Positions 1 through 64,000 of a DNA stretch of 64,000 nt are shown here, one piece after another; positions within the stretch are counted from its first letter, which is position 1, and each line of letters begins with the position of its first letter. The position numbers and the translations under genes are program-made. Where the stretch lies: NCBI RefSeq assembly GCF_036195325.1, contig NZ_CP108101.1:6200001-6264000 (forward strand). The letters are read 5' to 3'. A model generated the notes under the pieces. That model saw nothing but the letters and a program-made list of their open reading frames with translations. It was not told where the DNA came from and searched no databases. The stretch is from Streptomyces sp. NBC_00234 (GTDB lineage: Bacteria; Actinomycetota; Actinomycetes; Streptomycetales; Streptomycetaceae).

Positions 1-46
1 AAGGCACAGCGTGCGGCTGACCTCGGAAGCACAAGCGGAGAGAGCC

Positions 47-343
47 ATGACGACTGCACACGCCCCCCACACCGACCACACCCACGAGCACGGCGAGGGC
101 TGCGGCCACGTCGCCTTCCCGCACGGTGACCACGTGGACTACGCCCACGACGGCCACGTGCACCGGGTCCACGACGGGCACGCGGACGAATGCGAGACCG
201 GCGGGCACGCCGCCCACGGGGACCACGCCCACCAGCACGGCGAGGGCTGCGGTCATGTCGCGGTCCCGCACGACGGCCACACCGACTACGTGCACGACGG
301 CCACCGGCACGCCGAGCACGAAGGGCACTGGGACGACCACTGA
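47..343 (+). CDS. Histidine-rich metal-binding repeat protein
   Basis: A 98-residue hydrophilic protein with 27 histidines and 3 cysteines and no membrane segment. It consists of two imperfect repeats; each carries the core HGEGCGHVA followed by P-H-(G/D)-D/G-H and a D-Y-x-H-D-G-H segment. Spaced His/Cys clusters of this kind bind Zn, Ni or Co, so metal storage or chaperoning in the cytoplasm is the likely role (inference). I chose the ATG at 47 because a GGAGAG Shine-Dalgarno lies just upstream; an earlier in-frame start at 11 has no ribosome site. Its promoter is mostly outside the window, so zinc (Zur) regulation cannot be judged. It sits 69 nt upstream of gluA on the same strand but has no obvious functional link to it. 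Confidence 0.75.
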   Translation: MTTAHAPHTDHTHEHGEGCGHVAFPHGDHVDYAHDGHVHRVHDGHADECETGGHAAHGDHAHQHGEGCGHVAVPHDGHTDYVHDGHRHAEHEGHWDDH

Positions 344-412
344 CCCCTGGTCGCGGGGATCGGTGTGCCGCTCCGTCCTCCCGGAGTGCGGGGGACCCGT
401 GGACGGCGGACC

Positions 413-1204
413 ATGAAGCTGATGAGCCGTTCAGCGGGCACGACGGGACACGACGGGCCGGGCAGGACAGACGCCCTGGTCGTGCTGAACAATGTCAACA
501 AGCACTTCGGCGCGCTGCACGTGCTCCAGGACATCGACCTCACCATCGGCCGGGGCGAGGTCGTCGTCGTCATCGGCCCCTCCGGGGGCGGTAAGTCGAC
601 ACTGTGCCGGGCGATCAACCGGCTGGAGACCATCGACTCCGGTGAGATCTTCATCGACGGCAAGGCACTGCCCGCCGAGGGCCGTGAGCTCGCCGCGCTG
701 CGGGCCGATGTGGGCATGGTGTTTCAGTCCTTCAACCTTTTCGCCCATAAAACCGTGCTGCAGAACGTCACTCTGGGCCAGCTCAAGGTCCGTAAGAAGA
801 ACAAGCAGGCGGCGGAGGAGCGGGCGCGCTCGCTCCTGGAACGCGTGGGCGTGGCCTCGCAGGCGGCCAAGTACCCCGCGCAGCTCTCCGGCGGCCAGCA
901 GCAGCGTGTGGCGATCGCACGGGCGCTGGCGATGGACCCCAAGGTCATGCTCTTCGACGAGCCGACCTCGGCACTCGACCCGGAGATGATCAACGAGGTA
1001 CTGGAGGTCATGCAGCAGCTCGCCAGGGACGGCATGACCATGGCCGTCGTCACCCACGAGATGGGCTTCGCACGGTCGGCAGCCAACCGTGTGGTCTTCA
1101 TGGCGGACGGGCGGATCGTGGAGGAGGCGACGCCCGCCCAGTTCTTCAGCGACCCGCGCAGCGACCGGGCCCGAGACTTCCTGTCGAAGATCCTTCACCA
1201 CTGA
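413..1204 (+). CDS. gluA: Glutamate-type polar amino acid ABC transporter, ATP-binding protein
   Basis: A 263-residue ABC ATPase of the polar amino acid class (GluA/GlnQ). Walker A GPSGGGKST is at residues 55-63, Q-loop FQSFNLF follows, then the signature LSGGQQQR, Walker B VMLFDEPTSALDP and the switch histidine in VVTHEMGF. All catalytic elements are intact. It should energise the GluC/GluD permease at the inner face of the membrane for uptake of glutamate or a related polar amino acid. It is the first gene of a gluABCD-ordered operon, 61 nt ahead of gluB. The ATG at 413 was preferred; one at 422 is also possible. The exact substrate is inferred from operon order and family. Confidence 0.9.
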   Translation: MKLMSRSAGTTGHDGPGRTDALVVLNNVNKHFGALHVLQDIDLTIGRGEVVVVIGPSGGGKSTLCRAINRLETIDSGEIFIDGKALPAEGRELAALRADVGMVFQSFNLFAHKTVLQNVTLGQLKVRKKNKQAAEERARSLLERVGVASQAAKYPAQLSGGQQQRVAIARALAMDPKVMLFDEPTSALDPEMINEVLEVMQQLARDGMTMAVVTHEMGFARSAANRVVFMADGRIVEEATPAQFFSDPRSDRARDFLSKILHH

Positions 1205-1265
1205 GCGGGCCGGGGGAACCGGCCGCTCGTCGAGGTCCCCACCGAGATCCCCAGGGATGATCACC

Positions 1266-2102
1266 ATGAACGTTCGCAGGACATCCGCAGCGGGCGCCAC
1301 AGCCCTCGCGCTCTCCCTGACGGCCGTGGTCGGCGGCTCCGCATGGGCCCAGGCCGCCGGCGCGGGCAGCAGCGCCGACACGATCACCATCGGCATCAAG
1401 TTCGACCAGCCCGGCATCGGCCTGAAGACGCCGGACGGCACGTACACGGGCTTCGACGTCGACGTGGCGACCTACGTGGCCAAGCAACTCGGCTTCGACG
1501 CCGCCGACATCCAGTGGAAGGAAGCCAAGAGCGCCGACCGCGAGACGCTGCTCGAACGCGGCGACGTCGACTTCATCGCCGCGTCGTACTCGATCAACGA
1601 CGAGCGCGAGGCGAAGGTCGACTTCGCCGGACCGTACCTGCTCGCTCACCAGGACATCCTGATCAGGGCGGACGACGACTCCATCAAGGAGCCCCAGGAC
1701 CTGAACTCCAAGAAGCTCTGCTCGGTCACCGGCTCGACCTCCGCACAGAACGTCAAGGAGGAGATCGCGCCGCAGGCGCAGCTCCAGGAGTACGGCGGCT
1801 ACTCGGAGTGCCTGACCGGCCTGGAGAACGGCGTCATCGACGCGCTGACCACCGATGACTCGATCCTCGCCGGATACGCCGCGCAGGACGAGTTCAAGGG
1901 CAAGTTCAAGCTCGGCGGCTTCAAGCTGAGCAACGAGAACTACGGAATCGGCGTCCAGCAGGGCAGCGAACTCAAGGACAAGATCAACACGGCCCTGGAG
2001 AAGATGGTCGCCGACGGCTCCTGGGAGTCGTACGTGGAGAAGAACTTCGGACCGGCCAACTACCAGAACGAGCCCGCGCCGAAGATCGGCAACGTCGTCT
2101 AG
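1266..2102 (+). CDS. gluB: Glutamate-type ABC transporter substrate-binding protein (no lipobox)
   Basis: A 278-residue extracytoplasmic solute-binding protein, family 3 (amino acids). The N-terminus MNVRRTSAAG plus a hydrophobic core ending SAWAQA is a signal peptide with an AxA-type signal peptidase I site. Unusually there is no lipobox cysteine; the first cysteines (KKLCS and SECLTG) lie in the mature domain and probably form a disulfide. Actinobacterial relatives are normally lipoproteins, so this one may be released or held by its permease. The ATG at 1266 has an AGGG Shine-Dalgarno about 9 nt upstream, whereas the ATG at 1257 lies too close to it. It is second in the gluABCD operon and is followed by two strong hairpins before gluC. 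Confidence 0.88.
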   Translation: MNVRRTSAAGATALALSLTAVVGGSAWAQAAGAGSSADTITIGIKFDQPGIGLKTPDGTYTGFDVDVATYVAKQLGFDAADIQWKEAKSADRETLLERGDVDFIAASYSINDEREAKVDFAGPYLLAHQDILIRADDDSIKEPQDLNSKKLCSVTGSTSAQNVKEEIAPQAQLQEYGGYSECLTGLENGVIDALTTDDSILAGYAAQDEFKGKFKLGGFKLSNENYGIGVQQGSELKDKINTALEKMVADGSWESYVEKNFGPANYQNEPAPKIGNVV

Positions 2103-2107
2103 ACGAG

Positions 2108-2169
2108 AGGCCCTAGGGGCCTTCCCGACAGCCGGGCCCTGAGGTGCGCCGCCGGCCGGGCGGCGCACC
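2108..2169 (+). promoter_or_regulatory. Two intergenic stem-loops between gluB and gluC
   Basis: The first hairpin pairs AGGCCC (2108-2113) with GGGCCT (2117-2122). The second, much stronger, pairs the 11-base arm at 2143-2153 (GGTGCGCCGCC) perfectly with 2159-2169 around a 5-nt loop. No U tract follows, so this is more likely a 3' mRNA-stabilising element or partial attenuator than a full terminator. It would let the binding protein be made in excess over the permeases, a common arrangement in ABC importer operons (inference). Confidence 0.6.
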
Positions 2170-2202
2170 GGCCTCTCCCCACACGCGAAAGCGCGGGACA
2201 TC

Positions 2203-2868
2203 GTGTTCGACTTCCTTGAAGGCTATGACCTGCTCGGGGCCTTCTGGGTGACGGTGCAGCTCACCCTCTACTCCGGCGTCGGCTCCCTCGTCTGGGGCAC
2301 GGTCCTGGCCGCGATGCGGGTCAGCCCCGTCCCCCTGATGCGGGGGTTCGGCACCGCCTACGTCAACATCGTGCGGAACATCCCGCTCACGGTGATCATC
2401 ATCTTCACCTCGCTCGGACTCTTCCAGACACTCGGCGTCAACCTCGGCGCCGAGGACTTCACGGCCATCAACTTCCGGCTCGCCGTGCTGGGACTGACCG
2501 CCTACACCTCCGCGTTCGTCTGTGAGGCGCTGCGGTCCGGCATCAACACGGTGCCCGTGGGCCAGATCGAGGCGGCGCGTGCCATCGGGCTGACCTTCAC
2601 CCAGAGCCTGCGCCTCGTCGTCCTCCCGCAGGCGTTCCGTTCCGTGGTCGGCCCCCTGGCGAACGTGCTGATCGCGCTGACCAAGAACACCACGGTGGCC
2701 GCGGCGATCGGTGTCGCCGAAGCCGCGGCACTGATGCGGGAGATGATCGAGAACGAGGCCCAGCTCATCCTCATCTCCACCGTCTTCGCCGCCGGATTCG
2801 TCTGCCTCACGCTGCCGACCGGACTCTTCCTCGGCTGGGTGAGCAAGAAGGTCTCGGTGCGGCGATGA
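2203..2868 (+). CDS. gluC: Glutamate-type ABC transporter permease GluC
   Basis: A 221-residue inner-membrane permease of the HisM/GlnP type. Hydrophobic segments run through the protein, and the EAA-type cytoplasmic loop that docks the ATPase is visible as QIEAARAIGLTFTQSLRLVVLPQA, around residues 120-145. The length matches the family. The start is a GTG (2203) with only a weak ribosome site, after a 100-nt gap containing two hairpins; translation may partly depend on those structures. It overlaps gluD by ATGA, so the two permeases are translationally coupled and probably form a heterodimer. Confidence 0.88.
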   Translation: MFDFLEGYDLLGAFWVTVQLTLYSGVGSLVWGTVLAAMRVSPVPLMRGFGTAYVNIVRNIPLTVIIIFTSLGLFQTLGVNLGAEDFTAINFRLAVLGLTAYTSAFVCEALRSGINTVPVGQIEAARAIGLTFTQSLRLVVLPQAFRSVVGPLANVLIALTKNTTVAAAIGVAEAAALMREMIENEAQLILISTVFAAGFVCLTLPTGLFLGWVSKKVSVRR

Positions 2869-3800
2869 ACGCCCCCCTGTACGACGCCCCGGGGCCGCGC
2901 GCCAAGCGGCGCAACGTCGTGTACACGCTGCTGTTCCTGGTGGCGATGGCCGCGGTCGCCTGGTGGGTGTACACGAGCCTGGAGGAGAAGAACCAGCTCG
3001 AATGGGAGAAGTGGAAGCCGTTCTTCACCGACTCCCGCGCATGGAGCACGTACATCCTGCCGGGCCTGAAGAACACCGTCATCGCGGCCTCCCTCGCCAT
3101 GGTCATCGCCCTGCCCCTCGGAGCGTTCTTCGGTATCTCCCGGCTCTCCGAACACCGCTGGGTGCGTGCCACGGCCGGCACCGTCGTGGAGTTCTTCCGC
3201 GCCATCCCCGTGCTGATCCTGATGCTCTTCGCCAACGCCGCGTTCTCCGAGTTCACCGACATCAGCCCCGAGACCCGCCCGCTGTACGCGGTGGTCACCG
3301 GGCTCGTCCTCTACAACGCCTCGGTGCTGGCCGAGGTGGTACGGGCCGGAATCCTGTCCCTGCCCCAGGGGCAGACCGACGCCGCCAAGGCGATCGGCAT
3401 GCGCAAGGGGCAGACCATGCTGCACGTGCTGCTGCCGCAGTCCGTCACCGCGATGCTGCCGGCGCTCGTCAGCCAGCTGGTGGTCATCGTCAAGGACACG
3501 GCGCTCGGCGGCGCCATGATCGGGTTCTCGGAACTGCTGGCCTCGGTGCGCCCGATGAGCGCGAACTACGGTGCCAACACCATTGCGAGCTTCACCGTCG
3601 TCGCGGTCATCTTCGTCGCGATCAACTTCGCCCTCACCACCTTCGCGAGCTGGCTGGAAGGCATGCTGAGGCACGGCAAGAAGTCGACCGGCGCGGTGGT
3701 GGGTGCCGAGGCCGTGGAGGAACTGGCGACCCCGGGTGAGCACATGGGACCGGGAGGTCCGGGCGGCACCGGGGGCGGTTCGCGGGACGGCGAGAGGTAG
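2865..3800 (+). CDS. gluD: Glutamate-type ABC transporter permease GluD
   Basis: A 311-residue second permease of the polar amino acid importer. After a short cytoplasmic N-terminus there is a membrane anchor (VVYTLLFLVAMAAVAWWVY), an outer loop, and then the permease core with the docking loop GQTDAAKAIGMRKGQTMLHV. The last ~40 residues are a Gly-rich hydrophilic tail (GPGGPGGTGGG) with no known role. The start overlaps the gluC stop (ATGA). It closes the operon; the next gene is under its own iron-box promoter. Confidence 0.88.
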   Translation: MNAPLYDAPGPRAKRRNVVYTLLFLVAMAAVAWWVYTSLEEKNQLEWEKWKPFFTDSRAWSTYILPGLKNTVIAASLAMVIALPLGAFFGISRLSEHRWVRATAGTVVEFFRAIPVLILMLFANAAFSEFTDISPETRPLYAVVTGLVLYNASVLAEVVRAGILSLPQGQTDAAKAIGMRKGQTMLHVLLPQSVTAMLPALVSQLVVIVKDTALGGAMIGFSELLASVRPMSANYGANTIASFTVVAVIFVAINFALTTFASWLEGMLRHGKKSTGAVVGAEAVEELATPGEHMGPGGPGGTGGGSRDGER

Positions 3801-3876
3801 GAACCCGGGCAGGTTTCCCGCGATGACTTTCGGTGGATATTCGGTAACGGGCCCCGGTTGAACCGGAAAACATGAT

Positions 3877-3895
3877 TAGCTTAGGCTTGCCTAAC
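3877..3895 (+). promoter_or_regulatory. Iron box (DmdR1/IdeR-type operator)
   Basis: The 19-mer TTAGCTTAGGCTTGCCTAA matches the actinobacterial iron-box consensus TTAGGTTAGGCTCACCTAA at 16 of 19 positions. It ends 31 nt before the ATG of the iron-siderophore binding protein, where a bound Fe(II)-DmdR1 would block transcription. This is direct evidence for iron-repressed uptake. The match is by eye to the published consensus. Confidence 0.88.
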
Positions 3896-3926
3896 TCTCA
3901 CCGTTCGCCAATCATGAGGAACACCA

Positions 3927-4976
3927 ATGCTGGGGTCCACCCGCGTGCGCCGTCACACTGTCGCAGCTTCGGCCACCGCCGCCGCTCTCGCACTCGTCCT
4001 GGGCGGCTGCTCGTCCGGCAGTGACGACGAGAAGAAGACGACGGAGTCCTCGGCGAAGGGCGGGGGGGCGTTCCCCGTCTCGATCAAGAGTGCCCTCGGC
4101 ACCGCGAAGATCGACGCGAAGCCCGAACGGATCGTCACGCTGGGCCAGGGCTCCGCCGAGACGGCGATCGCGCTCGGCCACACCCCCGTGGGCATCGAGA
4201 GCTACGAGTGGGGCAGCGACAAGAGCGGCTACCTGCCGTGGATCAACGAGGCCGTGAAGAAGTCGGGCGACGAGCTGCCCAAGCAGTTCACGGGCGGCGA
4301 GGACATCGACTTCGAGGCGATCACCGAGCTCGCCCCGGACGTCATCCTCGCCCCGTGGTCGGGTGTCACGCAGGAGCAGTACGACATCCTCAAGGACATC
4401 GCCCCGACGGTGGCGTACCCGGACCAGGCGTGGAGCACCGACTGGGACCAGCAGATCGACATCATCGGCCAGGCCCTCGGCCAGACCGACGACGCCAAGG
4501 GTCTCAAGACGAAGATCGAGAAGCAGCTCGCCGACGCCGCGGCCACCCGGCCGAACTACAAGGACGTCACGTTCTCGTACATCTACAACACCGGCCCCGG
4601 CTCCCTCGGCGTCTTCAAGCCCGAGGAGCAGCGCGTCAAGATGGTCTCGTCCCTCGGCCTGACCGTCGACCCGGTGGTGAACACCTTCAAGGAGACCGAG
4701 GGCACCGACTCGGCGCTCATCGGCCTGGAGAACGCCGAGAAGCTGAAGGACAGCGACCTCGTCTTCACGTTCTACACGGACGCCAAGAGCCGCAAGGAGA
4801 TCGAGGCGCAGCCGCTCTACGGCGCCATCCCCGCGATCAAGAACGGCGCGGTCGTCGCCAGTAACGACAACCCGTTCGTCACGGCTTCCTCGATCATCAA
4901 CCCGCTCACCGTCCCGTGGGTGATCGACCGCTACCTGCCGCTGATCGACAAGGCCGTCGCCGCCGCGGCCAAGTAG
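3927..4976 (+). CDS. Iron-siderophore ABC transporter substrate-binding lipoprotein
   Basis: A 349-residue FecB/FepB-family (class III) binding protein. The signal peptide ends in a lipobox, ALVLGGC, with the lipidated cysteine near residue 31, followed by a Ser/Asp/Glu/Lys linker. Family signatures PERIVTLGQGSAETAIALG and the central ELAPDVILAPWSG are present, as is the long backbone helix of type III binding proteins. It should capture a ferric siderophore outside the membrane and pass it to the two permeases downstream. The ATG follows a GAGGA ribosome site and lies directly downstream of the iron box. Which siderophore is bound cannot be read from sequence. Confidence 0.88.
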   Translation: MLGSTRVRRHTVAASATAAALALVLGGCSSGSDDEKKTTESSAKGGGAFPVSIKSALGTAKIDAKPERIVTLGQGSAETAIALGHTPVGIESYEWGSDKSGYLPWINEAVKKSGDELPKQFTGGEDIDFEAITELAPDVILAPWSGVTQEQYDILKDIAPTVAYPDQAWSTDWDQQIDIIGQALGQTDDAKGLKTKIEKQLADAAATRPNYKDVTFSYIYNTGPGSLGVFKPEEQRVKMVSSLGLTVDPVVNTFKETEGTDSALIGLENAEKLKDSDLVFTFYTDAKSRKEIEAQPLYGAIPAIKNGAVVASNDNPFVTASSIINPLTVPWVIDRYLPLIDKAVAAAAK

Positions 4977-5007
4977 GAACCGAGGGCAGGACGCTGCGGG
5001 CATCCCC

Positions 5008-6045
5008 ATGACCACCACCGCACAGGCATCGCCGAGCGGCGCAGGTACCTCGCGTACCGGCGCCGCTCGGCGGGCGTTGACCCTGATCGCCGGAGTGGCC
5101 GTCCTGGCGCTCGCCGTGTGCGCGAGCGTCATGTTCGGCAGCAGGTCGACCTCGTTCGGCGACGTCCTCGACGTCCTTTCCGGCACCGCCGACCCCAACA
5201 TCACCACCATCATCGAGAGCCGCTATCCGCGGACCGCGCTCGGTGTCCTGGCCGGGCTCTGCCTCGCCGTCGCGGGCACCCTGATGCAGGGCGTCAGCCG
5301 TAATCCGCTCGCCGATCCCGGACTCCTCGGCATCAACGCGGGCGCCTCCGCGAGCATCGTCACCGCGACGGCCTTCCTGGGGGCCACCGGCAGCACCGCC
5401 ACGATGTGGTGGGCCCTGCCCGGAGCCCTGATCGCCGGAGTGCTCGTCCACGTCATCGGCTCCTCGGGAGCGGGCAGCGGACTGGTGCGCCTGGTACTCG
5501 CCGGCGCCGTCCTGTCCGCCGTGCTGATGGCGTACATCCAGGCCGTCACCCTGGGCAGGCCCAAGGTGTTCGACAGCTATCGCTACTGGGTCGTCGGAGC
5601 GCTCGGCGGGCGGGACTTCGACGTCTTCATGGCGGTCCTGCCGTTCGCGGCCGTCGGATTCGTCATCGCCCTGGTGCTGGGCCCCGGACTCAACACCCTG
5701 GCGCTCGGCGACGCCACCGCGGCGTCTCTCGGCGCGCATCCCGCACGGGTGCGGGCCGGCGGACTCTTCGCGGCCACGCTGCTGAGCGCCGCGGCGACGG
5801 CGGCCGTCGGCCCCATCGCCTTCGTCGGCCTGGCCGTGCCGCACGTCGTACGGGCCCTGGTCGGCGTGGACTTCCGCGTACAGATCGTGTTCTCGGCCAT
5901 CGCCGGACCCGCGCTGTTGCTCGCGGCGGACGTGGTGGGCCGCATCGTCCTGCGTCCGCAGGAACTGATGGTCGGCGTCGTGACCGCGTTCATCGGAGCG
6001 CCCGCGCTGCTCCTTGCCGTACGCAGAATGAGGGGAAGCACATGA
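5008..6045 (+). CDS. FecCD-family iron-siderophore permease (first subunit)
   Basis: A 345-residue, very hydrophobic permease of the FecCD/BtuC family. It shows the family hallmarks RYPRTALGVLAGLCLAVAGT and QGVSRNPLADPGLLGINAGA near the N-terminus, the GRPKVFDSYRYWVVGALGGRD segment, and the C-terminal GPIAFVGLAVPHVVRALVG that contacts the ATPase. It lies 31 nt after the binding protein and overlaps the next permease by ATGA. It probably pairs with that subunit to form a heterodimeric channel. No ATPase gene follows. Confidence 0.88.
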   Translation: MTTTAQASPSGAGTSRTGAARRALTLIAGVAVLALAVCASVMFGSRSTSFGDVLDVLSGTADPNITTIIESRYPRTALGVLAGLCLAVAGTLMQGVSRNPLADPGLLGINAGASASIVTATAFLGATGSTATMWWALPGALIAGVLVHVIGSSGAGSGLVRLVLAGAVLSAVLMAYIQAVTLGRPKVFDSYRYWVVGALGGRDFDVFMAVLPFAAVGFVIALVLGPGLNTLALGDATAASLGAHPARVRAGGLFAATLLSAAATAAVGPIAFVGLAVPHVVRALVGVDFRVQIVFSAIAGPALLLAADVVGRIVLRPQELMVGVVTAFIGAPALLLAVRRMRGST

Positions 6046-7106
6046 CGGCGGACCAGGCGGGTTTCCGGACCGCCTCACCACGGGGCTTCCTCACCCTCGG
6101 CCGCACCGTCGCGGTGCCCGTCCGGCGGGTGTCCGTCGTCACCGCACTCGTCCTGCTGTTCCTGACGGCCGGCGCCGCGATCGCCACGCTGTCCCTCGGA
6201 CGTCTCGGCATCCCGCTCGCCGACCTGCCCGGGGCGCTCACGGGCGGAGCCGAGGGCACGGACGCGTTCGTCCTGGAACGCCTGCGCGGCCCGCGGCTGG
6301 TCGTGGCCCTCGGCACCGGAGCGGCGCTGGGTCTGTCCGGGGCGCTGTTCCAGTCCGTGACCCGCAACCCGCTCGGCAGCCCCGACGTGATCGGGCTGGG
6401 GTCCGGAGCCGGCGCGGGCGCCGCCATCGTCGCGCTCATGCTGCCGGACACCGTTCCGGTGTCCGTGGGGGCCCTTCTCGGAGCCGTGCTCGCCATGGTG
6501 CTCGTCTACGTGTCCACGGGGACCGGATTCCGCAATCCCGCCCGGCTCGTGGTCGCGGGGATCGGCGTCGCGGCGATCTGCACGGCGGTCACGCAGTACG
6601 TCGTCTACGCGATGGAGCGCGACCGGGCGGCCGTCCTCTCGGCGTACGTCAACGGCAGCCTCTCCGCGAGGGCCTGGGACGACGCGAGCGCGATCTGGCT
6701 GGTGCTGCTCGTCGCGGCCCCGCTGTGCGCGCTGATCGCCCGCCGGCTCGACATCGGCGAGATGGGCGACGACATCGCCGCGGGGCTGGGCTCCGAGCCG
6801 CAGAAGACCAAGACGTTCGCCGTGGTCCTCGCGATCGTCCTCTGCGCCGGTGCCGTCAGCGTGGCGGGCCCCATCGCCTTCATCTCGCTGACCGCCGCTC
6901 AGATCGCCAAGCGCATCACCCGGGTGTCAGGGCCCCATCTGCTGCTGTCCGCGGTCACCGGGGCCCTGCTGCTCGTCCTGGCCGATCTCGCCGCCCAGCA
7001 ACTGCCCCTCTTCGACAACCTTCCCGTCGGCATCTACACGATGGCGATCGGTGGGGCGTACCTCGGATACCTGCTGACCCGCGAATGGAGGAGGGGAGTC
7101 CTATAG
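6042..7106 (+). CDS. FecCD-family iron-siderophore permease (second subunit)
   Basis: A 354-residue second FecCD permease, with the signatures RGPRLVVALGTGAALGLSGA, FQSVTRNPLGSPDVIGLG and C-terminal GPIAFISLTAAQIAKRI. Start and stop of the two permeases overlap (ATGA), with an AGGGGAA ribosome site before the ATG. The operon ends here without the expected FepC-type ATPase, so an ATPase encoded elsewhere must energise it; shared ATPases are known for actinobacterial siderophore importers. Confidence 0.88.
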   Translation: MTADQAGFRTASPRGFLTLGRTVAVPVRRVSVVTALVLLFLTAGAAIATLSLGRLGIPLADLPGALTGGAEGTDAFVLERLRGPRLVVALGTGAALGLSGALFQSVTRNPLGSPDVIGLGSGAGAGAAIVALMLPDTVPVSVGALLGAVLAMVLVYVSTGTGFRNPARLVVAGIGVAAICTAVTQYVVYAMERDRAAVLSAYVNGSLSARAWDDASAIWLVLLVAAPLCALIARRLDIGEMGDDIAAGLGSEPQKTKTFAVVLAIVLCAGAVSVAGPIAFISLTAAQIAKRITRVSGPHLLLSAVTGALLLVLADLAAQQLPLFDNLPVGIYTMAIGGAYLGYLLTREWRRGVL

Positions 7107-7158
7107 CTTCCGCATCGCCTGCCGGTGGACGCCACTGGCCTCGTACAGGTTCGTCGTC

Positions 7159-7164
7159 CATACT
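7159..7164 (+). promoter_or_regulatory. Candidate -10 element for a leaderless GTG gene
   Basis: CATACT lies exactly 7 nt before the GTG at 7172, which has no Shine-Dalgarno. This spacing would place the transcription start at or next to the start codon. The same hexamer and spacing recur before hen1 at 13342. Confidence 0.35.
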
Positions 7165-7171
7165 GCCCGCC

Positions 7172-7735
7172 GTGGAGCAGCGCATAGATTCGAAGACCAA
7201 ACCCGAGTTCGCCGCAGGCACCGACCCGGCGTACATCCCCGGCCTCACGGCCCCTGTCACGGCGCGGACGGAGGAAGACCCGGAGCCGGCCGACTCCCTC
7301 CCCGAGGACACGGAGGGCGCGAAGGAGACCGAGGCCGCCGAGCCGGCGGACACGGCTGCGCAGGCGGACGCGGAAGCGGACGCCGACGCGGAACCGGAAG
7401 CGGACGGCGCCGCCGCGTCGGACGCCGCGGAGCGCCCGGCAGACGACGACGGGGACGGTCCCGTCTTCGAGGTCAGCGACCGTCGTGGGTCGATCAGGGC
7501 CGACCGTACGGGCATCCGCTTCCGCCTGGACGACCAGGAGGCCGAGTTCGGCTGGGACGAGATCGGCGCCGTCGAGGTCAAGACGGCCCGCTTCGGACGC
7601 CGGTTCACCGTCACCGTCCACGTGTCGAGCCGCCGTTGGTTCAACGCCGAGGTCGAGGCCGCCACGCGGAGCGGCCTCAAGGAGTGGCCCGCCCTGCTCG
7701 ACGAGGCGCTGGACGCCTACTTCGAGGAATCCTGA
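7172..7735 (+). CDS. Conserved acidic protein of unknown function
   Basis: A 187-residue protein in two parts. Residues ~20-95 are a disordered linker rich in Ala, Glu, Asp and Pro with repeated A-D-A-E units. Residues ~95-187 look folded (FEVSDRRGSIRADRTGIRFRL ... EFGWDEIGAVEVKTARFGRRF) and resemble a small beta-rich, PH-like fold, but I cannot name a family. The GTG at 7172 is chosen because nothing better lies upstream and a -10-like hexamer sits 7 nt before it (possible leaderless mRNA). It follows the siderophore permeases by 65 nt but probably has its own promoter. Confidence 0.7.
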   Translation: MEQRIDSKTKPEFAAGTDPAYIPGLTAPVTARTEEDPEPADSLPEDTEGAKETEAAEPADTAAQADAEADADAEPEADGAAASDAAERPADDDGDGPVFEVSDRRGSIRADRTGIRFRLDDQEAEFGWDEIGAVEVKTARFGRRFTVTVHVSSRRWFNAEVEAATRSGLKEWPALLDEALDAYFEES

Positions 7736-7787
7736 CCCGCACGCTCCGGACCCGTGCGGGGCGGTAGGGGTTCGCCCCTCCCGCCCC
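7736..7787. terminator. Double hairpin, likely bidirectional terminator
   Basis: CCCGCACG (7736-7743) pairs with CGTGCGGG (7753-7760). A second stem pairs GGGGCGG (7758-7764) with CCGCCCC (7781-7787), containing an inner GGGG-TTCG-CCCC tetraloop hairpin. The two share bases 7758-7760, so they may be alternative folds. They lie between convergent genes, so both transcripts could end here. There is no U tract, as is common in Streptomyces. Confidence 0.7.
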
Positions 7788-7823
7788 GCACCTCTCCGCC
7801 CCGCACTCCGGCGCCGGAACGGC

Positions 7824-8708
7824 TCAGCCCTGGCTGAGGACCACCGAGCGCGTCAGGTGGCGGGGGAGGTCCGGGTCGAGCCCGGCCGCGAGCGCCCGGG
7901 CGATTGCCAGGCGCTGTACGCGCACGAGGTCGGCCAGCGGGTCGAGGCCGCCGTCGATCCAGCGGGCACCGGTGTCGAGCACCTGCTGCTCCAGGCCCTC
8001 CGGCGCGGAACCGAACATCCAGGTCGCCGTCCCGGCGGTGGAGATGCTGATGGGGCCGTGGCGGTACTCCATCGCCGGGTAGGACTCGGTCCAGGACAGC
8101 GACGCCTCCTTCATCTTGAGCGCCGCCTCGTTGGCGAGTCCCACGGTCCAGCCCCGGCCCAGGAACGTGAACTGGGTGCAGTCCAGCAGCCCTTCGGGCA
8201 GCGGCTCGGCGAGCGCCGTCTCGGCGTCCCGTACCGCCTGCTCCGTGTGCAGCCCGAGGTGGGCGCGGAGCAGGGTGAGCACCGTGGTCGCGAACCGCGT
8301 CTGCACGACGGACTGTTCGTCGGCGAAGTCGAGGACGACGACGTCGTCGGCGGCCGTCATGACCGGGGTGTGGGGGTCCGCCGTGAGGGCGACGGTGCGG
8401 GTCGTGCCACTCAGCCGGGTGAGGAGCTCCAGCACCTCGGTCGTCGTGCCCGAGCGGGTGAGGGCGACGACCCGGTCGTACGTGCGCCCGGAGGGGAACT
8501 CCGAGGCGGCGAAGGCGTGGGACTCGCCCTGCCCGGCGTCCTCACGGAGCGAGGCGTACGCCTGCGCCATGTAGAAGGAGGTGCCGCAGCCGACGACCGC
8601 GATGCGTTCGCCGGTGGCGGGCAGGGCGTCCGCCCTGTCACCCGCCAGTTCTGCGGCGCGGCGCCAGCATGCGGGCTGGCTGGCTGTCTCGCTCGCTGCA
8701 AAGGACAC
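7824..8708 (-). CDS. SIS-domain sugar isomerase/deaminase-like protein
   Basis: A 294-residue protein of the SIS (sugar isomerase) superfamily, as in AgaS or the isomerase half of GlmS. The first SIS motif ERIAVVGCGTSFYMAQ and the Ser/Thr phosphate-binding loop ALTRSGTTTEVLELL are clear. A second SIS repeat contains FLGRGWTVGLANEAALKMKE and TESYPAMEYRHGP, typical of GlmS/AgaS enzymes. It should act on a phosphorylated amino sugar in the cytoplasm. The GTG at 8708 is preceded by GGAG with 7-nt spacing. It is divergent from a DeoR-family regulator, the usual arrangement for sugar-phosphate pathways; the true sugar is unknown. Confidence 0.82.
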   Translation of the reverse strand: MSFAASETASQPACWRRAAELAGDRADALPATGERIAVVGCGTSFYMAQAYASLREDAGQGESHAFAASEFPSGRTYDRVVALTRSGTTTEVLELLTRLSGTTRTVALTADPHTPVMTAADDVVVLDFADEQSVVQTRFATTVLTLLRAHLGLHTEQAVRDAETALAEPLPEGLLDCTQFTFLGRGWTVGLANEAALKMKEASLSWTESYPAMEYRHGPISISTAGTATWMFGSAPEGLEQQVLDTGARWIDGGLDPLADLVRVQRLAIARALAAGLDPDLPRHLTRSVVLSQG

Positions 8709-8747
8709 GTCTGCACTCCATCTGGCCGTGGGTGAACTCTGAGTGGC

Positions 8748-8795
8748 ATGCTTGAATTTGCACGTTACAGGCACCCAATGAGCAAAAACAAGCAT
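8748..8795. promoter_or_regulatory. Long inverted repeat in the SIS/DeoR divergent promoter
   Basis: The left arm ATGCTTGAATTTGC (8748-8761) and right arm GCAAAAACAAGCAT (8782-8795) are inverted copies matching at 12 of 14 positions, 20 nt apart. The region is AT-rich against a GC-rich background and lies between divergent genes. It is the natural candidate operator for the DeoR-family protein encoded on the right. Confidence 0.6.
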
Positions 8796-8913
8796 CGGGC
8801 GGCGTGGGGGCGGGGCTGCCGACGGCTTGTGCGACGCTTGCGCTGTCCGGCGCCCGGCGACCGCGTTCCCGGGAAACGTGGTGCCGCAGGCCGGACAGGT
8901 GAGGAGCGCACAC

Positions 8914-9714
8914 GTGGCCAGGGACGCCCGGTGGGACGCATTGCTGGAACTGGTCGGGAAGAACGGCCGGGTGGAGGTCGAGGACGCGGCGGCGGCGCTG
9001 GACGTGTCCGCGGCGACCATCCGCCGCGATCTCGACCAGCTCGCCGAACAGCACCTGCTGACCCGGACCAGGGGCGGCGCCGTAGCCCACGGCGTCTCGT
9101 ACGAACTGGCCCTGCGCTACAAGGCCGGCCGGCACGCCCCGGAGAAGCAGGCCATCGGCCGCGCCGCATCCGAACTGGTCGCCGTGGGCGAAGTGGTGGG
9201 CCTCACCGGCGGCACCACGCTGACCGAGGTGGCCAGGGCGCTGGCCCTGCGCCCGGACATCGTGGGCGAGACGGGGGCGTCGGCCGGCGGCCAGCCCACG
9301 CTGACCGTCGTGACCAACGCGCTCAACATCGCCAACGAACTGGTGATCCGGCCGCAGATCAAACTGGTGGTGACCGGCGGGGTGGCGAGGCCGCAGTCGT
9401 ACGAACTGACGGGACCGCTGGCCAGTGGGGTGATGAGCGAGATCACCCTGGACATCGCCGTGCTGGGCGTGAACGCGATCGACATCGAGCGCGGTGCGTA
9501 CGTCCATCACGAGGGCGAGGCCAGTATCAACAGGCTGCTCGCCGAGCGGGCGCAGCGCGTGGTCGTGGCGGCGGACTCCTCGAAGATCGGCAAGCGGGCC
9601 TTCGCCCGTGTCTGCGACCTCGGGCAGGTCGACGTGCTGGTGACCGACTCCGGCATCACGCCGGAGGCGACGGCCCGTTTCACCGAGGCGGGAGTGAGCG
9701 TCATCGCAGTCTGA
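8914..9714 (+). CDS. DeoR/GlpR-family transcriptional regulator
   Basis: A 266-residue regulator. Residues ~1-57 are the DeoR winged helix: RWDALLELVGKNGRVEVEDA and the recognition helix VSAATIRRDLDQLAEQ, followed by TRTRGGAV. The rest is the DeoR sensor domain (ISOCOT fold), which binds a sugar phosphate, with VGLTGGTTLTEVARAL, AVLGVNAID and VVVAADSSKIGKRAF. The GTG at 8914 has a strong GAGGAG site; the longer in-frame start at 8827 has none. It most likely represses the divergent SIS gene through the inverted repeat between them. Confidence 0.87.
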   Translation: MARDARWDALLELVGKNGRVEVEDAAAALDVSAATIRRDLDQLAEQHLLTRTRGGAVAHGVSYELALRYKAGRHAPEKQAIGRAASELVAVGEVVGLTGGTTLTEVARALALRPDIVGETGASAGGQPTLTVVTNALNIANELVIRPQIKLVVTGGVARPQSYELTGPLASGVMSEITLDIAVLGVNAIDIERGAYVHHEGEASINRLLAERAQRVVVAADSSKIGKRAFARVCDLGQVDVLVTDSGITPEATARFTEAGVSVIAV

Positions 9715-9774
9715 GTCGTCACACCGGCCGTGTCGGTGGTACGCCGAACGGGTGAGAGGCGAGAGACTTGCCCG

Positions 9775-9834
9775 ATGAACAGTGAGCGCAGCCGGCGGGC
9801 AGTCAGCCGGCGCACGGACGGGGTGGCCCTGTGA
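9775..9834 (+). CDS. Possible 19-residue leader ORF overlapping sepF-like start
   Basis: A short ATG-initiated frame (MNSERSRRAVSRRTDGVAL) with a GAGAG site upstream ends in a TGA that overlaps the GTG of the SepF-like gene (GTGA). It could provide translational coupling for a gene whose own start lacks a good ribosome site. Equally it may be chance; no homology can be assessed for so short a frame. Confidence 0.25.
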   Translation: MNSERSRRAVSRRTDGVAL

Positions 9835-10235
9835 GCAGGTACGACAGGTACGACAGGTACGACGCCACCGACGAGCAGTGGGAGGGGCTTGCCCAGGTCG
9901 TGCCGTTGCGCGGCCGGAACGAGTGGCCCTCGCGGGTCGACCACCGCACGGTGCCGGACGAGCCGGTCGCCGAGCAGCGGCGGCTCGTCGTGCTGCGGGT
10001 GCAGGTGTTCGCGGACGCCCGCGAGGTGGCGGAGTATCTGGTCGCCCAGATTCCGGTGCTGCTGGATCTGACGGCGGCCGAGACCGATGTGGCCAAGCGC
10101 ATCCTGGACTTCAGCAGTGGCGTGGTCTTCGGGCTCGGCAGTGCGATGCACCGCGTCGACCGCAACGTGTTCCTGCTGGCGCCGGTCGGCATGGAGGTCG
10201 AGGGAGTCGCTGCGGCGGGCGTTCCCCACGCGTAG
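9831..10235 (+). CDS. SepF-like cell division protein (paralogue)
   Basis: A 134-residue SepF/YlmF-family protein. It has a short charged N-terminus with the repeat YDRYDRYD and then the SepF core: QRRLVVLRVQVFADAREVAEYL, a central DLTAAETDVAKRILDFSSGVVFGLGSAMHRVDRNVFLLAP, which matches the family G-x-x-x-x-x-D/N-x-x-x-F-L-x-x-P pattern. SepF anchors FtsZ to the membrane. The N-terminal amphipathic membrane-targeting helix seen in main SepF proteins is not obvious, and there is no ftsZ/ylmE neighbourhood, so this is probably one of the accessory SepF paralogues that Streptomyces carries. The start is GTG. Confidence 0.83.
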   Translation: MSRYDRYDRYDATDEQWEGLAQVVPLRGRNEWPSRVDHRTVPDEPVAEQRRLVVLRVQVFADAREVAEYLVAQIPVLLDLTAAETDVAKRILDFSSGVVFGLGSAMHRVDRNVFLLAPVGMEVEGVAAAGVPHA

Positions 10236-10306
10236 GAGGCGCGCCGGGCGCCGTGCGGGGTGGCAGGCCGTGCCGCTGCGCTGTGAGGCGCCCGGAGCCG
10301 CAGTGG

Positions 10307-10312
10307 TAGACC
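10307..10312 (+). promoter_or_regulatory. Candidate -10 for leaderless mazG-like gene
   Basis: TAGACC ends 7 nt before the GTG at 10320, which has no Shine-Dalgarno. The arrangement matches that at 7159 and 13342, though the last base of the hexamer departs from the TAnnnT consensus. Confidence 0.3.
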
Positions 10313-10319
10313 TGGGGCC

Positions 10320-10679
10320 GTGACCGAATTCGATGTAGCTGGACTTCAGCGGCGGCTGGCCGCGTTCGCCGCCGCGCGGGACTGGGAGCAGTACCACACG
10401 CCGAAGAACCTGGCGGCGGCGCTGAGTGTCGAGGCGTCCGAACTGGTCGAGATCTTCCAGTGGCTGACGCCGGAACAGTCGGCCCGGGTGATGGAGAAAC
10501 CGGAAACGGCGCACCGCGTCGCCGACGAGGTGGCGGACGTGCTCGCGTATCTGCTGCAGTTCTGCGAGGTGCTGGGTATCGATCCGCTGGCCTCCCTCGC
10601 GGCCAAGATCGACCGGAACGAGGTGCGCTTCCCGGTCCCGGAGCGCCCGGAACCCGGAAATAGTCACTCTTCGGAGTGA
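10320..10679 (+). CDS. MazG-like nucleotide pyrophosphohydrolase
   Basis: A 119-residue all-alpha NTP pyrophosphohydrolase of the MazG/RS21-C6 type. The metal-binding pattern is complete: EASELVEIFQWL supplies the first two acidic residues (ExxE) and RVADEVADVLAYLLQFC the second pair (ExxD). Such enzymes hydrolyse non-canonical or excess nucleoside triphosphates to the monophosphate and PPi. The size fits single-domain house-cleaning members. The GTG start may be leaderless. The stop codon lies inside a UUCG hairpin. Confidence 0.82.
   Translation: MTEFDVAGLQRRLAAFAAARDWEQYHTPKNLAAALSVEASELVEIFQWLTPEQSARVMEKPETAHRVADEVADVLAYLLQFCEVLGIDPLASLAAKIDRNEVRFPVPERPEPGNSHSSE
10664..10679 (+). terminator. 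C(UUCG)G tetraloop hairpin at the mazG-like stop
   Basis: TCACTC (10664-10669), loop TTCG, GAGTGA (10674-10679) form a 6-bp stem closed by the very stable C(UUCG)G tetraloop. The stop codon TGA is the last three bases of the stem. It may terminate the transcript or protect its 3' end. Confidence 0.5.
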
Positions 10680-10684
10680 TCGAC

Positions 10685-10762
10685 TTGTCCACAGTCGATT
10701 TCGTGTCCACAGATTTCCGAATTCCTCTGTTCTTTCGGTGCCCGCCACCTCACTGTGGGTAA
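10685..10762. other. Cluster of DnaA-box-like sequences
   Basis: TTGTCCACA at 10685-10693 is an exact match to the Streptomyces DnaA-box consensus. GTGTCCACA at 10703-10711 differs by one base, 18 nt further on. On the other strand, 10754-10762 reads TTACCCACA, two mismatches from the Streptomyces consensus. The gap is also AT-richer than its surroundings. No dnaA/dnaN genes are nearby, so this is not the known oriC; a regulatory or titration site is possible. Confidence 0.4.
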
Positions 10763-10803
10763 TGAAAGAGGTGACCGGGTTTTCGTACTGACGGGGGAAT
10801 GGC

Positions 10804-11310
10804 ATGGAAGCGGAGCGACTGATCGAGGCCGGACGCCGGGCGCTGGCCGAGAGCCGCGGCGCGTTGAACGTGATGGCGGAGGCGTGGCAGGCCCAGGCGC
10901 TCGCCAGGACGGTCGGCAGCAGGCTGGTTCTGAGCGGGCCGATGGAGTTACGCGGCGAGGCGCGGGGGCTCAGCGAGGTCGGGGGACGGGGCTGCTCGGC
11001 GCTCGACCATCCGATGGTGCTCGCCGGCGGGACACGGGCCGCGCAGCTCACCGAAGTGACGGATGTGCAGAGGGCGCTGACGGCCCTGGTCGCCCTGCTC
11101 GGCGAGGTGGGGATCGCTCTGGTCGGGGTGGCCTGCGACACCGACGAGGAAGGTCTCTACTGGCAGTGCATCGAGGCCATAGACGCGGCGGACGAGTCGG
11201 TCGACAGAGTGCACGGAATGCTGAGAAGGCTGGCGGAGCGGGAGCGTGAGCGCGACGGCCCGCACGGCGCCCTCCACGGCCCGGCGGGGTCCGCCACGGG
11301 CCCGCCCTGA
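10804..11310 (+). CDS. Unknown protein, DUF6099-like, with a TTA codon
   Basis: A 168-residue, mostly helical soluble protein (MEAERLIEAGRRALAESRGAL, then EAWQAQALARTVGSRLVLSG, then a central GRGCSALDHPM and a helical C-terminal half). It resembles a Streptomyces-restricted family that I recall as DUF6099, without known function. Codon 49 is TTA (10948-10950), the rare leucine codon read by the bldA tRNA, and it is the only in-frame TTA I noticed in the window. Expression may therefore be limited to development. The ATG is preceded by GGGGGAA. DnaA-box-like sequences lie in its upstream region. Confidence 0.75.
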   Translation: MEAERLIEAGRRALAESRGALNVMAEAWQAQALARTVGSRLVLSGPMELRGEARGLSEVGGRGCSALDHPMVLAGGTRAAQLTEVTDVQRALTALVALLGEVGIALVGVACDTDEEGLYWQCIEAIDAADESVDRVHGMLRRLAERERERDGPHGALHGPAGSATGPP

Positions 11311-11348
11311 CACGGGACGCCCGGAGTTCGAAGGTGCAGGATGGATGC

Positions 11349-12272
11349 ATGGATCTTCGAATCTTCACCGAGCCCCAGCAAGGGGCGAGCTACGACACGC
11401 TGCTCACCGTGGCCAAGGCCGCCGAGGACCTCGGTTTCGACGCCTTCTACCGGTCCGACCACTATCTCCGCATGGGATCGGGCGACGGACTGCCCGGCCC
11501 GACCGACGCCTGGATCACCCTGGCCGGTCTGGCGCGCGAGACCAGGCGCATCCGGCTCGGCACGCTGATGACGGCGGGCACGTTCCGGCTGCCGGGTGTG
11601 CTGGCCATTCAGGTCGCGCAGGTCGACCAGATGTCCGGCGGACGGGTCGAACTGGGCCTGGGCGCGGGCTGGTTCGAGGCGGAGCACAGGGCGTACGGCA
11701 TCCCGTTCCCCAAGGAGAAGTTCGGCCGCCTGGAGGAGCAGCTGGCGATCGTCACCGGCCTGTGGGCGACCGAGCCCGGTAAGACGTTCAATTACGACGG
11801 CACGTACTACCAGCTGACCGACTCGCCCGCGCTGCCCAAGCCCGCGCAGGCCAAGGTGCCGGTCCTGATCGGTGGTCACGGGGCGATCCGCACTCCGAGG
11901 CTCGCCGCGCAGTACGCGGACGAGTTCAACATCCCGTTCGCCTCGCTGGAGGACACCGAGAAGCAGTTCGGCCGGGTCAGGGAGGCGGCGAAGGCGGCAG
12001 GCCGGGCGCCCGACGAGCTGGTGTACTCCAACGCCCTGGTGGTCTGCGTGGGCAAGGACGACGCCGAGGTCGCGCGACGTGCCGCCGCCATCGGGCGGGA
12101 CGTCGAGGAGCTCAAGGCGAACGGGCTGGCGGGCTCGCCCGCGGAGGTGGTCGACAAGCTCGGCCGGTACGGCGCGATCGGATCGTCCCGGGTCTATCTC
12201 CAGGTCCTGGACCTGGACGACCTCGACCATCTGGAGCTGATCTCCTCGCAGGTCCAGTCCCAGCTGGGCTGA
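11349..12272 (+). CDS. LLM-class F420-dependent oxidoreductase
   Basis: A 307-residue luciferase-like monooxygenase-fold (TIM barrel) protein. Diagnostic stretches are MDLRIFTEPQQGASYDTLL, DLGFDAFYRSDHYL, RLGTLMTAGTFRLPGVLAIQ, MSGGRVELGLGAGWFEAEH and KVPVLIGGHG. Actinobacterial members close to Rv1855c usually use F420; the natural substrate is unknown. I chose the ATG at 11349; CAGGAT lies 6 nt before it, close to the TAGGAT -10 consensus, so the mRNA may be leaderless. An in-frame GTG at 11334 is the alternative. Confidence 0.85.
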   Translation: MDLRIFTEPQQGASYDTLLTVAKAAEDLGFDAFYRSDHYLRMGSGDGLPGPTDAWITLAGLARETRRIRLGTLMTAGTFRLPGVLAIQVAQVDQMSGGRVELGLGAGWFEAEHRAYGIPFPKEKFGRLEEQLAIVTGLWATEPGKTFNYDGTYYQLTDSPALPKPAQAKVPVLIGGHGAIRTPRLAAQYADEFNIPFASLEDTEKQFGRVREAAKAAGRAPDELVYSNALVVCVGKDDAEVARRAAAIGRDVEELKANGLAGSPAEVVDKLGRYGAIGSSRVYLQVLDLDDLDHLELISSQVQSQLG

Positions 12273-12304
12273 CCGGCCGGGGGAGCCGGCCCCGCGAGAC
12301 GGTT

Positions 12305-12330
12305 CCGACCGACCGACCGACCGACCGACC
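12305..12330. repeat. Tetranucleotide microsatellite (CCGA)6CC
   Basis: Six perfect tandem CCGA units followed by CC, in the gap between the LLM gene and mmuM and about 25 nt before the mmuM ribosome site. Perfect tetranucleotide runs can change length by slippage and could alter spacing or folding of the mmuM leader. Confidence 0.85.
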
Positions 12331-12366
12331 GGCCGCCCGCCCACCCACTCACGAGGAGGAGCGCAC

Positions 12367-13311
12367 GTGCACCCCGAACGGCCACCGCACGACTCGGCAC
12401 CCGCACAGGGCCCACCGGGCCGCACGCTCGCCGCCGCCCTCGCCGAGGGGACCGTCCTGCTCGACGGCGGGCTCTCCAACCAGTTGGAGGCCCAGGGCTG
12501 CGATCTGTCGGACGCGCTCTGGTCGGCCCGCCTGCTGGCCGACGCGCCCCACCAGATCGAGGCCGCGCACACCGCGTACGTACGGGCGGGTGCGCAGGTG
12601 CTCATCACCGCCAGCTATCAGGCGACGTTCGAAGGGTTCGGGCGGCGCGGGATCGGGCGGGCCCGCGCCGCGGAGCTGCTGGCCGGCAGTGTGACGCTGG
12701 CCCGCCGGGCCGGAGAGGGGGCCGGGCGGCAGATCTGGGTCGCCGCGTCGGTCGGTCCGTACGGGGCGATGCTCGCGGACGGCAGCGAGTACCGGGGGCG
12801 CTACGGGCTCCCGGTAAGCGAGTTGGAGCGCTTCCACCGGCCCCGGGTGGCGGCGCTGGCCGCGGCGGAGCCCGATGTGCTGGCGCTGGAGACGGTGCCC
12901 GACCTGGACGAGGCGGAGGCGCTGCTGCGGGTGGCGGGGGAGTACGGGCTGCCCGTCTGGCTCTCGTACAGCGTGGCGGGGGACCGGACCCGGGCCGGGC
13001 AGCCCCTGGCGGAGGCGTTCGCCGTGGCCGCCGGGAACGCGCAGGTGGTGGCCGTCGGGGTGAACTGCTGCGAGCCGGCCGACGCGGACCGTGCCGTGGA
13101 GACGGCGGCGGCGGTGACGGGCAAGCCGGTCGTCGTCTACCCGAACAGCGGTGAGCGGTGGGACGCGAGGCGCCGGGCGTGGGCGGGGGACAGCACCTTC
13201 GACGCCGGTCGGGTGCGGGCCTGGCAGGCGGCCGGGGCGCGGCTCGTCGGGGGCTGCTGCCGCATCGGGCCCTCGCGGATCGCTGAGCTCGCGGAGGTGC
13301 TGGCGCCGTGA
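12367..13311 (+). CDS. mmuM: Homocysteine S-methyltransferase
   Basis: A 314-residue homocysteine S-methyltransferase (MmuM/YagD type). The N-terminal LLDGGLSNQLEAQG, the central ITASYQATFEGF, and the zinc ligands in VNCCEP and GGCCRIGP are all present. It transfers a methyl group from S-methylmethionine or SAM to homocysteine, giving methionine. The start is a GTG with a strong GAGGAGGA site. It lies 43 nt upstream of the SAM-dependent RNA methyltransferase hen1, which is suggestive for methyl-donor recycling but may be coincidence. Confidence 0.88.
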   Translation: MHPERPPHDSAPAQGPPGRTLAAALAEGTVLLDGGLSNQLEAQGCDLSDALWSARLLADAPHQIEAAHTAYVRAGAQVLITASYQATFEGFGRRGIGRARAAELLAGSVTLARRAGEGAGRQIWVAASVGPYGAMLADGSEYRGRYGLPVSELERFHRPRVAALAAAEPDVLALETVPDLDEAEALLRVAGEYGLPVWLSYSVAGDRTRAGQPLAEAFAVAAGNAQVVAVGVNCCEPADADRAVETAAAVTGKPVVVYPNSGERWDARRRAWAGDSTFDAGRVRAWQAAGARLVGGCCRIGPSRIAELAEVLAP

Positions 13312-13341
13312 AATTACCTGGTGGGGGCGGGGACGCGGGGC

Positions 13342-13347
13342 CATACT
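13342..13347 (+). promoter_or_regulatory. Candidate -10 for leaderless hen1
   Basis: CATACT is 7 nt upstream of the GTG at 13355, which has no Shine-Dalgarno. It falls in the 43-nt gap after mmuM, so hen1-pnkp would have its own promoter. Confidence 0.35.
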
Positions 13348-13354
13348 CGGACGG

Positions 13355-14842
13355 GTGTTCCTGACTATCAGCACAACCGGCACCCCGGAGCGTCCCGCCA
13401 CCGATCTCGGCTTTCTGCTGCACAAGCACCCCGAGAAGGCGCAGACGTTCTCCACCTCGCACGGCACCGCGCATGTCTTCTACCCCGAGGCGTCCGCGGA
13501 GCGTTGCACGGCAGCCCTGCTGCTGGAGGTGGACAGTGTGGCGCTGGTGCGGCGCGGCAAGGGCAAGGGCCGGGGCGGTGCCCCGGACGCGGCGCTCGCC
13601 CAGTACGTCAACGACCGCCCCTACGCCGCTTCCTCGCTCTTCGCCGTGGCCATGAGCGCGGTGTTCAAGTCCGCCCTGAGCGGTGCCTGCCGGGCCATGC
13701 CCGAGCGGGCGGAGCAGCCCCTGCCGCTGCGGATCGAGCTCCCGGCGCTGCCCGCGCGCGGTGGTATCGAGCTGGTGCGGAAGCTCTTCGGGCCGCTCGG
13801 CTGGGCGAGCGTGGAGGCCGTGGCCGTGCCCCTGGACGGGGAGTTCCCGGAGTGGGGCGACTCGCGCTACGTACACCTGGTGCTGGAGGGGGAGCTGAGG
13901 CTCGCCGACGCCCTGCGGCAGCTCTATGTGCTGCTGCCGGTGCTCGACGACGCGAAGCACTACTGGGTGGCCCCGGACGAGGTGGACAAGCTGCTGCGGG
14001 CCGGTGAGGGGTGGCTGGCCGAGCACCCCGAGCAGAAGCTGATCACCAGCCGTTACCTCTCGCGCCGCTGGGGCCTGACCCGGCAGGCGATGGAGCGGCT
14101 CGAACTGCTGCGGCTCGCCGAGTCGGACGACCTCGACGTGGCCTGTGTCGACAACGCGGTGGACGAGACGAAGGACACCGAGGAGAAGCCGGTCCCGCTC
14201 GCCGAGCAGCGGCGTGCGGCGATCCTGGAGGCGCTGCGTGCCTCCGGGGCGAGCCGGGTGCTCGACCTCGGCTGCGGCCAGGGCCAGTTGGTCCAGGCAC
14301 TGCTGAAGGACGTCCGCTTCACGGACATCGTCGGCGTCGACGTGTCGATGCGCGCCCTGGCCATCGCCTCGCGCCGGCTCAAGCTGGACCGGATGGGCGA
14401 GCGGCAGGCCGGCCGTGTCACGCTCCTGCAGGGCTCGCTGACCTACACCGACAAGCGGCTCAAGGGGTACGACGCGGCGGTGCTCAGCGAGGTCGTCGAG
14501 CACCTCGATCTGCCGAGGCTGCCCGCCCTGGAGTACGCGGTGTTCGGCTCCGCACGGCCCCGCACCGTGCTCGTGACCACGCCCAACGTCGAGTACAACG
14601 TCCGCTGGGAGACGCTGCCCGCCGGACATGTGCGCCACGGCGACCACCGCTTCGAGTGGACCAGGGCCGAGTTCCGCCGGTGGGCGGAGGAGGTCGCGCA
14701 GCGCCACGGCTACGAGGTGGCGTTCGTGCCCGTGGGGACGGACGACCCCGAGGTGGGGCCGCCGACGCAGATGGCCGTGTTCACGATGACCGCGGCAGCC
14801 GGGACCAAGGACGAGACCAAGAAGGAGGCGAAGGCCGCATGA
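13355..14842 (+). CDS. hen1: Hen1 RNA 3'-terminal 2'-O-methyltransferase
   Basis: A 495-residue bacterial Hen1. Residues 1-~250 form the N-terminal domain typical of bacterial Hen1, which helps Pnkp ligation; the C-terminal part is a SAM methyltransferase with motif RVLDLGCGQG near residue 303. The metal-binding catalytic set is visible: E379-V-V-E382-H383 and the later RHGDHRF histidines (H428, H431). The enzyme methylates the 2'-OH of the terminal nucleotide at an RNA break, so the repaired RNA resists re-cleavage by ribotoxins. It overlaps pnkp by ATGA, the canonical two-gene RNA repair operon. GTG start, possibly leaderless. Confidence 0.92.
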   Translation: MFLTISTTGTPERPATDLGFLLHKHPEKAQTFSTSHGTAHVFYPEASAERCTAALLLEVDSVALVRRGKGKGRGGAPDAALAQYVNDRPYAASSLFAVAMSAVFKSALSGACRAMPERAEQPLPLRIELPALPARGGIELVRKLFGPLGWASVEAVAVPLDGEFPEWGDSRYVHLVLEGELRLADALRQLYVLLPVLDDAKHYWVAPDEVDKLLRAGEGWLAEHPEQKLITSRYLSRRWGLTRQAMERLELLRLAESDDLDVACVDNAVDETKDTEEKPVPLAEQRRAAILEALRASGASRVLDLGCGQGQLVQALLKDVRFTDIVGVDVSMRALAIASRRLKLDRMGERQAGRVTLLQGSLTYTDKRLKGYDAAVLSEVVEHLDLPRLPALEYAVFGSARPRTVLVTTPNVEYNVRWETLPAGHVRHGDHRFEWTRAEFRRWAEEVAQRHGYEVAFVPVGTDDPEVGPPTQMAVFTMTAAAGTKDETKKEAKAA

Positions 14843-17406
14843 ACAGCAGCAGCACCACCGACACCACCAGTACCTCGCGCACGCTGCCGGTGACCGACCT
14901 CTCCCTCGTCGTGCTCATCGGAGCCAGCGGATCGGGCAAGTCCACCTTCGCCCGCAAGCACTTCAAGCCCACCGAGATCGTCTCCTCGGACTTCTGCCGC
15001 GGTCTCGTGGCCGACGACGAGAACGACCAGAGCGCCAGCAGCGACGCCTTCGACGTCCTGCACTACATCGCGGGCAAGCGCCTCGCGGCCGGGCGTCTCA
15101 CCGTGGTCGACGCCACCAACGTCCAGGCCGAGAGCCGCAAGCAGCTCGTGCGGCTGGCGCGTGAGCACGACGTGCTGCCCATCGCGATCGTCCTCGACCT
15201 TCCCGAGGAGGTCTGCCTCGCGCGCAACGCGAAGCGCCCGGACCGGGCCGACATGCCGCGCCACGTCATCCAGCGCCACCGCCGCGAACTGCGCCGTTCG
15301 CTGCGCGGCCTGGAGCGGGAGGGCTTCCGAAAGGTGCACGTCCTGCGCACCGAGGAGGAGGCCGAGCAGACCGGGATCGTGCTGGAGCGCCGTTACAACG
15401 ACCTGCGCCACCTCACCGGCCCCTTCGACATCATCGGTGACATCCACGGCTGCAGCTCCGAGCTGGAGACCCTGCTCTCCACCCTCGGGTACGCCGACGG
15501 CGTGCACCCCGACGGTCGCACGGCCGTCTTCGTCGGCGACCTCGTCGACCGCGGCCCCGACAGCCCCGGCGTGCTGCGCCGGGTGATGGCCATGGTGTCC
15601 TCCGGCAACGCCCTGTGCGTGCCGGGCAACCACGAGAACAAGCTCGGCCGTTACCTCAAGGGCCGCAGCGTCCAGCACACCCACGGGCTCGCCGAGACCA
15701 TCGAGCAGCTCGAACGCGAGGACGCCGTCGACCCCGAATTCCGGGTGTGCGTGAAGGAGTTCATCGAAGGGCTCGTCAGTCACTACGTGCTGGACGGCGG
15801 AAAGCTCGTCGTCTGCCACGCCGGCCTGCCCGAGAAGTACCACGGCCGTACGTCGGGCCGGGTGCGCTCGCACGCGCTGTACGGGGACACGACCGGCGAG
15901 ACCGACGAGTTCGGCCTGCCCGTCCGCTACCCGTGGGCCGAGGAGTACCGGGGCCGCGCCACCGTGGTCTACGGCCACACGCCCGTGCCCAGCACCTCCT
16001 GGGTCAACAACACCATCTGCCTGGACACCGGCGCCGTCTTCGGCGGGAAGATGACCGCGCTGCGCTGGCCGGAGCGCGAACTCGTCGACGTACCCGCCGA
16101 GAAGGTCTGGTACGAGCCGACCCGTCCGCTGGTGTCCGAGGCGCCCGGCGGGCGCGAGGGCCGTCCGCTGGACCTCGCCGACGTCCAGGGCCGGCGCATC
16201 GTGGAGACCCGGCACATGGGCCGCCTCTCGGTGCGTGAGGAGAACGCCGCCGCGGCGCTCGAAGTCATGAGCCGGTTCGCCGTCGACCCACGGCTGCTGG
16301 CCTACCTCCCGCCGACCATGGCGCCGACCGCGACCTCGCACGAGGAGGGGTATCTGGAGCACCCGGCCGAGGCGTTCGCCCAGTACCGGGCGGACGGTGT
16401 CACCCGGGTCGTGTGCGAGGAGAAGCACATGGGCTCGCGCGCCGTGGCCCTGGTCTGCCGCGACGCGGAGGCGGCGCGCGAACGCTTCGGTACCGAAGGC
16501 CCGACCGGCGCCCTGCACACCCGCACCGGCCGGCCGTTCCTCGACGACCCGGCGCTCACCGAAGCGGTCCTCGACCGGCTGCGTACGGCCGTCACCGCGG
16601 CCGGACTGTGGGAGGAGTGGGACACCGACTGGGTCCTCCTGGACGCCGAGCTGATGCCGTGGTCGCTGAAGGCGGCCGGGCTGCTGCGCTCCCAGTACGC
16701 GGCGGTCGGCGCCGCGTCCGGCGCGGTCTTCCCCGCGGCTCTCGCCGCCCTCGACGCGGCGGCGGCCCGCTCGGTCGACGTCGGTGGGCTGGCGGAGCGG
16801 CAGCACGGCCGTGCCGAGGACGCCGCCGCGTTCACACGGGCGTACCGGCGTTACTGCTGGAGCACCGAAGGGCTCGAAGGGATGCGGCTCGCGCCCTTCC
16901 AGATTCTCGCCGTCCAGGGCCGTTCCCTGGCCTCCGTACCGCACGACGAGCAGCTGGCGTGGCTGGACAGGCTGGTCGAGCACGACCCGACCGGGCTGCT
17001 CCAGGTCACCCGGCGGCTCGTCGTCGACACCGGCGACGAGGACTCGGTGCGCTCCGGCATCGACTGGTGGCTGGAGATGACGGGCCGGGGCGGCGAGGGC
17101 ATGGTCGTCAAGCCGCTCGGGGCGCTCGTGCGCGACGGGAAGGGCAGGCTGGTGCAGCCGGGCATCAAGGTGCGCGGTCGGGAGTACCTGCGGATCATCT
17201 ACGGTCCCGAGTACACCCGTCCGGAGAATCTGGAGCGGCTGCGCTCCCGTTTCCTCGGCCACAAGCGGTCGCTGGCCCTCCGGGAGTACGCGCTGGGTCT
17301 GGAGGCGCTGGACCGGCTGGCCGACGGGGAGCCGCTGTGGCGGGTCCACGAGGCCGTCTTCGCGGTGCTGGCCCTGGAGTCGGAGCCGGTCGACCCGCGG
17401 CTGTAG
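14839..17406 (+). CDS. pnkp: Polynucleotide kinase-phosphatase/RNA ligase Pnkp
   Basis: An 855-residue trifunctional RNA-end repair enzyme. The N-terminal kinase has the P-loop GASGSGKST at 28-36. The central calcineurin-like 2',3'-phosphatase has GDIHG at 200, GDLVDRG at 233 and GNHE at 263. The C-terminal nucleotidyltransferase has E-E-K-H-M-G-S with the nucleophilic lysine at 529. It phosphorylates 5'-OH ends, removes 2',3'-cyclic phosphates and adenylylates itself; with Hen1 it seals tRNA-like breaks. All catalytic motifs are intact, and the length fits full-size Pnkp. The ATG overlaps the hen1 stop. Confidence 0.93.
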
Positions 17407-17461
17407 GAACGCGGAGGCGATTCGCCGGGTGAACGGCGCTCCGTGCGGTGAGGATGGAGGC

Positions 17462-18694
17462 ATGGGATTCCATGTCGACTCCGAGGCCGGGCGGTTGCGC
17501 CGCGTCATCCTGCACCGCCCCGATCTGGAGCTCAAGCGGCTCACCCCCGGCAACAAGGATGCGTTGCTCTTCGACGACGTGCTGTGGGTGCGCCGCGCCC
17601 GCCAGGAGCACGACGGGTTCGCCGATGTGCTCCGCGACCGGGGGGTGGAAGTGCACCTCTTCGGGGATCTGCTCCGCGAGTCGCTGGAGATCCCGGTCGC
17701 CAAACGGCTCGTCCTGGACCGGGTCTTCGCGGAGAAGGAGTACGGTCCGCTCGCCACCGAGCACCTGCGGACCGCCTTCGAGGAGCTGCCCACGGCCGAG
17801 CTGGCCGAGGCGCTGGTCGGCGGGATGACGAAGCGGGAGTTCCTGGAGCGGCACAGCGAGCCGACCTCGGTCCGGTTCCATGTGATGGGTCTGGACGACT
17901 TCCTGCTCGCGCCGCTGCCGAACCACCTCTTCACCCGTGACACCTCCGCCTGGATCTACGACGGCGTCTCCATCAACGCGATGCGCTGGCCGGCCAGGCA
18001 GCGGGAGACCGTCCACTTCGAGGCGATCTACCGGCACCATCCCCTCTTCACGGGTCCGGAGGCCGGGGTCTTCCACCACTGGTCGGAGGGGCAGGACGAC
18101 TACCCCTCGACCATCGAGGGCGGCGACGTGCTGGTCATCGGCCAGGGGGCCGTGCTGATCGGGATGAGCGAGCGGACCACTCCGCAGGCGGTGGAGATGC
18201 TGGCCCGGGGGCTCTTCGACGCGGGGTCGGCCCGGACGATCGTGGCGCTCGACATGCCCAAGAACCGGGCGTTCATGCACCTCGACACGGTGATGACGAT
18301 GATCGACGGCGACACCTTCACCCAGTACGCGGGGCTCGGGATGCTCCGTTCGTACACCATCGAGCCCGGCACCGGTCCCCGGGAGCTGAAGGTCACCGAC
18401 CATCCGCCCGAGCACATGCACCGGGCCATCGCCGCCGCACTGGGCCTGGAGTCGATCCGGGTGCTCACCGCGGTCCAGGACGTCCACGCGGCGCAGCGCG
18501 AGCAGTGGGACGACGGCTGCAACGTGCTGGCCGTCGAGCCCGGGGTCGTCGTCGCCTACGAGCGCAACGCCACCACCAACACCTATCTGCGCAAGCAGGG
18601 CATCGAGGTCATCGAGATCCGCGGCAGCGAGCTCGGGCGGGGGCGCGGCGGCCCCCGGTGCATGAGCTGCCCGGTGGTCCGTGATCCCGTGTAG
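17462..18694 (+). CDS. arcA: Arginine deiminase
   Basis: A 410-residue arginine deiminase, converting L-arginine to citrulline and ammonia. The N-terminal [16 protein letters not shown] and LLFDDVLWV, the catalytic H-L-D in FMHLDTV, and the C-terminal nucleophile cysteine in [12 protein letters not shown] are present. Length matches the bacterial family. The start at 17462 has AGGA at 7-nt spacing; GAGGAT 6 nt upstream could also be a -10 for a leaderless message. It is followed by an ornithine carbamoyltransferase, forming two of three steps of the arginine deiminase pathway; carbamate kinase (arcC) is absent here. Confidence 0.92.
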
Positions 18695-18723
18695 ATCCAC
18701 GCGGTCCCGGACGGACGGGGTCT

Positions 18724-18770
18724 GTATAGCGATGCAGGGCTTCGTATAGACTTCCAGGGTCAACGTATGA
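18724..18770. promoter_or_regulatory. Three GTAT(A/G) repeats at helical spacing upstream of argF
   Basis: GTATAG begins at 18724 and again at 18744, and GTATGA begins at 18765: three related units 20-21 bp apart, two helical turns, on one face of DNA. The middle unit overlaps a candidate -10 (TAGACT). This looks like a tandem operator in the arcA-argF gap. It does not clearly match the ArgR ARG box. Confidence 0.4.
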
Positions 18771-18799
18771 GCGACCCTCGCCCGACCAGGAGCAGTCAC

Positions 18800-19816
18800 A
18801 TGGCCATAGACCTCGCAGGCCGCCACTTCCTCAAGGAGCTGGACTTCACGGCCGAGGAGTTCCGCGGCCTGATCGCCCTGGCCGCCGAGCTCAAGGCGGC
18901 GAAGAAGGCGGGGACCGAGGTCCAGCGGCTGCGTGGCAGGAACATCGCGCTGATCTTCGAGAAGACCTCGACCCGTACGCGCTGCGCATTCGAGGTCGCC
19001 GCCGCGGACCAGGGCGCCTCCACGACGTACCTCGACCCCTCCGGCTCGCAGATGGGCCACAAGGAGTCGGTGAAGGACACGGCCCGGGTGCTCGGCCGGA
19101 TGTTCGACGGCATCGAGTACCGCGGCGACAGCCAGCAGGCCGTCGAGGAGCTGGCCGCGTACGGCGGCGTCCCCGTCTTCAACGGGCTCACCGACGAGTG
19201 GCACCCCACCCAGATGCTCGCCGACGTGCTGACGATGACCGAGCACAGCGAGAAGCCGCTGGACCGGATGGTCTTCGCCTACCTCGGCGACGCCCGCTTC
19301 AACATGGGCAACTCGTACCTGATCACCGGCGCCCTGCTGGGTATGGACATCCGGATCGTCGCCCCCGAGGCGTACTGGCCGGCCGCGGACGTCGTCGCTC
19401 AGGCGCAGAAGCTCGCGCAGGCGAGCGGCGCGACGGTCACCCTCACCGAGGACATCGCCGAAGGCGTCCGCGGTGCCGACTTCGTCGCCACGGACGTCTG
19501 GGTCTCGATGGGCGAGCCCAAGGCGGTGTGGGCCGAGCGCATCGCCGCGCTCGCGCCGTACGCCGTGACCATGGACGTCCTGCGGGCCACCGGCAACGAC
19601 GGCGTGAAGTTCCTGCACTGCCTGCCGGCCTTCCACGACCTCGGTACGAAGGTCGGCCGGGAGATCCACGCCGAGTACGGCATGACCGAGCTGGAAGTGA
19701 CCGACGAGGTATTCGAGTCCGCGTTCTCGGTCGTCTTCGACGAGGCGGAGAACCGGATGCACACCATCAAGGCCGTGCTCGTGGCCACCATGGCCGCCCC
19801 GGGTCCCGGCGCCTGA
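18800..19816 (+). CDS. argF: Ornithine carbamoyltransferase
   Basis: A 338-residue ornithine carbamoyltransferase. The carbamoyl-phosphate loop [12 protein letters not shown] is at residues ~54-65, with [12 protein letters not shown]; the ornithine/catalytic loop HCLPAFHD is near residue 270. With the adjacent arginine deiminase this is more likely a catabolic OTC (citrulline + Pi to ornithine + carbamoyl phosphate) than the biosynthetic enzyme (inference from context). The ATG at 18800 has AGGAG at 7-8 nt; an in-frame start at 18767 lacks one. Its stop abuts the stop of the opposite-strand gene with no gap. Confidence 0.9.
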
Positions 19817-20323
19817 TCACTCCGCCGCGCGGGCGTGCCGTGCGGGAGGGGACGGCTGGGCCGGCATCGCGGGCAGCGTGAACCACACCGCCTTGCCCTG
19901 ATCCGTCGTGCGGTGACCGCAGGCGGAGCTGAGCGTGCGGATCAGGAGGAGGCCGCGGCCGTGCTCCTGCCAGGGGTCCGGTTCGCTGCCGGGTCCCGGG
20001 CGGGAGAGGTCGCCGGGCGGGGAGGGGTCGCGGTCGTGGACCTCGACCTGGCAGCCCGTCGCCATGAGTTCCACGACCAGCTCGATGGGCTCGTCCCCGT
20101 CCGTGTGCTCCACGGCGTTGGCGACGAGCTCGGCGGTCAGGAGCTCGGCGGTGTAGCTGTCCGCCGGGGCGTCGATGTCCGTCAGGGCGGTACGGATGAG
20201 GGCGCGGGCGATTGGCACCGCTGCCGTGGAGTGCGGCAGGGCTATGCGCCAGGACGCGGGAATGGGGACATCGGCGGGCACAGCTGGTTCCGTTCCGGGG
20301 CGGGACTTCCTGGTATCGACCAT
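19817..20323 (-). CDS. RsbW-like ATP-binding (anti-sigma factor type) protein
   Basis: A 168-residue single-domain HATPase_c protein of the anti-sigma kinase (RsbW/SpoIIAB) type that is abundant in Streptomyces. The N-box ELVANAVEHT, the G1 box VEVHDRD and the G2 box GRGLLLI are intact; there is no phosphoacceptor histidine domain. Such proteins bind ATP and phosphorylate anti-anti-sigma partners or sequester sigma factors; no partner gene is adjacent. The start is uncertain: ATG 20323 follows GGAG closely, while ATG 20362 or TTG 20401 would extend the protein by 13-26 residues. Confidence 0.78.
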   Translation of the reverse strand: MVDTRKSRPGTEPAVPADVPIPASWRIALPHSTAAVPIARALIRTALTDIDAPADSYTAELLTAELVANAVEHTDGDEPIELVVELMATGCQVEVHDRDPSPPGDLSRPGPGSEPDPWQEHGRGLLLIRTLSSACGHRTTDQGKAVWFTLPAMPAQPSPPARHARAAE

Positions 20324-20527
20324 TGCTCCGTTCAACCTTACGAACAGGGGTGGCGCAGTCATAGAGGCGGTCGACCGGAACGAAAGGGACGTTCGCCACA
20401 ACGCGCTCAGGTTTGGGGTATCGCGTCCTCCTGACGGCAGTCACGTATGAGTGATAACTTCGAGGTGGATCGAGTCGTCCGATGCGGGCCGGACCAGCGG
20501 CCCGTCGGCTGAAGGGGACCACCTCCC

Positions 20528-21355
20528 ATGAGCCCGTTTCCCAGCTCCGCCCCCCGCACGGAGGACTGGCGCCACCTGCGGCTGACCCTGGACGACGGAG
20601 TCGCGACCGTCACCCTCGCCCGCCCCGAGAAGCTCAACGCGCTCACCTTCGGCGCCTACGCCGACCTGCGCGACCTCCTCGCCGAACTGTCCCGCGAACG
20701 CTCCGTGCGCGCCCTCGTACTGTCGGGCGAAGGGCGCGGGTTCTGTTCCGGAGGCGATGTGGACGACATCATCGGCGCCACACTGGCGATGGACACCGCC
20801 CAGCTCCTCGACTTCAACCGGATGACGGGACAGGTCGTACGGGCCCTTCGTGAAACCCCCTTCCCGGTTGTCGCCGCCCTACACGGGGTGGCCGCGGGAG
20901 CCGGGGCCGTTCTCGCGCTCGCGGCCGACTTCCGCGTCGCCGACCCGTCCGCGCGCTTCGCCTTCCTCTTCACCCGGGTCGGCCTCTCCGGCGGCGACAT
21001 GGGCGCCGCCTATCTGCTGCCCCGCGTCGTCGGACTCGGCCACGCCACCCGGCTGCTCATGCTCGGCGAAGCCGTCCACGCCCCCGAAGCGGAACGGATC
21101 GGCCTGATCAGCGAGCTGACCGCCGAAGGGCAGGCCGACGCCCGCGCGGCGGCGCTCGCCCGCAGACTCGCCGACGGACCGGCTCTCGCACTCGCCCAGA
21201 CCAAGGCCCTGCTCACCGCCGAGCTCGACATGCCCCTCGCGGCCTCCGTCGAACTGGACGCCGCCACCCAGGCGCTCCTGATGCACGGCGAGGACTACGC
21301 CGAGTTCCACGCGGCCTTCACCGAGAAGCGCCCGCCGAAGTGGAAGGGCAGGTAG
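20528..21355 (+). CDS. Enoyl-CoA hydratase/isomerase family protein
   Basis: A 275-residue crotonase-superfamily protein. The oxyanion-hole segments VLSGEGRGFCSGGDVDDI and ALHGVAAGAGAVLALAADFRVA are present, and FLFTRVGLSGGDMGAAYLLPR carries the second conserved region. The first catalytic Glu of classical hydratases is not obvious, so the reaction could be hydration, isomerisation or ring-product processing. It lies 4 nt before the fused hydroxylase/reductase gene and should act on the CoA thioester made by that enzyme. Start ATG with a GGGG site. Confidence 0.85.
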   Translation: MSPFPSSAPRTEDWRHLRLTLDDGVATVTLARPEKLNALTFGAYADLRDLLAELSRERSVRALVLSGEGRGFCSGGDVDDIIGATLAMDTAQLLDFNRMTGQVVRALRETPFPVVAALHGVAAGAGAVLALAADFRVADPSARFAFLFTRVGLSGGDMGAAYLLPRVVGLGHATRLLMLGEAVHAPEAERIGLISELTAEGQADARAAALARRLADGPALALAQTKALLTAELDMPLAASVELDAATQALLMHGEDYAEFHAAFTEKRPPKWKGR

Positions 21356-21359
21356 CGCG

Positions 21360-23642
21360 ATGTCCGGTGACACGAGGCGGATCGCGGTCATCGGCGGCGG
21401 CCCCGGCGGGCTGTACGCGGCGGCGCTGCTCAAACGGCTCGGCCCCGAGCGCGACATCACCGTCTGGGAGCGCAACGCCCCGGACGACACCTTCGGCTTC
21501 GGGGTCGTCCTCTCCGACGAGACCCTCGGCGGGATCGAGCACGCCGACCCCGTCGTGTACGCGGCTCTCAGGGACGAGTTCGTCCGCTGGGACACCATCG
21601 ACATCGTCCACCGGGGGAGGACCGAGACCTCCGGCGGTCACGGCTTCGCCGCGCTCGGCCGCCGCAGGCTCCTGGAGATCCTGCACGCACGCTGCCGGTC
21701 CCTCGGCGTCCGCCTCCACTTCCGCACCGGCGCCCCGCCCGCCGCCGAACTCGCGGCGGACCACGACCTGGTGATCGCCGCCGACGGGGTGCACAGCGCC
21801 ACCCGCGAGGCCCACGCCGACGTGTTCCGCCCGCGGATCGACACCCACCGCAACCGCTACATCTGGCTCGCCGCCGACTTCGCGCTCGACGCCTTCCGCT
21901 TCGAGATCGCCGAGACCGAGTACGGCGTGATGCAGCTGCACGGCTACCCCTTCTCGGCCCACGCCTCCACCGTCATCGTGGAGATGCGCGAGGAGGTCTG
22001 GCGGGCGGCCGGGCTCGACCTCTGCGACCCGGTCGAGTCCACCGAACGCTGCGCCAAGATCTTCACCGAGGCCCTCGACGGACGCCCCCTGCGCTCCAAC
22101 AGGTCCTCGTGGCTCACCTTCGCCACCGTGGTCAACGAGCGGTGGTCGCACGGCAACACCGTCCTCATCGGCGACGCCGCCCACACCGCGCACTTCTCCA
22201 TCGGCTCCGGCACCAAGCTCGCCGTCGAGGACGCCCTCGCACTGGCCGCCTGCATCGAGGAGCAGCCCGACCTGCCGACGGCGCTCTCCGCGTACGAGAC
22301 GGAGCGCCGCCCGGTCGTCGCGTCGACCCAGCGCGCCGCCGCGGCCAGCCTGCGCTGGTTCGAGGAGCTGGACACCTACCTGGACCAGCCGCCGCGCAGG
22401 TTCGCCTTCAACCTCCTCACCCGCAGCCGCCGGGTCACCCACGACAACCTCCGGCTGCGCGACCCCGCGTTCACCGGCGCCGTCGAGGAGGAGTTCGGCT
22501 GCCCGCCCGGAACCCCGCCGATGTTCACCCCGCTGCGGCTGCGCGGTCTGGAACTGCGCAACCGGGTCGTCGTCTCACCCATGGACATGTACTCCGCCAC
22601 CGACGGCCTCCCCGGCGACTTCCACCTGGTCCACCTGGGCGCCCGCGCGCTGGGCGGCGCCGGACTCACCATGACCGAAATGGTCTGCGTGAGTCCCGAA
22701 GGCCGCATCACCCCCGGCTGCGCCGGCCTCTACACCGACGAACAGGCCGCCGCCTGGACCCGGATCGTGGACTTCGTCCACGAGGGTGCCCCCGGCGCCG
22801 CGATCGGCGTCCAGCTCGGCCACTCCGGCCGCAAGGGCTCCACGAAGCTGATGTGGGAGGGCATCGACCAGCCACTGGACCACGGCAACTGGCCGCTGTC
22901 GGCCGCCTCCCCGATCCCGTACGCACCGGGCGTCAACCAGGTCCCGCAGGCCCTGGACCGGGCCGGACTCGACGCGGTCCGCGAGCAGTTCACCGCGGCG
23001 GCGCGGCGCGCCGCGGACTGCGGATTCGACCTGCTCGAACTGCACTGCGCGCACGGCTACCTGCTCTCCGGCTTCCTCTCCCCGCTCACCAACCACCGCA
23101 CCGACGCCTACGGTGGTCCGCTGGAGAACCGGCTCCGCTTCCCCCTGGAGGTCTTCGACGCGGTCCGGGCGCACTGGCCGGCCGACCGGCCCATGACCGT
23201 CCGGGTCTCCGCCACCGACTGGGCCGACGGCGGTACGAGCCCCGAGGACGCCCTCGGCATCGCGCGGGCCTTCGCCGACCACGGCGCCGACGCGATCGAC
23301 GTGTCCACCGGACAGGTCGTCCCGGAGGAACGCCCCGAGTACGGCCGCTCCTACCAGACCCCGTTCGCCGACCGGATCCGTAACACCCTCGGCGTCCCCG
23401 TCATCGCGGTCGGCGCCATCTCCTCCTGGGACGACGTCAATTCGCTGCTGCTCGCGGGCCGCGCCGACCTCTGCGCCCTGGCCCGCCCGCACCTCTACGA
23501 CCCGCACTGGACCCTGCACGCGGCAGCCGAGCAGGGCTACCACGGACCGGGTGCCTCCTGGCCGCTGCCGTACCGCGCGGGCAGCCGCACCCCGCCCGCA
23601 GGACGCACGGACGCGCCGAAGCCACGGCTCACGCTGAACTGA
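21360..23642 (+). CDS. Bifunctional salicylyl-CoA 5-hydroxylase / 2-aminobenzoyl-CoA monooxygenase-reductase
   Basis: A 760-residue fusion. Residues 1-~370 are a class A flavin monooxygenase (IAVIGGGPGGLYAAALL near residue 10; VLIGDAAHTAHFSIGSGTKLAVEDALALA near 265). Residues ~375-750 are an old yellow enzyme-type reductase (FTPLRLRGLELRNRVVVSPM, HLGARALGGAGL, LHCAHGYLLSGFLSPLTN, IAVGAISS). This architecture is known for 2-aminobenzoyl-CoA monooxygenase/reductase and annotated salicylyl-CoA 5-hydroxylases: the first half hydroxylates the ring of the CoA thioester, and the second can reduce it. The CoA ligase, RidA and acyl-CoA dehydrogenase nearby favour an anthranilate- or salicylate-type substrate; which one is unresolved. 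Confidence 0.85.
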   Translation: MSGDTRRIAVIGGGPGGLYAAALLKRLGPERDITVWERNAPDDTFGFGVVLSDETLGGIEHADPVVYAALRDEFVRWDTIDIVHRGRTETSGGHGFAALGRRRLLEILHARCRSLGVRLHFRTGAPPAAELAADHDLVIAADGVHSATREAHADVFRPRIDTHRNRYIWLAADFALDAFRFEIAETEYGVMQLHGYPFSAHASTVIVEMREEVWRAAGLDLCDPVESTERCAKIFTEALDGRPLRSNRSSWLTFATVVNERWSHGNTVLIGDAAHTAHFSIGSGTKLAVEDALALAACIEEQPDLPTALSAYETERRPVVASTQRAAAASLRWFEELDTYLDQPPRRFAFNLLTRSRRVTHDNLRLRDPAFTGAVEEEFGCPPGTPPMFTPLRLRGLELRNRVVVSPMDMYSATDGLPGDFHLVHLGARALGGAGLTMTEMVCVSPEGRITPGCAGLYTDEQAAAWTRIVDFVHEGAPGAAIGVQLGHSGRKGSTKLMWEGIDQPLDHGNWPLSAASPIPYAPGVNQVPQALDRAGLDAVREQFTAAARRAADCGFDLLELHCAHGYLLSGFLSPLTNHRTDAYGGPLENRLRFPLEVFDAVRAHWPADRPMTVRVSATDWADGGTSPEDALGIARAFADHGADAIDVSTGQVVPEERPEYGRSYQTPFADRIRNTLGVPVIAVGAISSWDDVNSLLLAGRADLCALARPHLYDPHWTLHAAAEQGYHGPGASWPLPYRAGSRTPPAGRTDAPKPRLTLN

Positions 23643-24180
23643 GCGCCAGGCACTCGTGGCAGCGGCAGGGGGTGGGGTGGGGCACGCCGGGCCACCGGGC
23701 GAGACGCTCCTCGGCGGCCTGCTGCTCGAACCGGGCGGCACGCGCCTCGGCGCTCTCCCGGCTGTCCCAGTCCCGGCCCGCACGATCCTGAGCCTCACGC
23801 CGGAGCACCGCGGGGCTGTGGACCAACGCCGCCCGGAAGGTGTGCAGATGGCGCGTCGCCAGGTCGAGCGTGACGTGGGTGCCGGTGTGGCGCCCCCGTC
23901 CGACAGTGGTCAGCACGTCGGCGCCGCCGGGGCGGTAGCCGATCACGTACACCTTCGAGCCGCCGCGGTAGGACGTGGTGCCCGGCCGCAGTTCCTGGCC
24001 GCCCTTCCCGTACCGCCGCCACCGCACCACGTTCGCCGCTATCAGCCACTGCGGCTCCAGCTCCGGCTCCGGCTCCAGCTCCGGCTCTGGCTCCGGCTCT
24101 GGCTCCGGACCCGGCTCCGGCTCCGGACCCGGCTCCGGCTCCGTCCTCGACTCCGGTCCCGCCGCCTCGACCTCGCTCAT
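23629..24180 (-). CDS. Unknown protein with Glu-Pro repeat N-terminus
   Basis: A 183-residue protein whose residues ~16-45 are almost pure (E-P) dipeptides with occasional G-P and L-E-P. After this comes a basic, possibly folded domain containing WLIAANVVRWRRYGKGGQEL and SYRGGSKVYVIGYRPGGADVLTTVGR, and a Cys/His C-terminus (C-x-C-H-x-C). I do not recognise a family. The start overlaps the stop of the upstream acetyltransferase (ATGA), so the two are coupled. Its 3' end overlaps the hydroxylase gene tail-to-tail by 14 nt. Confidence 0.7.
   Translation of the reverse strand: MSEVEAAGPESRTEPEPGPEPEPGPEPEPEPEPELEPEPELEPQWLIAANVVRWRRYGKGGQELRPGTTSYRGGSKVYVIGYRPGGADVLTTVGRGRHTGTHVTLDLATRHLHTFRAALVHSPAVLRREAQDRAGRDWDSRESAEARAARFEQQAAEERLARWPGVPHPTPCRCHECLALSSA
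24052..24143. repeat. Hexanucleotide repeat encoding the EP tract
   Basis: About 92 nt of tandem GGCTCC/GGCTCT/AGCTCC-type hexamers (plus-strand reading) encode the Glu-Pro run of the minus-strand gene. Such arrays can expand or contract in 6-nt steps without a frameshift. Confidence 0.8.
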
Positions 24181-25001
24181 GCCTGCCCCACCGCACTGAC
24201 CAGCAGCCGGTCCGAGACGGCCTCGTAGCCGATGCGCCGGTACACACCGTTGCTCGTCGGGTTGGCGAGGTCCGTGAACAGCAGCACCTCCTCGGCGCCC
24301 GCCTCCCGTGCCGCCCGGCTGACCTCGGCCGTCACCGCCGCACCGAACCCGCGGCCCCGGTGCTCCGACGGCGTGTAGACCGTCGTCACCCGCACCGTGC
24401 CCGCGATGTTCCGGGAGACGCCCGCCATCGCCACCGGTACACCGGCGTCCTCCCAGAGCGTCAGCCCGCCGTACGTCGTCCGGTCGTCGACGAGCCGCTC
24501 GACATGCGTACCGGGCTGGCCGACCTGCTCGGCGAACGTGCCGTGCCAGTCCAGCAGCAGGTCCCGGTCGGCGGCCGTCGCCGTCCGTGGCCGGCCCGCC
24601 GGGGCCGGGGAGGGCGGGACGAGCGTCCCGAGCCGGTAGAGCCGCTGCTCCTCCTCGACCCGGTGACCGGGCCAGTGCGCGGCCAGCGCCTCGGCGGTCG
24701 GGCGGTCCGCGTTGATGCGGGTCAGCGGGAGCGCGCGAGTGAGCGGAGTGATTGCTTCCGGGACGGTCGCGCCCAGGAACGGGGGATACGGCGCGGTGTG
24801 CACCAGCGTTCCCCCGACCTCGCCGTCGGACCCGCGCCACCAGCCGAGCACCGGGTCGGCCCCGCCGTAGGCGTGCCGGCCGTCGCGCCGCAGCGCCGCG
24901 GTGACGGTCAGCACCAGGGTGTTGTCCGCGGGCCGGGCGGCCAGCCACGCACCTGCCGTATCCAGAAAAACATCGACATCGTCCGTGAAAGTCCAGGTCA
25001 T
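24177..25001 (-). CDS. GNAT-family N-acetyltransferase
   Basis: A 274-residue protein with two GNAT-like halves. The C-terminal half has the acetyl-CoA pyrophosphate loop in VYTPSEHRGRGFGAAVTAEVSRAA (Q/RxxGxG/A), then LFTDLANPTSNGVYRRIGYEAV, typical of acetyltransferases. The N-terminal ~130 residues are degenerate. The substrate is unknown. The ATG has AGGATGAGG upstream. It is coupled to the EP-repeat gene and does not belong obviously to the aromatic-CoA genes on either side. Confidence 0.83.
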   Translation of the reverse strand: MTWTFTDDVDVFLDTAGAWLAARPADNTLVLTVTAALRRDGRHAYGGADPVLGWWRGSDGEVGGTLVHTAPYPPFLGATVPEAITPLTRALPLTRINADRPTAEALAAHWPGHRVEEEQRLYRLGTLVPPSPAPAGRPRTATAADRDLLLDWHGTFAEQVGQPGTHVERLVDDRTTYGGLTLWEDAGVPVAMAGVSRNIAGTVRVTTVYTPSEHRGRGFGAAVTAEVSRAAREAGAEEVLLFTDLANPTSNGVYRRIGYEAVSDRLLVSAVGQA

Positions 25002-25054
25002 GCCTCATCCTGCCGGTTCCGCGGACCGGCAGTCACCCGAATTCCGGGCGCCGT

Positions 25055-25873
25055 TCACGGCCGTACGAAGCGCTCCCCGGCGTCCCGCAGCATGGCATGC
25101 AGCAGCCCGAACACCTCGGCCGAGCGGCCCCCGGGCCACTCCTTGGGCAGCAGCTCGTCCGGCAGCCCCGGGTCCGCGTACGGCAGCCGCCGCCAGGAGT
25201 CCAGGGCGGGCAGGTAGTCCCGGTACGCCTCCTCCGGGTCCGGCACACTGCCGGGGGGCCGCGCCTCCCATGCCTTCAGCACCGGCTCCTGCTGCTCCAG
25301 GAAGTCCAGGTGGAGCCGGGCGATGCCGTCGAGGTCCCACCAGCGCGCCACCGACTCCTTCGTCGCCGCGAAACCGAGGTGCTCCCCGCGGAACAGCTCC
25401 ACATACGGGGCGAGTTCGAGCCGTTCCAGGGTGTGCCGGGTCTCCTCGTACAGTCCGGCGGGCGCGATCCACACCCCGGGGGCGGCCGTGCCGAAACCGA
25501 GACGGGCCAGCCGCGAGCGCAGCAGATGCCGCTTGTTGCGCTCGGCCTCCGGTACGGAGAAGACGGCCAGCACCCAGCCGTCGGCGACCCGGGGCGCCGG
25601 ATGCTGGTAGATGCGCCGGTCGCCGTCGTCCAGCAGCTGCCGCGCGTCGGCGGACAGCGCGTAGCCGGCCGCCCCGGCCGCCGTGCGGGCCGGGACGAGC
25701 AGCTCGCGGCGCTTGAGCCGGGAGACGGAGGAGCGTACGGAGGGCGCGTCGACACCGACGGCGCGCAGCAGCCGGATCAGCTCGGCCACCGGCAGCGGTT
25801 CGTTGCCGGGGGAGCGACCGTACGCGCCGTAGAGGCTGACGATCAGGGATCGGGGGGTGTGCAGCTCGGCCAC
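25055..25873 (-). CDS. PaaX-family transcriptional repressor
   Basis: A 272-residue PaaX-type regulator. The N-terminal winged helix contains SLIVSLYGAYGR and VRSSVSRLKRRELL; the middle domain has GWVLAVFSVPEAERNKRHLLRSRLARLGFG and APGVWIAP; the C-terminal PaaX domain contains WDLDGIARLHLDFLE. PaaX proteins bind aryl-CoA effectors (phenylacetyl-CoA in E. coli) and de-repress catabolic genes. It starts 4 nt after the CoA ligase stop, in one transcript with it, so the ligase product is the probable inducer. GTG start with a weak ribosome site. Confidence 0.88.
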   Translation of the reverse strand: MAELHTPRSLIVSLYGAYGRSPGNEPLPVAELIRLLRAVGVDAPSVRSSVSRLKRRELLVPARTAAGAAGYALSADARQLLDDGDRRIYQHPAPRVADGWVLAVFSVPEAERNKRHLLRSRLARLGFGTAAPGVWIAPAGLYEETRHTLERLELAPYVELFRGEHLGFAATKESVARWWDLDGIARLHLDFLEQQEPVLKAWEARPPGSVPDPEEAYRDYLPALDSWRRLPYADPGLPDELLPKEWPGGRSAEVFGLLHAMLRDAGERFVRP

Positions 25874-25877
25874 GTGA

Positions 25878-27536
25878 TCACTCTAGAGCCCGCGTGCCGT
25901 GCGGGTCGCCGTCGCTGCGCAGCCGGAAGCGCTGGAGCTTGCCGGTCGCGGTCCTGGGGAGCTCGGCCAGGAACTCGATGACACGGGGGCACTTGTGCGG
26001 AGCCAGCTCGCCCTTCATGTAGGTGCGCAGGGAGTCGGCGGACTGTCCGGAGCCCTCGCGGAGCACCACGTACGCCACCACGACCTGGCCGCGCAGCGCG
26101 TCGGGCCGGCCCACCACGGCGGCCTCCGCCACCTCCGGATGGCGCAGCAGGGCGTCCTCCACCTCGGGTCCCGCGATGTTGTAGCCGGAGGAGATGATCA
26201 TGTCGTCGGCGCGGGCGACGTAGCGGAAGTAGCCGTCCGGCTCGCGGACGTACGTATCGCCGGTGATGTTCCAGCCGTGGCGCACGTACTGCGTCTGGCG
26301 CTCGTCGGCGAGGTACCGGCAGCCGACCGGGCCGCGCACCGCCAGCAGGCCGGGTTCGCCGTCGGGCAGCTCCTCGCCGGCCTGGTCCACCACCCGCGCC
26401 TGCCAGCCGGGGACGGGTCTCCCGGTGGTGCCGGGGCGGATGGCGTCGTCGGCGGCCGAGATGAAGATGTGCAGCAGCTCGGTGGCCCCGATGCCGTTGA
26501 TGATGCGCAGCCCGGTCCGCTCGTACCAGGACTGCCAGGTGGCCGCGGGCAGGTTCTCCCCGGCCGAGACGCAGCGGCGCAGCGCGGAAAGGTCGTGCCC
26601 GTCCAGGTGGTCGAGCATCACCCGGTACGCGGTCGGAGCGGTGAACAGCACCGAGACCCGGTGGGCCGCGAGAGCGGGCAGCAGTTGCCGGGGCCCCGCC
26701 TGCTCCAGCAGGAGCGCCGAGGCGCCCGCGCGGAGCGGGAAGATCACCAGCCCGCCCAGTCCGAAGGTGAATCCGAGCGGCGGGCTCCCCGCGAAGACGT
26801 CACCGGACTCCGGGCGCAGGACGTGGTGCGAGAAGGTGTCGGCGACGGCCAGCACGTCGCGGTGGAAGTGCATACAGCCTTTGGGGCGTCCGGTGGTGCC
26901 CGAGGTGAAGGCGATCAGCGCGACGTCGTCGGCCGCGGTGTCCACCCGCTCGTACGGGCCCCTCCGGGACTCCGCCAGGCGGGTCAGATCGCCGGGTGCG
27001 TCGCCCCCGTACTCCGTGATCCGCAGCTCCGGGACCCGGGCCTTCAGCAGGTCCTCCACGGACCGGGCATCGCACAGGGCGTGGCTCACCCGGGCGAGTG
27101 AGCAGATGGTGGCCAGCTCCTGCGACCGCGCCTGCGCCAATACGGTGACGGCGACCGCGCCCGCCTTCATGACGGCGAGCCAGCAGGCGGCCAGCCAGGG
27201 AGTGGTGGGGCCGCGCAGCAGCACCCGGTTGCCGGGGCGTACCCCCAGATCGGTGGTGAGGACGTGGGCGATCCCGTCCACCCGGTCCAGCAGTTCCCCG
27301 TAGCTCCACACCGCGCCGTCGGCGCTGCGGAAGGCGGGGCGGTCCGGCCCGAAGCGGCCGACGGTGCGGTCGAGCAGCTCGTATCCGCAGTTCAGCCGGT
27401 CCGGGTAGCGCAGTTCGGGCCGTTCGTGGACCAGCTCGGGCCATTGGGCGGCCGGTGGCAGATGGTCGCGGGGAAAGGTATCGGTATGTGCGGTGGCACC
27501 GTGCGCCGACGCGCCCGGCGAGGAACTCGGCTCCAT
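25878..27536 (-). CDS. Aromatic acid-CoA ligase (2-aminobenzoate/benzoate-type)
   Basis: A 552-residue AMP-forming ligase of the ANL superfamily. The P-loop is IAFTSGTTGRPKG, A5 is NGIGATELLHIF, A7-A8 is GWNITGDTYVREPDGYFRYVARADDMI, and the A10 lysine lies in PRTATGKLQRFRL. The short acidic N-terminus and GIGATE motif resemble benzoate- and 2-aminobenzoate-CoA ligases. It would activate an aromatic acid as its CoA thioester for the fused hydroxylase. It is divergent from the acyl-CoA dehydrogenase across a 91-nt promoter region carrying a PaaX-like site. Anthranilate versus salicylate specificity cannot be decided here. Confidence 0.87.
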   Translation of the reverse strand: MEPSSSPGASAHGATAHTDTFPRDHLPPAAQWPELVHERPELRYPDRLNCGYELLDRTVGRFGPDRPAFRSADGAVWSYGELLDRVDGIAHVLTTDLGVRPGNRVLLRGPTTPWLAACWLAVMKAGAVAVTVLAQARSQELATICSLARVSHALCDARSVEDLLKARVPELRITEYGGDAPGDLTRLAESRRGPYERVDTAADDVALIAFTSGTTGRPKGCMHFHRDVLAVADTFSHHVLRPESGDVFAGSPPLGFTFGLGGLVIFPLRAGASALLLEQAGPRQLLPALAAHRVSVLFTAPTAYRVMLDHLDGHDLSALRRCVSAGENLPAATWQSWYERTGLRIINGIGATELLHIFISAADDAIRPGTTGRPVPGWQARVVDQAGEELPDGEPGLLAVRGPVGCRYLADERQTQYVRHGWNITGDTYVREPDGYFRYVARADDMIISSGYNIAGPEVEDALLRHPEVAEAAVVGRPDALRGQVVVAYVVLREGSGQSADSLRTYMKGELAPHKCPRVIEFLAELPRTATGKLQRFRLRSDGDPHGTRALE

Positions 27537-27592
27537 GAAGGATCGCCCCCTTGTCGCACTTGGAGCGTATCGTTTGAGTGACGGTAGTCAAC

Positions 27593-27602
27593 GGTTCGCG
27601 AT
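27593..27602 (+). promoter_or_regulatory. Candidate PaaX-binding half-site
   Basis: GGTTCGCGAT matches the core GATTCGCGWT of the E. coli PaaX consensus at 9 of 10 positions. It lies between the divergent ligase and acyl-CoA dehydrogenase genes, where a repressor could control both. Consensus transfer from E. coli to Streptomyces is an assumption. Confidence 0.35.
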
Positions 27603-27627
27603 AAGACGTGACAAGAGAGGCGCCGCC

Positions 27628-28755
27628 ATGACGGCATTCTCGCTCGACCCGGCCCGCACCGCCTGGTGCGCGGAGCTGTACGAGCTCTCCGTGCAGAAAC
27701 TGCGGCCGCTCGCCGAGAAGGGGGAACCGGGACGGGTGAACCGCCCCCTGGTCGCCGCGCTCGGCGAGCTGGGGCTCCTCGACCGGCTCTTCGGCTCCGG
27801 GGCGCTCGACCTTTGCCTGCTGCGCGAATCCCTCGCACGCGGCTGTACGGAGGCCGAGACCGCCCTCGCGCTCCAGGGCCTCGGCGCGTCCCCGGTCGTC
27901 CAGGCCGGCACACCCGCCCAGCGCGAGCGCTGGCTTCCCGAGGTGCGCGCCGGGCGGGCCGTCGCCGCGTTCGCGCTGAGCGAGCCGGGCGCGGGCTCCG
28001 ACGCCGCCGCGCTCTCCCTCGACGCCCGGCGGACCTCCGAGGGCTGGCGGCTGACCGGCGAGAAGTGCTGGATCTCCAACGCGCCCGAGGCCGATTTCTA
28101 CACCGTGTTCGCCCGTACGGCAGAGGACGCGGGAGCCCGTGGCATCACCGCGTTCCTGGTCCCCGCCGACCGCCCGGGGCTCAGCGGGACGGCGCTCGAC
28201 ATGCTCTCCCCGCACGCCATCGGGGCCCTGGCCTTCGATGCCGTGCCCGTCACCGCCGACGACGTCCTGGGCGAGCCCGGCCGGGGGTTCCGGGTCGCGA
28301 TGAACACCCTCAACCTCTTCCGGCCGAGCGTCGGCGCCTTCGCGGTCGGCATGGCCCGCGCCGCACTCGACGCGACGCTCGCACACACCGCGGAGCGCAC
28401 CGCGTTCGGCGGACCGCTCAAGGACCTCCAGGCCGTCTCGCACCAGGTCGCCGAGATGGCGACCCGCACCGAGGCGGCCCGGCTCCTCGTGTACGCGGCA
28501 GCGGCGGCGTACGACGCGGGGGAGAGCGGCGTCCCCGGGCGCGCCGCCATGGCCAAGCTGTTCGCCACCGAGACCGCGCAGTACGTCGTCGACACGGCCG
28601 TCCAGCTGCACGGCGCCCGCGCCCTGCGCCGCGGCCACCTGCTCGAACACCTCTACCGGGAGGTGCGCGCCCCCCGGATCTACGAGGGCGCGAGCGAGGT
28701 GCAGCGCACGATCATCGCCAAGGAGCTGTACGCGACCCAGGAGCCGCCCGCATGA
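27628..28755 (+). CDS. Acyl-CoA dehydrogenase family protein
   Basis: A 375-residue FAD-dependent acyl-CoA dehydrogenase. The FAD/substrate motif FALSEPGAGSDAAAL, the W-x-I-S in GEKCWISNAPEADFYTVFA, and the C-terminal RIYEGASEVQRTIIAKEL with the catalytic-base glutamate region are present. It would oxidise a reduced CoA thioester downstream of the hydroxylase/reductase. The ATG has a GAGAGG site and lies divergent from the ligase. Its stop overlaps the RidA start (ATGA). Confidence 0.87.
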   Translation: MTAFSLDPARTAWCAELYELSVQKLRPLAEKGEPGRVNRPLVAALGELGLLDRLFGSGALDLCLLRESLARGCTEAETALALQGLGASPVVQAGTPAQRERWLPEVRAGRAVAAFALSEPGAGSDAAALSLDARRTSEGWRLTGEKCWISNAPEADFYTVFARTAEDAGARGITAFLVPADRPGLSGTALDMLSPHAIGALAFDAVPVTADDVLGEPGRGFRVAMNTLNLFRPSVGAFAVGMARAALDATLAHTAERTAFGGPLKDLQAVSHQVAEMATRTEAARLLVYAAAAAYDAGESGVPGRAAMAKLFATETAQYVVDTAVQLHGARALRRGHLLEHLYREVRAPRIYEGASEVQRTIIAKELYATQEPPA

Positions 28756-29153
28756 ACCCGGTCCACCGCATCAACCCCGCCGAACTCTCCCCGCCCACCG
28801 GCTTCTCGCACGCCGTCACCGTCTCCGGCGGCCGGCTCGTCTTCCTCGCGGGCCAGACGGCCCTGGACGGCGAGGGCAAGGTCGTCGGCGAGACCCTGCC
28901 CGAGCAGTTCGAGAAGGCACTCACCAATCTGCTCACCGCCCTGCGCGCGGCCGGTGGTACCCCGGCCGGTCTGGCCAGGGTCACCGTCTACGCCACGGAC
29001 GTCGCCGACTACCGGGCCCGGGCGTCCGAACTCGGCCGGATCTGGCGGCGGCTGGCGGGCCGGGACTACCCGGCCATGGCCGTCATCGGCGCCGTCCGGC
29101 TCTGGGACGAGCAGGCGTTGGTCGAACTCGACGGGGTGGCGGTCCTGGACTGA
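28752..29153 (+). CDS. RidA/YjgF-family deaminase
   Basis: A 133-residue RidA-family protein: VTVSGGRLVFLAGQTALDGEGKVV near the N-terminus and AGGTPAGLARVTVYATDVADY in the middle, with a conserved R-L-W-D-E-Q-A-L-V-E-L-D C-terminus. RidA proteins hydrolyse imine/enamine intermediates, releasing ammonia. Its position behind the acyl-CoA dehydrogenase suggests removal of an amino group from a 2-aminobenzoyl-CoA-derived intermediate, and is the strongest hint for anthranilate over salicylate. The canonical second arginine was not confirmed. Confidence 0.85.
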   Translation: MNPVHRINPAELSPPTGFSHAVTVSGGRLVFLAGQTALDGEGKVVGETLPEQFEKALTNLLTALRAAGGTPAGLARVTVYATDVADYRARASELGRIWRRLAGRDYPAMAVIGAVRLWDEQALVELDGVAVLD

Positions 29154-29156
29154 GCG

Positions 29157-30290
29157 TCAGTACGGCTGCACCAGCACGTGCGCCGCGCCGGGGATGCCGA
29201 TCTTCAGCAGCTCGTCCTCCTCCGGCGTGGTCGCCCGGCCGGTCTCCTGCTTGAGCACGGCACGCGACATGTTCTGCACCCACATCGCGCGCGGACGGCG
29301 GCGTGCCTCCCACGCGTCGAGCGCCTCGGCCACCCCGTCGGCGCCGTCCAGCGACTGCGCCAGGACCAGCGCGTCCTCGACGGCCATCGCCGCACCCTGC
29401 GCCAGATGCGGGGTCGAGGCGTGCGCGGCGTCGCCGGCCAGGACGACCCGGCCGAGGTGCCACGGCTCCTCGACCGCCACCTGCGAGATCCGCGAATACA
29501 CCACGGCGGACGGGTCCTTGACGTGGGAGAGGGCCTCGGCCACCGGGCCCCCGAAGCCCGCCAGCCGCTCCCTGAGCTGCTCGTGGGCCAGCTCCGGGTC
29601 CGGCCTGAAGTCCTCGGTCTCGGCGAACACCGCGCCCAGGTACATCAGTTCGTCGGTGATCGGGGTGAGCAGCGCCTTGGCGGCCTGGTTGCCCGTACTC
29701 ATGACGACGCCCTGCACCTCGGGCTGACGCGGCACGGTGACCCGCCAGTTGGCGAATCCGGTGTACTCGGGGCGGTAGCGGTCGCCGTACAGCCGGGTCC
29801 GCAGCGGCGATCCGATGCCGTCGAAGCCCACGACCAGGTCCCAGCGGTCCGCCGAACCGTCGGACAGGGTCACGTCCACGCCCGAACCGTCGTCGGCCAG
29901 CTCGGTGATCGTCGTCCCGAAGCGGACGGGGACACCGGCCGCGGCGGTGGCGTCACCGAGAATCCTCGCGAGCGCGGGGCGCGGGATGCCGTTGTTGGAC
30001 GGTGCGTCGTCCATCCGCGGCTGCGGGATCTTGGCGAGTGTGGCGCCGGCCGGGTCGCAGATGGTCAGCACCTCCCACGGGAAGCCCGCCTCGACGCACG
30101 CGTCGAGGACGCCGATCTCGCGCATGACGTGCAGGGCGTTGGACGGCTGGATGATGCCGACGCCGAGCGCCTCCAGCTCGTCGCGTACCTCGACGACCTC
30201 GACGGTGTGACCGCGCCCGGCCAGCGCGACGGCGAGGGTGAGCCCGCCGATTCCGCCGCCGTGGACGAGGACGCGCAGGGGTGATGCCAT
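29157..30290 (-). CDS. FAD-dependent monooxygenase (PHBH fold)
   Basis: A 377-residue class A flavoprotein monooxygenase. The dinucleotide loop VLVHGGGIGGLTLAVALAG is at the N-terminus, the DG motif DLVVGFDGIGSPLR is in the middle, and the second FAD motif VVLAGDAAHASTPHLAQGAA follows near residue 290. It hydroxylates an unknown, probably aromatic or polycyclic, substrate with NAD(P)H and O2. The ATG has GGAG at 7 nt. It lies 53 nt after cvnD on the same strand, so it may be the output enzyme of the conservon; it is convergent with ridA, 3 nt apart. Confidence 0.85.
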   Translation of the reverse strand: MASPLRVLVHGGGIGGLTLAVALAGRGHTVEVVEVRDELEALGVGIIQPSNALHVMREIGVLDACVEAGFPWEVLTICDPAGATLAKIPQPRMDDAPSNNGIPRPALARILGDATAAAGVPVRFGTTITELADDGSGVDVTLSDGSADRWDLVVGFDGIGSPLRTRLYGDRYRPEYTGFANWRVTVPRQPEVQGVVMSTGNQAAKALLTPITDELMYLGAVFAETEDFRPDPELAHEQLRERLAGFGGPVAEALSHVKDPSAVVYSRISQVAVEEPWHLGRVVLAGDAAHASTPHLAQGAAMAVEDALVLAQSLDGADGVAEALDAWEARRRPRAMWVQNMSRAVLKQETGRATTPEEDELLKIGIPGAAHVLVQPY

Positions 30291-30343
30291 CTCAGATCTC
30301 CAGTGCGAAAGAGGGAAGCGGAAGGGAGGGTGCCGCCCCGGGG

Positions 30344-30913
30344 TCAGCCGACCGCGGCGGGCAGTCCCATCAGGTGGTCCACCAGCGCCAGCAGCACGTC
30401 CCGGCCGAACGGCCGCTCCCGGACGTCCCCGATCAGCAGGGGGACGTGCGGGTCGAGGTCGAGGGCGGTCCGGATCTCCGCGGGCGTACGGGTGTTGTGG
30501 CCGTGGAAGCAGTTGATCGCCACCACGAAGGGGATGTCGCGGCTCTCGAAGAAGTCGATCGACGCGAAGCTGGTGTCGAGCCGGCGGGTGTCGGCGATCA
30601 CGACGCCGCCGAGCGCGCCGTTTACCAGGTCGTTCCACATGAACCAGAAGCGCTCCTGGCCCGGGGTGCCGAAGAGATAGACCACCAGCTCCGGACTGAC
30701 CGTGATCCGGCCGAAGTCCAGGGCCACGGTGGTGGTGTCCTTCCGGCCGACACCGGCCAGGTCGTCCACACCGATGCTCGCCTTGGTCAGGTACTCCTCG
30801 GTGCGCAGGGGCGCGACCTCGCTGACGGCGCCCACCAGAGTGGTCTTCCCGACACCGAAACCGCCGGCTATGAGGATCTTGACGGCGGCAGGCGCCGTCT
30901 GACTGTCAGTCAT
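30344..30913 (-). CDS. cvnD: Conservon GTPase CvnD
   Basis: A 189-residue small Ras-like GTP-binding protein of the conservon type. The P-loop GGFGVGKTT is at residues ~17-25, the switch II region reads FGTPGQERFWFMW, and the base-recognition segment is atypical (AINCFHG instead of NKxD), as usual for CvnD/MglA relatives. With CvnA-C it forms a membrane-associated complex analogous to eukaryotic GPCR signalling. It starts 6 nt after cvnC. Confidence 0.9.
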   Translation of the reverse strand: MTDSQTAPAAVKILIAGGFGVGKTTLVGAVSEVAPLRTEEYLTKASIGVDDLAGVGRKDTTTVALDFGRITVSPELVVYLFGTPGQERFWFMWNDLVNGALGGVVIADTRRLDTSFASIDFFESRDIPFVVAINCFHGHNTRTPAEIRTALDLDPHVPLLIGDVRERPFGRDVLLALVDHLMGLPAAVG

Positions 30914-30919
30914 CTTGGC

Positions 30920-31327
30920 TCAGAGTCTCCGGAGTCCGTCACGTACGGCGGCCAGCAGGCCCATGTTCGCCCCGCCGGAAGCCCGGGCCACCGAGAGCGG
31001 GGCACGGGCCAGCAGCAGGCCCTGCGCGACCAGATCGGCCAGCAGGATCTTGGTCACCGAGACCGGCAGACCGAGGTCGGCCGAGACCTCGGCGACCGCC
31101 GCCGGGCGGCGGCAGCGGTCCAGGATCATGCGGTGCTCCGGCTGGAGCCGGCCCGGCCGCAGGGGCGCACCGTGCTCGTCCACCGGGTTCTGCGCGGTGC
31201 TCAGCACGGTGATGAGGGTGAAGTCGTCCCGCTCGGGCGCGGTCCGGCCGCGGGTGATGGTGTACGGGCGGACCATGGTGCGCGCGCCGTCCTCCTCCGG
31301 CTCCTCCTCGTGCCAGTACGGACTCAC
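30920..31327 (-). CDS. cvnC: Conservon DUF742 protein CvnC
   Basis: A 135-residue DUF742 protein: VRPYTITRGRT at the N-terminal third, RLQPEHRMILDRCRRPAAVAEVSADLGLPVSVTKILLADLVAQGLL as a winged-helix-like region. CvnC proteins bind CvnD and CvnB. I chose the GTG at 31327, which overlaps the cvnB stop as GTGA, giving translational coupling. The first ~18 residues are acidic. Confidence 0.9.
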   Translation of the reverse strand: MSPYWHEEEPEEDGARTMVRPYTITRGRTAPERDDFTLITVLSTAQNPVDEHGAPLRPGRLQPEHRMILDRCRRPAAVAEVSADLGLPVSVTKILLADLVAQGLLLARAPLSVARASGGANMGLLAAVRDGLRRL

Positions 31328-31761
31328 ACCCGCTGCCCGTCCCCGGTACCGAAGGCGTCGAACTCTCCGCGCACCGGTGCGCTGAGCTTCTGGCCCACCT
31401 GCTGGACGAGGTTGTGCATGGCGAGGGACATCACCTCGGCGTCGACCTCCTGGGAGGCGATGACGGCCAGGTGCGTGCCCTGTCCGGCGGTGATGATGAA
31501 GAGCCAGAGGTCGGCCAGTTCGACGATGACCTGGTGCACGGACCCGCCGTCGAAGAGCTGCCCGACACCCCGGGCGAGGCTCTGCTGCCCGGTGCAGATG
31601 GCGGCCAGCCGCTCCGCGTCGGCGCGCTCGATGGTGCGCGAATGGCTCACCACCAGCCCGTCGTCGGAGAGCAGGACGGCGTTCAGGGTCTCGGCCACCG
31701 AGTCCACCAAACCGTCGAGCAGCCAGTCGAGATCCTGGAGGGTGGCGGTTGTGCGTGTCAT
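31324..31761 (-). CDS. cvnB: Conservon roadblock/LC7 protein CvnB
   Basis: A 145-residue roadblock/LC7-domain protein (DLDWLLDGLVDSVAETLNAVLLSDDGLVVSHS, IVELADLWLFIITAGQGTHLAV). Roadblock proteins act as scaffolds or GTPase-activating factors for the partner small GTPase, here CvnD. The ATG overlaps the cvnA stop (ATGA). The Ala/Val core and overall length are typical. Confidence 0.9.
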   Translation of the reverse strand: MTRTTATLQDLDWLLDGLVDSVAETLNAVLLSDDGLVVSHSRTIERADAERLAAICTGQQSLARGVGQLFDGGSVHQVIVELADLWLFIITAGQGTHLAVIASQEVDAEVMSLAMHNLVQQVGQKLSAPVRGEFDAFGTGDGQRV

Positions 31762-34604
31762 GACCGGTCTTCTTCTCTCGTCGGGAGGGGGAATGGGGGA
31801 GGGCCGGACGGCGTCGGCGACGGCGGCTCCTCCGCCGTGCGGGCCGCGCGCGACCTGCGCTGGAACGCCCCGATCGCGGCGCCGGCCCGGCGGGGAACCG
31901 GCCGGAGCAGCGGGTTCTCGTCCCATTTCGGGCGCCTGGGCGCGGTGGGCCCGGCGACCGGGTCGATGCGGAGCTCGTCCACCAGGCTGGCCTGCCTGAC
32001 CCGGCGCGGAAGGGGCGGCTCCGCGTCGGCCCGCGCGGCGTCGGGCGCACCCACCGGAAGGGCGGGCCGCTCGGCCGCGTACGGACCCGGAACGGGCTCC
32101 TCGTACGGCACGGGCTCCGCGTACGGGCCGGGCACCGGCTCCGCGTACGGTTCCGGCTCCGCGAACGGCTGGTCCACGACCGCGAACGGGTCGTCGGACG
32201 GCACGTACGCGGTCTCCGGGCCCGGCACCGGGTACTGCCCCGCCGCCGTCATGTACGGCCGCTCGGCCGGTACGTACGCGTCCTCGTCCGCCGCGTACGG
32301 CTGTCCGGGCTCCGCGTACGGAGTCTCGGGGGCGAGGTGCGAGGGCTCCGGAGCGGCATACGTGTTCTCGGCGCCGACATACGCGGTCTCGGAGCTGACG
32401 TAGGGCTGCTCGGGCTGCTCGAAGGCGCCGTCCTGCCCGGCGTACGGGTCCTCTTCGGCGGTGTGCGGCTGCGGAGGAGCGCTGTACGAGGAGGACCGCG
32501 CGGCACGTTCCCGCTGCTCCGGCCATCCGGACAGGGCGGTGACACCCGCCATGGCCTGCCCCTGCACACGGGTGGGCAGGGTGCCCGGAACCTGGGCGGC
32601 GGGCGCGGCGGCCGGGGCGGACGCCACGGCGGTGGGCACGCCCACGGGGCGGGAGCCCGGATCGGCGACCGTCAGCTCGTCGGGGACGAGCACGACGACC
32701 CGGGTGCCGCCGTACGCGGACGGCCTGAACTCGACCCGCAGACCGTACTGGTCGGCGAGGCGGGCGATCACATAGAGGCCCAGCCGGATGTCGTCGGCGT
32801 GCGCGAGCACGTCCATCCGGGGCGGACGGCTCATCAGCTCGTTGGCCGCGGCGAGTTGTTCCTCGTCCATGCCGAGCCCGCGGTCCTCGACCTCGATGGC
32901 CAGCCCACGGCTCACCCGGGCGGCCCTGACCTCCACCGGGCTCGGCGGCCGGGAGAAGGACAGCGCGTTCTCGATCAGCTCGGCGAGCACGTGGGAGACG
33001 GGGCCGATGGCACGCTCGGCCAGCCACGGGGCGCCGTCGAGGTCGAGGACCACACGGCGGTAGTCCTGGACCTCGCCCTGCGCCGAACGCATCACGTCCA
33101 GCAGCGGTACCGGCTTGCGCCAGCGGCGGTGCGGCGACCCTCCGGCGAGGATCACCAGATTCTCCTCGTAGCGCCGCAGCCGGGCCGTGAGGTGGTCGAG
33201 GTCGTAGAGACCCTCCAGCACCTCGGGGTCCTCGTGCTTGCGCTCCAGCTCGTCCAGCTTCTTCAGCTGCTGCCCGATCAACTGCTGCGTACGGCGGGCG
33301 ATCCGCTGGAGCAGCCGCTCGAATCCGCGGTGCTGGTCCGCCTGGCCGACCGCGGCCTGCAGGGCGCTGGTGCGCGCCAGGTTGAGTGCGTCACCGAGCT
33401 GGGTCAGCTCGTCGGACCTGGCGCCGCCGCTGTCGCTCTCGATGGCGCGGGCCTCGGCCTCGACGTCGATCTTCTCGCCCCGGCCGAGCCGCTCCACGAC
33501 CTCGGGCAGGGCCTTCTCCAGCTCCTCGGCCTGCACCTGGAGGCGGCCGATCCGGTTCCGGAGGTTGCGGGTGAGGCGCCAGGTGGTCAGCACGACGGCG
33601 ATCACCGCGAGCAGACCGATCACGGTGGTGAGGACCATCTTGAGCAGCAGGGACATGACGCTGCCCTTGCCCTCCTCGACCACCAACGCGGTCCGGTGCT
33701 CCAGCAGTTCCACCAGCGGGGGAGTGACGCCGTCGATCGCCTCGCGCCAGGTCTTCTCCTCGGCGCCGAGCTCGACGAACCCCCGGGCGTCCGGGGCGGC
33801 CGGACGCAGGATCTCCTTCTCGGCCTGCGTCTTGGCCTTCCAGGCCGCGCTGCCGGTGATCTCCTGCCACATCTCCTGCTCGTCCTGCGGCAGGTAGGGG
33901 AGCACCTTGGTGGTGGACTGGAAGGACTGGCCGGAGACCGCCTCGCGGATCTGCTGGAGGTCCTCGGAGCTCAGTCGGCCCTTCGGCCACCCACGGGCCA
34001 GGATCGCGTCCGAACGGGAGATCATCTCCTTGGTCCAGAAGAGGTCCACGAGCGGCTGGGACAACGTGGTCACCTGGCCGTTGTCCACGTGGCTGAGCGC
34101 GGCGAACAGCTTCAGGTCCACGGCGATCAGGTCGGTGTAGTAGTCGTAGACGGCCTTCTGCCGGTCGCTGCCGCCCTCGTCGACGAGGGCGCGCCGGTCG
34201 GGCAGCCGGTCGATCGAGTCCCGGGCCAGACCCACCGCCTCGCGGATCTCGGCCGGGGCGTCCTCGGTGGTCACGTCCGAGAGCGATCTGAAGGTGCGGA
34301 TCGCCTCGTCGGTCAGCACCCGCTGGCGCCGCAGCGCCTCGGTGGAATCCCCGGGGCGGGCCAGAGCCTCGGCGCTCAGCCGACGCTCCTCCTGCAGGTT
34401 GTAGTAGACGATGTTGGACGGCTGTCCGGCCTTCTCGGCCAACTGTCCCTGGGCCGCCTGACGCTGGAAGTCCAGGAATGTCTGGCCACTGGTCACGGCC
34501 CAGAGGGCGGCCAGGGCGACACCGGGGACTACGGCCAGTACGAGGAGGGCTGTCCGCAGCGACAGTGTGGTCGAGTCGGTCCGCCGTGACGCGCGCGTGC
34601 GCAG
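31758..34604 (-). CDS. cvnA: Conservon sensor kinase-like protein CvnA (CTG start proposed)
   Basis: About 948 residues. An N-terminal membrane helix (LRTALLVLAVVPGVALAALW) is followed by a NIT-type extracellular sensor (~residues 40-310), a second membrane helix (VLTTVIGLLAVIAVVLTTW), a HAMP-like linker, a coiled region and a HATPase domain (HVLAELIENALSFSRPPSPVEV, IEVEDRGLGMDEEQL). The last ~260 residues are a Tyr/Pro/Glu/Ala-rich repeat tail. The usual GTG at 34496 would delete the first membrane helix. No ATG, GTG or TTG lies upstream in frame, but a CTG at 34604 has AAGGAG exactly 6 nt before it. Confidence 0.85.
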   Translation of the reverse strand: MRTRASRRTDSTTLSLRTALLVLAVVPGVALAALWAVTSGQTFLDFQRQAAQGQLAEKAGQPSNIVYYNLQEERRLSAEALARPGDSTEALRRQRVLTDEAIRTFRSLSDVTTEDAPAEIREAVGLARDSIDRLPDRRALVDEGGSDRQKAVYDYYTDLIAVDLKLFAALSHVDNGQVTTLSQPLVDLFWTKEMISRSDAILARGWPKGRLSSEDLQQIREAVSGQSFQSTTKVLPYLPQDEQEMWQEITGSAAWKAKTQAEKEILRPAAPDARGFVELGAEEKTWREAIDGVTPPLVELLEHRTALVVEEGKGSVMSLLLKMVLTTVIGLLAVIAVVLTTWRLTRNLRNRIGRLQVQAEELEKALPEVVERLGRGEKIDVEAEARAIESDSGGARSDELTQLGDALNLARTSALQAAVGQADQHRGFERLLQRIARRTQQLIGQQLKKLDELERKHEDPEVLEGLYDLDHLTARLRRYEENLVILAGGSPHRRWRKPVPLLDVMRSAQGEVQDYRRVVLDLDGAPWLAERAIGPVSHVLAELIENALSFSRPPSPVEVRAARVSRGLAIEVEDRGLGMDEEQLAAANELMSRPPRMDVLAHADDIRLGLYVIARLADQYGLRVEFRPSAYGGTRVVVLVPDELTVADPGSRPVGVPTAVASAPAAAPAAQVPGTLPTRVQGQAMAGVTALSGWPEQRERAARSSSYSAPPQPHTAEEDPYAGQDGAFEQPEQPYVSSETAYVGAENTYAAPEPSHLAPETPYAEPGQPYAADEDAYVPAERPYMTAAGQYPVPGPETAYVPSDDPFAVVDQPFAEPEPYAEPVPGPYAEPVPYEEPVPGPYAAERPALPVGAPDAARADAEPPLPRRVRQASLVDELRIDPVAGPTAPRRPKWDENPLLRPVPRRAGAAIGAFQRRSRAARTAEEPPSPTPSGPPPFPLPTREEDRS

Positions 34605-34619
34605 GGCAAGCTCCTTGAC

Positions 34620-34635
34620 GTGAGGCCAGCCTCAC
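34620..34635. promoter_or_regulatory. Perfect palindrome next to the cvnA ribosome site
   Basis: GTGAGGC-CA-GCCTCAC has perfect 7-bp arms around a 2-bp centre. It ends 3 nt before the AAGGAG Shine-Dalgarno of cvnA (34611-34616). It could be a repressor operator in the divergent promoter, or an mRNA element affecting translation of the CTG-initiated gene. Confidence 0.5.
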
Positions 34636-34865
34636 GACTGGTCAAATCCGGTGAGAACTTCGACACATGGATATTAGTCACACTGCAAAAAAGAAAAGAA
34701 AGTGGGCTCACATGTGCAACACGACACGCCCACAACTTCTGCACCAACCTCCCGGGATGTCGGCTTTGCTCAAGTCGCGGGGTGTGGGTTCCGGGGAGAG
34801 GCTGGAAGGGTCCGTACGGAAGTGCGGAGCACGGAGCCCCCACGAGCCGCCCCAGGAGATCCGCG

Positions 34866-35297
34866 GTGACCAGCGAACCGCCCCCGCCCCCTGCGACCAG
34901 GTCGTACGACGGTGAAGGCATCACCGTCAGCTACGACGCCCACCGCTGCCTGCACGCGGCCGAATGCGTACGGGGGCTGCCGTCCGTCTTCGAGGTGGGG
35001 CGCAAGCCGTGGATCGTGCCGGGGGACGCCTCCGCCGACGAGATCGCCGAGGTCATCCACCGCTGTCCCAGCGGTGCCCTCCAGTACCGCCGCAGCGACG
35101 GCCTCCCGGACGAGGTCCCCGATGTGCCGACGCAGGTGTCCCTCCACTCCGACGGCGTACTCCACCTGCGCGGAGACCTCGAAGTGGCCACCCCCGAAGG
35201 TCCCCGCCGGGAGACCCGGGTGATGCTGTGCGGCTGCGGCAGGACCGGGAACACCCCGTACTGCGACCACAGCGGGGACTGCGCCCGGCACATTTGA
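34866..35297 (+). CDS. Two-domain iron-sulfur protein (Fer4_19 + altered CDGSH)
   Basis: A 143-residue protein. Residues ~15-80 are a divergent single-cluster ferredoxin domain like E. coli YjdI: SYDAHRCLHAAECVRG, then FEVGRKPWIVPG and RCPSGALQYR. Residues ~115-143 are a CDGSH-type domain with C122-x-C124-x2-T-x3-P-x-C133-D134. The usual histidine ligand four residues after the last cysteine is Gly137; a histidine instead occupies position 135. Both domains suggest redox or Fe-S transfer in the cytoplasm. The GTG has AGGAG at 7 nt. It is divergent from the conservon. Confidence 0.82.
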   Translation: MTSEPPPPPATRSYDGEGITVSYDAHRCLHAAECVRGLPSVFEVGRKPWIVPGDASADEIAEVIHRCPSGALQYRRSDGLPDEVPDVPTQVSLHSDGVLHLRGDLEVATPEGPRRETRVMLCGCGRTGNTPYCDHSGDCARHI

Positions 35298-35451
35298 CCC
35301 TCCCCGCACGGGCCCCGGACGGCAGACGGAAACCGAACCGGAAGCGGACTCGAACCGGGGCGGGCGCGGCGCGGCGTACGGGTGAACAGGGCTGGGCGAT
35401 ATATCTGTAATCAGTGCCCTTTGCCCCGGAACCCGCCCAGGACCCCGCTTC

Positions 35452-38352
35452 ATGACCGCGCTGATCGTCTGCCACTTCGTACTGGCGGCCTGCGCGGGCC
35501 CGTTGGTGCGCCGGCTCGGCAGACGGGCGTTCCTCGTGCTCGCGCTGCCCCCGGCCGCCGCGACGGTCTGGGCGGCCTTCCGGTGGGACGGCGCCGCCGA
35601 CGGGCGATCGGTCACCTGGGCGTGGCAGTGGATCCCGGCGTACGACGTCACGGTGGCCCTGCGGCTGGACGCACTCGCCGAACTCATGGTGCTGCTCGCG
35701 GCCGGCATCGGCACCCTGGTCCTGCTCTACTGCGCGTCGTACTTCGCCGACGACGCCCCGGGCCTGGCCGGATTCGCCGGGAACCTGCTCGCCTTCGCGG
35801 GCGCCATGCTCGCCCTCGTCCTCGCCGACGACCTGATCACGCTCTATGTGTTCTGGGAACTGACCACGGTCTTCTCCTTCCTGCTCATCGGATACGGCAG
35901 CGAGCACAAGCACAACCGCCGTTCGGCGCTCCAGGCCCTGACCGTGACCACGTTCGGCGGCCTCGCGATGCTCGTCGGCTTCCTGATCATCGGTCAGGCG
36001 GCGGGCACCTACCGGATCTCCACGATCGTCGCCGATCCGCCCGAACCCACGCTCGCCGTCTCGGTCGCCGTGGTTCTGGTGCTGTGCGGCGCCCTGTCCA
36101 AGTCCGCGATCTGGCCGTTCTCCCTGTGGCTGCCGAACGCGATGGCCGCGCCCACCCCGGTCAGCGCCTATCTGCACGCCGCCGCGATGGTCAAGGCCGG
36201 GATCTACCTGGTGGCGCGCCTCGCGCCCGGCTTCGCCGACGTCCCGGTCTGGCAGCCCGTCGTGCTCGTGCTCGGCTCCGCGACCATGCTGCTCGGCGGC
36301 TGGCGCGCCCTGCGCCTGCACGACCTGAAACTCGTCCTCGCCTACGGAACCGTCAGCCAGCTCGGCTTCCTCACCGTGCTCGCCGGAGCGGGCTACCGCG
36401 ACGCGGCACTCGCCGCCGCCGTCATGATCCTGGGGCACGCCCTGTTCAAGGCCCCGCTGTTCCTCGTGACCGGCATCGTCGACCACGCCACGGGCACGCG
36501 CGATCTGCGAAGACTCTCCGGCGTCGGCCGGGCGCTGCCCCAGGTCTGCGCCGTGGCCGTGCTCGCCGCCGCCTCCATGGCGGCGCTTCCCCCGATGCTG
36601 GGCTTCGCCGCCAAGGAGGCGGCCTTCGAAGCCCTGCTGAACGGAGACACGGCGGACCGGTGGGCGCTGGCCGCCACGGTCGTGGGCTCGGCGCTGACCA
36701 CCGCGTACACCGTACGGTTCGTCTGGGGGGCCTTCGCCCGCAAGCCCGGCGTCGCCGACACCCCCGTACACCGGGTCGGCGCGGCCTTCCTCGCGCCGCC
36801 CGCCTTCCTCGCGCTCTGCGGGCTCGTGCTGGGCCCCGGCGTCGGCTGGACCGACCGGCTCCTCGCCGCGTACGCGGACACCTTCCCGCCCACCGCGCAC
36901 CCGTACCACCTCGCCCTCTGGCACGGCTTCGGCACGGCTCTGCTCCTGTCGGCGCTCGCCTGGGCGGGCGGTGCCGTGCTCTTCGCGCGGCGCTCCACCG
37001 TCACCCGGATCTCCCGGCGGATCGCGTGGCCCACGGCGGACAGCGTCTTCGGCCATCTCCTCCTCGGCCTGGAACGCCTGGCCCTCCAGGTCACCGGCTT
37101 CGTCCAGCGCGGCTCGCTCTCCGTCTACCTGGCCACCACCCTGGCGGTGGTGCTGGCCGGACAACTGGCCGTCCTCGCCACCGACCGGCCCTGGCGCGGG
37201 GCGCCCGCACCGCGGCTGTGGGACGTGCCGCTCCAGGGCGCCGTGGCGGTGCTGACCTGCGGCGCCGCCCTGTTCTGTCTGACGGTGAGCCGCCGGATGA
37301 AGGCCGTGGTCCTGGCGGGACTGACCGGCTACGGCGCCGCGCTGCTCTTCGTCGTCCAGGGAGCGCCCGACCTGGCACTCACCCAGTTCTGCGTCGAGAC
37401 CGTGTCGATGGTCGTGTTCGTCCTTGTCCTGCGCAGGCTGCCGGTGCGCTTCGAGGAGTCGGTCAGTACCTGGCGGCGGGCCGTGCGCATTCCGCTCGCG
37501 CTCGCGGCGGCGGCGACCGTCGGCGTGGTCCTCTGGGTCGCGGCAGCGGCACGCACCGCGGAACCGGCGGGCGCCGCGATGGTCGAGGAGGCCGCCGACC
37601 ACGGGCTGAAGGACGTCGTGGCCACCATCCTCGTCGACCTGCGCGCCTGGGACACGATGGGGGAGTCCGCCGTGCTCGCCGCCGCGGCCGTCGGGGTCAC
37701 CAGCCTGATCTACCGGCACCGCCGCAGCGAGGGACCGGCGTCGCCGCGGGAGCCGCAGGGCCGCACGGCCTGGTCGCTGTCCGCCTCCCGGCTGACCGGA
37801 CTGCCCCAGGGCGACGAGGCGGCCCCCGAACGGAGCTGGCTGGCCGCCGGGGCGACGCTCGCGCCCGAACACCGCTCCGTCGTCCTCGAAGTGGTGGCGC
37901 GGCTGCTCTTCCACCCCATCCTGATCCTGTCCGTGTACCTGCTGTTCTGCGCCGAGAACATGCCGGGCGGCGGATTCGTCGCCGGGCTCGTCGCCGGGGT
38001 CGCCCTCATCACCCGCTATCTGGCGGGTGGCCGGTTCGAACTGGCCGAGGCGGCGCCGCTCCAGCCCGGCCTCTTCACCGGCCTCGGCCTGGTCATCTCC
38101 ACCGGGGTCGCGCTGCTCGGTCTCGCCAAGGGCACGGTGCTGCTCGCCTGGACGTACCACGGCCGCCTGCCCGTGTTCGGCGACTACCACCTCGGCTCGA
38201 CGGTGCTCTTCGACTTCGGCGTCTACCTGCTGGTCCTGGGAGTGGTGCTGGACATCGTGCGCGCACTCGGCGCCAAGATCGACCGGCAGATCGAACGGGC
38301 CGCCCTCGCCCTGGCCCCGGCGGACAGCCCGGCGGGAGGCACCGGCCGATGA
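35452..38352 (+). CDS. mrpA: Mrp Na+/H+ antiporter subunit A (fused A/B)
   Basis: A 966-residue polytopic membrane protein. The first ~500 residues are homologous to complex I NuoL/ND5: LVLADDLITLYVFWELTTVFSFLLIG, SKSAIWPFSLWLPNAMAAPTPVSAYLHAAAMVKAG (the conserved Lys/His proton path), LKLVLAYGTVSQLG. The C-terminal part carries the MrpA extension and an MrpB domain (LFHPILILSVYLLFCAENMPGGGFVAGLVAG), so no separate mrpB is needed. Mrp complexes exchange cytoplasmic Na+ for external H+, supporting pH and salt tolerance. First gene of a six-gene operon with ATGA overlaps throughout. Confidence 0.92.
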   Translation: MTALIVCHFVLAACAGPLVRRLGRRAFLVLALPPAAATVWAAFRWDGAADGRSVTWAWQWIPAYDVTVALRLDALAELMVLLAAGIGTLVLLYCASYFADDAPGLAGFAGNLLAFAGAMLALVLADDLITLYVFWELTTVFSFLLIGYGSEHKHNRRSALQALTVTTFGGLAMLVGFLIIGQAAGTYRISTIVADPPEPTLAVSVAVVLVLCGALSKSAIWPFSLWLPNAMAAPTPVSAYLHAAAMVKAGIYLVARLAPGFADVPVWQPVVLVLGSATMLLGGWRALRLHDLKLVLAYGTVSQLGFLTVLAGAGYRDAALAAAVMILGHALFKAPLFLVTGIVDHATGTRDLRRLSGVGRALPQVCAVAVLAAASMAALPPMLGFAAKEAAFEALLNGDTADRWALAATVVGSALTTAYTVRFVWGAFARKPGVADTPVHRVGAAFLAPPAFLALCGLVLGPGVGWTDRLLAAYADTFPPTAHPYHLALWHGFGTALLLSALAWAGGAVLFARRSTVTRISRRIAWPTADSVFGHLLLGLERLALQVTGFVQRGSLSVYLATTLAVVLAGQLAVLATDRPWRGAPAPRLWDVPLQGAVAVLTCGAALFCLTVSRRMKAVVLAGLTGYGAALLFVVQGAPDLALTQFCVETVSMVVFVLVLRRLPVRFEESVSTWRRAVRIPLALAAAATVGVVLWVAAAARTAEPAGAAMVEEAADHGLKDVVATILVDLRAWDTMGESAVLAAAAVGVTSLIYRHRRSEGPASPREPQGRTAWSLSASRLTGLPQGDEAAPERSWLAAGATLAPEHRSVVLEVVARLLFHPILILSVYLLFCAENMPGGGFVAGLVAGVALITRYLAGGRFELAEAAPLQPGLFTGLGLVISTGVALLGLAKGTVLLAWTYHGRLPVFGDYHLGSTVLFDFGVYLLVLGVVLDIVRALGAKIDRQIERAALALAPADSPAGGTGR

Positions 38353-38969
38353 CCGTCAGCGCCTCGCTCCTCGTCCCCGCCGTGGTGCTCTGCGCGGTCG
38401 GCGGCATCCTGATGCTCACCCGGCCGCTCACCCGCATCCTGCTGGGCGCCGTGATCGCCGGGAACGGCATCAACCTGCTCGTCCTCGCCGCCGGCGGATC
38501 GGCCGGCCGGGAGCCCCTGCTCTACGGCGTCCCCCTGTACCAGGTCACCGACCCGCTGCCGCAGGCCATCGCGGTCACCGCCATCGTCATCACCCTCGCC
38601 ACCACCGCGTTCCTCCTGGCCATGGCGTACCGCAGCCACCAGCTGACCGGCACCGACGAGGTCCACGACGACCTGGAGGACCGGCGCATCGCCCTGCGCA
38701 CCGAGGTGATGGGGCAACGGGCCCAGCTGCGCGCGGAGTTCCGCGACGGTGCCGAGCCCACCCCGGGGGAGCGCGCCCGCTACCGGGAGGAGCACCGGCG
38801 CCTGCGCGCGAAGCTGCGCGCCGACCGTGCGCTGCAGGCCCGCGGCCGGGACGCCTCGGGCAACCTCTGGCACGACGTGCTCGGCGCCGACCCGGAGGAC
38901 TACGCGGCCGAGCAGGCCGGGCAGCAGGGTGCCGCCCCCGACCGACCCGACCCAGGAGCCACCGGATGA
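38349..38969 (+). CDS. mrpC: Mrp antiporter subunit C with C-terminal extension
   Basis: A 206-residue NuoK-like subunit. Residues 1-~105 have the three helices of MrpC with GGILMLTRPLTRILLGAVIAGNGINLLVLAAGG and DPLPQAIAVTAIVITLATTAF. Typical MrpC ends about here; this one adds ~95 hydrophilic, Arg/Glu-rich residues (RIALRTEVMGQRAQLRAEFRDG, then RARYREEHRRLRAKLRADRALQA) predicted as a helical or coiled tail facing the cytoplasm. Start overlaps mrpA (ATGA). Confidence 0.9.
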   Translation: MTVSASLLVPAVVLCAVGGILMLTRPLTRILLGAVIAGNGINLLVLAAGGSAGREPLLYGVPLYQVTDPLPQAIAVTAIVITLATTAFLLAMAYRSHQLTGTDEVHDDLEDRRIALRTEVMGQRAQLRAEFRDGAEPTPGERARYREEHRRLRAKLRADRALQARGRDASGNLWHDVLGADPEDYAAEQAGQQGAAPDRPDPGATG

Positions 38970-40621
38970 ACACGCTCGTCCCGCTGCCGGTGCTGCTGCC
39001 GCTCTGCGCCACCGGCCTCAGCCTCGCCTTCGGCACCCGCCTCAAACGCTTCCAGCGCATCATCAGCGTCACCGTGCTCAGCGCGGTGCTCGCGCTCTCG
39101 GTCGCCCTGATGATCGCGGCGGACCGCTACGGTCCGCTCTCCGTCCACCTCGGCGACTTCGCCCCGCCGCTCGGCGTCACCCTGGTCGCCGACCGGCTGT
39201 CAGGGCTGATGCTCACCGTCTCCTCGGCCGTCACGCTCTGCGTGCTGGTCTACTCCCTCGGCCAGGGCATGGCCGACCGGGACGAGGAGACCCCCGTGGC
39301 CGTCTTCCACCCCGCCTACCTGATCCTCGTCGCAGGGGTCTCCTGCACCTTCCTCGCCGGGGATCTGGTCAACCTCTACGTCGGCTTCGAGATCATGCTC
39401 GTGGCCAGCTTCGTCCTGCTCACCCTGGGCGGCACAGGGCCCCGCGTCCGCGCGGGTTCCACCTACGTGATCATCTCGCTGTTCTCGTCGATGCTGTTCC
39501 TGATCGCCATCGCCGCGACGTACGCCGCGACGGGCACCGCCAACTTCGCCCAGCTGGCCGGCCGGATGACCGACCTCCCGCTCGGTGTGGAGACGCTGAT
39601 CCACGTCATGCTGCTCACCGTCTTCGCCGTCAAGGCCGCGGTGTTCCCCCTCGCCGCCTGGCTGCCCGACTCCTACCCCACCGCGCCCGCCCCCGTCACC
39701 GCCGTCTTCGCCGGCCTCCTCACCAAGGTGGGCGTCTACTGCATGCTCCGTACGGAGACCCTGCTCTTCCCCGGCAACCGGCTCGGGAACCTGCTGATGG
39801 TGGCCGCGCTCGCCTCCATGGTCATCGGCATCCTGGGCGCCGTCGCCCAGACCGACCTGAAGCGGGTGCTCTCCTTCACCCTCATCAGCCACATCGGCTA
39901 CATGGTCTTCGGTATCGGTCTCGCCACCCTGGAGGCGTACGGCGGCGCGATCTTCTACGTCGCCCACCACATCACCGTGCAGACGACGCTGTTCCTCGTC
40001 GCGGGGCTCATCGAACGCCGCACCGGCACCACGGAACTCACCCGGATCGGCGGCATCGCCAGGGCCGCCCCGGTGCTCGCCGTCCTCTTCTTCGTGCCCG
40101 CGATGAACCTGGCCGGTATCCCGCCGCTGTCCGGGTTCATCGGGAAGCTGGGCCTGATGCGGGCCGGTGTCGCCGACGGCAGCGTCCTGGCCTGGATCCT
40201 GGTGGCCGGGTCGGTGCTGACCAGTCTGCTGACGCTCTATGTGATGGCCAAGGTCTGGAACCTGGCGTTCTGGCGGGCCGCCCCGCCCGGTCAGGCGGCC
40301 GACGGCACGGTCCTGGAGTCCGACGACGACTCCGACGACGACGATGCCGACGCGGGCCCCGACCGGATGCCGGGCACCGGTGACGAGGGAGTGCGGGGGC
40401 GCTACCAGCCGGCCGGCCGCGCCGTGGCGGCCACCCTGCACGGACGGGCGGTCACCACCACGACCCGGCTGCCGCACACGATGACGGCCGCGACCGCGGG
40501 AGCCGTCGCCCTCGGGCTGGCGTTCACCGTGCTCGCCGGACCGCTCACCTCGTACACCGACCGGGCGGCGGCCGAACTCCTCGCACGGACCCCCTACGTC
40601 CAGGAGGTGCTCGGCCGGTGA
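38966..40621 (+). CDS. mrpD: Mrp antiporter subunit D
   Basis: A 551-residue NuoM/NuoN-like subunit: DLVNLYVGFEIMLVASFVLLTLG (conserved Glu), VKAAVFPLAAWLPDSYPTAPAPVTAVFAGLLTKVGVY, TDLKRVLSFTLISHIGYMVFG. It should form a second proton-translocating unit beside MrpA. Near residues 440-475, before the last helix, there is a hydrophilic insertion with a strongly acidic run (ESDDDSDDDDADAGPD), not expected in standard MrpD. The start overlaps mrpC and the stop overlaps mrpE. Confidence 0.92.
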   Translation: MNTLVPLPVLLPLCATGLSLAFGTRLKRFQRIISVTVLSAVLALSVALMIAADRYGPLSVHLGDFAPPLGVTLVADRLSGLMLTVSSAVTLCVLVYSLGQGMADRDEETPVAVFHPAYLILVAGVSCTFLAGDLVNLYVGFEIMLVASFVLLTLGGTGPRVRAGSTYVIISLFSSMLFLIAIAATYAATGTANFAQLAGRMTDLPLGVETLIHVMLLTVFAVKAAVFPLAAWLPDSYPTAPAPVTAVFAGLLTKVGVYCMLRTETLLFPGNRLGNLLMVAALASMVIGILGAVAQTDLKRVLSFTLISHIGYMVFGIGLATLEAYGGAIFYVAHHITVQTTLFLVAGLIERRTGTTELTRIGGIARAAPVLAVLFFVPAMNLAGIPPLSGFIGKLGLMRAGVADGSVLAWILVAGSVLTSLLTLYVMAKVWNLAFWRAAPPGQAADGTVLESDDDSDDDDADAGPDRMPGTGDEGVRGRYQPAGRAVAATLHGRAVTTTTRLPHTMTAATAGAVALGLAFTVLAGPLTSYTDRAAAELLARTPYVQEVLGR

Positions 40622-41247
40622 AGCGGATGCTCACCCTGTCCTACCGCAACAAGGAACTCCCGCCCTTCAGCTGCGAGTTCGGCGAGCGTCGGCGCGTGCT
40701 CGACCTCCCGCTGATCGCCTGGCTCACCCTCATCTGGGTGCTGCTCTGGTCCACGCTGAGCTGGGCGAACGTCATCACCGGGCTCGTCGTGTCGGTGGCC
40801 GTGTGTCTGGCCTTCCCGCTGCCGAGGGTCGACCTCGGCCTGAGGCTGCACCCGTGGGGCATCCTCTGCCTCGCCGCGTACCTGCTCTACGACATGTACA
40901 CCTCGGGGGTGCGCGTCACCCGGCAGATCTTCGACGGGGAGGCCCACCAGGCCGCCGTCATCGGCGTCCCGCTGCGCTGCCGCAGCGATCTGATGCTCGC
41001 CGCGACCGCCGTCGCCGTGTCCAACGTGCCGGGCGGCTCCATCGTCGAGGTGCGCCGCGCGACGGCCACCGTCTTCCTGCACGTACTCGACGCGGACCGG
41101 CCCGCCGCACTGGACGCGGCGAGACGTTCCGTCTGGCGCATGGAGGAGCTGACGGTACGGGCCTTCGGCACCCCCGACGAGATCGCCCGCGTCGGAGCAC
41201 CACCGCCCGAAACCACACGCCCCGGCCCCGGGAGGGATACGGCATGA
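40618..41247 (+). CDS. mrpE: Mrp antiporter subunit E
   Basis: A 209-residue MrpE: three N-terminal hydrophobic segments (LPLIAWLTLIWVLLWSTLSWANVITGLVVSVAVCLAF) and the family-typical PLRCRSDLMLAATAVAVSNVPGGSIVEVRRATATVFLHVL cytoplasmic domain. Required for complex assembly. GTG start overlapping the mrpD stop; an ATG at 40627 is an alternative. Confidence 0.9.
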   Translation: MKRMLTLSYRNKELPPFSCEFGERRRVLDLPLIAWLTLIWVLLWSTLSWANVITGLVVSVAVCLAFPLPRVDLGLRLHPWGILCLAAYLLYDMYTSGVRVTRQIFDGEAHQAAVIGVPLRCRSDLMLAATAVAVSNVPGGSIVEVRRATATVFLHVLDADRPAALDAARRSVWRMEELTVRAFGTPDEIARVGAPPPETTRPGPGRDTA

Positions 41248-41585
41248 GCGCTCCCGAGACCGTCGACCGGGTCCTGATGACGGCCGCCGTCGTGATGATC
41301 GTCGTCGCCGGGATGCTGCTCCTGATCCGCATCCGGCGCGGACCCTCCATGCTCGACCGGGCCATCGCGCTGGATGTGTGCGCCGCCCTGATCATCGCGG
41401 GCCTCGGCGCCAAGTCCGCCTTCTCCAGGGACCCGTACTACTTCCCCATCATGATGGTGCTGGCCTTCCTCGGCTTCACCGGCTCGGTGGGCATCGCCCG
41501 CTTCATCGCCGTACGCGACCGGCCGGTGCGCCACGGGACTCCTCCGCCTCCCGCTCCCGCCGGAACGAAGGAGGGGACCGGATGA
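41244..41585 (+). CDS. mrpF: Mrp antiporter subunit F
   Basis: A 113-residue MrpF with three membrane helices: MTAAVVMIVVAGMLLLIRIRRGPSMLDRAIALDVCAALIIAGL and FPIMMVLAFLGFTGSVGIARFI. The conserved D-R-x-x-A-L-D segment is present. A short Pro-rich tail follows. Overlaps both neighbours by ATGA. Confidence 0.9.
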   Translation: MSAPETVDRVLMTAAVVMIVVAGMLLLIRIRRGPSMLDRAIALDVCAALIIAGLGAKSAFSRDPYYFPIMMVLAFLGFTGSVGIARFIAVRDRPVRHGTPPPPAPAGTKEGTG

Positions 41586-41935
41586 GCCTCTGGCTCCAGA
41601 TCGTCGACACCACCGGCGCCGTGCTGGTCCTCCTCGGCGCGGCGATCTGTCTGCTCGGCGTCATCGGCATGCTGCGGCTGCCCGATGTCCTGTCGCGCAG
41701 CCATGCCGCGACGAAGCCGCAGACCCTCGGCATGCTGCTCGTGCTGATCGGGGTCGGGCTGCGGCTGCGCAGCGGCATGGACCTGGCCACGCTCGGCCTG
41801 ATCGTCTTCTTCCAGATGATGACCGGCCCGGTCGCCGCCCACCTGGTGGCCCGCTCCGCCTACCGCACGGGCCAGATCGACCACGAACAGCTGCTCTTCG
41901 ACGAGCTGGACGAGCAGCTGACCGAGGAGCGCTGA
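41582..41935 (+). CDS. mrpG: Mrp antiporter subunit G
   Basis: A 117-residue MrpG: TTGAVLVLLGAAICLLGVIGMLRLPDVLSRSHAATKPQTLGMLLVLIGVGL, then GLIVFFQMMTGPVAAHLVARSAYRTG. The conserved R-L-P-D-x-x-x-R-x-H-A-x-x-K motif is intact. It closes the operon; a hairpin follows and the next gene is convergent. Confidence 0.9.
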   Translation: MSLWLQIVDTTGAVLVLLGAAICLLGVIGMLRLPDVLSRSHAATKPQTLGMLLVLIGVGLRLRSGMDLATLGLIVFFQMMTGPVAAHLVARSAYRTGQIDHEQLLFDELDEQLTEER

Positions 41936-41951
41936 CCGGGCGGACGCCCGG
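41936..41951. terminator. Hairpin between convergent mrpG and ABC permease genes
   Basis: CCGGGC (41936-41941), loop GGAC, GCCCGG (41946-41951): a perfect 6-bp GC stem filling almost the whole 18-nt gap. Likely a bidirectional terminator. Confidence 0.6.
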
Positions 41952-41953
41952 CA

Positions 41954-43156
41954 TCAGACCGTACTCAGCGCCTCCGTCGGGGTGAGGCGGGCCGCGCGCG
42001 AGGCCGGATACAGGCCCGCCACCGTGCCGATCAGGGCGGCTGCGCCGACACCCGCCAGCAGTACGCCGGTCGGCATGACGACGGGCCAGCCCTGGGCCAC
42101 CGACCAGCCCGCGGTGATCAGCGCGCCCAGCAGTACGCCGACCGCGCCCCCCGAACCCGACAGGGCCACCGACTCGGCGAGGAACTGCAGCCGGATCTGG
42201 CCGCGCGCCGCTCCCAGCGAGCGGCGCAGACCGATCTCCGGGCGGCGCTCCAGGACCGAGATCACCATGGTGTTCGCCACCCCGACACCACCGACGAGCA
42301 GCGCGACCGCGCCCAGCCCCAGGAACAGCGAGGTGAAGGCCGACTTGGCCGCCAGCTGCGCCTCCAGGGCGTCGGACGGCCGGCTCACCCGCACGTCCTG
42401 CGGGCTCTGCGGGTTGGCCGTGGCGGCGAGGACCCCGCGGACCGCCTCGACCGACTCGTCGGCGGAGCGTTCGTAGAGCGTGGTCGGATGCCCGTCGAAG
42501 GCGAACAGGGTGCGGGCGGCCTCCCAGCCGACGAGTGCGGACCTGTCGATCTCCGGTGCGAGCGCGACCGGTTGGAGCAGCCCGGTCACGGTGAACCAGC
42601 GCTCTCCGATGTACACCTGACGCCCCGTCCGGTCGATGCCCAGACGTTCGGCGGCCACCGAGCCGAGCACGACCGCCGGATAGCGCCCGGTCGCCCCGTT
42701 GAGGAAGCTGCCGTCCCTGACCGTGCCGCCGACGGTCGCCAGCAGGTCGTCACGGGCCGCGGCCACCCCGATGCCGCCCCCGGCCAGCGGATCGATGCGG
42801 TCGGTGCGGCGCACCGTGACTCCGGACAGCTGGCCGGTGGCCGTGACGGACTCGACCGGTCCGATCCGTTCGACCATCTCCACCGCGTTCAGGGGAAGTT
42901 CGGCGTCCTGTCCGAACAGGTCGCGGCCGGGGGACACGGTCAGCAGATTGGTGCCCAGGCGGCTGATCCGGTTCATCAGATCGGCCTGGCCGGCGTTGCT
43001 GATCCCGAGCACCGCGACCATCGCCGCGATACCGATGGCGATGCCCAGCGCGGACAGCACCGCCCGGGTCGGCCGGCTGCGGATGCCGACCAGGCCGACG
43101 CGCAGGATGTCGGCGGGCAACAGCCTGACCGACGGGGGGAGTTCGGAGGGATTCAC
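41954..43156 (-). CDS. MacB-like ABC transporter permease
   Basis: A 400-residue FtsX/MacB-type permease. One N-terminal helix ([24 protein letters not shown]) is followed by a ~200-residue extracellular MacB core ([37 protein letters not shown]) and three C-terminal helices ([39 protein letters not shown]). Such permeases expel peptides, antibiotics or lipids by a mechanotransmission mechanism. The GTG overlaps the ATPase stop (GTGA). Confidence 0.87.
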
Positions 43157-43902
43157 CGGGACACCTCCCGCACCGGGGGTTCCGTGGCCGAGTCCTCGCG
43201 AATGCGGCCGTCCAGCAGCTCGACCCTGCGCGGGAGTTGGTCCGCGAGAGCGGAGTCGTGCGTGATCACGACGATGGTGGTTCCCTGTGCGTTCAGATCC
43301 CGCAGCAGCGACAGAACACCCGCGCCGGCCGCCGAGTCCAGATTCCCGGTCGGCTCGTCGGCCAGGATCACCGAGGGGCGGATGGCGACGGCCCGCGCGA
43401 TGGCGGTCCGCTGTCGCTCGCCCCCGGACATCTCGTGCGGCTGATGCCAGAGCCGGTGGCCCAGGCCCACCCGGCGCAGGGCGGCGATCGCGAGCGTGCG
43501 CCGCCTGCGCGCCGTGATGCCGTGGTAGAGCAGGCCCTCGGCGACGTTGTCGACGGCGGACCGGCCGGGGGAGAGGAAGAACTGCTGGAACACGAAGCCG
43601 ATCCAGCGCGCACGGACGGCCGACAGCTTCCGGTCGCTCAGTCCGGCCACGTCGTGGCCGCGCAGCAGCACCCGGCCGCTGGACGGCCGGTCCAGGGTGC
43701 CCATCAGATGGAGCATGGTCGACTTACCGGAACCGGAACGCCCGACCACGGCCAGGAGTTCACCGGACCGTACGTCGAGACTCGCCTCGCGCAAGGCCCG
43801 CACCCCGCCCGGATAGGACTTCGAGACCGCCTCCAGCCTGATCACCGGGGCGTCGTCGCCCGCGCCCGCCCCGCTCGGACGCGCCGCGCCTGCGTCGCTC
43901 AT
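43153..43902 (-). CDS. MacB-type ABC transporter ATP-binding protein
   Basis: A 249-residue LolD/MacB-class ATPase. Walker [10 protein letters not shown] at ~residues 54-62, Q-loop FVFQQFFL, signature MSGGERQR, Walker [15 protein letters not shown]-loop VITHDSALA. All catalytic motifs are intact. Its 5' end overlaps the fusion protein's stop (ATGA), so fusion protein, ATPase and permease are made together. Confidence 0.88.
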
Positions 43903-45113
43903 GTGCGCGGCACCTCCACCCGCATGCCCTCGGCCAGTCCGCTGCCGGACACCTCGACCTTGCCCTGGGCGAACGCCCCGAGCCGCACGGGAACCAGCCG
44001 GCCCCCCGGCGTCTCGACCGCGTACCCGCCCTCGGCGAGCGCCAGCAGGGCCGGGACCGGGACGGCCAGCACGTCTTCACGGCGGTCGCTGGTGAAGTCG
44101 ACGGAGACCGGGGCGCCGTCCAGCGCACCGACGTCCCCGGGGCGGGAGAGGGTGACCCGGACCGCGATCGTGGCGTCGCGCGTGGCCGTGTCACCGGCGG
44201 CGTTCTCGCTGCGGTCGCCGCTCTGCGGGGCGCGGGCGACGGTGCCGACCCGGGTGACCTCGCCCTCGGTGCTCGCCCCGCCCGGCAGCTCGATGCGGAC
44301 GGTGGCGCCCTTCCGCGCGAGCTGCTGCTGCGCGACCGGCATGTCGACGGTGACGATCCGTTCCGTACCGGAGAGCGTGAGCAGGGGGCCCTCCGCGGGG
44401 GCGCCGATGATGCCGAGCGTCTCCGTCACCCGCACGGGGCCCGGCTCGACGAGCGCGTCGCCGGGCGAGACCGTGCCGGTCTCCTCGCGGCCGAGCGCGT
44501 CCTGCCAGCGGCGTACGGCGTCGGCGGTGCCCGGTGAGTAGTGGTCGTCGTCGGCGAGCTCGTCGCCGTGGCCGAGCTTCTTGAGGTTGCGTTTGAGCAC
44601 CCGTACGTCGGGGCCGTCCGCGACGCCCGACGACAGCTCACGGAACAGCGGTGTGCCGCCGTAGAACAGCGGTACGGAGATCCCTTCCACGGCGTACGCC
44701 CGGTCGCCGCGCTCCAGGGTGTCACCCACGTCGGGCAGCCAGGTGACCATGGAGCGGCCGGTGCCCGCGACGGTGTACCGGCCGTCGTACCCGAGTGTGC
44801 CGTCGACCCGTTGTGTCTGGACCAGGTCCGTCCGGGTCACGGTGGCCGTCGCGGTGCGGGTGGTGGCGGCGCCCGACGCGGAGTCGTCGTCCCTGCCGAG
44901 GAGGCCGACGGCCCCGCCGCCCGCCGCCAGGACGACGAGCGCGGCCGTGACGAGGACGACCGGCCGGCGCCGCCGGCGCGGGGGACGCTCGTCCTCGGAG
45001 CCTTCGATGTCATCGGTGCCCGTCGACGGCGCCGGCACGTAGCCGTGGCCCGCTCCAGGCGGCCCGGCCGTGAAGACGTCCGTACCGGGCAGTTGTCCGG
45101 CCTCGTTGCTCAT
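43899..45113 (-). CDS. Efflux membrane-fusion protein with peptidoglycan-binding domain
   Basis: A 404-residue HlyD-like adaptor. Residues 1-50 are cytoplasmic and end in RRRRR; a single membrane helix follows ([21 protein letters not shown]). The outer part has a PG_binding_1-type insertion ([20 protein letters not shown] and [13 protein letters not shown]), then barrel-sandwich and beta-barrel regions ([15 protein letters not shown]). In Gram-positives such adaptors link the MacB-type permease to the wall or to substrate. It starts 3 nt after the lipoprotein stop, within one operon. Confidence 0.83.
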
Positions 45114-45116
45114 CCG

Positions 45117-45698
45117 TCACCCCCCGGCCGAGGGCGAGGCCGTGCCCGCGCCCGCTCCGACGGCCGACCGGCAGGCGGTGATCGCCTCGCGCGCCTCGGG
45201 GCTGCCCGCGGCCCCGCTCAGCTGGAGCGGCTTGCCCGGTTCGGGGTCCGCGACATCCAGTCCCTTGCCCCGCAGGCACTCCGCCAGCTCGACGGCCCGG
45301 TCCTGGGCCGTGCTGTCGGTGCCGTCCTTCGCCCCGCCGCCGAGCAGCCGCTGACACTCGGCGAGCGCGGCCTGCGTCCTGCTGTCGCCCTTGGTGCCCG
45401 CCGGGAGCTGTACGTTCTCCTCGCCCGGGGCCGGGTCGGGGATCTCCACGCCGTTCTCCCGCATGCACCCGGCGAATGCCACGAGCTGGTCCTGACGGCT
45501 GCCGGTGGGAGCCGCAGAGGCCGACGAGGTCTTCTCCGGATCGTTCCCGGCACTCGCGACGTCGGGTGAGCCGGAGCCGCCGCCGCACGCGGCGCACGCC
45601 AGCGTCAGTACCGCGGCCAGGGCCATCGCCCGCACCCGTCCTCGTCCGCGCCGCCCGGCTGCCCGCCCCGATGCCGTTCCCTGAGTGATGACTGCCAC
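45117..45698 (-). CDS. Efflux-associated lipoprotein with duplicated Cys motif
   Basis: A 193-residue lipoprotein: basic N-terminus, hydrophobic core and lipobox LACAAC near residue 36. The mature domain carries two related modules, AGCMRENGVEIPDP and AECLRGKGLDVADP, each with a C-(M/L)-R-x-x-G pattern, plus LAECQRLLG and ITACRSAV, so four cysteines could form disulfides. This type of lipoprotein commonly heads MacB-like efflux operons in Streptomyces; its role is unknown. GTG start with GGAG upstream; an internal ATG just before the hydrophobic core is also possible. Confidence 0.78.
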   Translation of the reverse strand: MAVITQGTASGRAAGRRGRGRVRAMALAAVLTLACAACGGGSGSPDVASAGNDPEKTSSASAAPTGSRQDQLVAFAGCMRENGVEIPDPAPGEENVQLPAGTKGDSRTQAALAECQRLLGGGAKDGTDSTAQDRAVELAECLRGKGLDVADPEPGKPLQLSGAAGSPEAREAITACRSAVGAGAGTASPSAGG

Positions 45699-45875
45699 TG
45701 TGCTCCGTCCCTTCCTCGCCCCTGCGGGGCTCCGCACGGCCCCGGCGGCTGCCGGTGCCTGCACAGATGTACCGAGGGCGTGGTTGCGCCGCCGTCTCCG
45801 ACCGTGCATACGGTGGCGAAACACCGGGACGGGTATCACGGAGGTTCCGATGACACGGGTGGACAGGGGACGCGG

Positions 45876-46529
45876 ATGCGGGTGCTGGTGGCGGAGGACG
45901 AGGCGATGCTCGCCGAACTGGTCGCGGAGGGCCTGCGGCAGTACGGGATGGCGGTCGATGTCGCCCTGGACGGTGACGCGGCCCTGGAGCGGCTGTTCGT
46001 CAACGACTACGACGTCCTCGTCCTCGACCGCGACCTGCCCGGCACGCACGGCGACGACGTCTGCCGGCAGGTCGTCGCCTCTCCCGCCCGTACCCGCATC
46101 CTGATGCTCACCGCTGCCGGGCAGACCGGCGACCTGGTGGGGGGCCTCGCCCTCGGCGCCGACGACTATCTCGCCAAGCCGTTCGAGTATCCGGAACTGG
46201 TGGCACGGGTCCAGGCGCTGGCCCGCCGCGCCACCCGGGCGGTGCCGCCCGTCCTGGAACGGGCCGGAGTCACGCTCGACATGCCGCGACGGCAGGCGTT
46301 CCGTGACGGCCGCTACCTGCGCCTCTCTCCCAAGGAGTTCGCCGTGCTCGAAGTGCTCCTGGCGGCCGACGGCACGGTGGTCAGCGCCGAGGAGCTGCTG
46401 GAGCGGGCCTGGGACGAGAACGCCGACCCGTTCACCAGCGCGGTACGGATCACGATGAGCAAGCTCCGAGCGAAACTGGGCGAACCCTCGGTGATCGAGA
46501 CCGTGCCGGGTAGTGGCTACCGGATCTGA
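45876..46529 (+). CDS. OmpR-family response regulator
   Basis: A 217-residue regulator. The receiver domain has the acidic pair in VLVAEDEAML, the phosphoacceptor Asp in VLVLDRDLPG and the Lys in YLAKPFEYPEL. The C-terminal winged helix has LRLSPKEFAVLEVLLAADG and SAVRITMSKLRAKLGEPSVIETVPGSGYRI. It is 11 nt ahead of its kinase and divergent from the efflux operon, so that operon is its probable target. The ATG at 45876 was chosen by alignment with the receiver start; the in-frame 45780 start would add 32 unrelated residues. Confidence 0.9.
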   Translation: MRVLVAEDEAMLAELVAEGLRQYGMAVDVALDGDAALERLFVNDYDVLVLDRDLPGTHGDDVCRQVVASPARTRILMLTAAGQTGDLVGGLALGADDYLAKPFEYPELVARVQALARRATRAVPPVLERAGVTLDMPRRQAFRDGRYLRLSPKEFAVLEVLLAADGTVVSAEELLERAWDENADPFTSAVRITMSKLRAKLGEPSVIETVPGSGYRI

Positions 46530-46540
46530 AGGAGCTCGCG

Positions 46541-47707
46541 ATGCCGGAACCCACCGCACCCCCGCGCCGCCGCAGGCGCTCGGTACGGCTCCAACTGACC
46601 GCCCTTTACAGCGCGTTGTTCTCCGTCACCGGACTGCTGCTGCTGGGTCTCACGTACATCCTGTTCCGGGAGCGGATCGGCGCGACGACCGTATTCGTCG
46701 TACCGAAGAGCGAACTTCCCTCCGGCGCCGTCACCAGACTCACCCCCAGTCAGCTCGCCGCCGTCGCCTCGCGGCTGCGCGACAGCGCGCTGGAACAACT
46801 GCTGCTGATGTCGTTGATAGCCCTCGTCGTGATGCTGCTCGTCTCCGTGGCGCTGGGCTGGTGGATCGCGGGGCGGGTGCTGCGCCCCCTGCACACGATC
46901 ACGGCCGCCGCGCAGCGGCTGTCCGCCGCCAACCTGCATGAGCGGATCTCGCTGGCGGGCCCGGACGACGAGCTCAAGGATCTCGCCGACACCTTCGACG
47001 CGCTGATGGACCGGCTGCACGCGGCGTTCGACGCACAGCGCCGCTTCGTGGCCAACGCGTCCCACGAACTGCGCACCCCGCTCGCCGTGCAGCGGGCCGC
47101 GATCCAGATCCGGCTGGGCCGGGCGGGTCCGGACGATCTGCCGCGTATCCAGGAGGAGTTGCTGGAGACGAACCGGCGCAGCGAGCGTCTGATCGAGGGG
47201 CTGCTCACCCTCGCCACCAGCGACCGGGGCCTGGACCGGCACGAATCGGTCGACGTGGCGCGCGTGGCAGCGGAGGCCGTCGGCCAGTGGCGCCCGGCCG
47301 CCGCCGATGCCGGCCTGCGGGTGGAACTCGACCTGCGGCCCCTGCCGGTCGTCGGTGATCCGGTGCTGCTGCACCAACTCGTCTCCAACCTCGTCCAGAA
47401 CGCCGTCCGTCACAACGTGCCGGACGGCACCCTCTCGCTGACCACCTCGCCGCGGGGCGGGCTCGTCGTCCGCAACACCGGCGCCCTCGTCCCGCCGGCG
47501 GAGGTACCGGGACTGCTCGAACCGTTCCGGCGCCTCAGCCGCGCGGGCTCCGGAGCCGGCCTCGGCCTGTCCATCGTCCGCTCGATCGCGCAGGCGCACG
47601 GCGGGACGGTCGAACTGGACGCACTGCCCGGCGGCGGACTGGAGGTCCGTGTCCGGCTGGCCACGAGAGCCGCAACCCCCGCCGCCCCCCAGCCGTTGCC
47701 GGCATGA
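46541..47707 (+). CDS. Sensor histidine kinase
   Basis: A 388-residue membrane kinase. Two helices (LYSALFSVTGLLLLGLTYILF and LLLMSLIALVVMLLVSVALGWWIAG) enclose a short ~60-residue sensor loop, followed by HAMP, the HisKA motif ANASHELRTPLAVQR, the N-box LVSNLVQNAVRHN and a short G-box GAGLGLSIV. The small sensor suggests detection of a membrane-active compound, as in BceS/LiaS-type kinases (inference). ATG with an AAGGAG site. Confidence 0.9.
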   Translation: MPEPTAPPRRRRRSVRLQLTALYSALFSVTGLLLLGLTYILFRERIGATTVFVVPKSELPSGAVTRLTPSQLAAVASRLRDSALEQLLLMSLIALVVMLLVSVALGWWIAGRVLRPLHTITAAAQRLSAANLHERISLAGPDDELKDLADTFDALMDRLHAAFDAQRRFVANASHELRTPLAVQRAAIQIRLGRAGPDDLPRIQEELLETNRRSERLIEGLLTLATSDRGLDRHESVDVARVAAEAVGQWRPAAADAGLRVELDLRPLPVVGDPVLLHQLVSNLVQNAVRHNVPDGTLSLTTSPRGGLVVRNTGALVPPAEVPGLLEPFRRLSRAGSGAGLGLSIVRSIAQAHGGTVELDALPGGGLEVRVRLATRAATPAAPQPLPA

Positions 47708-47740
47708 GCGGGAACGGGCGAGGCGGAGACCGGCGACGGC

Positions 47741-47760
47741 GGCCGGGACACCTACCGGCC
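47741..47760. terminator. Hairpin between convergent kinase and ABC exporter genes
   Basis: GGCCGG (47741-47746), 8-nt loop, CCGGCC (47755-47760). The right arm lies inside the last codons of the exporter gene. It may end the kinase transcript. Confidence 0.4.
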
Positions 47761-49917
47761 CGGGGCCCGGTGGCCGTTGCCCGGCCCCTTCGCGGCGAGC
47801 GCGGCCTCGATGGCGGCGGCCTTGGCGCCGGCAGCGGCTCCGTTGGCTCCGCCGGCTACGCCACCGGGGCTCCCCGCCCCGTTCTCCCCGGCGGACGCAC
47901 CGCTGTCCGAGGTGTACGCCGACGCCTGGAGCGCGAAGAGCCGGGCGTACGAGCCGCCCAGCCGCATCAGCTCGTCATGGGTGCCCTGCTCGGCCGGACG
48001 GCCGTCCTCGATCAGCAGGATCAGATCGGCGTGCCGCACGGTGGAGAAGCGGTGCGAGATGTACACCGTGGTGCGCCCGTGGGCCAGCTCCCGCAGCCGC
48101 GCGAAGAGTTCGTGCTCCGCCTCGGCGTCGAGCGCGGACGTCGGCTCGTCCAGGACCAGCAGCGGGGCGTCGCGCATGAACGCCCGCGCGAGGGCGACCT
48201 TCTGCCACTCCCCGCCGGACAGCTCCACCCCGGTGTCGAACCACTTTCCGAGCGCGGTGTCGTACCCCAGGGGAAGACGTTCGGCGAGCGGCGCCGCCCC
48301 GCCGCGCCGGGCCGCCTCCGCGATGCGGTCCCGGTCCTCGGCCCGGTTCATGTCGCCCAGCCCGATGTTCTCCGCGAAACTGGCCTGGTAGGAGACGAAG
48401 TCCTGGAACATGGCGGCGACATGGCGCCGCAGCTCGTCCGGGTCCAGCTCCCTGATGTCGGTGCCGTCGAGCAGAATGCGCCCCGAGTCGGGCTCGTACA
48501 GCCGGCACAGCAGCTTGATCAGCGTCGACTTCCCGGCACCGTTGCGGCCGACGACCGCGAGGGTGGTGCCTGGCGGGATGTCCAGACTGAGACCCGACAG
48601 GGCCGGGCGGTCGGCACCCGGATAGCTGAACGTCACGTTCTCCAGCACCACATGGCCGAGCAGCGGCGAGGGCATCGGGGCCGTCGGCCGGCCCGAATCC
48701 GCCCCGGCCGGCGGGGCGTGCGTGGGGACGGCGAGCAGTTCGTACAGCTTGCGCAGATAGAGATTGTTCTCGTACATGCTGCTGACACCGCTGAAGATCC
48801 CCTGGATGGACGCCTGTACCGAGGTCGCGGCCGAGGTGTAGAGGATCAGGTCACCCAGGCTGAGCCGCCCCTGGGCCGCCTGCACCGCGACGTACAGGAA
48901 GGTCAGCGAACCGACCAGGGTGGTCAGCGTCGACCATGCGTTGCCCATGAGATAGCGGGCGACGACGACCCGGCGCAGCCCCCGGTAGGCGGTCGCGCCC
49001 AGGAGCCGGAAGCGCTCCGTGAGGAACGGGCCGAGGCCGTAGACCTTGACCTCCTTGGCGTACGCGTCCGTGGACAGCAGCCGCGACAGGTACTCCATGC
49101 GGCGACGGATCGGCGAGGACCAGAGCGTCACCATGAAACTGCGCATGCTGTAGCGGGAATCGGAGACGAACGCGGGCACCGGGGCGAGCAGCGCGGCCAG
49201 GGCGACGACGGGCCCGAGGCCGAAGAGCAGCCCGACCATGCTCAGGAACGTCACCCCCATCTGGAGCAGGTGGAAGGCCCCGCCGATCATGGTGACGGGG
49301 CGGGTCGACGCCTCCTGCTGGGCCTGGCGCAGCAGATCGTACGAACGCGAGTCCTCGAAGAAGGCCAGCGGCAGCCGGCCCGCGTGCTCCATGACCTGGA
49401 GCTGCACGCTCTGGGACGCCTTCTCCTGGAGCAGTTGCTGCGCGATGCTCCGCACCGCGGTGGCCAGCGCGCTGAGGGCGTAGATCGCGAACTGGAGCCC
49501 CGCCAGCACGGTCAGCGCCCCCACCGTGGTGAGCACCGGCAGATGCAGGGTGGTACCGGGCAGTGGAAGGTCGAGGCCGATCCGGTCCGGCCGGTCGCCG
49601 GAGTGGATGGCCGCGCCCTCGACCACCGTGTTCACCAGCAGCCGGCCGGTCATCGCCACGGCGGCGGGAACCAGCCCGATCAGCACGGTCGCCACCCCGA
49701 GTGCCGTGGTCAGCAGCGGACTTGCCCGCCACACCAGGGCGATCACCCGGCCCAGACCCAGCACCGTGTCGGCCGCCGAACGGGCCGTCCGGCGCAGCCG
49801 CGCCCGTACGCCGCGCGGCGGGCGCGGAGCCTCCGGCTCGGGGAAGTCGGCGGGCCCGGTGAGGCCGCTGCCCCCCGTCGACGCTGCACCGCGCGCCGTG
49901 AACACCACCTGCTCCAT
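47752..49917 (-). CDS. ABC exporter, fused membrane and ATPase domains
   Basis: A 721-residue half-transporter of the peptide/lipid exporter type. The six-helix domain occupies ~residues 60-400. The ATPase has Walker A GRNGAGKST, signature ELSGGEWQK, Walker B LLVLDEPTSALD and H-loop VYISHRFST. There is no N-terminal C39 peptidase. The last ~45 residues are an Ala/Gly-rich tail. The ATG at 49917 follows GGGA at 7 nt. It is divergent from an S9 peptidase (86 nt apart); with the cupin and repeat peptide nearby, it is a candidate exporter of a modified peptide (inference). Confidence 0.87.
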   Translation of the reverse strand: MEQVVFTARGAASTGGSGLTGPADFPEPEAPRPPRGVRARLRRTARSAADTVLGLGRVIALVWRASPLLTTALGVATVLIGLVPAAVAMTGRLLVNTVVEGAAIHSGDRPDRIGLDLPLPGTTLHLPVLTTVGALTVLAGLQFAIYALSALATAVRSIAQQLLQEKASQSVQLQVMEHAGRLPLAFFEDSRSYDLLRQAQQEASTRPVTMIGGAFHLLQMGVTFLSMVGLLFGLGPVVALAALLAPVPAFVSDSRYSMRSFMVTLWSSPIRRRMEYLSRLLSTDAYAKEVKVYGLGPFLTERFRLLGATAYRGLRRVVVARYLMGNAWSTLTTLVGSLTFLYVAVQAAQGRLSLGDLILYTSAATSVQASIQGIFSGVSSMYENNLYLRKLYELLAVPTHAPPAGADSGRPTAPMPSPLLGHVVLENVTFSYPGADRPALSGLSLDIPPGTTLAVVGRNGAGKSTLIKLLCRLYEPDSGRILLDGTDIRELDPDELRRHVAAMFQDFVSYQASFAENIGLGDMNRAEDRDRIAEAARRGGAAPLAERLPLGYDTALGKWFDTGVELSGGEWQKVALARAFMRDAPLLVLDEPTSALDAEAEHELFARLRELAHGRTTVYISHRFSTVRHADLILLIEDGRPAEQGTHDELMRLGGSYARLFALQASAYTSDSGASAGENGAGSPGGVAGGANGAAAGAKAAAIEAALAAKGPGNGHRAPGR

Positions 49918-50003
49918 CAGGACGTCCCTCCCTCTCCGGCGCCGTGTACCGGACTCCGTACCACCGCCCACGCATCCACGACCAGGACAGGACGGGCCCG
50001 CCC

Positions 50004-51844
<1,841 letters not shown>

Positions 51845-51845
<1 letters not shown>

Positions 51846-51876
51846 CCGCGGGCGGCCGGTCCCGGACACCCGCGGT
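51845..51876. terminator. Bidirectional hairpin between S9 peptidase and cupin genes
   Basis: ACCGCGGG (51845-51852) pairs perfectly with CCCGCGGT (51869-51876) around a 16-nt loop, in the 37-nt gap between convergent stops. Confidence 0.65.
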
Positions 51877-51882
51877 ACGACC

Positions 51883-53112
51883 TCAGACGAGCGTGAGCAG
51901 ACCTTCCTGCACCAGTCGGCGGACCAGGACGAGCCGGCCCTCCACATCCAGCGCGCCGGTCACCTGCCGTGCGGTGAACGCCGTCTCGGCGGCGAGCAGA
52001 TAGCGCAGCTCCGGTTCGATGCGTGCGGGGAGCCGGACGACCTTGCCGTGGAACTCCAGGCTGAGTCCGGAGCCGTCGTGCGACAGCGACCACAGCAGTT
52101 CGGCCCTGCGCCGGACCTGGGTGTCCGGGCCCATGGTGCGCAGCCCCTCCAGGTCCAGCAGATGGCCGTCGAGTACCGGCTGCCGTCCGACCAGCGCCCG
52201 GCTCGCCGCGCGCTCGACGAGGTCCGCGGGCTGGACCGCCGTCGCGACCGAGGTGAGCAGTCCGGCCAGAGCCGCGGCGGCCTCCTCGCGGAGTCCGGGA
52301 TCGAGGGCGAAGCCGGGCGGCAGTGATCGCCGGTAGCGCGGATCGCTCTCGATCGCCTGGTCCAGCGCGTCCTTGAGCACCGTCGACCAGAGCACCGGCA
52401 GCACGCCGAGCGTGATGTGCAGGGACGCCTCCTCGTTGGAGGTCGCGTCGTGCACGGTGCCCCGCGGCATGTACATCAGGTCGCCGGCTTTCAGATCGAA
52501 CTCCCGCACCGGGGCCCCGGGCCCGTCCGCGGGCCGCCGGTAGTGCCGGTTCTGCAAGGGCAGCACGTCCGGCGATTCGTACAGCCGCCAGCGCTTCGAG
52601 CCCCACACCTGGAGCACGAAGACGTCATGGGTGTCGTAGTGACTCGTCAGTCCCTGCGCACCCGCCGGTGTCAGATAGGCGTTGGCCTGGAAGCCGGCAC
52701 TGAACTCGCCCGACAGCTTCCGGCACAGCCGCCCCAGCGGCTCCCACCGCTCGTGCAGGAACTTGAAGACAACAGTCGACCCCTTGCGATAGAGGTCGTA
52801 GAGAACTTCGAGACCGTTGCTCGGTCCGCCGGGTCCGGAGGCCGCCATTTCCACCAGCGGAATCTCTTGCCCGTTGACCACGACCTTGAGTTCCGAGGAA
52901 CGCACACTGGACGTCGAAAGAATGTGGTCGACATCGCGGAACGTCAAGGGGTCGGCATAGTAATCAGGATCGTCACGATGGATGACGAGGGGCTTTTTCT
53001 CCCAGAATTCACGCTTGAAGTCCAGGGCGTCGAAGGGGGACAGGAGACCGGAGAGGCCGAGCGAAGGCTGCGCCTGGGGCGCAGCCTTCCACCCGCCGTG
53101 ATCCACGGCCAT
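51883..53112 (-). CDS. JmjC/Cupin_4-type Fe(II)/2-oxoglutarate oxygenase, candidate peptide hydroxylase
   Basis: A 409-residue Cupin_4 protein related to the ribosomal oxygenases YcfD/RoxA, MINA53 and NO66. The facial triad is visible: H158-Y-D160 in SHYDTHDVFVLQVWGSKRWRLY and H221 in GDLMYMPRGTVHDAT. A helical dimerisation region and C-terminal winged-helix-like domain follow (ETAFTARQVTGALDVEGRLVLVRRLVQEG). Known relatives hydroxylate Arg or His side chains of ribosomal proteins. Here the ATG lies 4 nt after the stop of a 48-residue repeat peptide, so the two are translationally coupled; that peptide is the likely substrate (inference). Confidence 0.87.
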   Translation of the reverse strand: MAVDHGGWKAAPQAQPSLGLSGLLSPFDALDFKREFWEKKPLVIHRDDPDYYADPLTFRDVDHILSTSSVRSSELKVVVNGQEIPLVEMAASGPGGPSNGLEVLYDLYRKGSTVVFKFLHERWEPLGRLCRKLSGEFSAGFQANAYLTPAGAQGLTSHYDTHDVFVLQVWGSKRWRLYESPDVLPLQNRHYRRPADGPGAPVREFDLKAGDLMYMPRGTVHDATSNEEASLHITLGVLPVLWSTVLKDALDQAIESDPRYRRSLPPGFALDPGLREEAAAALAGLLTSVATAVQPADLVERAASRALVGRQPVLDGHLLDLEGLRTMGPDTQVRRRAELLWSLSHDGSGLSLEFHGKVVRLPARIEPELRYLLAAETAFTARQVTGALDVEGRLVLVRRLVQEGLLTLV

Positions 53113-53116
53113 CAGG

Positions 53117-53263
53117 TCAGATCACCGGGTCGGACGGGTCATTGTCCGAAATGACCAGCACCGGGTCGGTGGGGTCGTTGTCCGAGATCACGAAATCCGG
53201 CGTCGCGATCGGCGACGGTGCGACCTCGATTTCATCCGAATGCAATGAACTGCGGTCTTCCAT
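53117..53263 (-). CDS. Candidate RiPP precursor: 48-residue peptide with two 12-residue repeats
   Basis: A small gene not normally annotated. The ATG follows a strong GGGAGGG site; the stop is 4 nt before the cupin gene. Residues 1-24 look like a leader (MEDRSSLHSDEIEVAPSPIA, then TPDF). Residues 25-36 (VISDNDPTDPVL) and 37-48 (VISDNDPSDPVI) are perfect-length tandem repeats differing only at positions 8 and 12, ending exactly at the stop codon. Each repeat has three Asp, one Asn, one Ser and two Pro, with no Cys, so thioether chemistry is excluded; hydroxylation of Asp/Asn/Pro by the coupled cupin is the obvious idea. Ten of 48 codons end in A/T, mostly in the leader. No homologues could be searched. 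Confidence 0.78.
   Translation of the reverse strand: MEDRSSLHSDEIEVAPSPIATPDFVISDNDPTDPVLVISDNDPSDPVI
53120..53155 (-). repeat. Core repeat 2 of the precursor peptide
   Basis: 36 nt encoding VISDNDPSDPVI, directly adjacent to repeat 1 without linker and ending at the stop codon. Confidence 0.85.
53156..53191 (-). repeat. Core repeat 1 of the precursor peptide
   Basis: 36 nt encoding VISDNDPTDPVL. It matches repeat 2 at 29 of 36 nucleotides; four of the seven differences are silent third-position changes, so selection has kept the protein repeat. Confidence 0.85.
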
Positions 53264-53328
53264 TTTCCCTCCCGTGTCTTCGAGCGGTGTCATCCAGCAG
53301 CCCGGAACGAGTGCTCCGGGGCGGCTCG

Positions 53329-53358
53329 ATATTGGTCAGTCCGAACGGTCGGTGTCAA
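53329..53358 (-). promoter_or_regulatory. Candidate promoter of the precursor-cupin operon
   Basis: On the minus strand, TTGACA (53358-53353) is followed after 18 nt by CAATAT (53334-53329). The -35 is a perfect consensus; the -10 is weaker. Transcription would start near 53322, giving a ~60-nt leader before the peptide ATG. Confidence 0.45.
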
Positions 53359-53543
53359 CGCCGTGCCGTGACCTGTCCAATTCGCTTCCCTACCCGTCCA
53401 GGGCCGGTGGGTAAGAATTTCCATGACATTTTTTACGCGGCGTTCCGGGACAAATTTCACGTGCGTCCGGGCGGGCGGAGACATCGTTGAAACGTGTGAT
53501 CGTCTAAACCGGTGGCGGGACCCCACACGGAGGAGGCGGATCG

Positions 53544-54353
53544 GTGAGTCGTCACGCGAGTCCAGAGCAGCGACGCCGGGCGGTGCTGTCGGTGCTGTCG
53601 GGTGACCCGGTGTCCGACGTCGCACGGCGCAACGGCGTCTCGCGTCAGACACTCCACAACTGGCGCAGGAGATACGGCACGGCGGGCGACGCCGGGCTCG
53701 CCGACCGCTCGCAGCGACCGCACGCCAGCCCGGCGCGCCTCGACGCCACCGTGGAGGCGCTGATCTGCTCCCTGCGCGAGCAGCACCCGGACTGGGGCGC
53801 TCAGCGGTTGAGGGCAGCACTGGACCGGCTCGGCGTCGGGAAGCCGCCCTCGCGGACGACCGTGCACCGGGTGCTCGTACGCAACGGATTCCTGGCCGGC
53901 CCCGGCCACCCGGCCACCCCGGTACGCGAGGCGTCCGGCGGGGCCGCCCGGGGCGGGGAGCCGTCCGTCCGGGCTGCGCCGGGGGAGGAGTGGCTGGAGG
54001 ATCTGCTCGGCGCCGCACGGGAGTTGGTGGACCGGCTGGACCGGGCCCTGGGCGTTCTGGCGGCGGAGGCCGGCCCGGACACCGGGAGTTGCGCGCTGTG
54101 CCCGCCCGAGCTTCCGGTGGACCGGGCAGCCGCACCGGGACGGCCCGGCGGCGTACGGGTGTTCCGCACGCCGTCCGTCAGCCTGTTCGCGCAGCCCGGC
54201 CCGCACCCCGCGTCAACTATGTACCGGGCCGGTTCCGCCCTTCCGCGGGCTCCCGAACTCGCCAGGCTGGTCTGCTCGTTGACCGAAAGAGCCCCTGAGG
54301 GGAGGTCGGTCGGCAGTGGAACCGTCAGGCAGTCACGGAGCCTTGGTCAGTAG
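53544..54353 (+). CDS. Transposase-derived helix-turn-helix protein without catalytic domain
   Basis: A 269-residue protein. Residues ~1-115 match the paired HTH region of IS481/IS3-type transposases: SPEQRRRAVLSVLSG, VSDVARRNGVSRQTLHNWRRRYG, GLADRSQRPHASPARL, LREQHPDWGAQRLRAALDR and SRTTVHRVLVRNGFL. The following DDE integrase domain is absent; instead there is a ~150-residue helical, Ala/Gly/Pro-rich tail with ELVDRLDRALGVLAAEAG. I see no terminal inverted repeats, so this is not an intact insertion sequence. It may be a domesticated DNA-binding regulator, divergent from the precursor-cupin operon by 280 nt. GTG start with GGAGGAGG. Its 3' end overlaps the next gene by 7 nt. Confidence 0.75.
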   Translation: MSRHASPEQRRRAVLSVLSGDPVSDVARRNGVSRQTLHNWRRRYGTAGDAGLADRSQRPHASPARLDATVEALICSLREQHPDWGAQRLRAALDRLGVGKPPSRTTVHRVLVRNGFLAGPGHPATPVREASGGAARGGEPSVRAAPGEEWLEDLLGAARELVDRLDRALGVLAAEAGPDTGSCALCPPELPVDRAAAPGRPGGVRVFRTPSVSLFAQPGPHPASTMYRAGSALPRAPELARLVCSLTERAPEGRSVGSGTVRQSRSLGQ

Positions 54354-54838
54354 CCGTCTCCACGGGCCGCGCTGCGCGCCGCGGCGGTCAGCAGCGAGCC
54401 GATGGCGATCCCGATCACGAGATACAGCGTCGCCGAGCCGATCTTGGCGTCCATGGGAAGGGACGTGGTGAACGGCAGCAGCACCAGCACCGCCGTCGCC
54501 AGCGTGATGATCCAGGCGAAGAACGTCCCCGGCTGCGGCGTCGCCAGCATCAGCAGATGCAGCAGCCCGGTGGCGGCAAGTGCCGCCAGCGCGGCCCCCA
54601 TCGCCAGCAGCCCGGTCGACGCGTCGCCCATCATGCCGTCGCCCTCGGGCGCGAAGACGGGCACGCCCAGCACGCCGCGTACCAGCAGCACCCCGACCAC
54701 GGCGGTCAGCGCGGCGACGACCGCGGTCATCACGCCGCCCGCCCACAGCCGGCCGGCGTCCACGCGCGGCCTGCGCGGCTCCGGGCGGTAGTAGCCGGTC
54801 TGCTGCTGCGGCTGCCCGTACCTGTGCTGTTCGTCCAC
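54347..54838 (-). CDS. Membrane protein, DUF6069-like
   Basis: A 163-residue protein with a Gln/Tyr/Pro/Arg-rich cytoplasmic N-terminus (~30 residues) and four helices: GGVMTAVVAALTAVVGVLLVRGVLG, LLAMGAALAALAATGLLHLLML, FFAWIITLATAVLVLLPF and LYLVIGIAIGSLLTAAA. It resembles a Streptomyces membrane family I recall as DUF6069. Function unknown. GTG start; convergent with the HTH gene. Confidence 0.72.
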   Translation of the reverse strand: MDEQHRYGQPQQQTGYYRPEPRRPRVDAGRLWAGGVMTAVVAALTAVVGVLLVRGVLGVPVFAPEGDGMMGDASTGLLAMGAALAALAATGLLHLLMLATPQPGTFFAWIITLATAVLVLLPFTTSLPMDAKIGSATLYLVIGIAIGSLLTAAARSAARGDGY

Positions 54839-55012
54839 GGCCGGTGTCTCCCCTTTGGTAACCGAATTCCGATCGTGGAACGCGTGACGGGGGAGCGCGA
54901 GCGGAGCCGGTCCGTACGGGTGAGAGGGCCCGGGCGGCCCAATGGCGAACAGCGCCCACGGGAGGGATCTCCGCGTGCCATGATGCGGACACCGCTGGAC
55001 GCTGGGGGGCGT

Positions 55013-55747
55013 ATGGGAAGCACAGGTACGGCGCTGCGCGCATTGCGCGGCGCGCAGAAGACGGCCAAGGGCGTATCGCTGTACTCGCGGTATGTGAACC
55101 GGCCCGCAGGGCGGGTGCTGGCGGCGGGGGCCTACCGGGCGGGGTTGTCACCCAACCAAGTCACCCTGATCAGCGCGGCGTTCACCTTCGCCGCGATCCT
55201 GGCGGTCGCTCTCGCCGAACCCTCGTGGGCGCTCGGCCTGGCCGTCTGGGCGGGGCTCGCGGTCGGCTTCGCCTTCGACTCGGCGGACGGCCAGCTCGCC
55301 CGGCTCACCGGCAGGGGCGGCCCCGACGGTGAATGGCTGGACCATGTCGTCGACTGCGCGAAGATGATCCTGGTCCACACGGCCGTACTGGTCTCGTTCT
55401 ACCGCTTCGGCGAACTGCCGTCCGAGGGGTGGCTGTTGCTGCCGCTCGGCTTTCTGTTCGTCGCGGTGCTGACCTTCTGCGCGGGACTGCTCCGCGAGCA
55501 GCTCGGCAAGGCGGCAGCCGCGGCCCGCCCGGCCCCGGCGGACGGGGCGGCGGCCCCGGTCTCCCGGGTGCGGGCCGTGGCGCTCCTGCCGGCGGACTAC
55601 GGGGTGTTCTGCCTCGTGTTCCTGCTGTCCGGCGCACCCGACGCCTTCCTGGTCGGGTACGCCGTGCTCGCCGCCGTGCACGCACTGTTCCTCGTGGCGT
55701 TCCTCGGCAAGTGGTTCAGGGAGCTGACAGCGCTCCGGGCGGGCTGA
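55013..55747 (+). CDS. CDP-alcohol phosphatidyltransferase family protein
   Basis: A 244-residue membrane enzyme with the full catalytic signature D-x2-D-G-x2-A-R-x8-G-x3-D-x3-D, read as FDSADGQLARLTGRG...GEWLDHVVD around residues 90-115. Helices precede and follow (VTLISAAFTFAAILAVALAE; GFLFVAVLTFCAGLL). It transfers a phosphoalcohol from a CDP-alcohol to an acceptor. The cytidylyltransferase-like gene opposite it may supply the CDP-alcohol. ATG 55013 follows a G6 run; an in-frame ATG at 54980 is possible. It overlaps that gene tail-to-tail by 32 nt. Confidence 0.83.
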   Translation: MGSTGTALRALRGAQKTAKGVSLYSRYVNRPAGRVLAAGAYRAGLSPNQVTLISAAFTFAAILAVALAEPSWALGLAVWAGLAVGFAFDSADGQLARLTGRGGPDGEWLDHVVDCAKMILVHTAVLVSFYRFGELPSEGWLLLPLGFLFVAVLTFCAGLLREQLGKAAAAARPAPADGAAAPVSRVRAVALLPADYGVFCLVFLLSGAPDAFLVGYAVLAAVHALFLVAFLGKWFRELTALRAG

Positions 55748-56162
55748 CCAGGACGTCCAGCGCCCGGCGCAGCTGGGTGCTGGACGTGTGCACGGTGTAC
55801 GGGAAGTAGACGACCTCCACGCCGACTTCGGCGAAGTCGCGCTCCAGCCGGAGCCCCTTCTCCGTGCCCCGCCAGTCGTCGCCCTTGAAGATCACGTCGA
55901 ACCGGACCTGCTGCCAGGTCTCGACCTTGTCCGGCACGGTCTCGACGAACGCGGCGTCCACGAAGCGGACGCTCCGGACGATCTCCAGCCGCTCGGGCAG
56001 AGGGATCACCGGCTTGTGGCCCTTGGCAAGAGCGGCCATCTCGTCGGAGACCACCCCGGCGACCAGGTAGTCGCACTGACTGCGCGCGTGCCGCAGGATG
56101 TTCAGGTGTCCGACATGGAACAAGTCGTACACTCCCGGCGCATATCCGACTCTGTGCACCAT
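55716..56162 (-). CDS. Cytidylyltransferase-like nucleotidyltransferase
   Basis: A 148-residue protein of the TagD/RfaE-C type. GVYDLFHVGHLNILRHAR carries the HxGH motif at residues 16-19, and the family's second region is VIFKGDDWRGTEKG; the RTxGISTT-like motif is reduced to VHTSSTQLRR. It should form a CDP- or ADP-activated alcohol or sugar from CTP/ATP. Glycerol-3-phosphate cytidylyltransferases have the same size. The ATG at 56162 has GGAG at 7 nt; an earlier in-frame start at 56228 would add an unrelated N-terminus. Confidence 0.83.
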   Translation of the reverse strand: MVHRVGYAPGVYDLFHVGHLNILRHARSQCDYLVAGVVSDEMAALAKGHKPVIPLPERLEIVRSVRFVDAAFVETVPDKVETWQQVRFDVIFKGDDWRGTEKGLRLERDFAEVGVEVVYFPYTVHTSSTQLRRALDVLVSPPGALSAP

Positions 56163-56272
56163 CCGCTGTCTCCCCCCGGAAATATCGGTATCGGTGTAGA
56201 TCTCCAACGACCTTACTGTGAAGAACACTTGTGCAGGCCGTGAACGGATAAGCTCGAACCCGGGGCTGTTCC

Positions 56273-56281
56273 TTGGGGGGA
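56273..56281 (+). promoter_or_regulatory. G6 element (TTGGGGGGA) upstream of the first glycosyltransferase
   Basis: CTTGGGGGGA lies 36-44 nt before the ATG at 56317 and recurs identically at 61978. G6 runs also precede the genes starting at 55013 and 56162. The role is unknown. Confidence 0.3.
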
Positions 56282-56316
56282 GCAGTGGCTGTTCCGGGGG
56301 GAAGGCGACCGATCCG

Positions 56317-57579
56317 ATGTCCGCTGCCGAAGATCACACGACGTTCGAGGACCGCAGACTGCTGGTGGTCTCGACCAACTACGCACCGGAGCTGACGGGC
56401 ATCGGCCCGTACGCCACCCAGCTCGCCGAGCACTGGGCCGCGTCGGGGGCCGGGGTCCAGGTGCTCACCGGCATGCCGCACTACCCCTCCTGGCGGCTCG
56501 ACGAGCGCTACCGGGGGGTCTGGCGGAAGCACGAGACCCGCGCCGGAGTCGACGTGCACCGGCGCAGACACTATGTGCCGCCCCGTCAGACCGCGCTGCG
56601 CAGAGCCGCGTTCGAAGCCACGGTGCTGGCCCACGGCCTCCTGTCCCCGCCACCCGGCCGCCCCGACGCCGTGATCGCCCAGATGCCGAGCCTCGCCGGG
56701 GGCGTCATCGGCGCCCGCATCGCCCGCCGCCACGGAGTGCCGTACGTCCCCGTCGTCCAGGACCTGATGGGCGCCGCCGCGGCGCAGAGCGGCATCCGGG
56801 GCGGCGGCAGGGCGGCGTCCCTCGCCGCGGCGGCCGAGCGGTACGCGCTGCGCGACGCGGCCCTCGTCGGCGTCATCCACGAGACCTTCGTACCCGGCGT
56901 CACCGCACTGGGCGTCGACCCGGGCCGCATCCGCATCGTGCCCAACTGGACGCACGTGGAGCCCCCTTCGGCCGACCGCGCGGCAACCCGCGCCCGGCTC
57001 GGCTGGCCCGCGGGCACCCCGGTGCTGCTGCACTCCGGGAACATGGGCCTCAAGCAGGGCCTCGACGTCCTCGTCGGCGCGGCCCGGCTCGCACCGGACA
57101 TCCGGGTCGTCCTGATGGGCGACGGCAACCAGCGCGAGACGCTCCGTGCCCTCGCCGGCCCGCTGCCCAACATCGACTTCCTGCCGCCCGCCGGCGCCGA
57201 GGAGTTCACCGACGTCCTCGCCGCCGCCGACGTCCTCGCGGTGACCCAGCGGGCGTCCGTGCTCGACATGAGCGTGCCCTCCAAGCTCACCTCGTACTTC
57301 GTCTCCGGGCGGCCCGTCGTCGCCTCCGTCGCCGACGAGGGCGGCACCGCCGACGAGGTACGCCGCTCGGGCGCCGGAGTCCTCGTCGCCCCGGAGGACC
57401 CGGCCGCACTCCTCGCGGCCGTACGCAAACTCACCGAGGACGCCACCGCGGCGGACGCCCTGGGCGCACAGGGCCCGCGGTACGTCGCACACCACCTGGG
57501 CCGCGAAGCCGGGCTCGCCCGCTTCGACGCCCTGCTCACCGAGGTCCTCGGGAACGCGCAAGGGAGACCACAGCGATGA
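56317..57579 (+). CDS. Group 4 glycosyltransferase (WbuB-like)
   Basis: A 420-residue GT-B glycosyltransferase. The N-terminal domain has VVSTNYAPELTGIGPYATQLAEHWA and GMPHYPSWRLDERYRGVW, the fingerprint of WbuB/WcaI-type enzymes of capsule and exopolysaccharide clusters. The C-terminal donor domain has LLHSGNMGLKQGLDVLVGAA and SVLDMSVPSKLTSYFVSGRPVVAS. It transfers a sugar (donor unknown) to the lipid-linked repeat unit at the cytoplasmic face. Overlaps the Wzz-like gene (ATGA). Confidence 0.86.
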   Translation: MSAAEDHTTFEDRRLLVVSTNYAPELTGIGPYATQLAEHWAASGAGVQVLTGMPHYPSWRLDERYRGVWRKHETRAGVDVHRRRHYVPPRQTALRRAAFEATVLAHGLLSPPPGRPDAVIAQMPSLAGGVIGARIARRHGVPYVPVVQDLMGAAAAQSGIRGGGRAASLAAAAERYALRDAALVGVIHETFVPGVTALGVDPGRIRIVPNWTHVEPPSADRAATRARLGWPAGTPVLLHSGNMGLKQGLDVLVGAARLAPDIRVVLMGDGNQRETLRALAGPLPNIDFLPPAGAEEFTDVLAAADVLAVTQRASVLDMSVPSKLTSYFVSGRPVVASVADEGGTADEVRRSGAGVLVAPEDPAALLAAVRKLTEDATAADALGAQGPRYVAHHLGREAGLARFDALLTEVLGNAQGRPQR

Positions 57580-59252
57580 CGCATCCGATCCGCGCCCTGG
57601 AGGACCAGGACGAACCGGCGCTGCTGCGGGACCAGTTCCGCCAGCTCCTGCGCTACCGCACCCTCCTCGCCGTAGGCGTCGTCGTCGGGCTCATGGGCGG
57701 CGGCTACCTCGCGCTCAGCGGCGAGGAGACCTACACCGCCACCGGCGTGGTGCTCGTCCGCTCCGCCACCGCCGACCCGTTCGCCACCGGCGCTTCGGCG
57801 GACAAGGGCATCAACATCGGCTCCGAACGACAGACCGCCGTCAGCGACACCGTGGGCGAACTGGCAGCCAAAGCCCTGGCCGAGGAAGCCGACCCGGTCG
57901 ACGCCGGTGACCTGTTGGCCGGCCTCCAGGTCACCAACCCGCCCAACACGCTGACCCTGCGCTTCTCCTACACGGGAGACACCCCCGAGCAGGCCAGATC
58001 ACGCGCGGAGGCCCTCGCCGACGCCTACCTCGAACACCGCAGACAGCGCACCGAGGACAGCATCGAGAACATGGCCGAGGGCTACCGGGCCCAGCTCAAG
58101 CCGCTGGAGGAGAAGCGCGACCTGCTGGAGCAGCAGGTCGGCGCGAGCGAAGCCGACGACGTGAGCAGCGCCCGCGCCAACCTGATCGTCTCCATCTCCG
58201 AACTCAGCCGCAAGATAAGCGAGTTGCGGGCCCTCGACACGACTCCCGGCTACCTCAACCAGAAGCCCGTCGCGCCGCGGCAGCCCACCGGAGCGGGCCT
58301 GCCCCTGCTGCTCGGCCTCGGCGGCGTGGTGGGACTCGCCCTGGGGCTGCTCCTGTCCTGGGTACGCCTCGTCTTCGACCCCGCCGTACGCTCCACCCGC
58401 GAGCTCGTCCGCTCCCTCGGCGCCCCGCTGCTCGGCACGCTGCCCCGGGAACGGGGGGCCTCCGACAGCCTCCTCGCCATCGGGCGCAGCGGCAGCAGAC
58501 TCGCCGAGGAGTACCGGGCCGTGGCGTTCCGCCTGGCCTACGACCCCGCGTTCGCGGAGAGCCGCCGCCTGCTGGTCACGGCGCCGCGCGGGGACAACGC
58601 CGCCGCTGCGGGCGCCGCGGCGAATCTGGCCGCGGCCTTCGCCGAGATGGGCCGCGACGTCCTCCTCGTCGAGGCCGACCTGCGTACACCGTCGCTCGCC
58701 CGCGAGCTGGGTTCGGCGGCGCACGAGGCCCGGCCGCCCCGCTGGGCCGCCGACGACGACGGCACCTGGCCCTCGGGCAGCCGCTCGAACGTGGACGTGC
58801 CGGGCTCCGGTGCCTTCACCCTCGTCGCCGGCCGGCGCGTCGACAACGTCCCCCGGGCCCTGACCTCCGCCCCCGTCGGCCGCATCGTGGCCGAGGGCGA
58901 CCGCCCCGGCACCGTCGTCATCGTGCTGGCCCCGCCCGTCCTCGCCTACGCCGACGCCGTCGCCCTCGTCGACCGGGTGGAGGGCGTCATGATCGTCTGC
59001 GACCCCCGCGAGGTGCACCGCAGCGACGTGGAACGCATCCGCGAGATCATCAGCGCGTCCGGCGGCTCGGTGCTCGGGGTCCTCCTGCACCCGGGCCGCG
59101 GACGCCTCGGCGCCAAGGAGCGCAAGAAGTCCCCGAGGCGGCGCAGCGGCCCGGCCGCCAGGCCGGACGGCCACGACGACCCGGAGACCACCGGCGACCC
59201 CGCGGAGACGCTCGGCCTGCGTGCCTTCAACGCACCCGCCGGACGCCGGTGA
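57576..59252 (+). CDS. Wzz/CpsD-like polysaccharide co-polymerase with degenerate P-loop
   Basis: A 558-residue fusion of a Wzz chain-length domain and a BY-kinase-like domain. The first helix is LLAVGVVVGLMGGGYLAL (~residues 28-46), then an extracellular coiled-coil region (YRAQLKPLEEKRDLLEQQVG), and a second helix LLLGLGGVVGLALGLLLSWV. In the cytoplasmic domain the expected Walker A (GxGKS/T) is replaced by TAPRGDNAAAAGAAANLAAAF, lacking both Lys and Ser/Thr, while the A' region VLLVEADLRTPSL survives. It probably does not hydrolyse ATP and may act as a structural length regulator. Ends with a basic, disordered tail. GTGA overlap with the flippase gene. Confidence 0.8.
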   Translation: MTHPIRALEDQDEPALLRDQFRQLLRYRTLLAVGVVVGLMGGGYLALSGEETYTATGVVLVRSATADPFATGASADKGINIGSERQTAVSDTVGELAAKALAEEADPVDAGDLLAGLQVTNPPNTLTLRFSYTGDTPEQARSRAEALADAYLEHRRQRTEDSIENMAEGYRAQLKPLEEKRDLLEQQVGASEADDVSSARANLIVSISELSRKISELRALDTTPGYLNQKPVAPRQPTGAGLPLLLGLGGVVGLALGLLLSWVRLVFDPAVRSTRELVRSLGAPLLGTLPRERGASDSLLAIGRSGSRLAEEYRAVAFRLAYDPAFAESRRLLVTAPRGDNAAAAGAAANLAAAFAEMGRDVLLVEADLRTPSLARELGSAAHEARPPRWAADDDGTWPSGSRSNVDVPGSGAFTLVAGRRVDNVPRALTSAPVGRIVAEGDRPGTVVIVLAPPVLAYADAVALVDRVEGVMIVCDPREVHRSDVERIREIISASGGSVLGVLLHPGRGRLGAKERKKSPRRRSGPAARPDGHDDPETTGDPAETLGLRAFNAPAGRR

Positions 59253-60493
59253 AGTCACGTACCGCGATCGTCTGCTCGGTCGCGGACCAGGGGGTCACCG
59301 CCCTCACCAACATCCTGGTGCTGGTGGCGGCGGCCCGGCTCTCCACCGTCGCCGACTTCGCGCGCTTCTCCGCCGTCTACCTCGTCTTCACCGTCCTGCT
59401 GGGCGCGTCCGGCGCCTATACCGGGCAGCCCCTGGTGCTGCGACGCACCGAGAGCGACGGCACACGGGGCGCCTGCCGGTCGGCCGTCGTTTTCACCCTG
59501 GTCGCCGCCTCGGCGCTCGGCGCGCTCCTCGCCGCCGTCTGTCTGCTCGTCCCGGGGGACACCGCCCGCGCCCTGATGATGCTCGGGCTCGTCCTGCCGG
59601 TCGTCCTCGGCCAGGACGCCATGCGCTACGCCTTCTCCACCCTGCGCCTGCCGCATCTCGCACTCGGCAGTGACGCGCTGCGACTGGCCTGTGTACTCGG
59701 CTCCCTGGCCGTGCAGCCGTACGGGGCCGGAGCGGCGCGCCTCGTCACGGTCTGGGGGCTCTCCGCGCTCCCCGCCCTGCTGCTCTCCGCCGCGCTGCTG
59801 CACCGGCGGACCAGGGGGACCCCCCTGCACGTGCGTCCCCTGGTGAAGCGCGGGCACCTCGGCCGGCGGTTCGTCGTGGAGTTCGGCGTCGGCAACGCGA
59901 CGGCCCAGCTGTCCGTGCTGGGCCTCGGCGCCGTGGGCAACCCCCTGGTGGTGGGTGCGCTCCGCGGGGCGACCACCCTCTTCGGGCCGCTGAACGTGCT
60001 GTACACCTCGGCCACCAGCTTCGGCCCCCCGCTGCTGGGCCGGCTCGGGACCCGGCGGCGACAGGTGCGGGCCACGGCGGCACTGGCCGCGGTCCTCGCG
60101 GCGACCGCCGCCCTGTGGGCCACCGCGCTCGCCCTGCTGCCCGACGCGGCGGGACGCCAACTGCTCGGCGACACCTGGCCCACGGCCGCGGCGCTGCTGC
60201 CCGCGACCGGCAGCCAGTACGCGGCGATGGCCGTCGGCACCTGCGGGCTGCTCAGCCTGCGGATGCTCGACCCGCGCACCACCCTGTCCATCCAAGTGGT
60301 GTTCTCGCTGGCCGCCGTGGCCTTCCTGGCCGGCGGCTACGCCCTGGCCGGTGTCACCGGCGCCGCCTGGGGCCTGTGCCTGGGCTCGGCCTGCAAGGCG
60401 GTCGCCACCTGGACGCGCGTGATGCGGCTGCGCGGCGCGGAGACGGCGGACCGGGAGACCGTCAGCGCGAGCGCTGTTCGCTCCGGCTCGTGA
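59249..60493 (+). CDS. Wzx-like polysaccharide flippase
   Basis: A 414-residue multi-helix protein of the MOP/Wzx flippase type: TAIVCSVADQGVTALTNILVLVAAARLSTVADFARFSAVYLVF at the N-terminus, then about a dozen hydrophobic segments. The Arg-rich loops between helices are typical. It would move the lipid-linked repeat unit across the membrane. GTG start overlapping the Wzz-like stop; its 3' end overlaps the polymerase gene tail-to-tail by 32 nt. Confidence 0.78.
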   Translation: MKSRTAIVCSVADQGVTALTNILVLVAAARLSTVADFARFSAVYLVFTVLLGASGAYTGQPLVLRRTESDGTRGACRSAVVFTLVAASALGALLAAVCLLVPGDTARALMMLGLVLPVVLGQDAMRYAFSTLRLPHLALGSDALRLACVLGSLAVQPYGAGAARLVTVWGLSALPALLLSAALLHRRTRGTPLHVRPLVKRGHLGRRFVVEFGVGNATAQLSVLGLGAVGNPLVVGALRGATTLFGPLNVLYTSATSFGPPLLGRLGTRRRQVRATAALAAVLAATAALWATALALLPDAAGRQLLGDTWPTAAALLPATGSQYAAMAVGTCGLLSLRMLDPRTTLSIQVVFSLAAVAFLAGGYALAGVTGAAWGLCLGSACKAVATWTRVMRLRGAETADRETVSASAVRSGS

Positions 60494-61925
60494 AACTGGT
60501 GACGAGCAGCAGGCACAGCGCGGCGATGGCGAACTTCCCGGCGGACTGCAGCAGCGGGCCGCGCAGCAGGATGAAGGTGTACCCCGCGACGAGCGGCACC
60601 GCGATCGCCAGCACACTGCCGGGCCCGGGCCCCGCCCTGGTCACAGCGACCGCGTACCTGCGGTCCGTACGGGCGGCCCCGTAGCCGATCAGAGCGAGCC
60701 CGCCGGCCATCCCGGCGGCACCGAAATCGACCCAGAACTCCGTCCACAGCGGGGCCGAGAGGTTGGTCATCTTCATCCCCATCCACTGACCGACCCGGAC
60801 CCCCGTGTCCTCGGGCTTGCCGCTCCACACCGCGCGCGGCACGAAGAAGAGCCCGGAGCCCGCCAGTTGGCGGCCGTAGGTGTGCCCCCGGGTGTCGACC
60901 CAGGAGATGGTGTTGGCGAACATCACCGTCTGGTCGTAGTCCTTGGTGGCAAGCGGCTCGAAGACGGACGCCGACTGCACCGGCTTGTAGCCCTCGTCGT
61001 CGTACCGGAACCGGTCCGCGTACGGGAACAGCACCAGCGCCCCCACCACGCCCATGGCGAGCACCGAGCGGTACATCGCCGCGCTGCTGGGGAACGCGGT
61101 GAACAGCAGGGAGACGAGCACGGTGAGGAACCAGTAACGGGCGTTGGAGATAGGGTTGTTCACGATCAGGTTCAGCCCCGCCAGGGCCACCCACACCAGC
61201 ACCGTCGAAGGCGAGCGCCGGGCCCTTCGGGAGGTCGCCAGACGGCGGGTGTAGAACAGCAGGGCGATGAGGGCGGGGACGGTGCCGAAGCCCTTCAGGA
61301 ACGCCGACCCCACATTGGACTCGGTGGACACGACACCGCTCTCGGCCACCGTGGCGCTGATCTCCTGCCGGCTGCTGAAGAAGATCGCGGGTCCGCCGAG
61401 CTTCAGGATGTAGTAGCCGCCGGCCGCGAAAGCGATCACCACCAGGAGCGCGAGCCGGCCCCGGTGCGCCGTCGGACCGACCCTGCCCCGCGCCCCCGAG
61501 CGCCGCCGCAGGGGCCGCCGCGAGGCCAGCAGCGCACCGAGATCGAAGGCGGCGCAGCCCAGCAGGATCAGTGCGATGGCCGACACCAGGTCGGACCGCG
61601 GGCCGACCATCGGGGTCGGCGTCTGCCCGATGACGGCCTGGGCGAGCGGCGCCACGCCCATGGCGATGTAGACGAACATCCAGAAGACGCCCTGGAGCAG
61701 CCGCCGCCCGGTGGACAGGATCATCGTGGCGAGCCGGGCCCCCGCATAGCAGGTGAGGACGAGCTGCAGCCAGAACGCGTTGTCGCGGACGCCGGTCCCC
61801 GGCTGGGCGACGATCACCGCCGGAAGGAAGCAGACCAGGCCGAGGATCATCGGGACCGCGAGAGCCCGGGAGAGCATCGCCCACGACATGGGCTTCGCGA
61901 CGGACTCGACCTGCACGGACGTCAT
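60462..61925 (-). CDS. Wzy-like O-antigen/exopolysaccharide polymerase
   Basis: A 487-residue polytopic protein with about 11-12 hydrophobic segments and a large outer loop (SRQEISATVAESGVVSTESNVG ... DRFRYDDEGYKPVQSASVFEPLATKDYDQ) between helices, the topology of Wzy/O-antigen polymerases. Characteristic stretches are ISNARYWFLTVLVSLLFTAFPS and VPRAVWSGKPEDTGVRVGQWMG. It should join repeat units on the outer face. Assignment rests on topology and context. Confidence 0.75.
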   Translation of the reverse strand: MTSVQVESVAKPMSWAMLSRALAVPMILGLVCFLPAVIVAQPGTGVRDNAFWLQLVLTCYAGARLATMILSTGRRLLQGVFWMFVYIAMGVAPLAQAVIGQTPTPMVGPRSDLVSAIALILLGCAAFDLGALLASRRPLRRRSGARGRVGPTAHRGRLALLVVIAFAAGGYYILKLGGPAIFFSSRQEISATVAESGVVSTESNVGSAFLKGFGTVPALIALLFYTRRLATSRRARRSPSTVLVWVALAGLNLIVNNPISNARYWFLTVLVSLLFTAFPSSAAMYRSVLAMGVVGALVLFPYADRFRYDDEGYKPVQSASVFEPLATKDYDQTVMFANTISWVDTRGHTYGRQLAGSGLFFVPRAVWSGKPEDTGVRVGQWMGMKMTNLSAPLWTEFWVDFGAAGMAGGLALIGYGAARTDRRYAVAVTRAGPGPGSVLAIAVPLVAGYTFILLRGPLLQSAGKFAIAALCLLLVTSFTSRSEQRSR

Positions 61926-61977
61926 GCGCTCCCCGCTCCGTGGACCGACCTGTGAACACTCTAACGAATCAACGCAC

Positions 61978-61986
61978 TTGGGGGGA
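61978..61986 (+). promoter_or_regulatory. G6 element (TTGGGGGGA) upstream of the second glycosyltransferase
   Basis: Same ACTTGGGGGGA/CCTTGGGGGGA context as at 56273. Here it lies at Shine-Dalgarno distance from a 10-codon ORF at 61991 and 49 nt before the GTG at 62035. Confidence 0.3.
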
Positions 61987-61990
61987 TGCC

Positions 61991-62023
61991 ATGACTAGTC
62001 TGTGCATAGTCGGCCGAGGTTGA
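61991..62023 (+). CDS. Possible 10-residue leader ORF
   Basis: MTSLCIVGRG followed by TGA, with the G6 run as ribosome site, ending 11 nt before the glycosyltransferase GTG. It could act as a leader peptide for that gene; too short for any homology test. Confidence 0.2.
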   Translation: MTSLCIVGRG

Positions 62024-62034
62024 GGGGGACCCTG

Positions 62035-63195
62035 GTGAAGATCCTGCACGTCGTCACGCTGCACACTCCGGACCACGCGTTCGGTGGCCCGACGAGAGTC
62101 GCGCTCAACCTGTCGAAGGTGCAGCGCGCCCACGGCGACGATGCCCGGATCATGGCGCTGGGCGACGGCTTCGAGGGCGAACTCCCCTCCACCGTCGAGG
62201 GAGTTCCGGTCCATCTGTTCCAGGCCCGCCATGTGCTCCCCATGTTCGAGGTCAGCGGCATCACCTCCGGTGCGCTGCTGCTGGCCGCGCGCCGCATGAT
62301 GCGCGGCGCGGACCTCGTACACGTCCATCTGATGCGCGACCTCGTGACCCTGCCCGCCGCCCTGCTCGCCCTGGCCACCCGCACCCCGCTCGTCGTCCAG
62401 ACGCACGGCATGGTGGACCCGACGGAGAAGCGCGTGGCCCAGCTCACCGACCTGCTCGGGGTCCGCGCGGTGCTGCGCGGCGCCGACGCCGTCCTGTATC
62501 TGACGGAACAGGAACGCCTCGACGTGAACGCCGTCGCGGCCCCCGTCCCGCTCACCCGCACCGTACGGCTGGTCAACGGCGTCCGCCCGCAGGAGCGCAA
62601 GCCCGCCCGCGAGCCCGGCCGGCCCCCGACGGTGCTCTTCCTCGCCCGCGTCCAGGAGCGCAAGCGCCCGGAGGACTTCGTCGCCGCGATGCCGACGGTC
62701 CTGGAGAAACACCCCGACGCGCGCTTCGTCCTGGCGGGCCCGGACACCGGGGCGCTGGCCGGCACCCTCGCACTCGCCCGCAGGCTGGGGGTGACGGACT
62801 CGCTCGACCACGTGGGCCCCCTCGGCCACGAGGAGGTCCTCGCCGCCGGACGGCAGGCCGACGTGTACGTACTCCCCTCGATCGAGGAACCCCTGGGCGT
62901 CTCCGTCCTCGAAGCGATGTCCGTCGGCACGCCCGTCGTCATCACCCGCACCTGCGGACTCGGCCCCGACGTCGCGCGGGCGGGCGCCGGCCGGGTCGTC
63001 GACAGCCGGCCCGGCGAGGACGCCGCCAACGCGGAGAAGGTCGCGCAGGCCGTCCTCGAACTCCTGGAGCCCGGGGCCAACGAGCAGGCCGGAAAGGCCG
63101 CCTGGGACCTGGTCGGCGAGCACTTCACCATCGAGGCCGTGACCGGAACCCTCCGGCGGACCTACGAGGACGTGGTCCGCCGGAGTCGCCGGTGA
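62035..63195 (+). CDS. Group 4 glycosyltransferase
   Basis: A 386-residue GT-B enzyme of family 4. N-terminal: VKILHVVTLHTPDHAFGGPTRVALNLSKVQ and GADLVHVHLMRDLVTLPAALLALA. C-terminal donor domain: VLFLARVQERKRPEDFVAAMPTVL, HVGPLGHEEVLAAGRQADVYVLPSIEEPLGVSVLEAMSVGTPVV, with the E-x7-E motif (EEPLGVSVLEA) that contacts the nucleotide sugar. GTG 62035 follows GAGGGGGA. It is transcribed divergently from the polymerase gene. Confidence 0.87.
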   Translation: MKILHVVTLHTPDHAFGGPTRVALNLSKVQRAHGDDARIMALGDGFEGELPSTVEGVPVHLFQARHVLPMFEVSGITSGALLLAARRMMRGADLVHVHLMRDLVTLPAALLALATRTPLVVQTHGMVDPTEKRVAQLTDLLGVRAVLRGADAVLYLTEQERLDVNAVAAPVPLTRTVRLVNGVRPQERKPAREPGRPPTVLFLARVQERKRPEDFVAAMPTVLEKHPDARFVLAGPDTGALAGTLALARRLGVTDSLDHVGPLGHEEVLAAGRQADVYVLPSIEEPLGVSVLEAMSVGTPVVITRTCGLGPDVARAGAGRVVDSRPGEDAANAEKVAQAVLELLEPGANEQAGKAAWDLVGEHFTIEAVTGTLRRTYEDVVRRSRR

Positions 63196-63196
63196 C

Positions 63197-64000
63197 TCAC
63201 CCGGTGCTTCCCTCACGGGACTTCAGCGCGATCTGCCACCGGTAGAAGCTCATCGCCAGCGCGAAGTCGAACCCCGCCCGCCCGTCCAGGAAGCCCCGTC
63301 GGTAGACGTACATGTAGGCGAACGACACGAGGGGCTTGAACGGCGCCTTGTGGAAGAGCTGGCCCTGGCGGGACTTCACCTTCCGCACCTGCTCCTTGAC
63401 GTCCGGGTGGTGCTCCAGCCACGCCTCCCAGTCCGAGTAGCGGTTGTGCCGCTCGAACCAGGCGGTGACCGGGTCGAGGTCCTGGTGCTCGATCGGGTTG
63501 GCCAGCGACCCGCTCGTGGGGGCGACCGGCTGGTAGTGGCCCTCGACCTCGCCGATGCCCGGCGCGTCGAGGTCGCCGACCTCCGGATAGTGACAGCGCG
63601 TCCGGTCCGTCAGGGACCGCTTGCGGATGGTGTATCCGTGCCGCAGCCGCTTCCCGGAGAACCAGTAGCCCAGCGGTATGTCGTACGCCGCGGGCTTGTC
63701 CGTCGCCGGGTCGGAGAAGATCTCCCGCAGCTCCGCCAGCAGCCCCGGGCTGAGCCGTTCGTCGCCGTCCAGGAGCAGGATCCAGTCGAGGTCGGTGCGG
63801 ACGTGGTCCAGGCACCACTGCTTCTTGCGGGGATGGCCGCCGTCCCAGGTGTACGTGACCACCTCGGCCCCGCACTCCTGGGCGATCTTCACGGTGTCGT
63901 CCGTGCTGTGGGAGTCCACCACGACGACCGCCTCGAAGTGGCCGAGCACCGATTTCACCGCCTCGGCGATGTTCAGCCCCTCGTTCTTCGTGGGGATCGC
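63197..64000 (-). CDS. Family 2 glycosyltransferase (5' end outside window)
   Basis: A partial gene; the reading frame stays open to the window edge, where it reads AIPTKNEGLNIAEAVKSVLG. The GT-A core follows: VVVVDSHSTDDTVKIAQECGAEVV and WILLLDGDERLSPGLLAELR with the D-G-D-E metal/nucleotide site, then YWFSGKRLRHGYTIRKRSL. This resembles the WaaE/KdtX-like heptosyl/glucosyl transferases annotated in LPS and EPS clusters. At least 267 residues are present. Convergent with the preceding glycosyltransferase, 1 nt apart. Confidence 0.85.
   Translation of the reverse strand, partial: AIPTKNEGLNIAEAVKSVLGHFEAVVVVDSHSTDDTVKIAQECGAEVVTYTWDGGHPRKKQWCLDHVRTDLDWILLLDGDERLSPGLLAELREIFSDPATDKPAAYDIPLGYWFSGKRLRHGYTIRKRSLTDRTRCHYPEVGDLDAPGIGEVEGHYQPVAPTSGSLANPIEHQDLDPVTAWFERHNRYSDWEAWLEHHPDVKEQVRKVKSRQGQLFHKAPFKPLVSFAYMYVYRRGFLDGRAGFDFALAMSFYRWQIALKSREGSTG

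Follow-up and report, generated by a model that had tools for sequence, protein, structure and literature searches.

A conserved CTG codon as the probable translation start of the conservon kinase gene cvnA in Streptomyces and Kitasatospora

The question raised by this locus is where translation of a conservon kinase gene begins when the first canonical start codon of its reading frame lies inside the first membrane helix, and whether a CTG, a very poor start codon in bacteria, may serve instead. The window referred to throughout is the whole stretch of DNA that was analysed, 64,000 nucleotides from Streptomyces sp. NBC_00234 (NZ_CP108101.1, positions 6,200,001 to 6,264,000), and positions are counted from its first letter.

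The conservon and the start site of cvnA

The genes of the locus are as follows.

31758-34604, reverse strand: cvnA, sensor-kinase-like, 948 codons from the CTG, with a NIT domain at residues 69-292, HATPase_c at residues 536-642 and hydrophobic segments at residues 12-40 and 314-346
31324-31761, reverse strand: cvnB, Roadblock/LC7 (PF03259), its ATG overlapping the cvnA stop as ATGA (31761-31758)
30920-31276, reverse strand: cvnC, DUF742 (PF05331)
30344-30913, reverse strand: cvnD, small GTPase-like, ATP_bind_1 / P-loop (PF03029)
29157-30290, reverse strand: FAD-dependent monooxygenase-like gene (FAD_binding_3), directly downstream of cvnD

The preliminary description had named the gene as the conservon kinase cvnA, and both its domains and its neighbours bear this out. 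HATPase_c and NIT score 44.8 and 121.8 bits in CvnA, and PF03259, PF05331 and PF03029 are found in adjacent genes on the same strand in the order cvnB-cvnC-cvnD; the locus is a complete conservon cvnABCD. The ATGA stop/start overlap between cvnA and cvnB is an arrangement typical of translational coupling. The monooxygenase-like gene possibly belongs to the conservon operon. The C-terminal tail of CvnA (31758-32650, reverse strand) is long and disordered-looking, with Pro-Tyr-Ala-Glu repeats (PYAEPxxPYA...).

The features around the putative start of cvnA are the following.

34632-34634, reverse strand: in-frame TGA that closes the cvnA frame 9 codons upstream of the CTG
34611-34616, reverse strand: Shine-Dalgarno AAGGAG, 6 nt from the CTG; conserved in orthologues, with a spacer of 7 nt in L073 and 5 nt in L077
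34605-34610, reverse strand: spacer CTTGCC between AAGGAG and CTG, giving a TTG at -5 in the window
34602-34604, reverse strand: putative CTG start codon, the same codon in 56 of 56 distinct orthologues
34494-34496, reverse strand: GTG, codon 37, the pick of standard start rules; it comes after most of the first helix and is not kept as a start in the orthologues

Reading of the window upheld most of what had been described for this site, namely the AAGGAG placed 6 nt before the CTG, the lack of any ATG, GTG or TTG upstream in frame before a stop, and the loss of the N-terminal helix from a protein begun at GTG 34496. The upstream stop is present as claimed, at 34634-34632 where 'near 34640' had been given. 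Read back from the CTG, the codons before this TGA are GCC, CTT, GAG, AAG, GTC, CAC, CCT, TGG and GGC, and no canonical start is found in frame in the window between the TGA and GTG 34496. After the CTG come CGC ACG CGC GCG TCA CGG CGG and then the hydrophobic helix. GTG 34496 is residue 37 counted from the CTG and the first hydrophobic segment already begins at residue 12, so that a start at this GTG would cost the protein its first membrane helix; the two-helix anchor around the NIT sensor is obtained only with a start at or near the CTG.

Shuffling predicts 0.25 occurrences of the motif AAGGAG-N6-CTG and the window has two, so that by itself the motif is weak evidence; it is the conservation in all 56 distinct orthologues that lifts the CTG beyond chance. 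The second match, AAGGAGGCGTCGCTG (8111-8097), lies within an ordinary ATG-started frame (7824-9020) and was taken as chance.

Conservation, selection and origin of the CTG

Orthologues were collected as tblastn-anchored loci matching the first 201 residues at no less than 60% identity, giving 65 loci of which 56 were distinct (27 from Streptomyces and 29 from Kitasatospora, the latter label being taken from loci identical to named Kitasatospora records), and no locus at or above 60% identity was dropped for want of the Shine-Dalgarno-CTG block. A one-mismatch pattern search of 393 Streptomyces genomes had returned about as many hits as its reversed control, and protein anchoring was used instead. 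About 20 of the 296 Streptomyces genomes sampled carry a member of this orthologue group, and no annotated orthologue above 60% identity was found in plasmid records. One Streptomyces genome holds a likely decayed copy (G170:C1:2045546-2045734) in which some 63 CvnA residues are matched at 78% identity.

In all 56 distinct orthologues the codon is CTG, preceded at 5-7 nt by a purine-rich Shine-Dalgarno site (mostly AAGGAG at 6 nt), and ATG, GTG or TTG occupies the start codon position in none of them. An ATG or GTG, expected at the orthologous codon in the preliminary description, was consequently not encountered, and a sequencing error, raised there as a possible source of the CTG, is ruled out by the identical codon in 56 distinct orthologues of two genera. 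A canonical start is absent between the upstream stop and the CTG in 34 of the 56, and from the upstream stop as far as mid-helix in 15 (the window and 14 others). The upstream stop of L133, L135 and L141 is a TAG within the Shine-Dalgarno site itself (cTAGGAG), three codons before the CTG, and in L133, L134 and L135 more than 100 codons downstream are free of a canonical codon, the first in L134 being codon 137. Both marks of a conserved non-canonical start were found, the same codon in all the orthologues and, in the window and these 14 others, no canonical in-frame start giving a complete protein.

Ten different distances, from 17 to 43 codons, separate the Shine-Dalgarno-CTG block from the helix, and all of them keep the frame, as would be expected if the intervening stretch is translated. 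In codons 2-9 pN/pS was 0.99 in frame and 0.69 and 1.74 in the shifted frames, values that come from a short and constrained stretch; the substitutions give no clear codon signature, and the case for translation of these codons therefore rests on the open in-frame arrangement.

ATG, GTG and TTG are each a single base change away from CTG. Changes were counted on a tree for which the codons downstream of the N-terminal region were used. None fell on codon 1, as against 3-12 (mean 7.1) on the 16 further columns in which 95% or more of the sequences have leucine, and the chance of zero changes at codon 1 was about 0.0008 by a naive Poisson estimate. Since the CTG was never improved even though canonical codons are one base off, selection for the CTG is the best explanation; the weak start is apparently maintained by purifying selection. 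In a survey of start-codon switches in close triplets, a change to AUG was seen for 4.0% of ancestral GUG and 1.7% of ancestral UUG codons, with almost no change to CUG (PMC5622118).

The CTG genes form one clade (SH-aLRT 99, in a quick tree with root not inferred). Its nearest outgroups (L078, L079, L088, L091 and L092) begin ATG-GCN-CTG-CGN (MALR...) and others begin GTG-GCA; the CTG start is thus homologous with the third codon of the relatives with ATG-GCN-CTG. Alanine is still encoded at codon -1 in 49 of the 56 CTG-clade orthologues, and an out-of-frame ATG stands at -5 in 28 of them (NATGCCCTG vs ATGGCNCTG). Both look like relics, and this fits a deletion of 1 nt in ATGGCNCTG. Judging from these alignments, an ancestral ATG-GCN-CTG start has apparently lost 1 nt, leaving the out-of-frame ATG behind. 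The weak start would then have arisen once, in the ancestor of the Streptomyces and Kitasatospora CTG genes, with the old codon 3 taking over.

The leader, competing explanations and a proposed mechanism

Two further elements are found upstream of the start site.

34626-34641, reverse strand: hairpin CCAGTC-GTGA-GGCTGG in the leader, with compensatory changes; some 9 nt separate it from the Shine-Dalgarno site that follows
34671-34680, reverse strand: promoter-like block TGACTAATAT (TGACTARTATC in orthologues), from the alignment

In the leader hairpin, four of the six pairs are changed on both sides among the 49 aligned orthologues with homologous sites, and the covariation score was 0.384; shuffles gave 0.178, none of the 500 reaching the observed score, and slid controls lay far below it. 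The hairpin is a possible regulatory element not in Rfam; a comparison of positions 34400-34900 with the Rfam covariance models gave no match at E up to 1. The TGACTARTATC block lies about 70 nt upstream of the CTG in most orthologues and is strongly conserved with no recognisable -35 hexamer, and a scan for the sigma-70 consensus and terminators found nothing. The position of the block predicts an mRNA leader of about 60 nt, and with this hairpin-bearing leader and a conserved Shine-Dalgarno site the cvnA mRNA is probably not leaderless.

The invariance of the CTG could be due in part to RNA structure or to the Arg codon 2. In the fullest form of this explanation the CTG is the start, while its constancy is a by-product of an overlapping RNA or DNA element in which AGG of the Shine-Dalgarno site pairs with CCU of CCUG, followed by a GCGC-ACGC-GCGC hairpin. 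RNAalifold does predict a further stem over the start codon with this AGG/CCU pairing and a GCGC stem, CTGCG is invariant as a block in the orthologues, and a start-covering hairpin matters in FIB rep (PMC11983097). None of the pairs in the start-codon stem shows changes on both sides, however, the stem is short and could arise from Arg-rich codons alone, and the hairpin that does covary is the upstream one, which together make this explanation unlikely.

The remaining explanations move the start elsewhere and are much less probable still. Initiation at codon 14, which reads ATG-TCG-(C/T)TG in most Streptomyces orthologues and would have to use CTG or TTG in others, would keep the helix, which lies downstream of it, and an ATG is indeed present there in 26 of the 56; the other 30 have CTG (as in the window), CTC, TTG, CTT or ATC, codon 14 is preceded by a Shine-Dalgarno site in none of the orthologues, the conserved in-frame Shine-Dalgarno-CTG block lies upstream of it and the starts of the outgroups also lie far upstream, leaving this a very improbable start. 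Translation from GTG 34496, the standard prediction, with a protein that lacks the first helix, has in its favour that this is the first canonical start of the window's open reading frame. Orthologues beginning at this position had been named earlier as an outcome that would speak against the CTG, but at the homologous codon 41 of the 56 have GTC and 11 have GTG; moreover, a conserved helix and an Arg-rich N-terminus would go untranslated and yet be open in all 56, and the NIT sensor domain would be left with no N-terminal anchor, so that such a start is hardly credible. Equally hard to credit is initiation at the out-of-frame codon at -5, ATG in half of the orthologues and TTG in the window, followed by a frameshift into cvnA: that codon is not conserved, about half having CTG, CAG, ACG, ATC, CTC, TAG or TTC, and it lies 1 nt from AAGGAG, too near for normal initiation. 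With neither of the two objections foreseen in the preliminary description sustained, its proposal of a CTG start is supported, and the comparative evidence makes us confident that cvnA truly begins at the CTG at 34604-34602.

Initiation at this codon may be envisaged as follows. The AAGGAG site would hold the 30S ribosome and set the CUG in the P site, where initiator fMet-tRNA would pair with it at two of three positions and with low efficiency. Decoding of CUG by fMet-tRNA follows from established bacterial initiation, and CvnA very probably begins with Met rather than Leu. Near-cognate starts are read by initiator fMet-tRNA in bacteria, with complexes on CUG less stable than on any other codon of the NUG series (PMC11497404); CTG initiation in E. 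coli is about 10 times below TTG (Hecht et al., as cited in PMC11983097), and a mycobacterial selection gave no enrichment of CTG at the leadered start (0.03%; PMC4633059). The weak start would keep the level of the membrane kinase CvnA low, possibly in dependence on IF3, and, via the ATGA overlap, perhaps also limit cvnB; how many copies of CvnA there are for its Roadblock and GTPase partners may be important. That purifying selection keeps the CTG since it sets such a level of CvnA, and perhaps of cvnB, is the account that we favour by a little. More tentatively, the whole may be pictured as a CUG that originated by a 1-nt deletion and has been held across the divergence of Streptomyces and Kitasatospora as an IF3-sensed brake, perhaps tuned by the hairpin, on the receptor kinase of a G-protein-like operon, a composite for which we would put the chances somewhat short of even.

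Comparison with known systems

Gene finders exclude CTG as a start, and the CvnA proteins of this group are probably annotated without the first membrane helix or without the first 13 residues. CTG has also served as the negative class in training a start predictor (PMC12752654). The conserved in-frame Shine-Dalgarno-CTG block offers a simple search for more such genes. A CTG unchanged in 56 orthologues indicates that even a start this poor can be retained in evolution, and cvnA offers a natural test case for the question whether low dosage or IF3 control is what weak starts are selected for.

The conservons cvn1-13 of Streptomyces coelicolor (PMC13343842) have the same cvnA-B-C-D operon, with a kinase-like CvnA (TM-NIT-TM-HATPase), a Roadblock protein, a DUF742 protein and a GTPase. 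The open-licence literature yielded no conservon described with an unusual start codon, which is weak evidence of absence.

The closest case by codon is the rep gene of FIB in F-like plasmids, the CTG start of which was proven by N-terminal sequencing and a CTG-to-CTC mutation; it had been misannotated at a GTG 14 codons downstream, and low expression is thought to be the purpose (PMC11983097). It shows that initiation at CTG can be sustained, at a low level, by a good Shine-Dalgarno site. Like cvnA it has its CTG behind a good ribosome binding site, but it is an enterobacterial plasmid replication initiator with a proven start, whereas cvnA encodes a chromosomal membrane kinase of Actinomycetota, with a CTG that is maintained across two genera and known from sequence. 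The closest case by host is Streptomyces sigR, in which a GTC start repressed by IF3 is conserved in 32 of 34 species (PMC5472188). In the present genome sigR (L145, at about 5.369 Mb) has the GTC start AGGAGGTGGGTCCGGTC / AGGAGGTGGGTCCGGTCACTGGG with the site AGGAGGTG present. It shares with cvnA a conserved non-canonical start, a strong Shine-Dalgarno site and the place of a regulatory gene at the head of a coupled operon; it differs in using GTC instead of CTG and in being cytoplasmic, and IF3 repression, shown for sigR, is proposed by analogy for cvnA. The infC gene, which was also located in this genome, encodes IF3 and is autoregulated from an AUU/ATC start according to the description given in PMC5472188. 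Like that of cvnA, its start is deeply conserved and non-canonical, and it is used as a regulatory device, but it deviates in the third base (AUU/AUC) and serves the self-feedback of a housekeeping gene. Set beside these systems, the CTG of cvnA is a new example, and a deeply conserved one, of a device that is already known but very rare.
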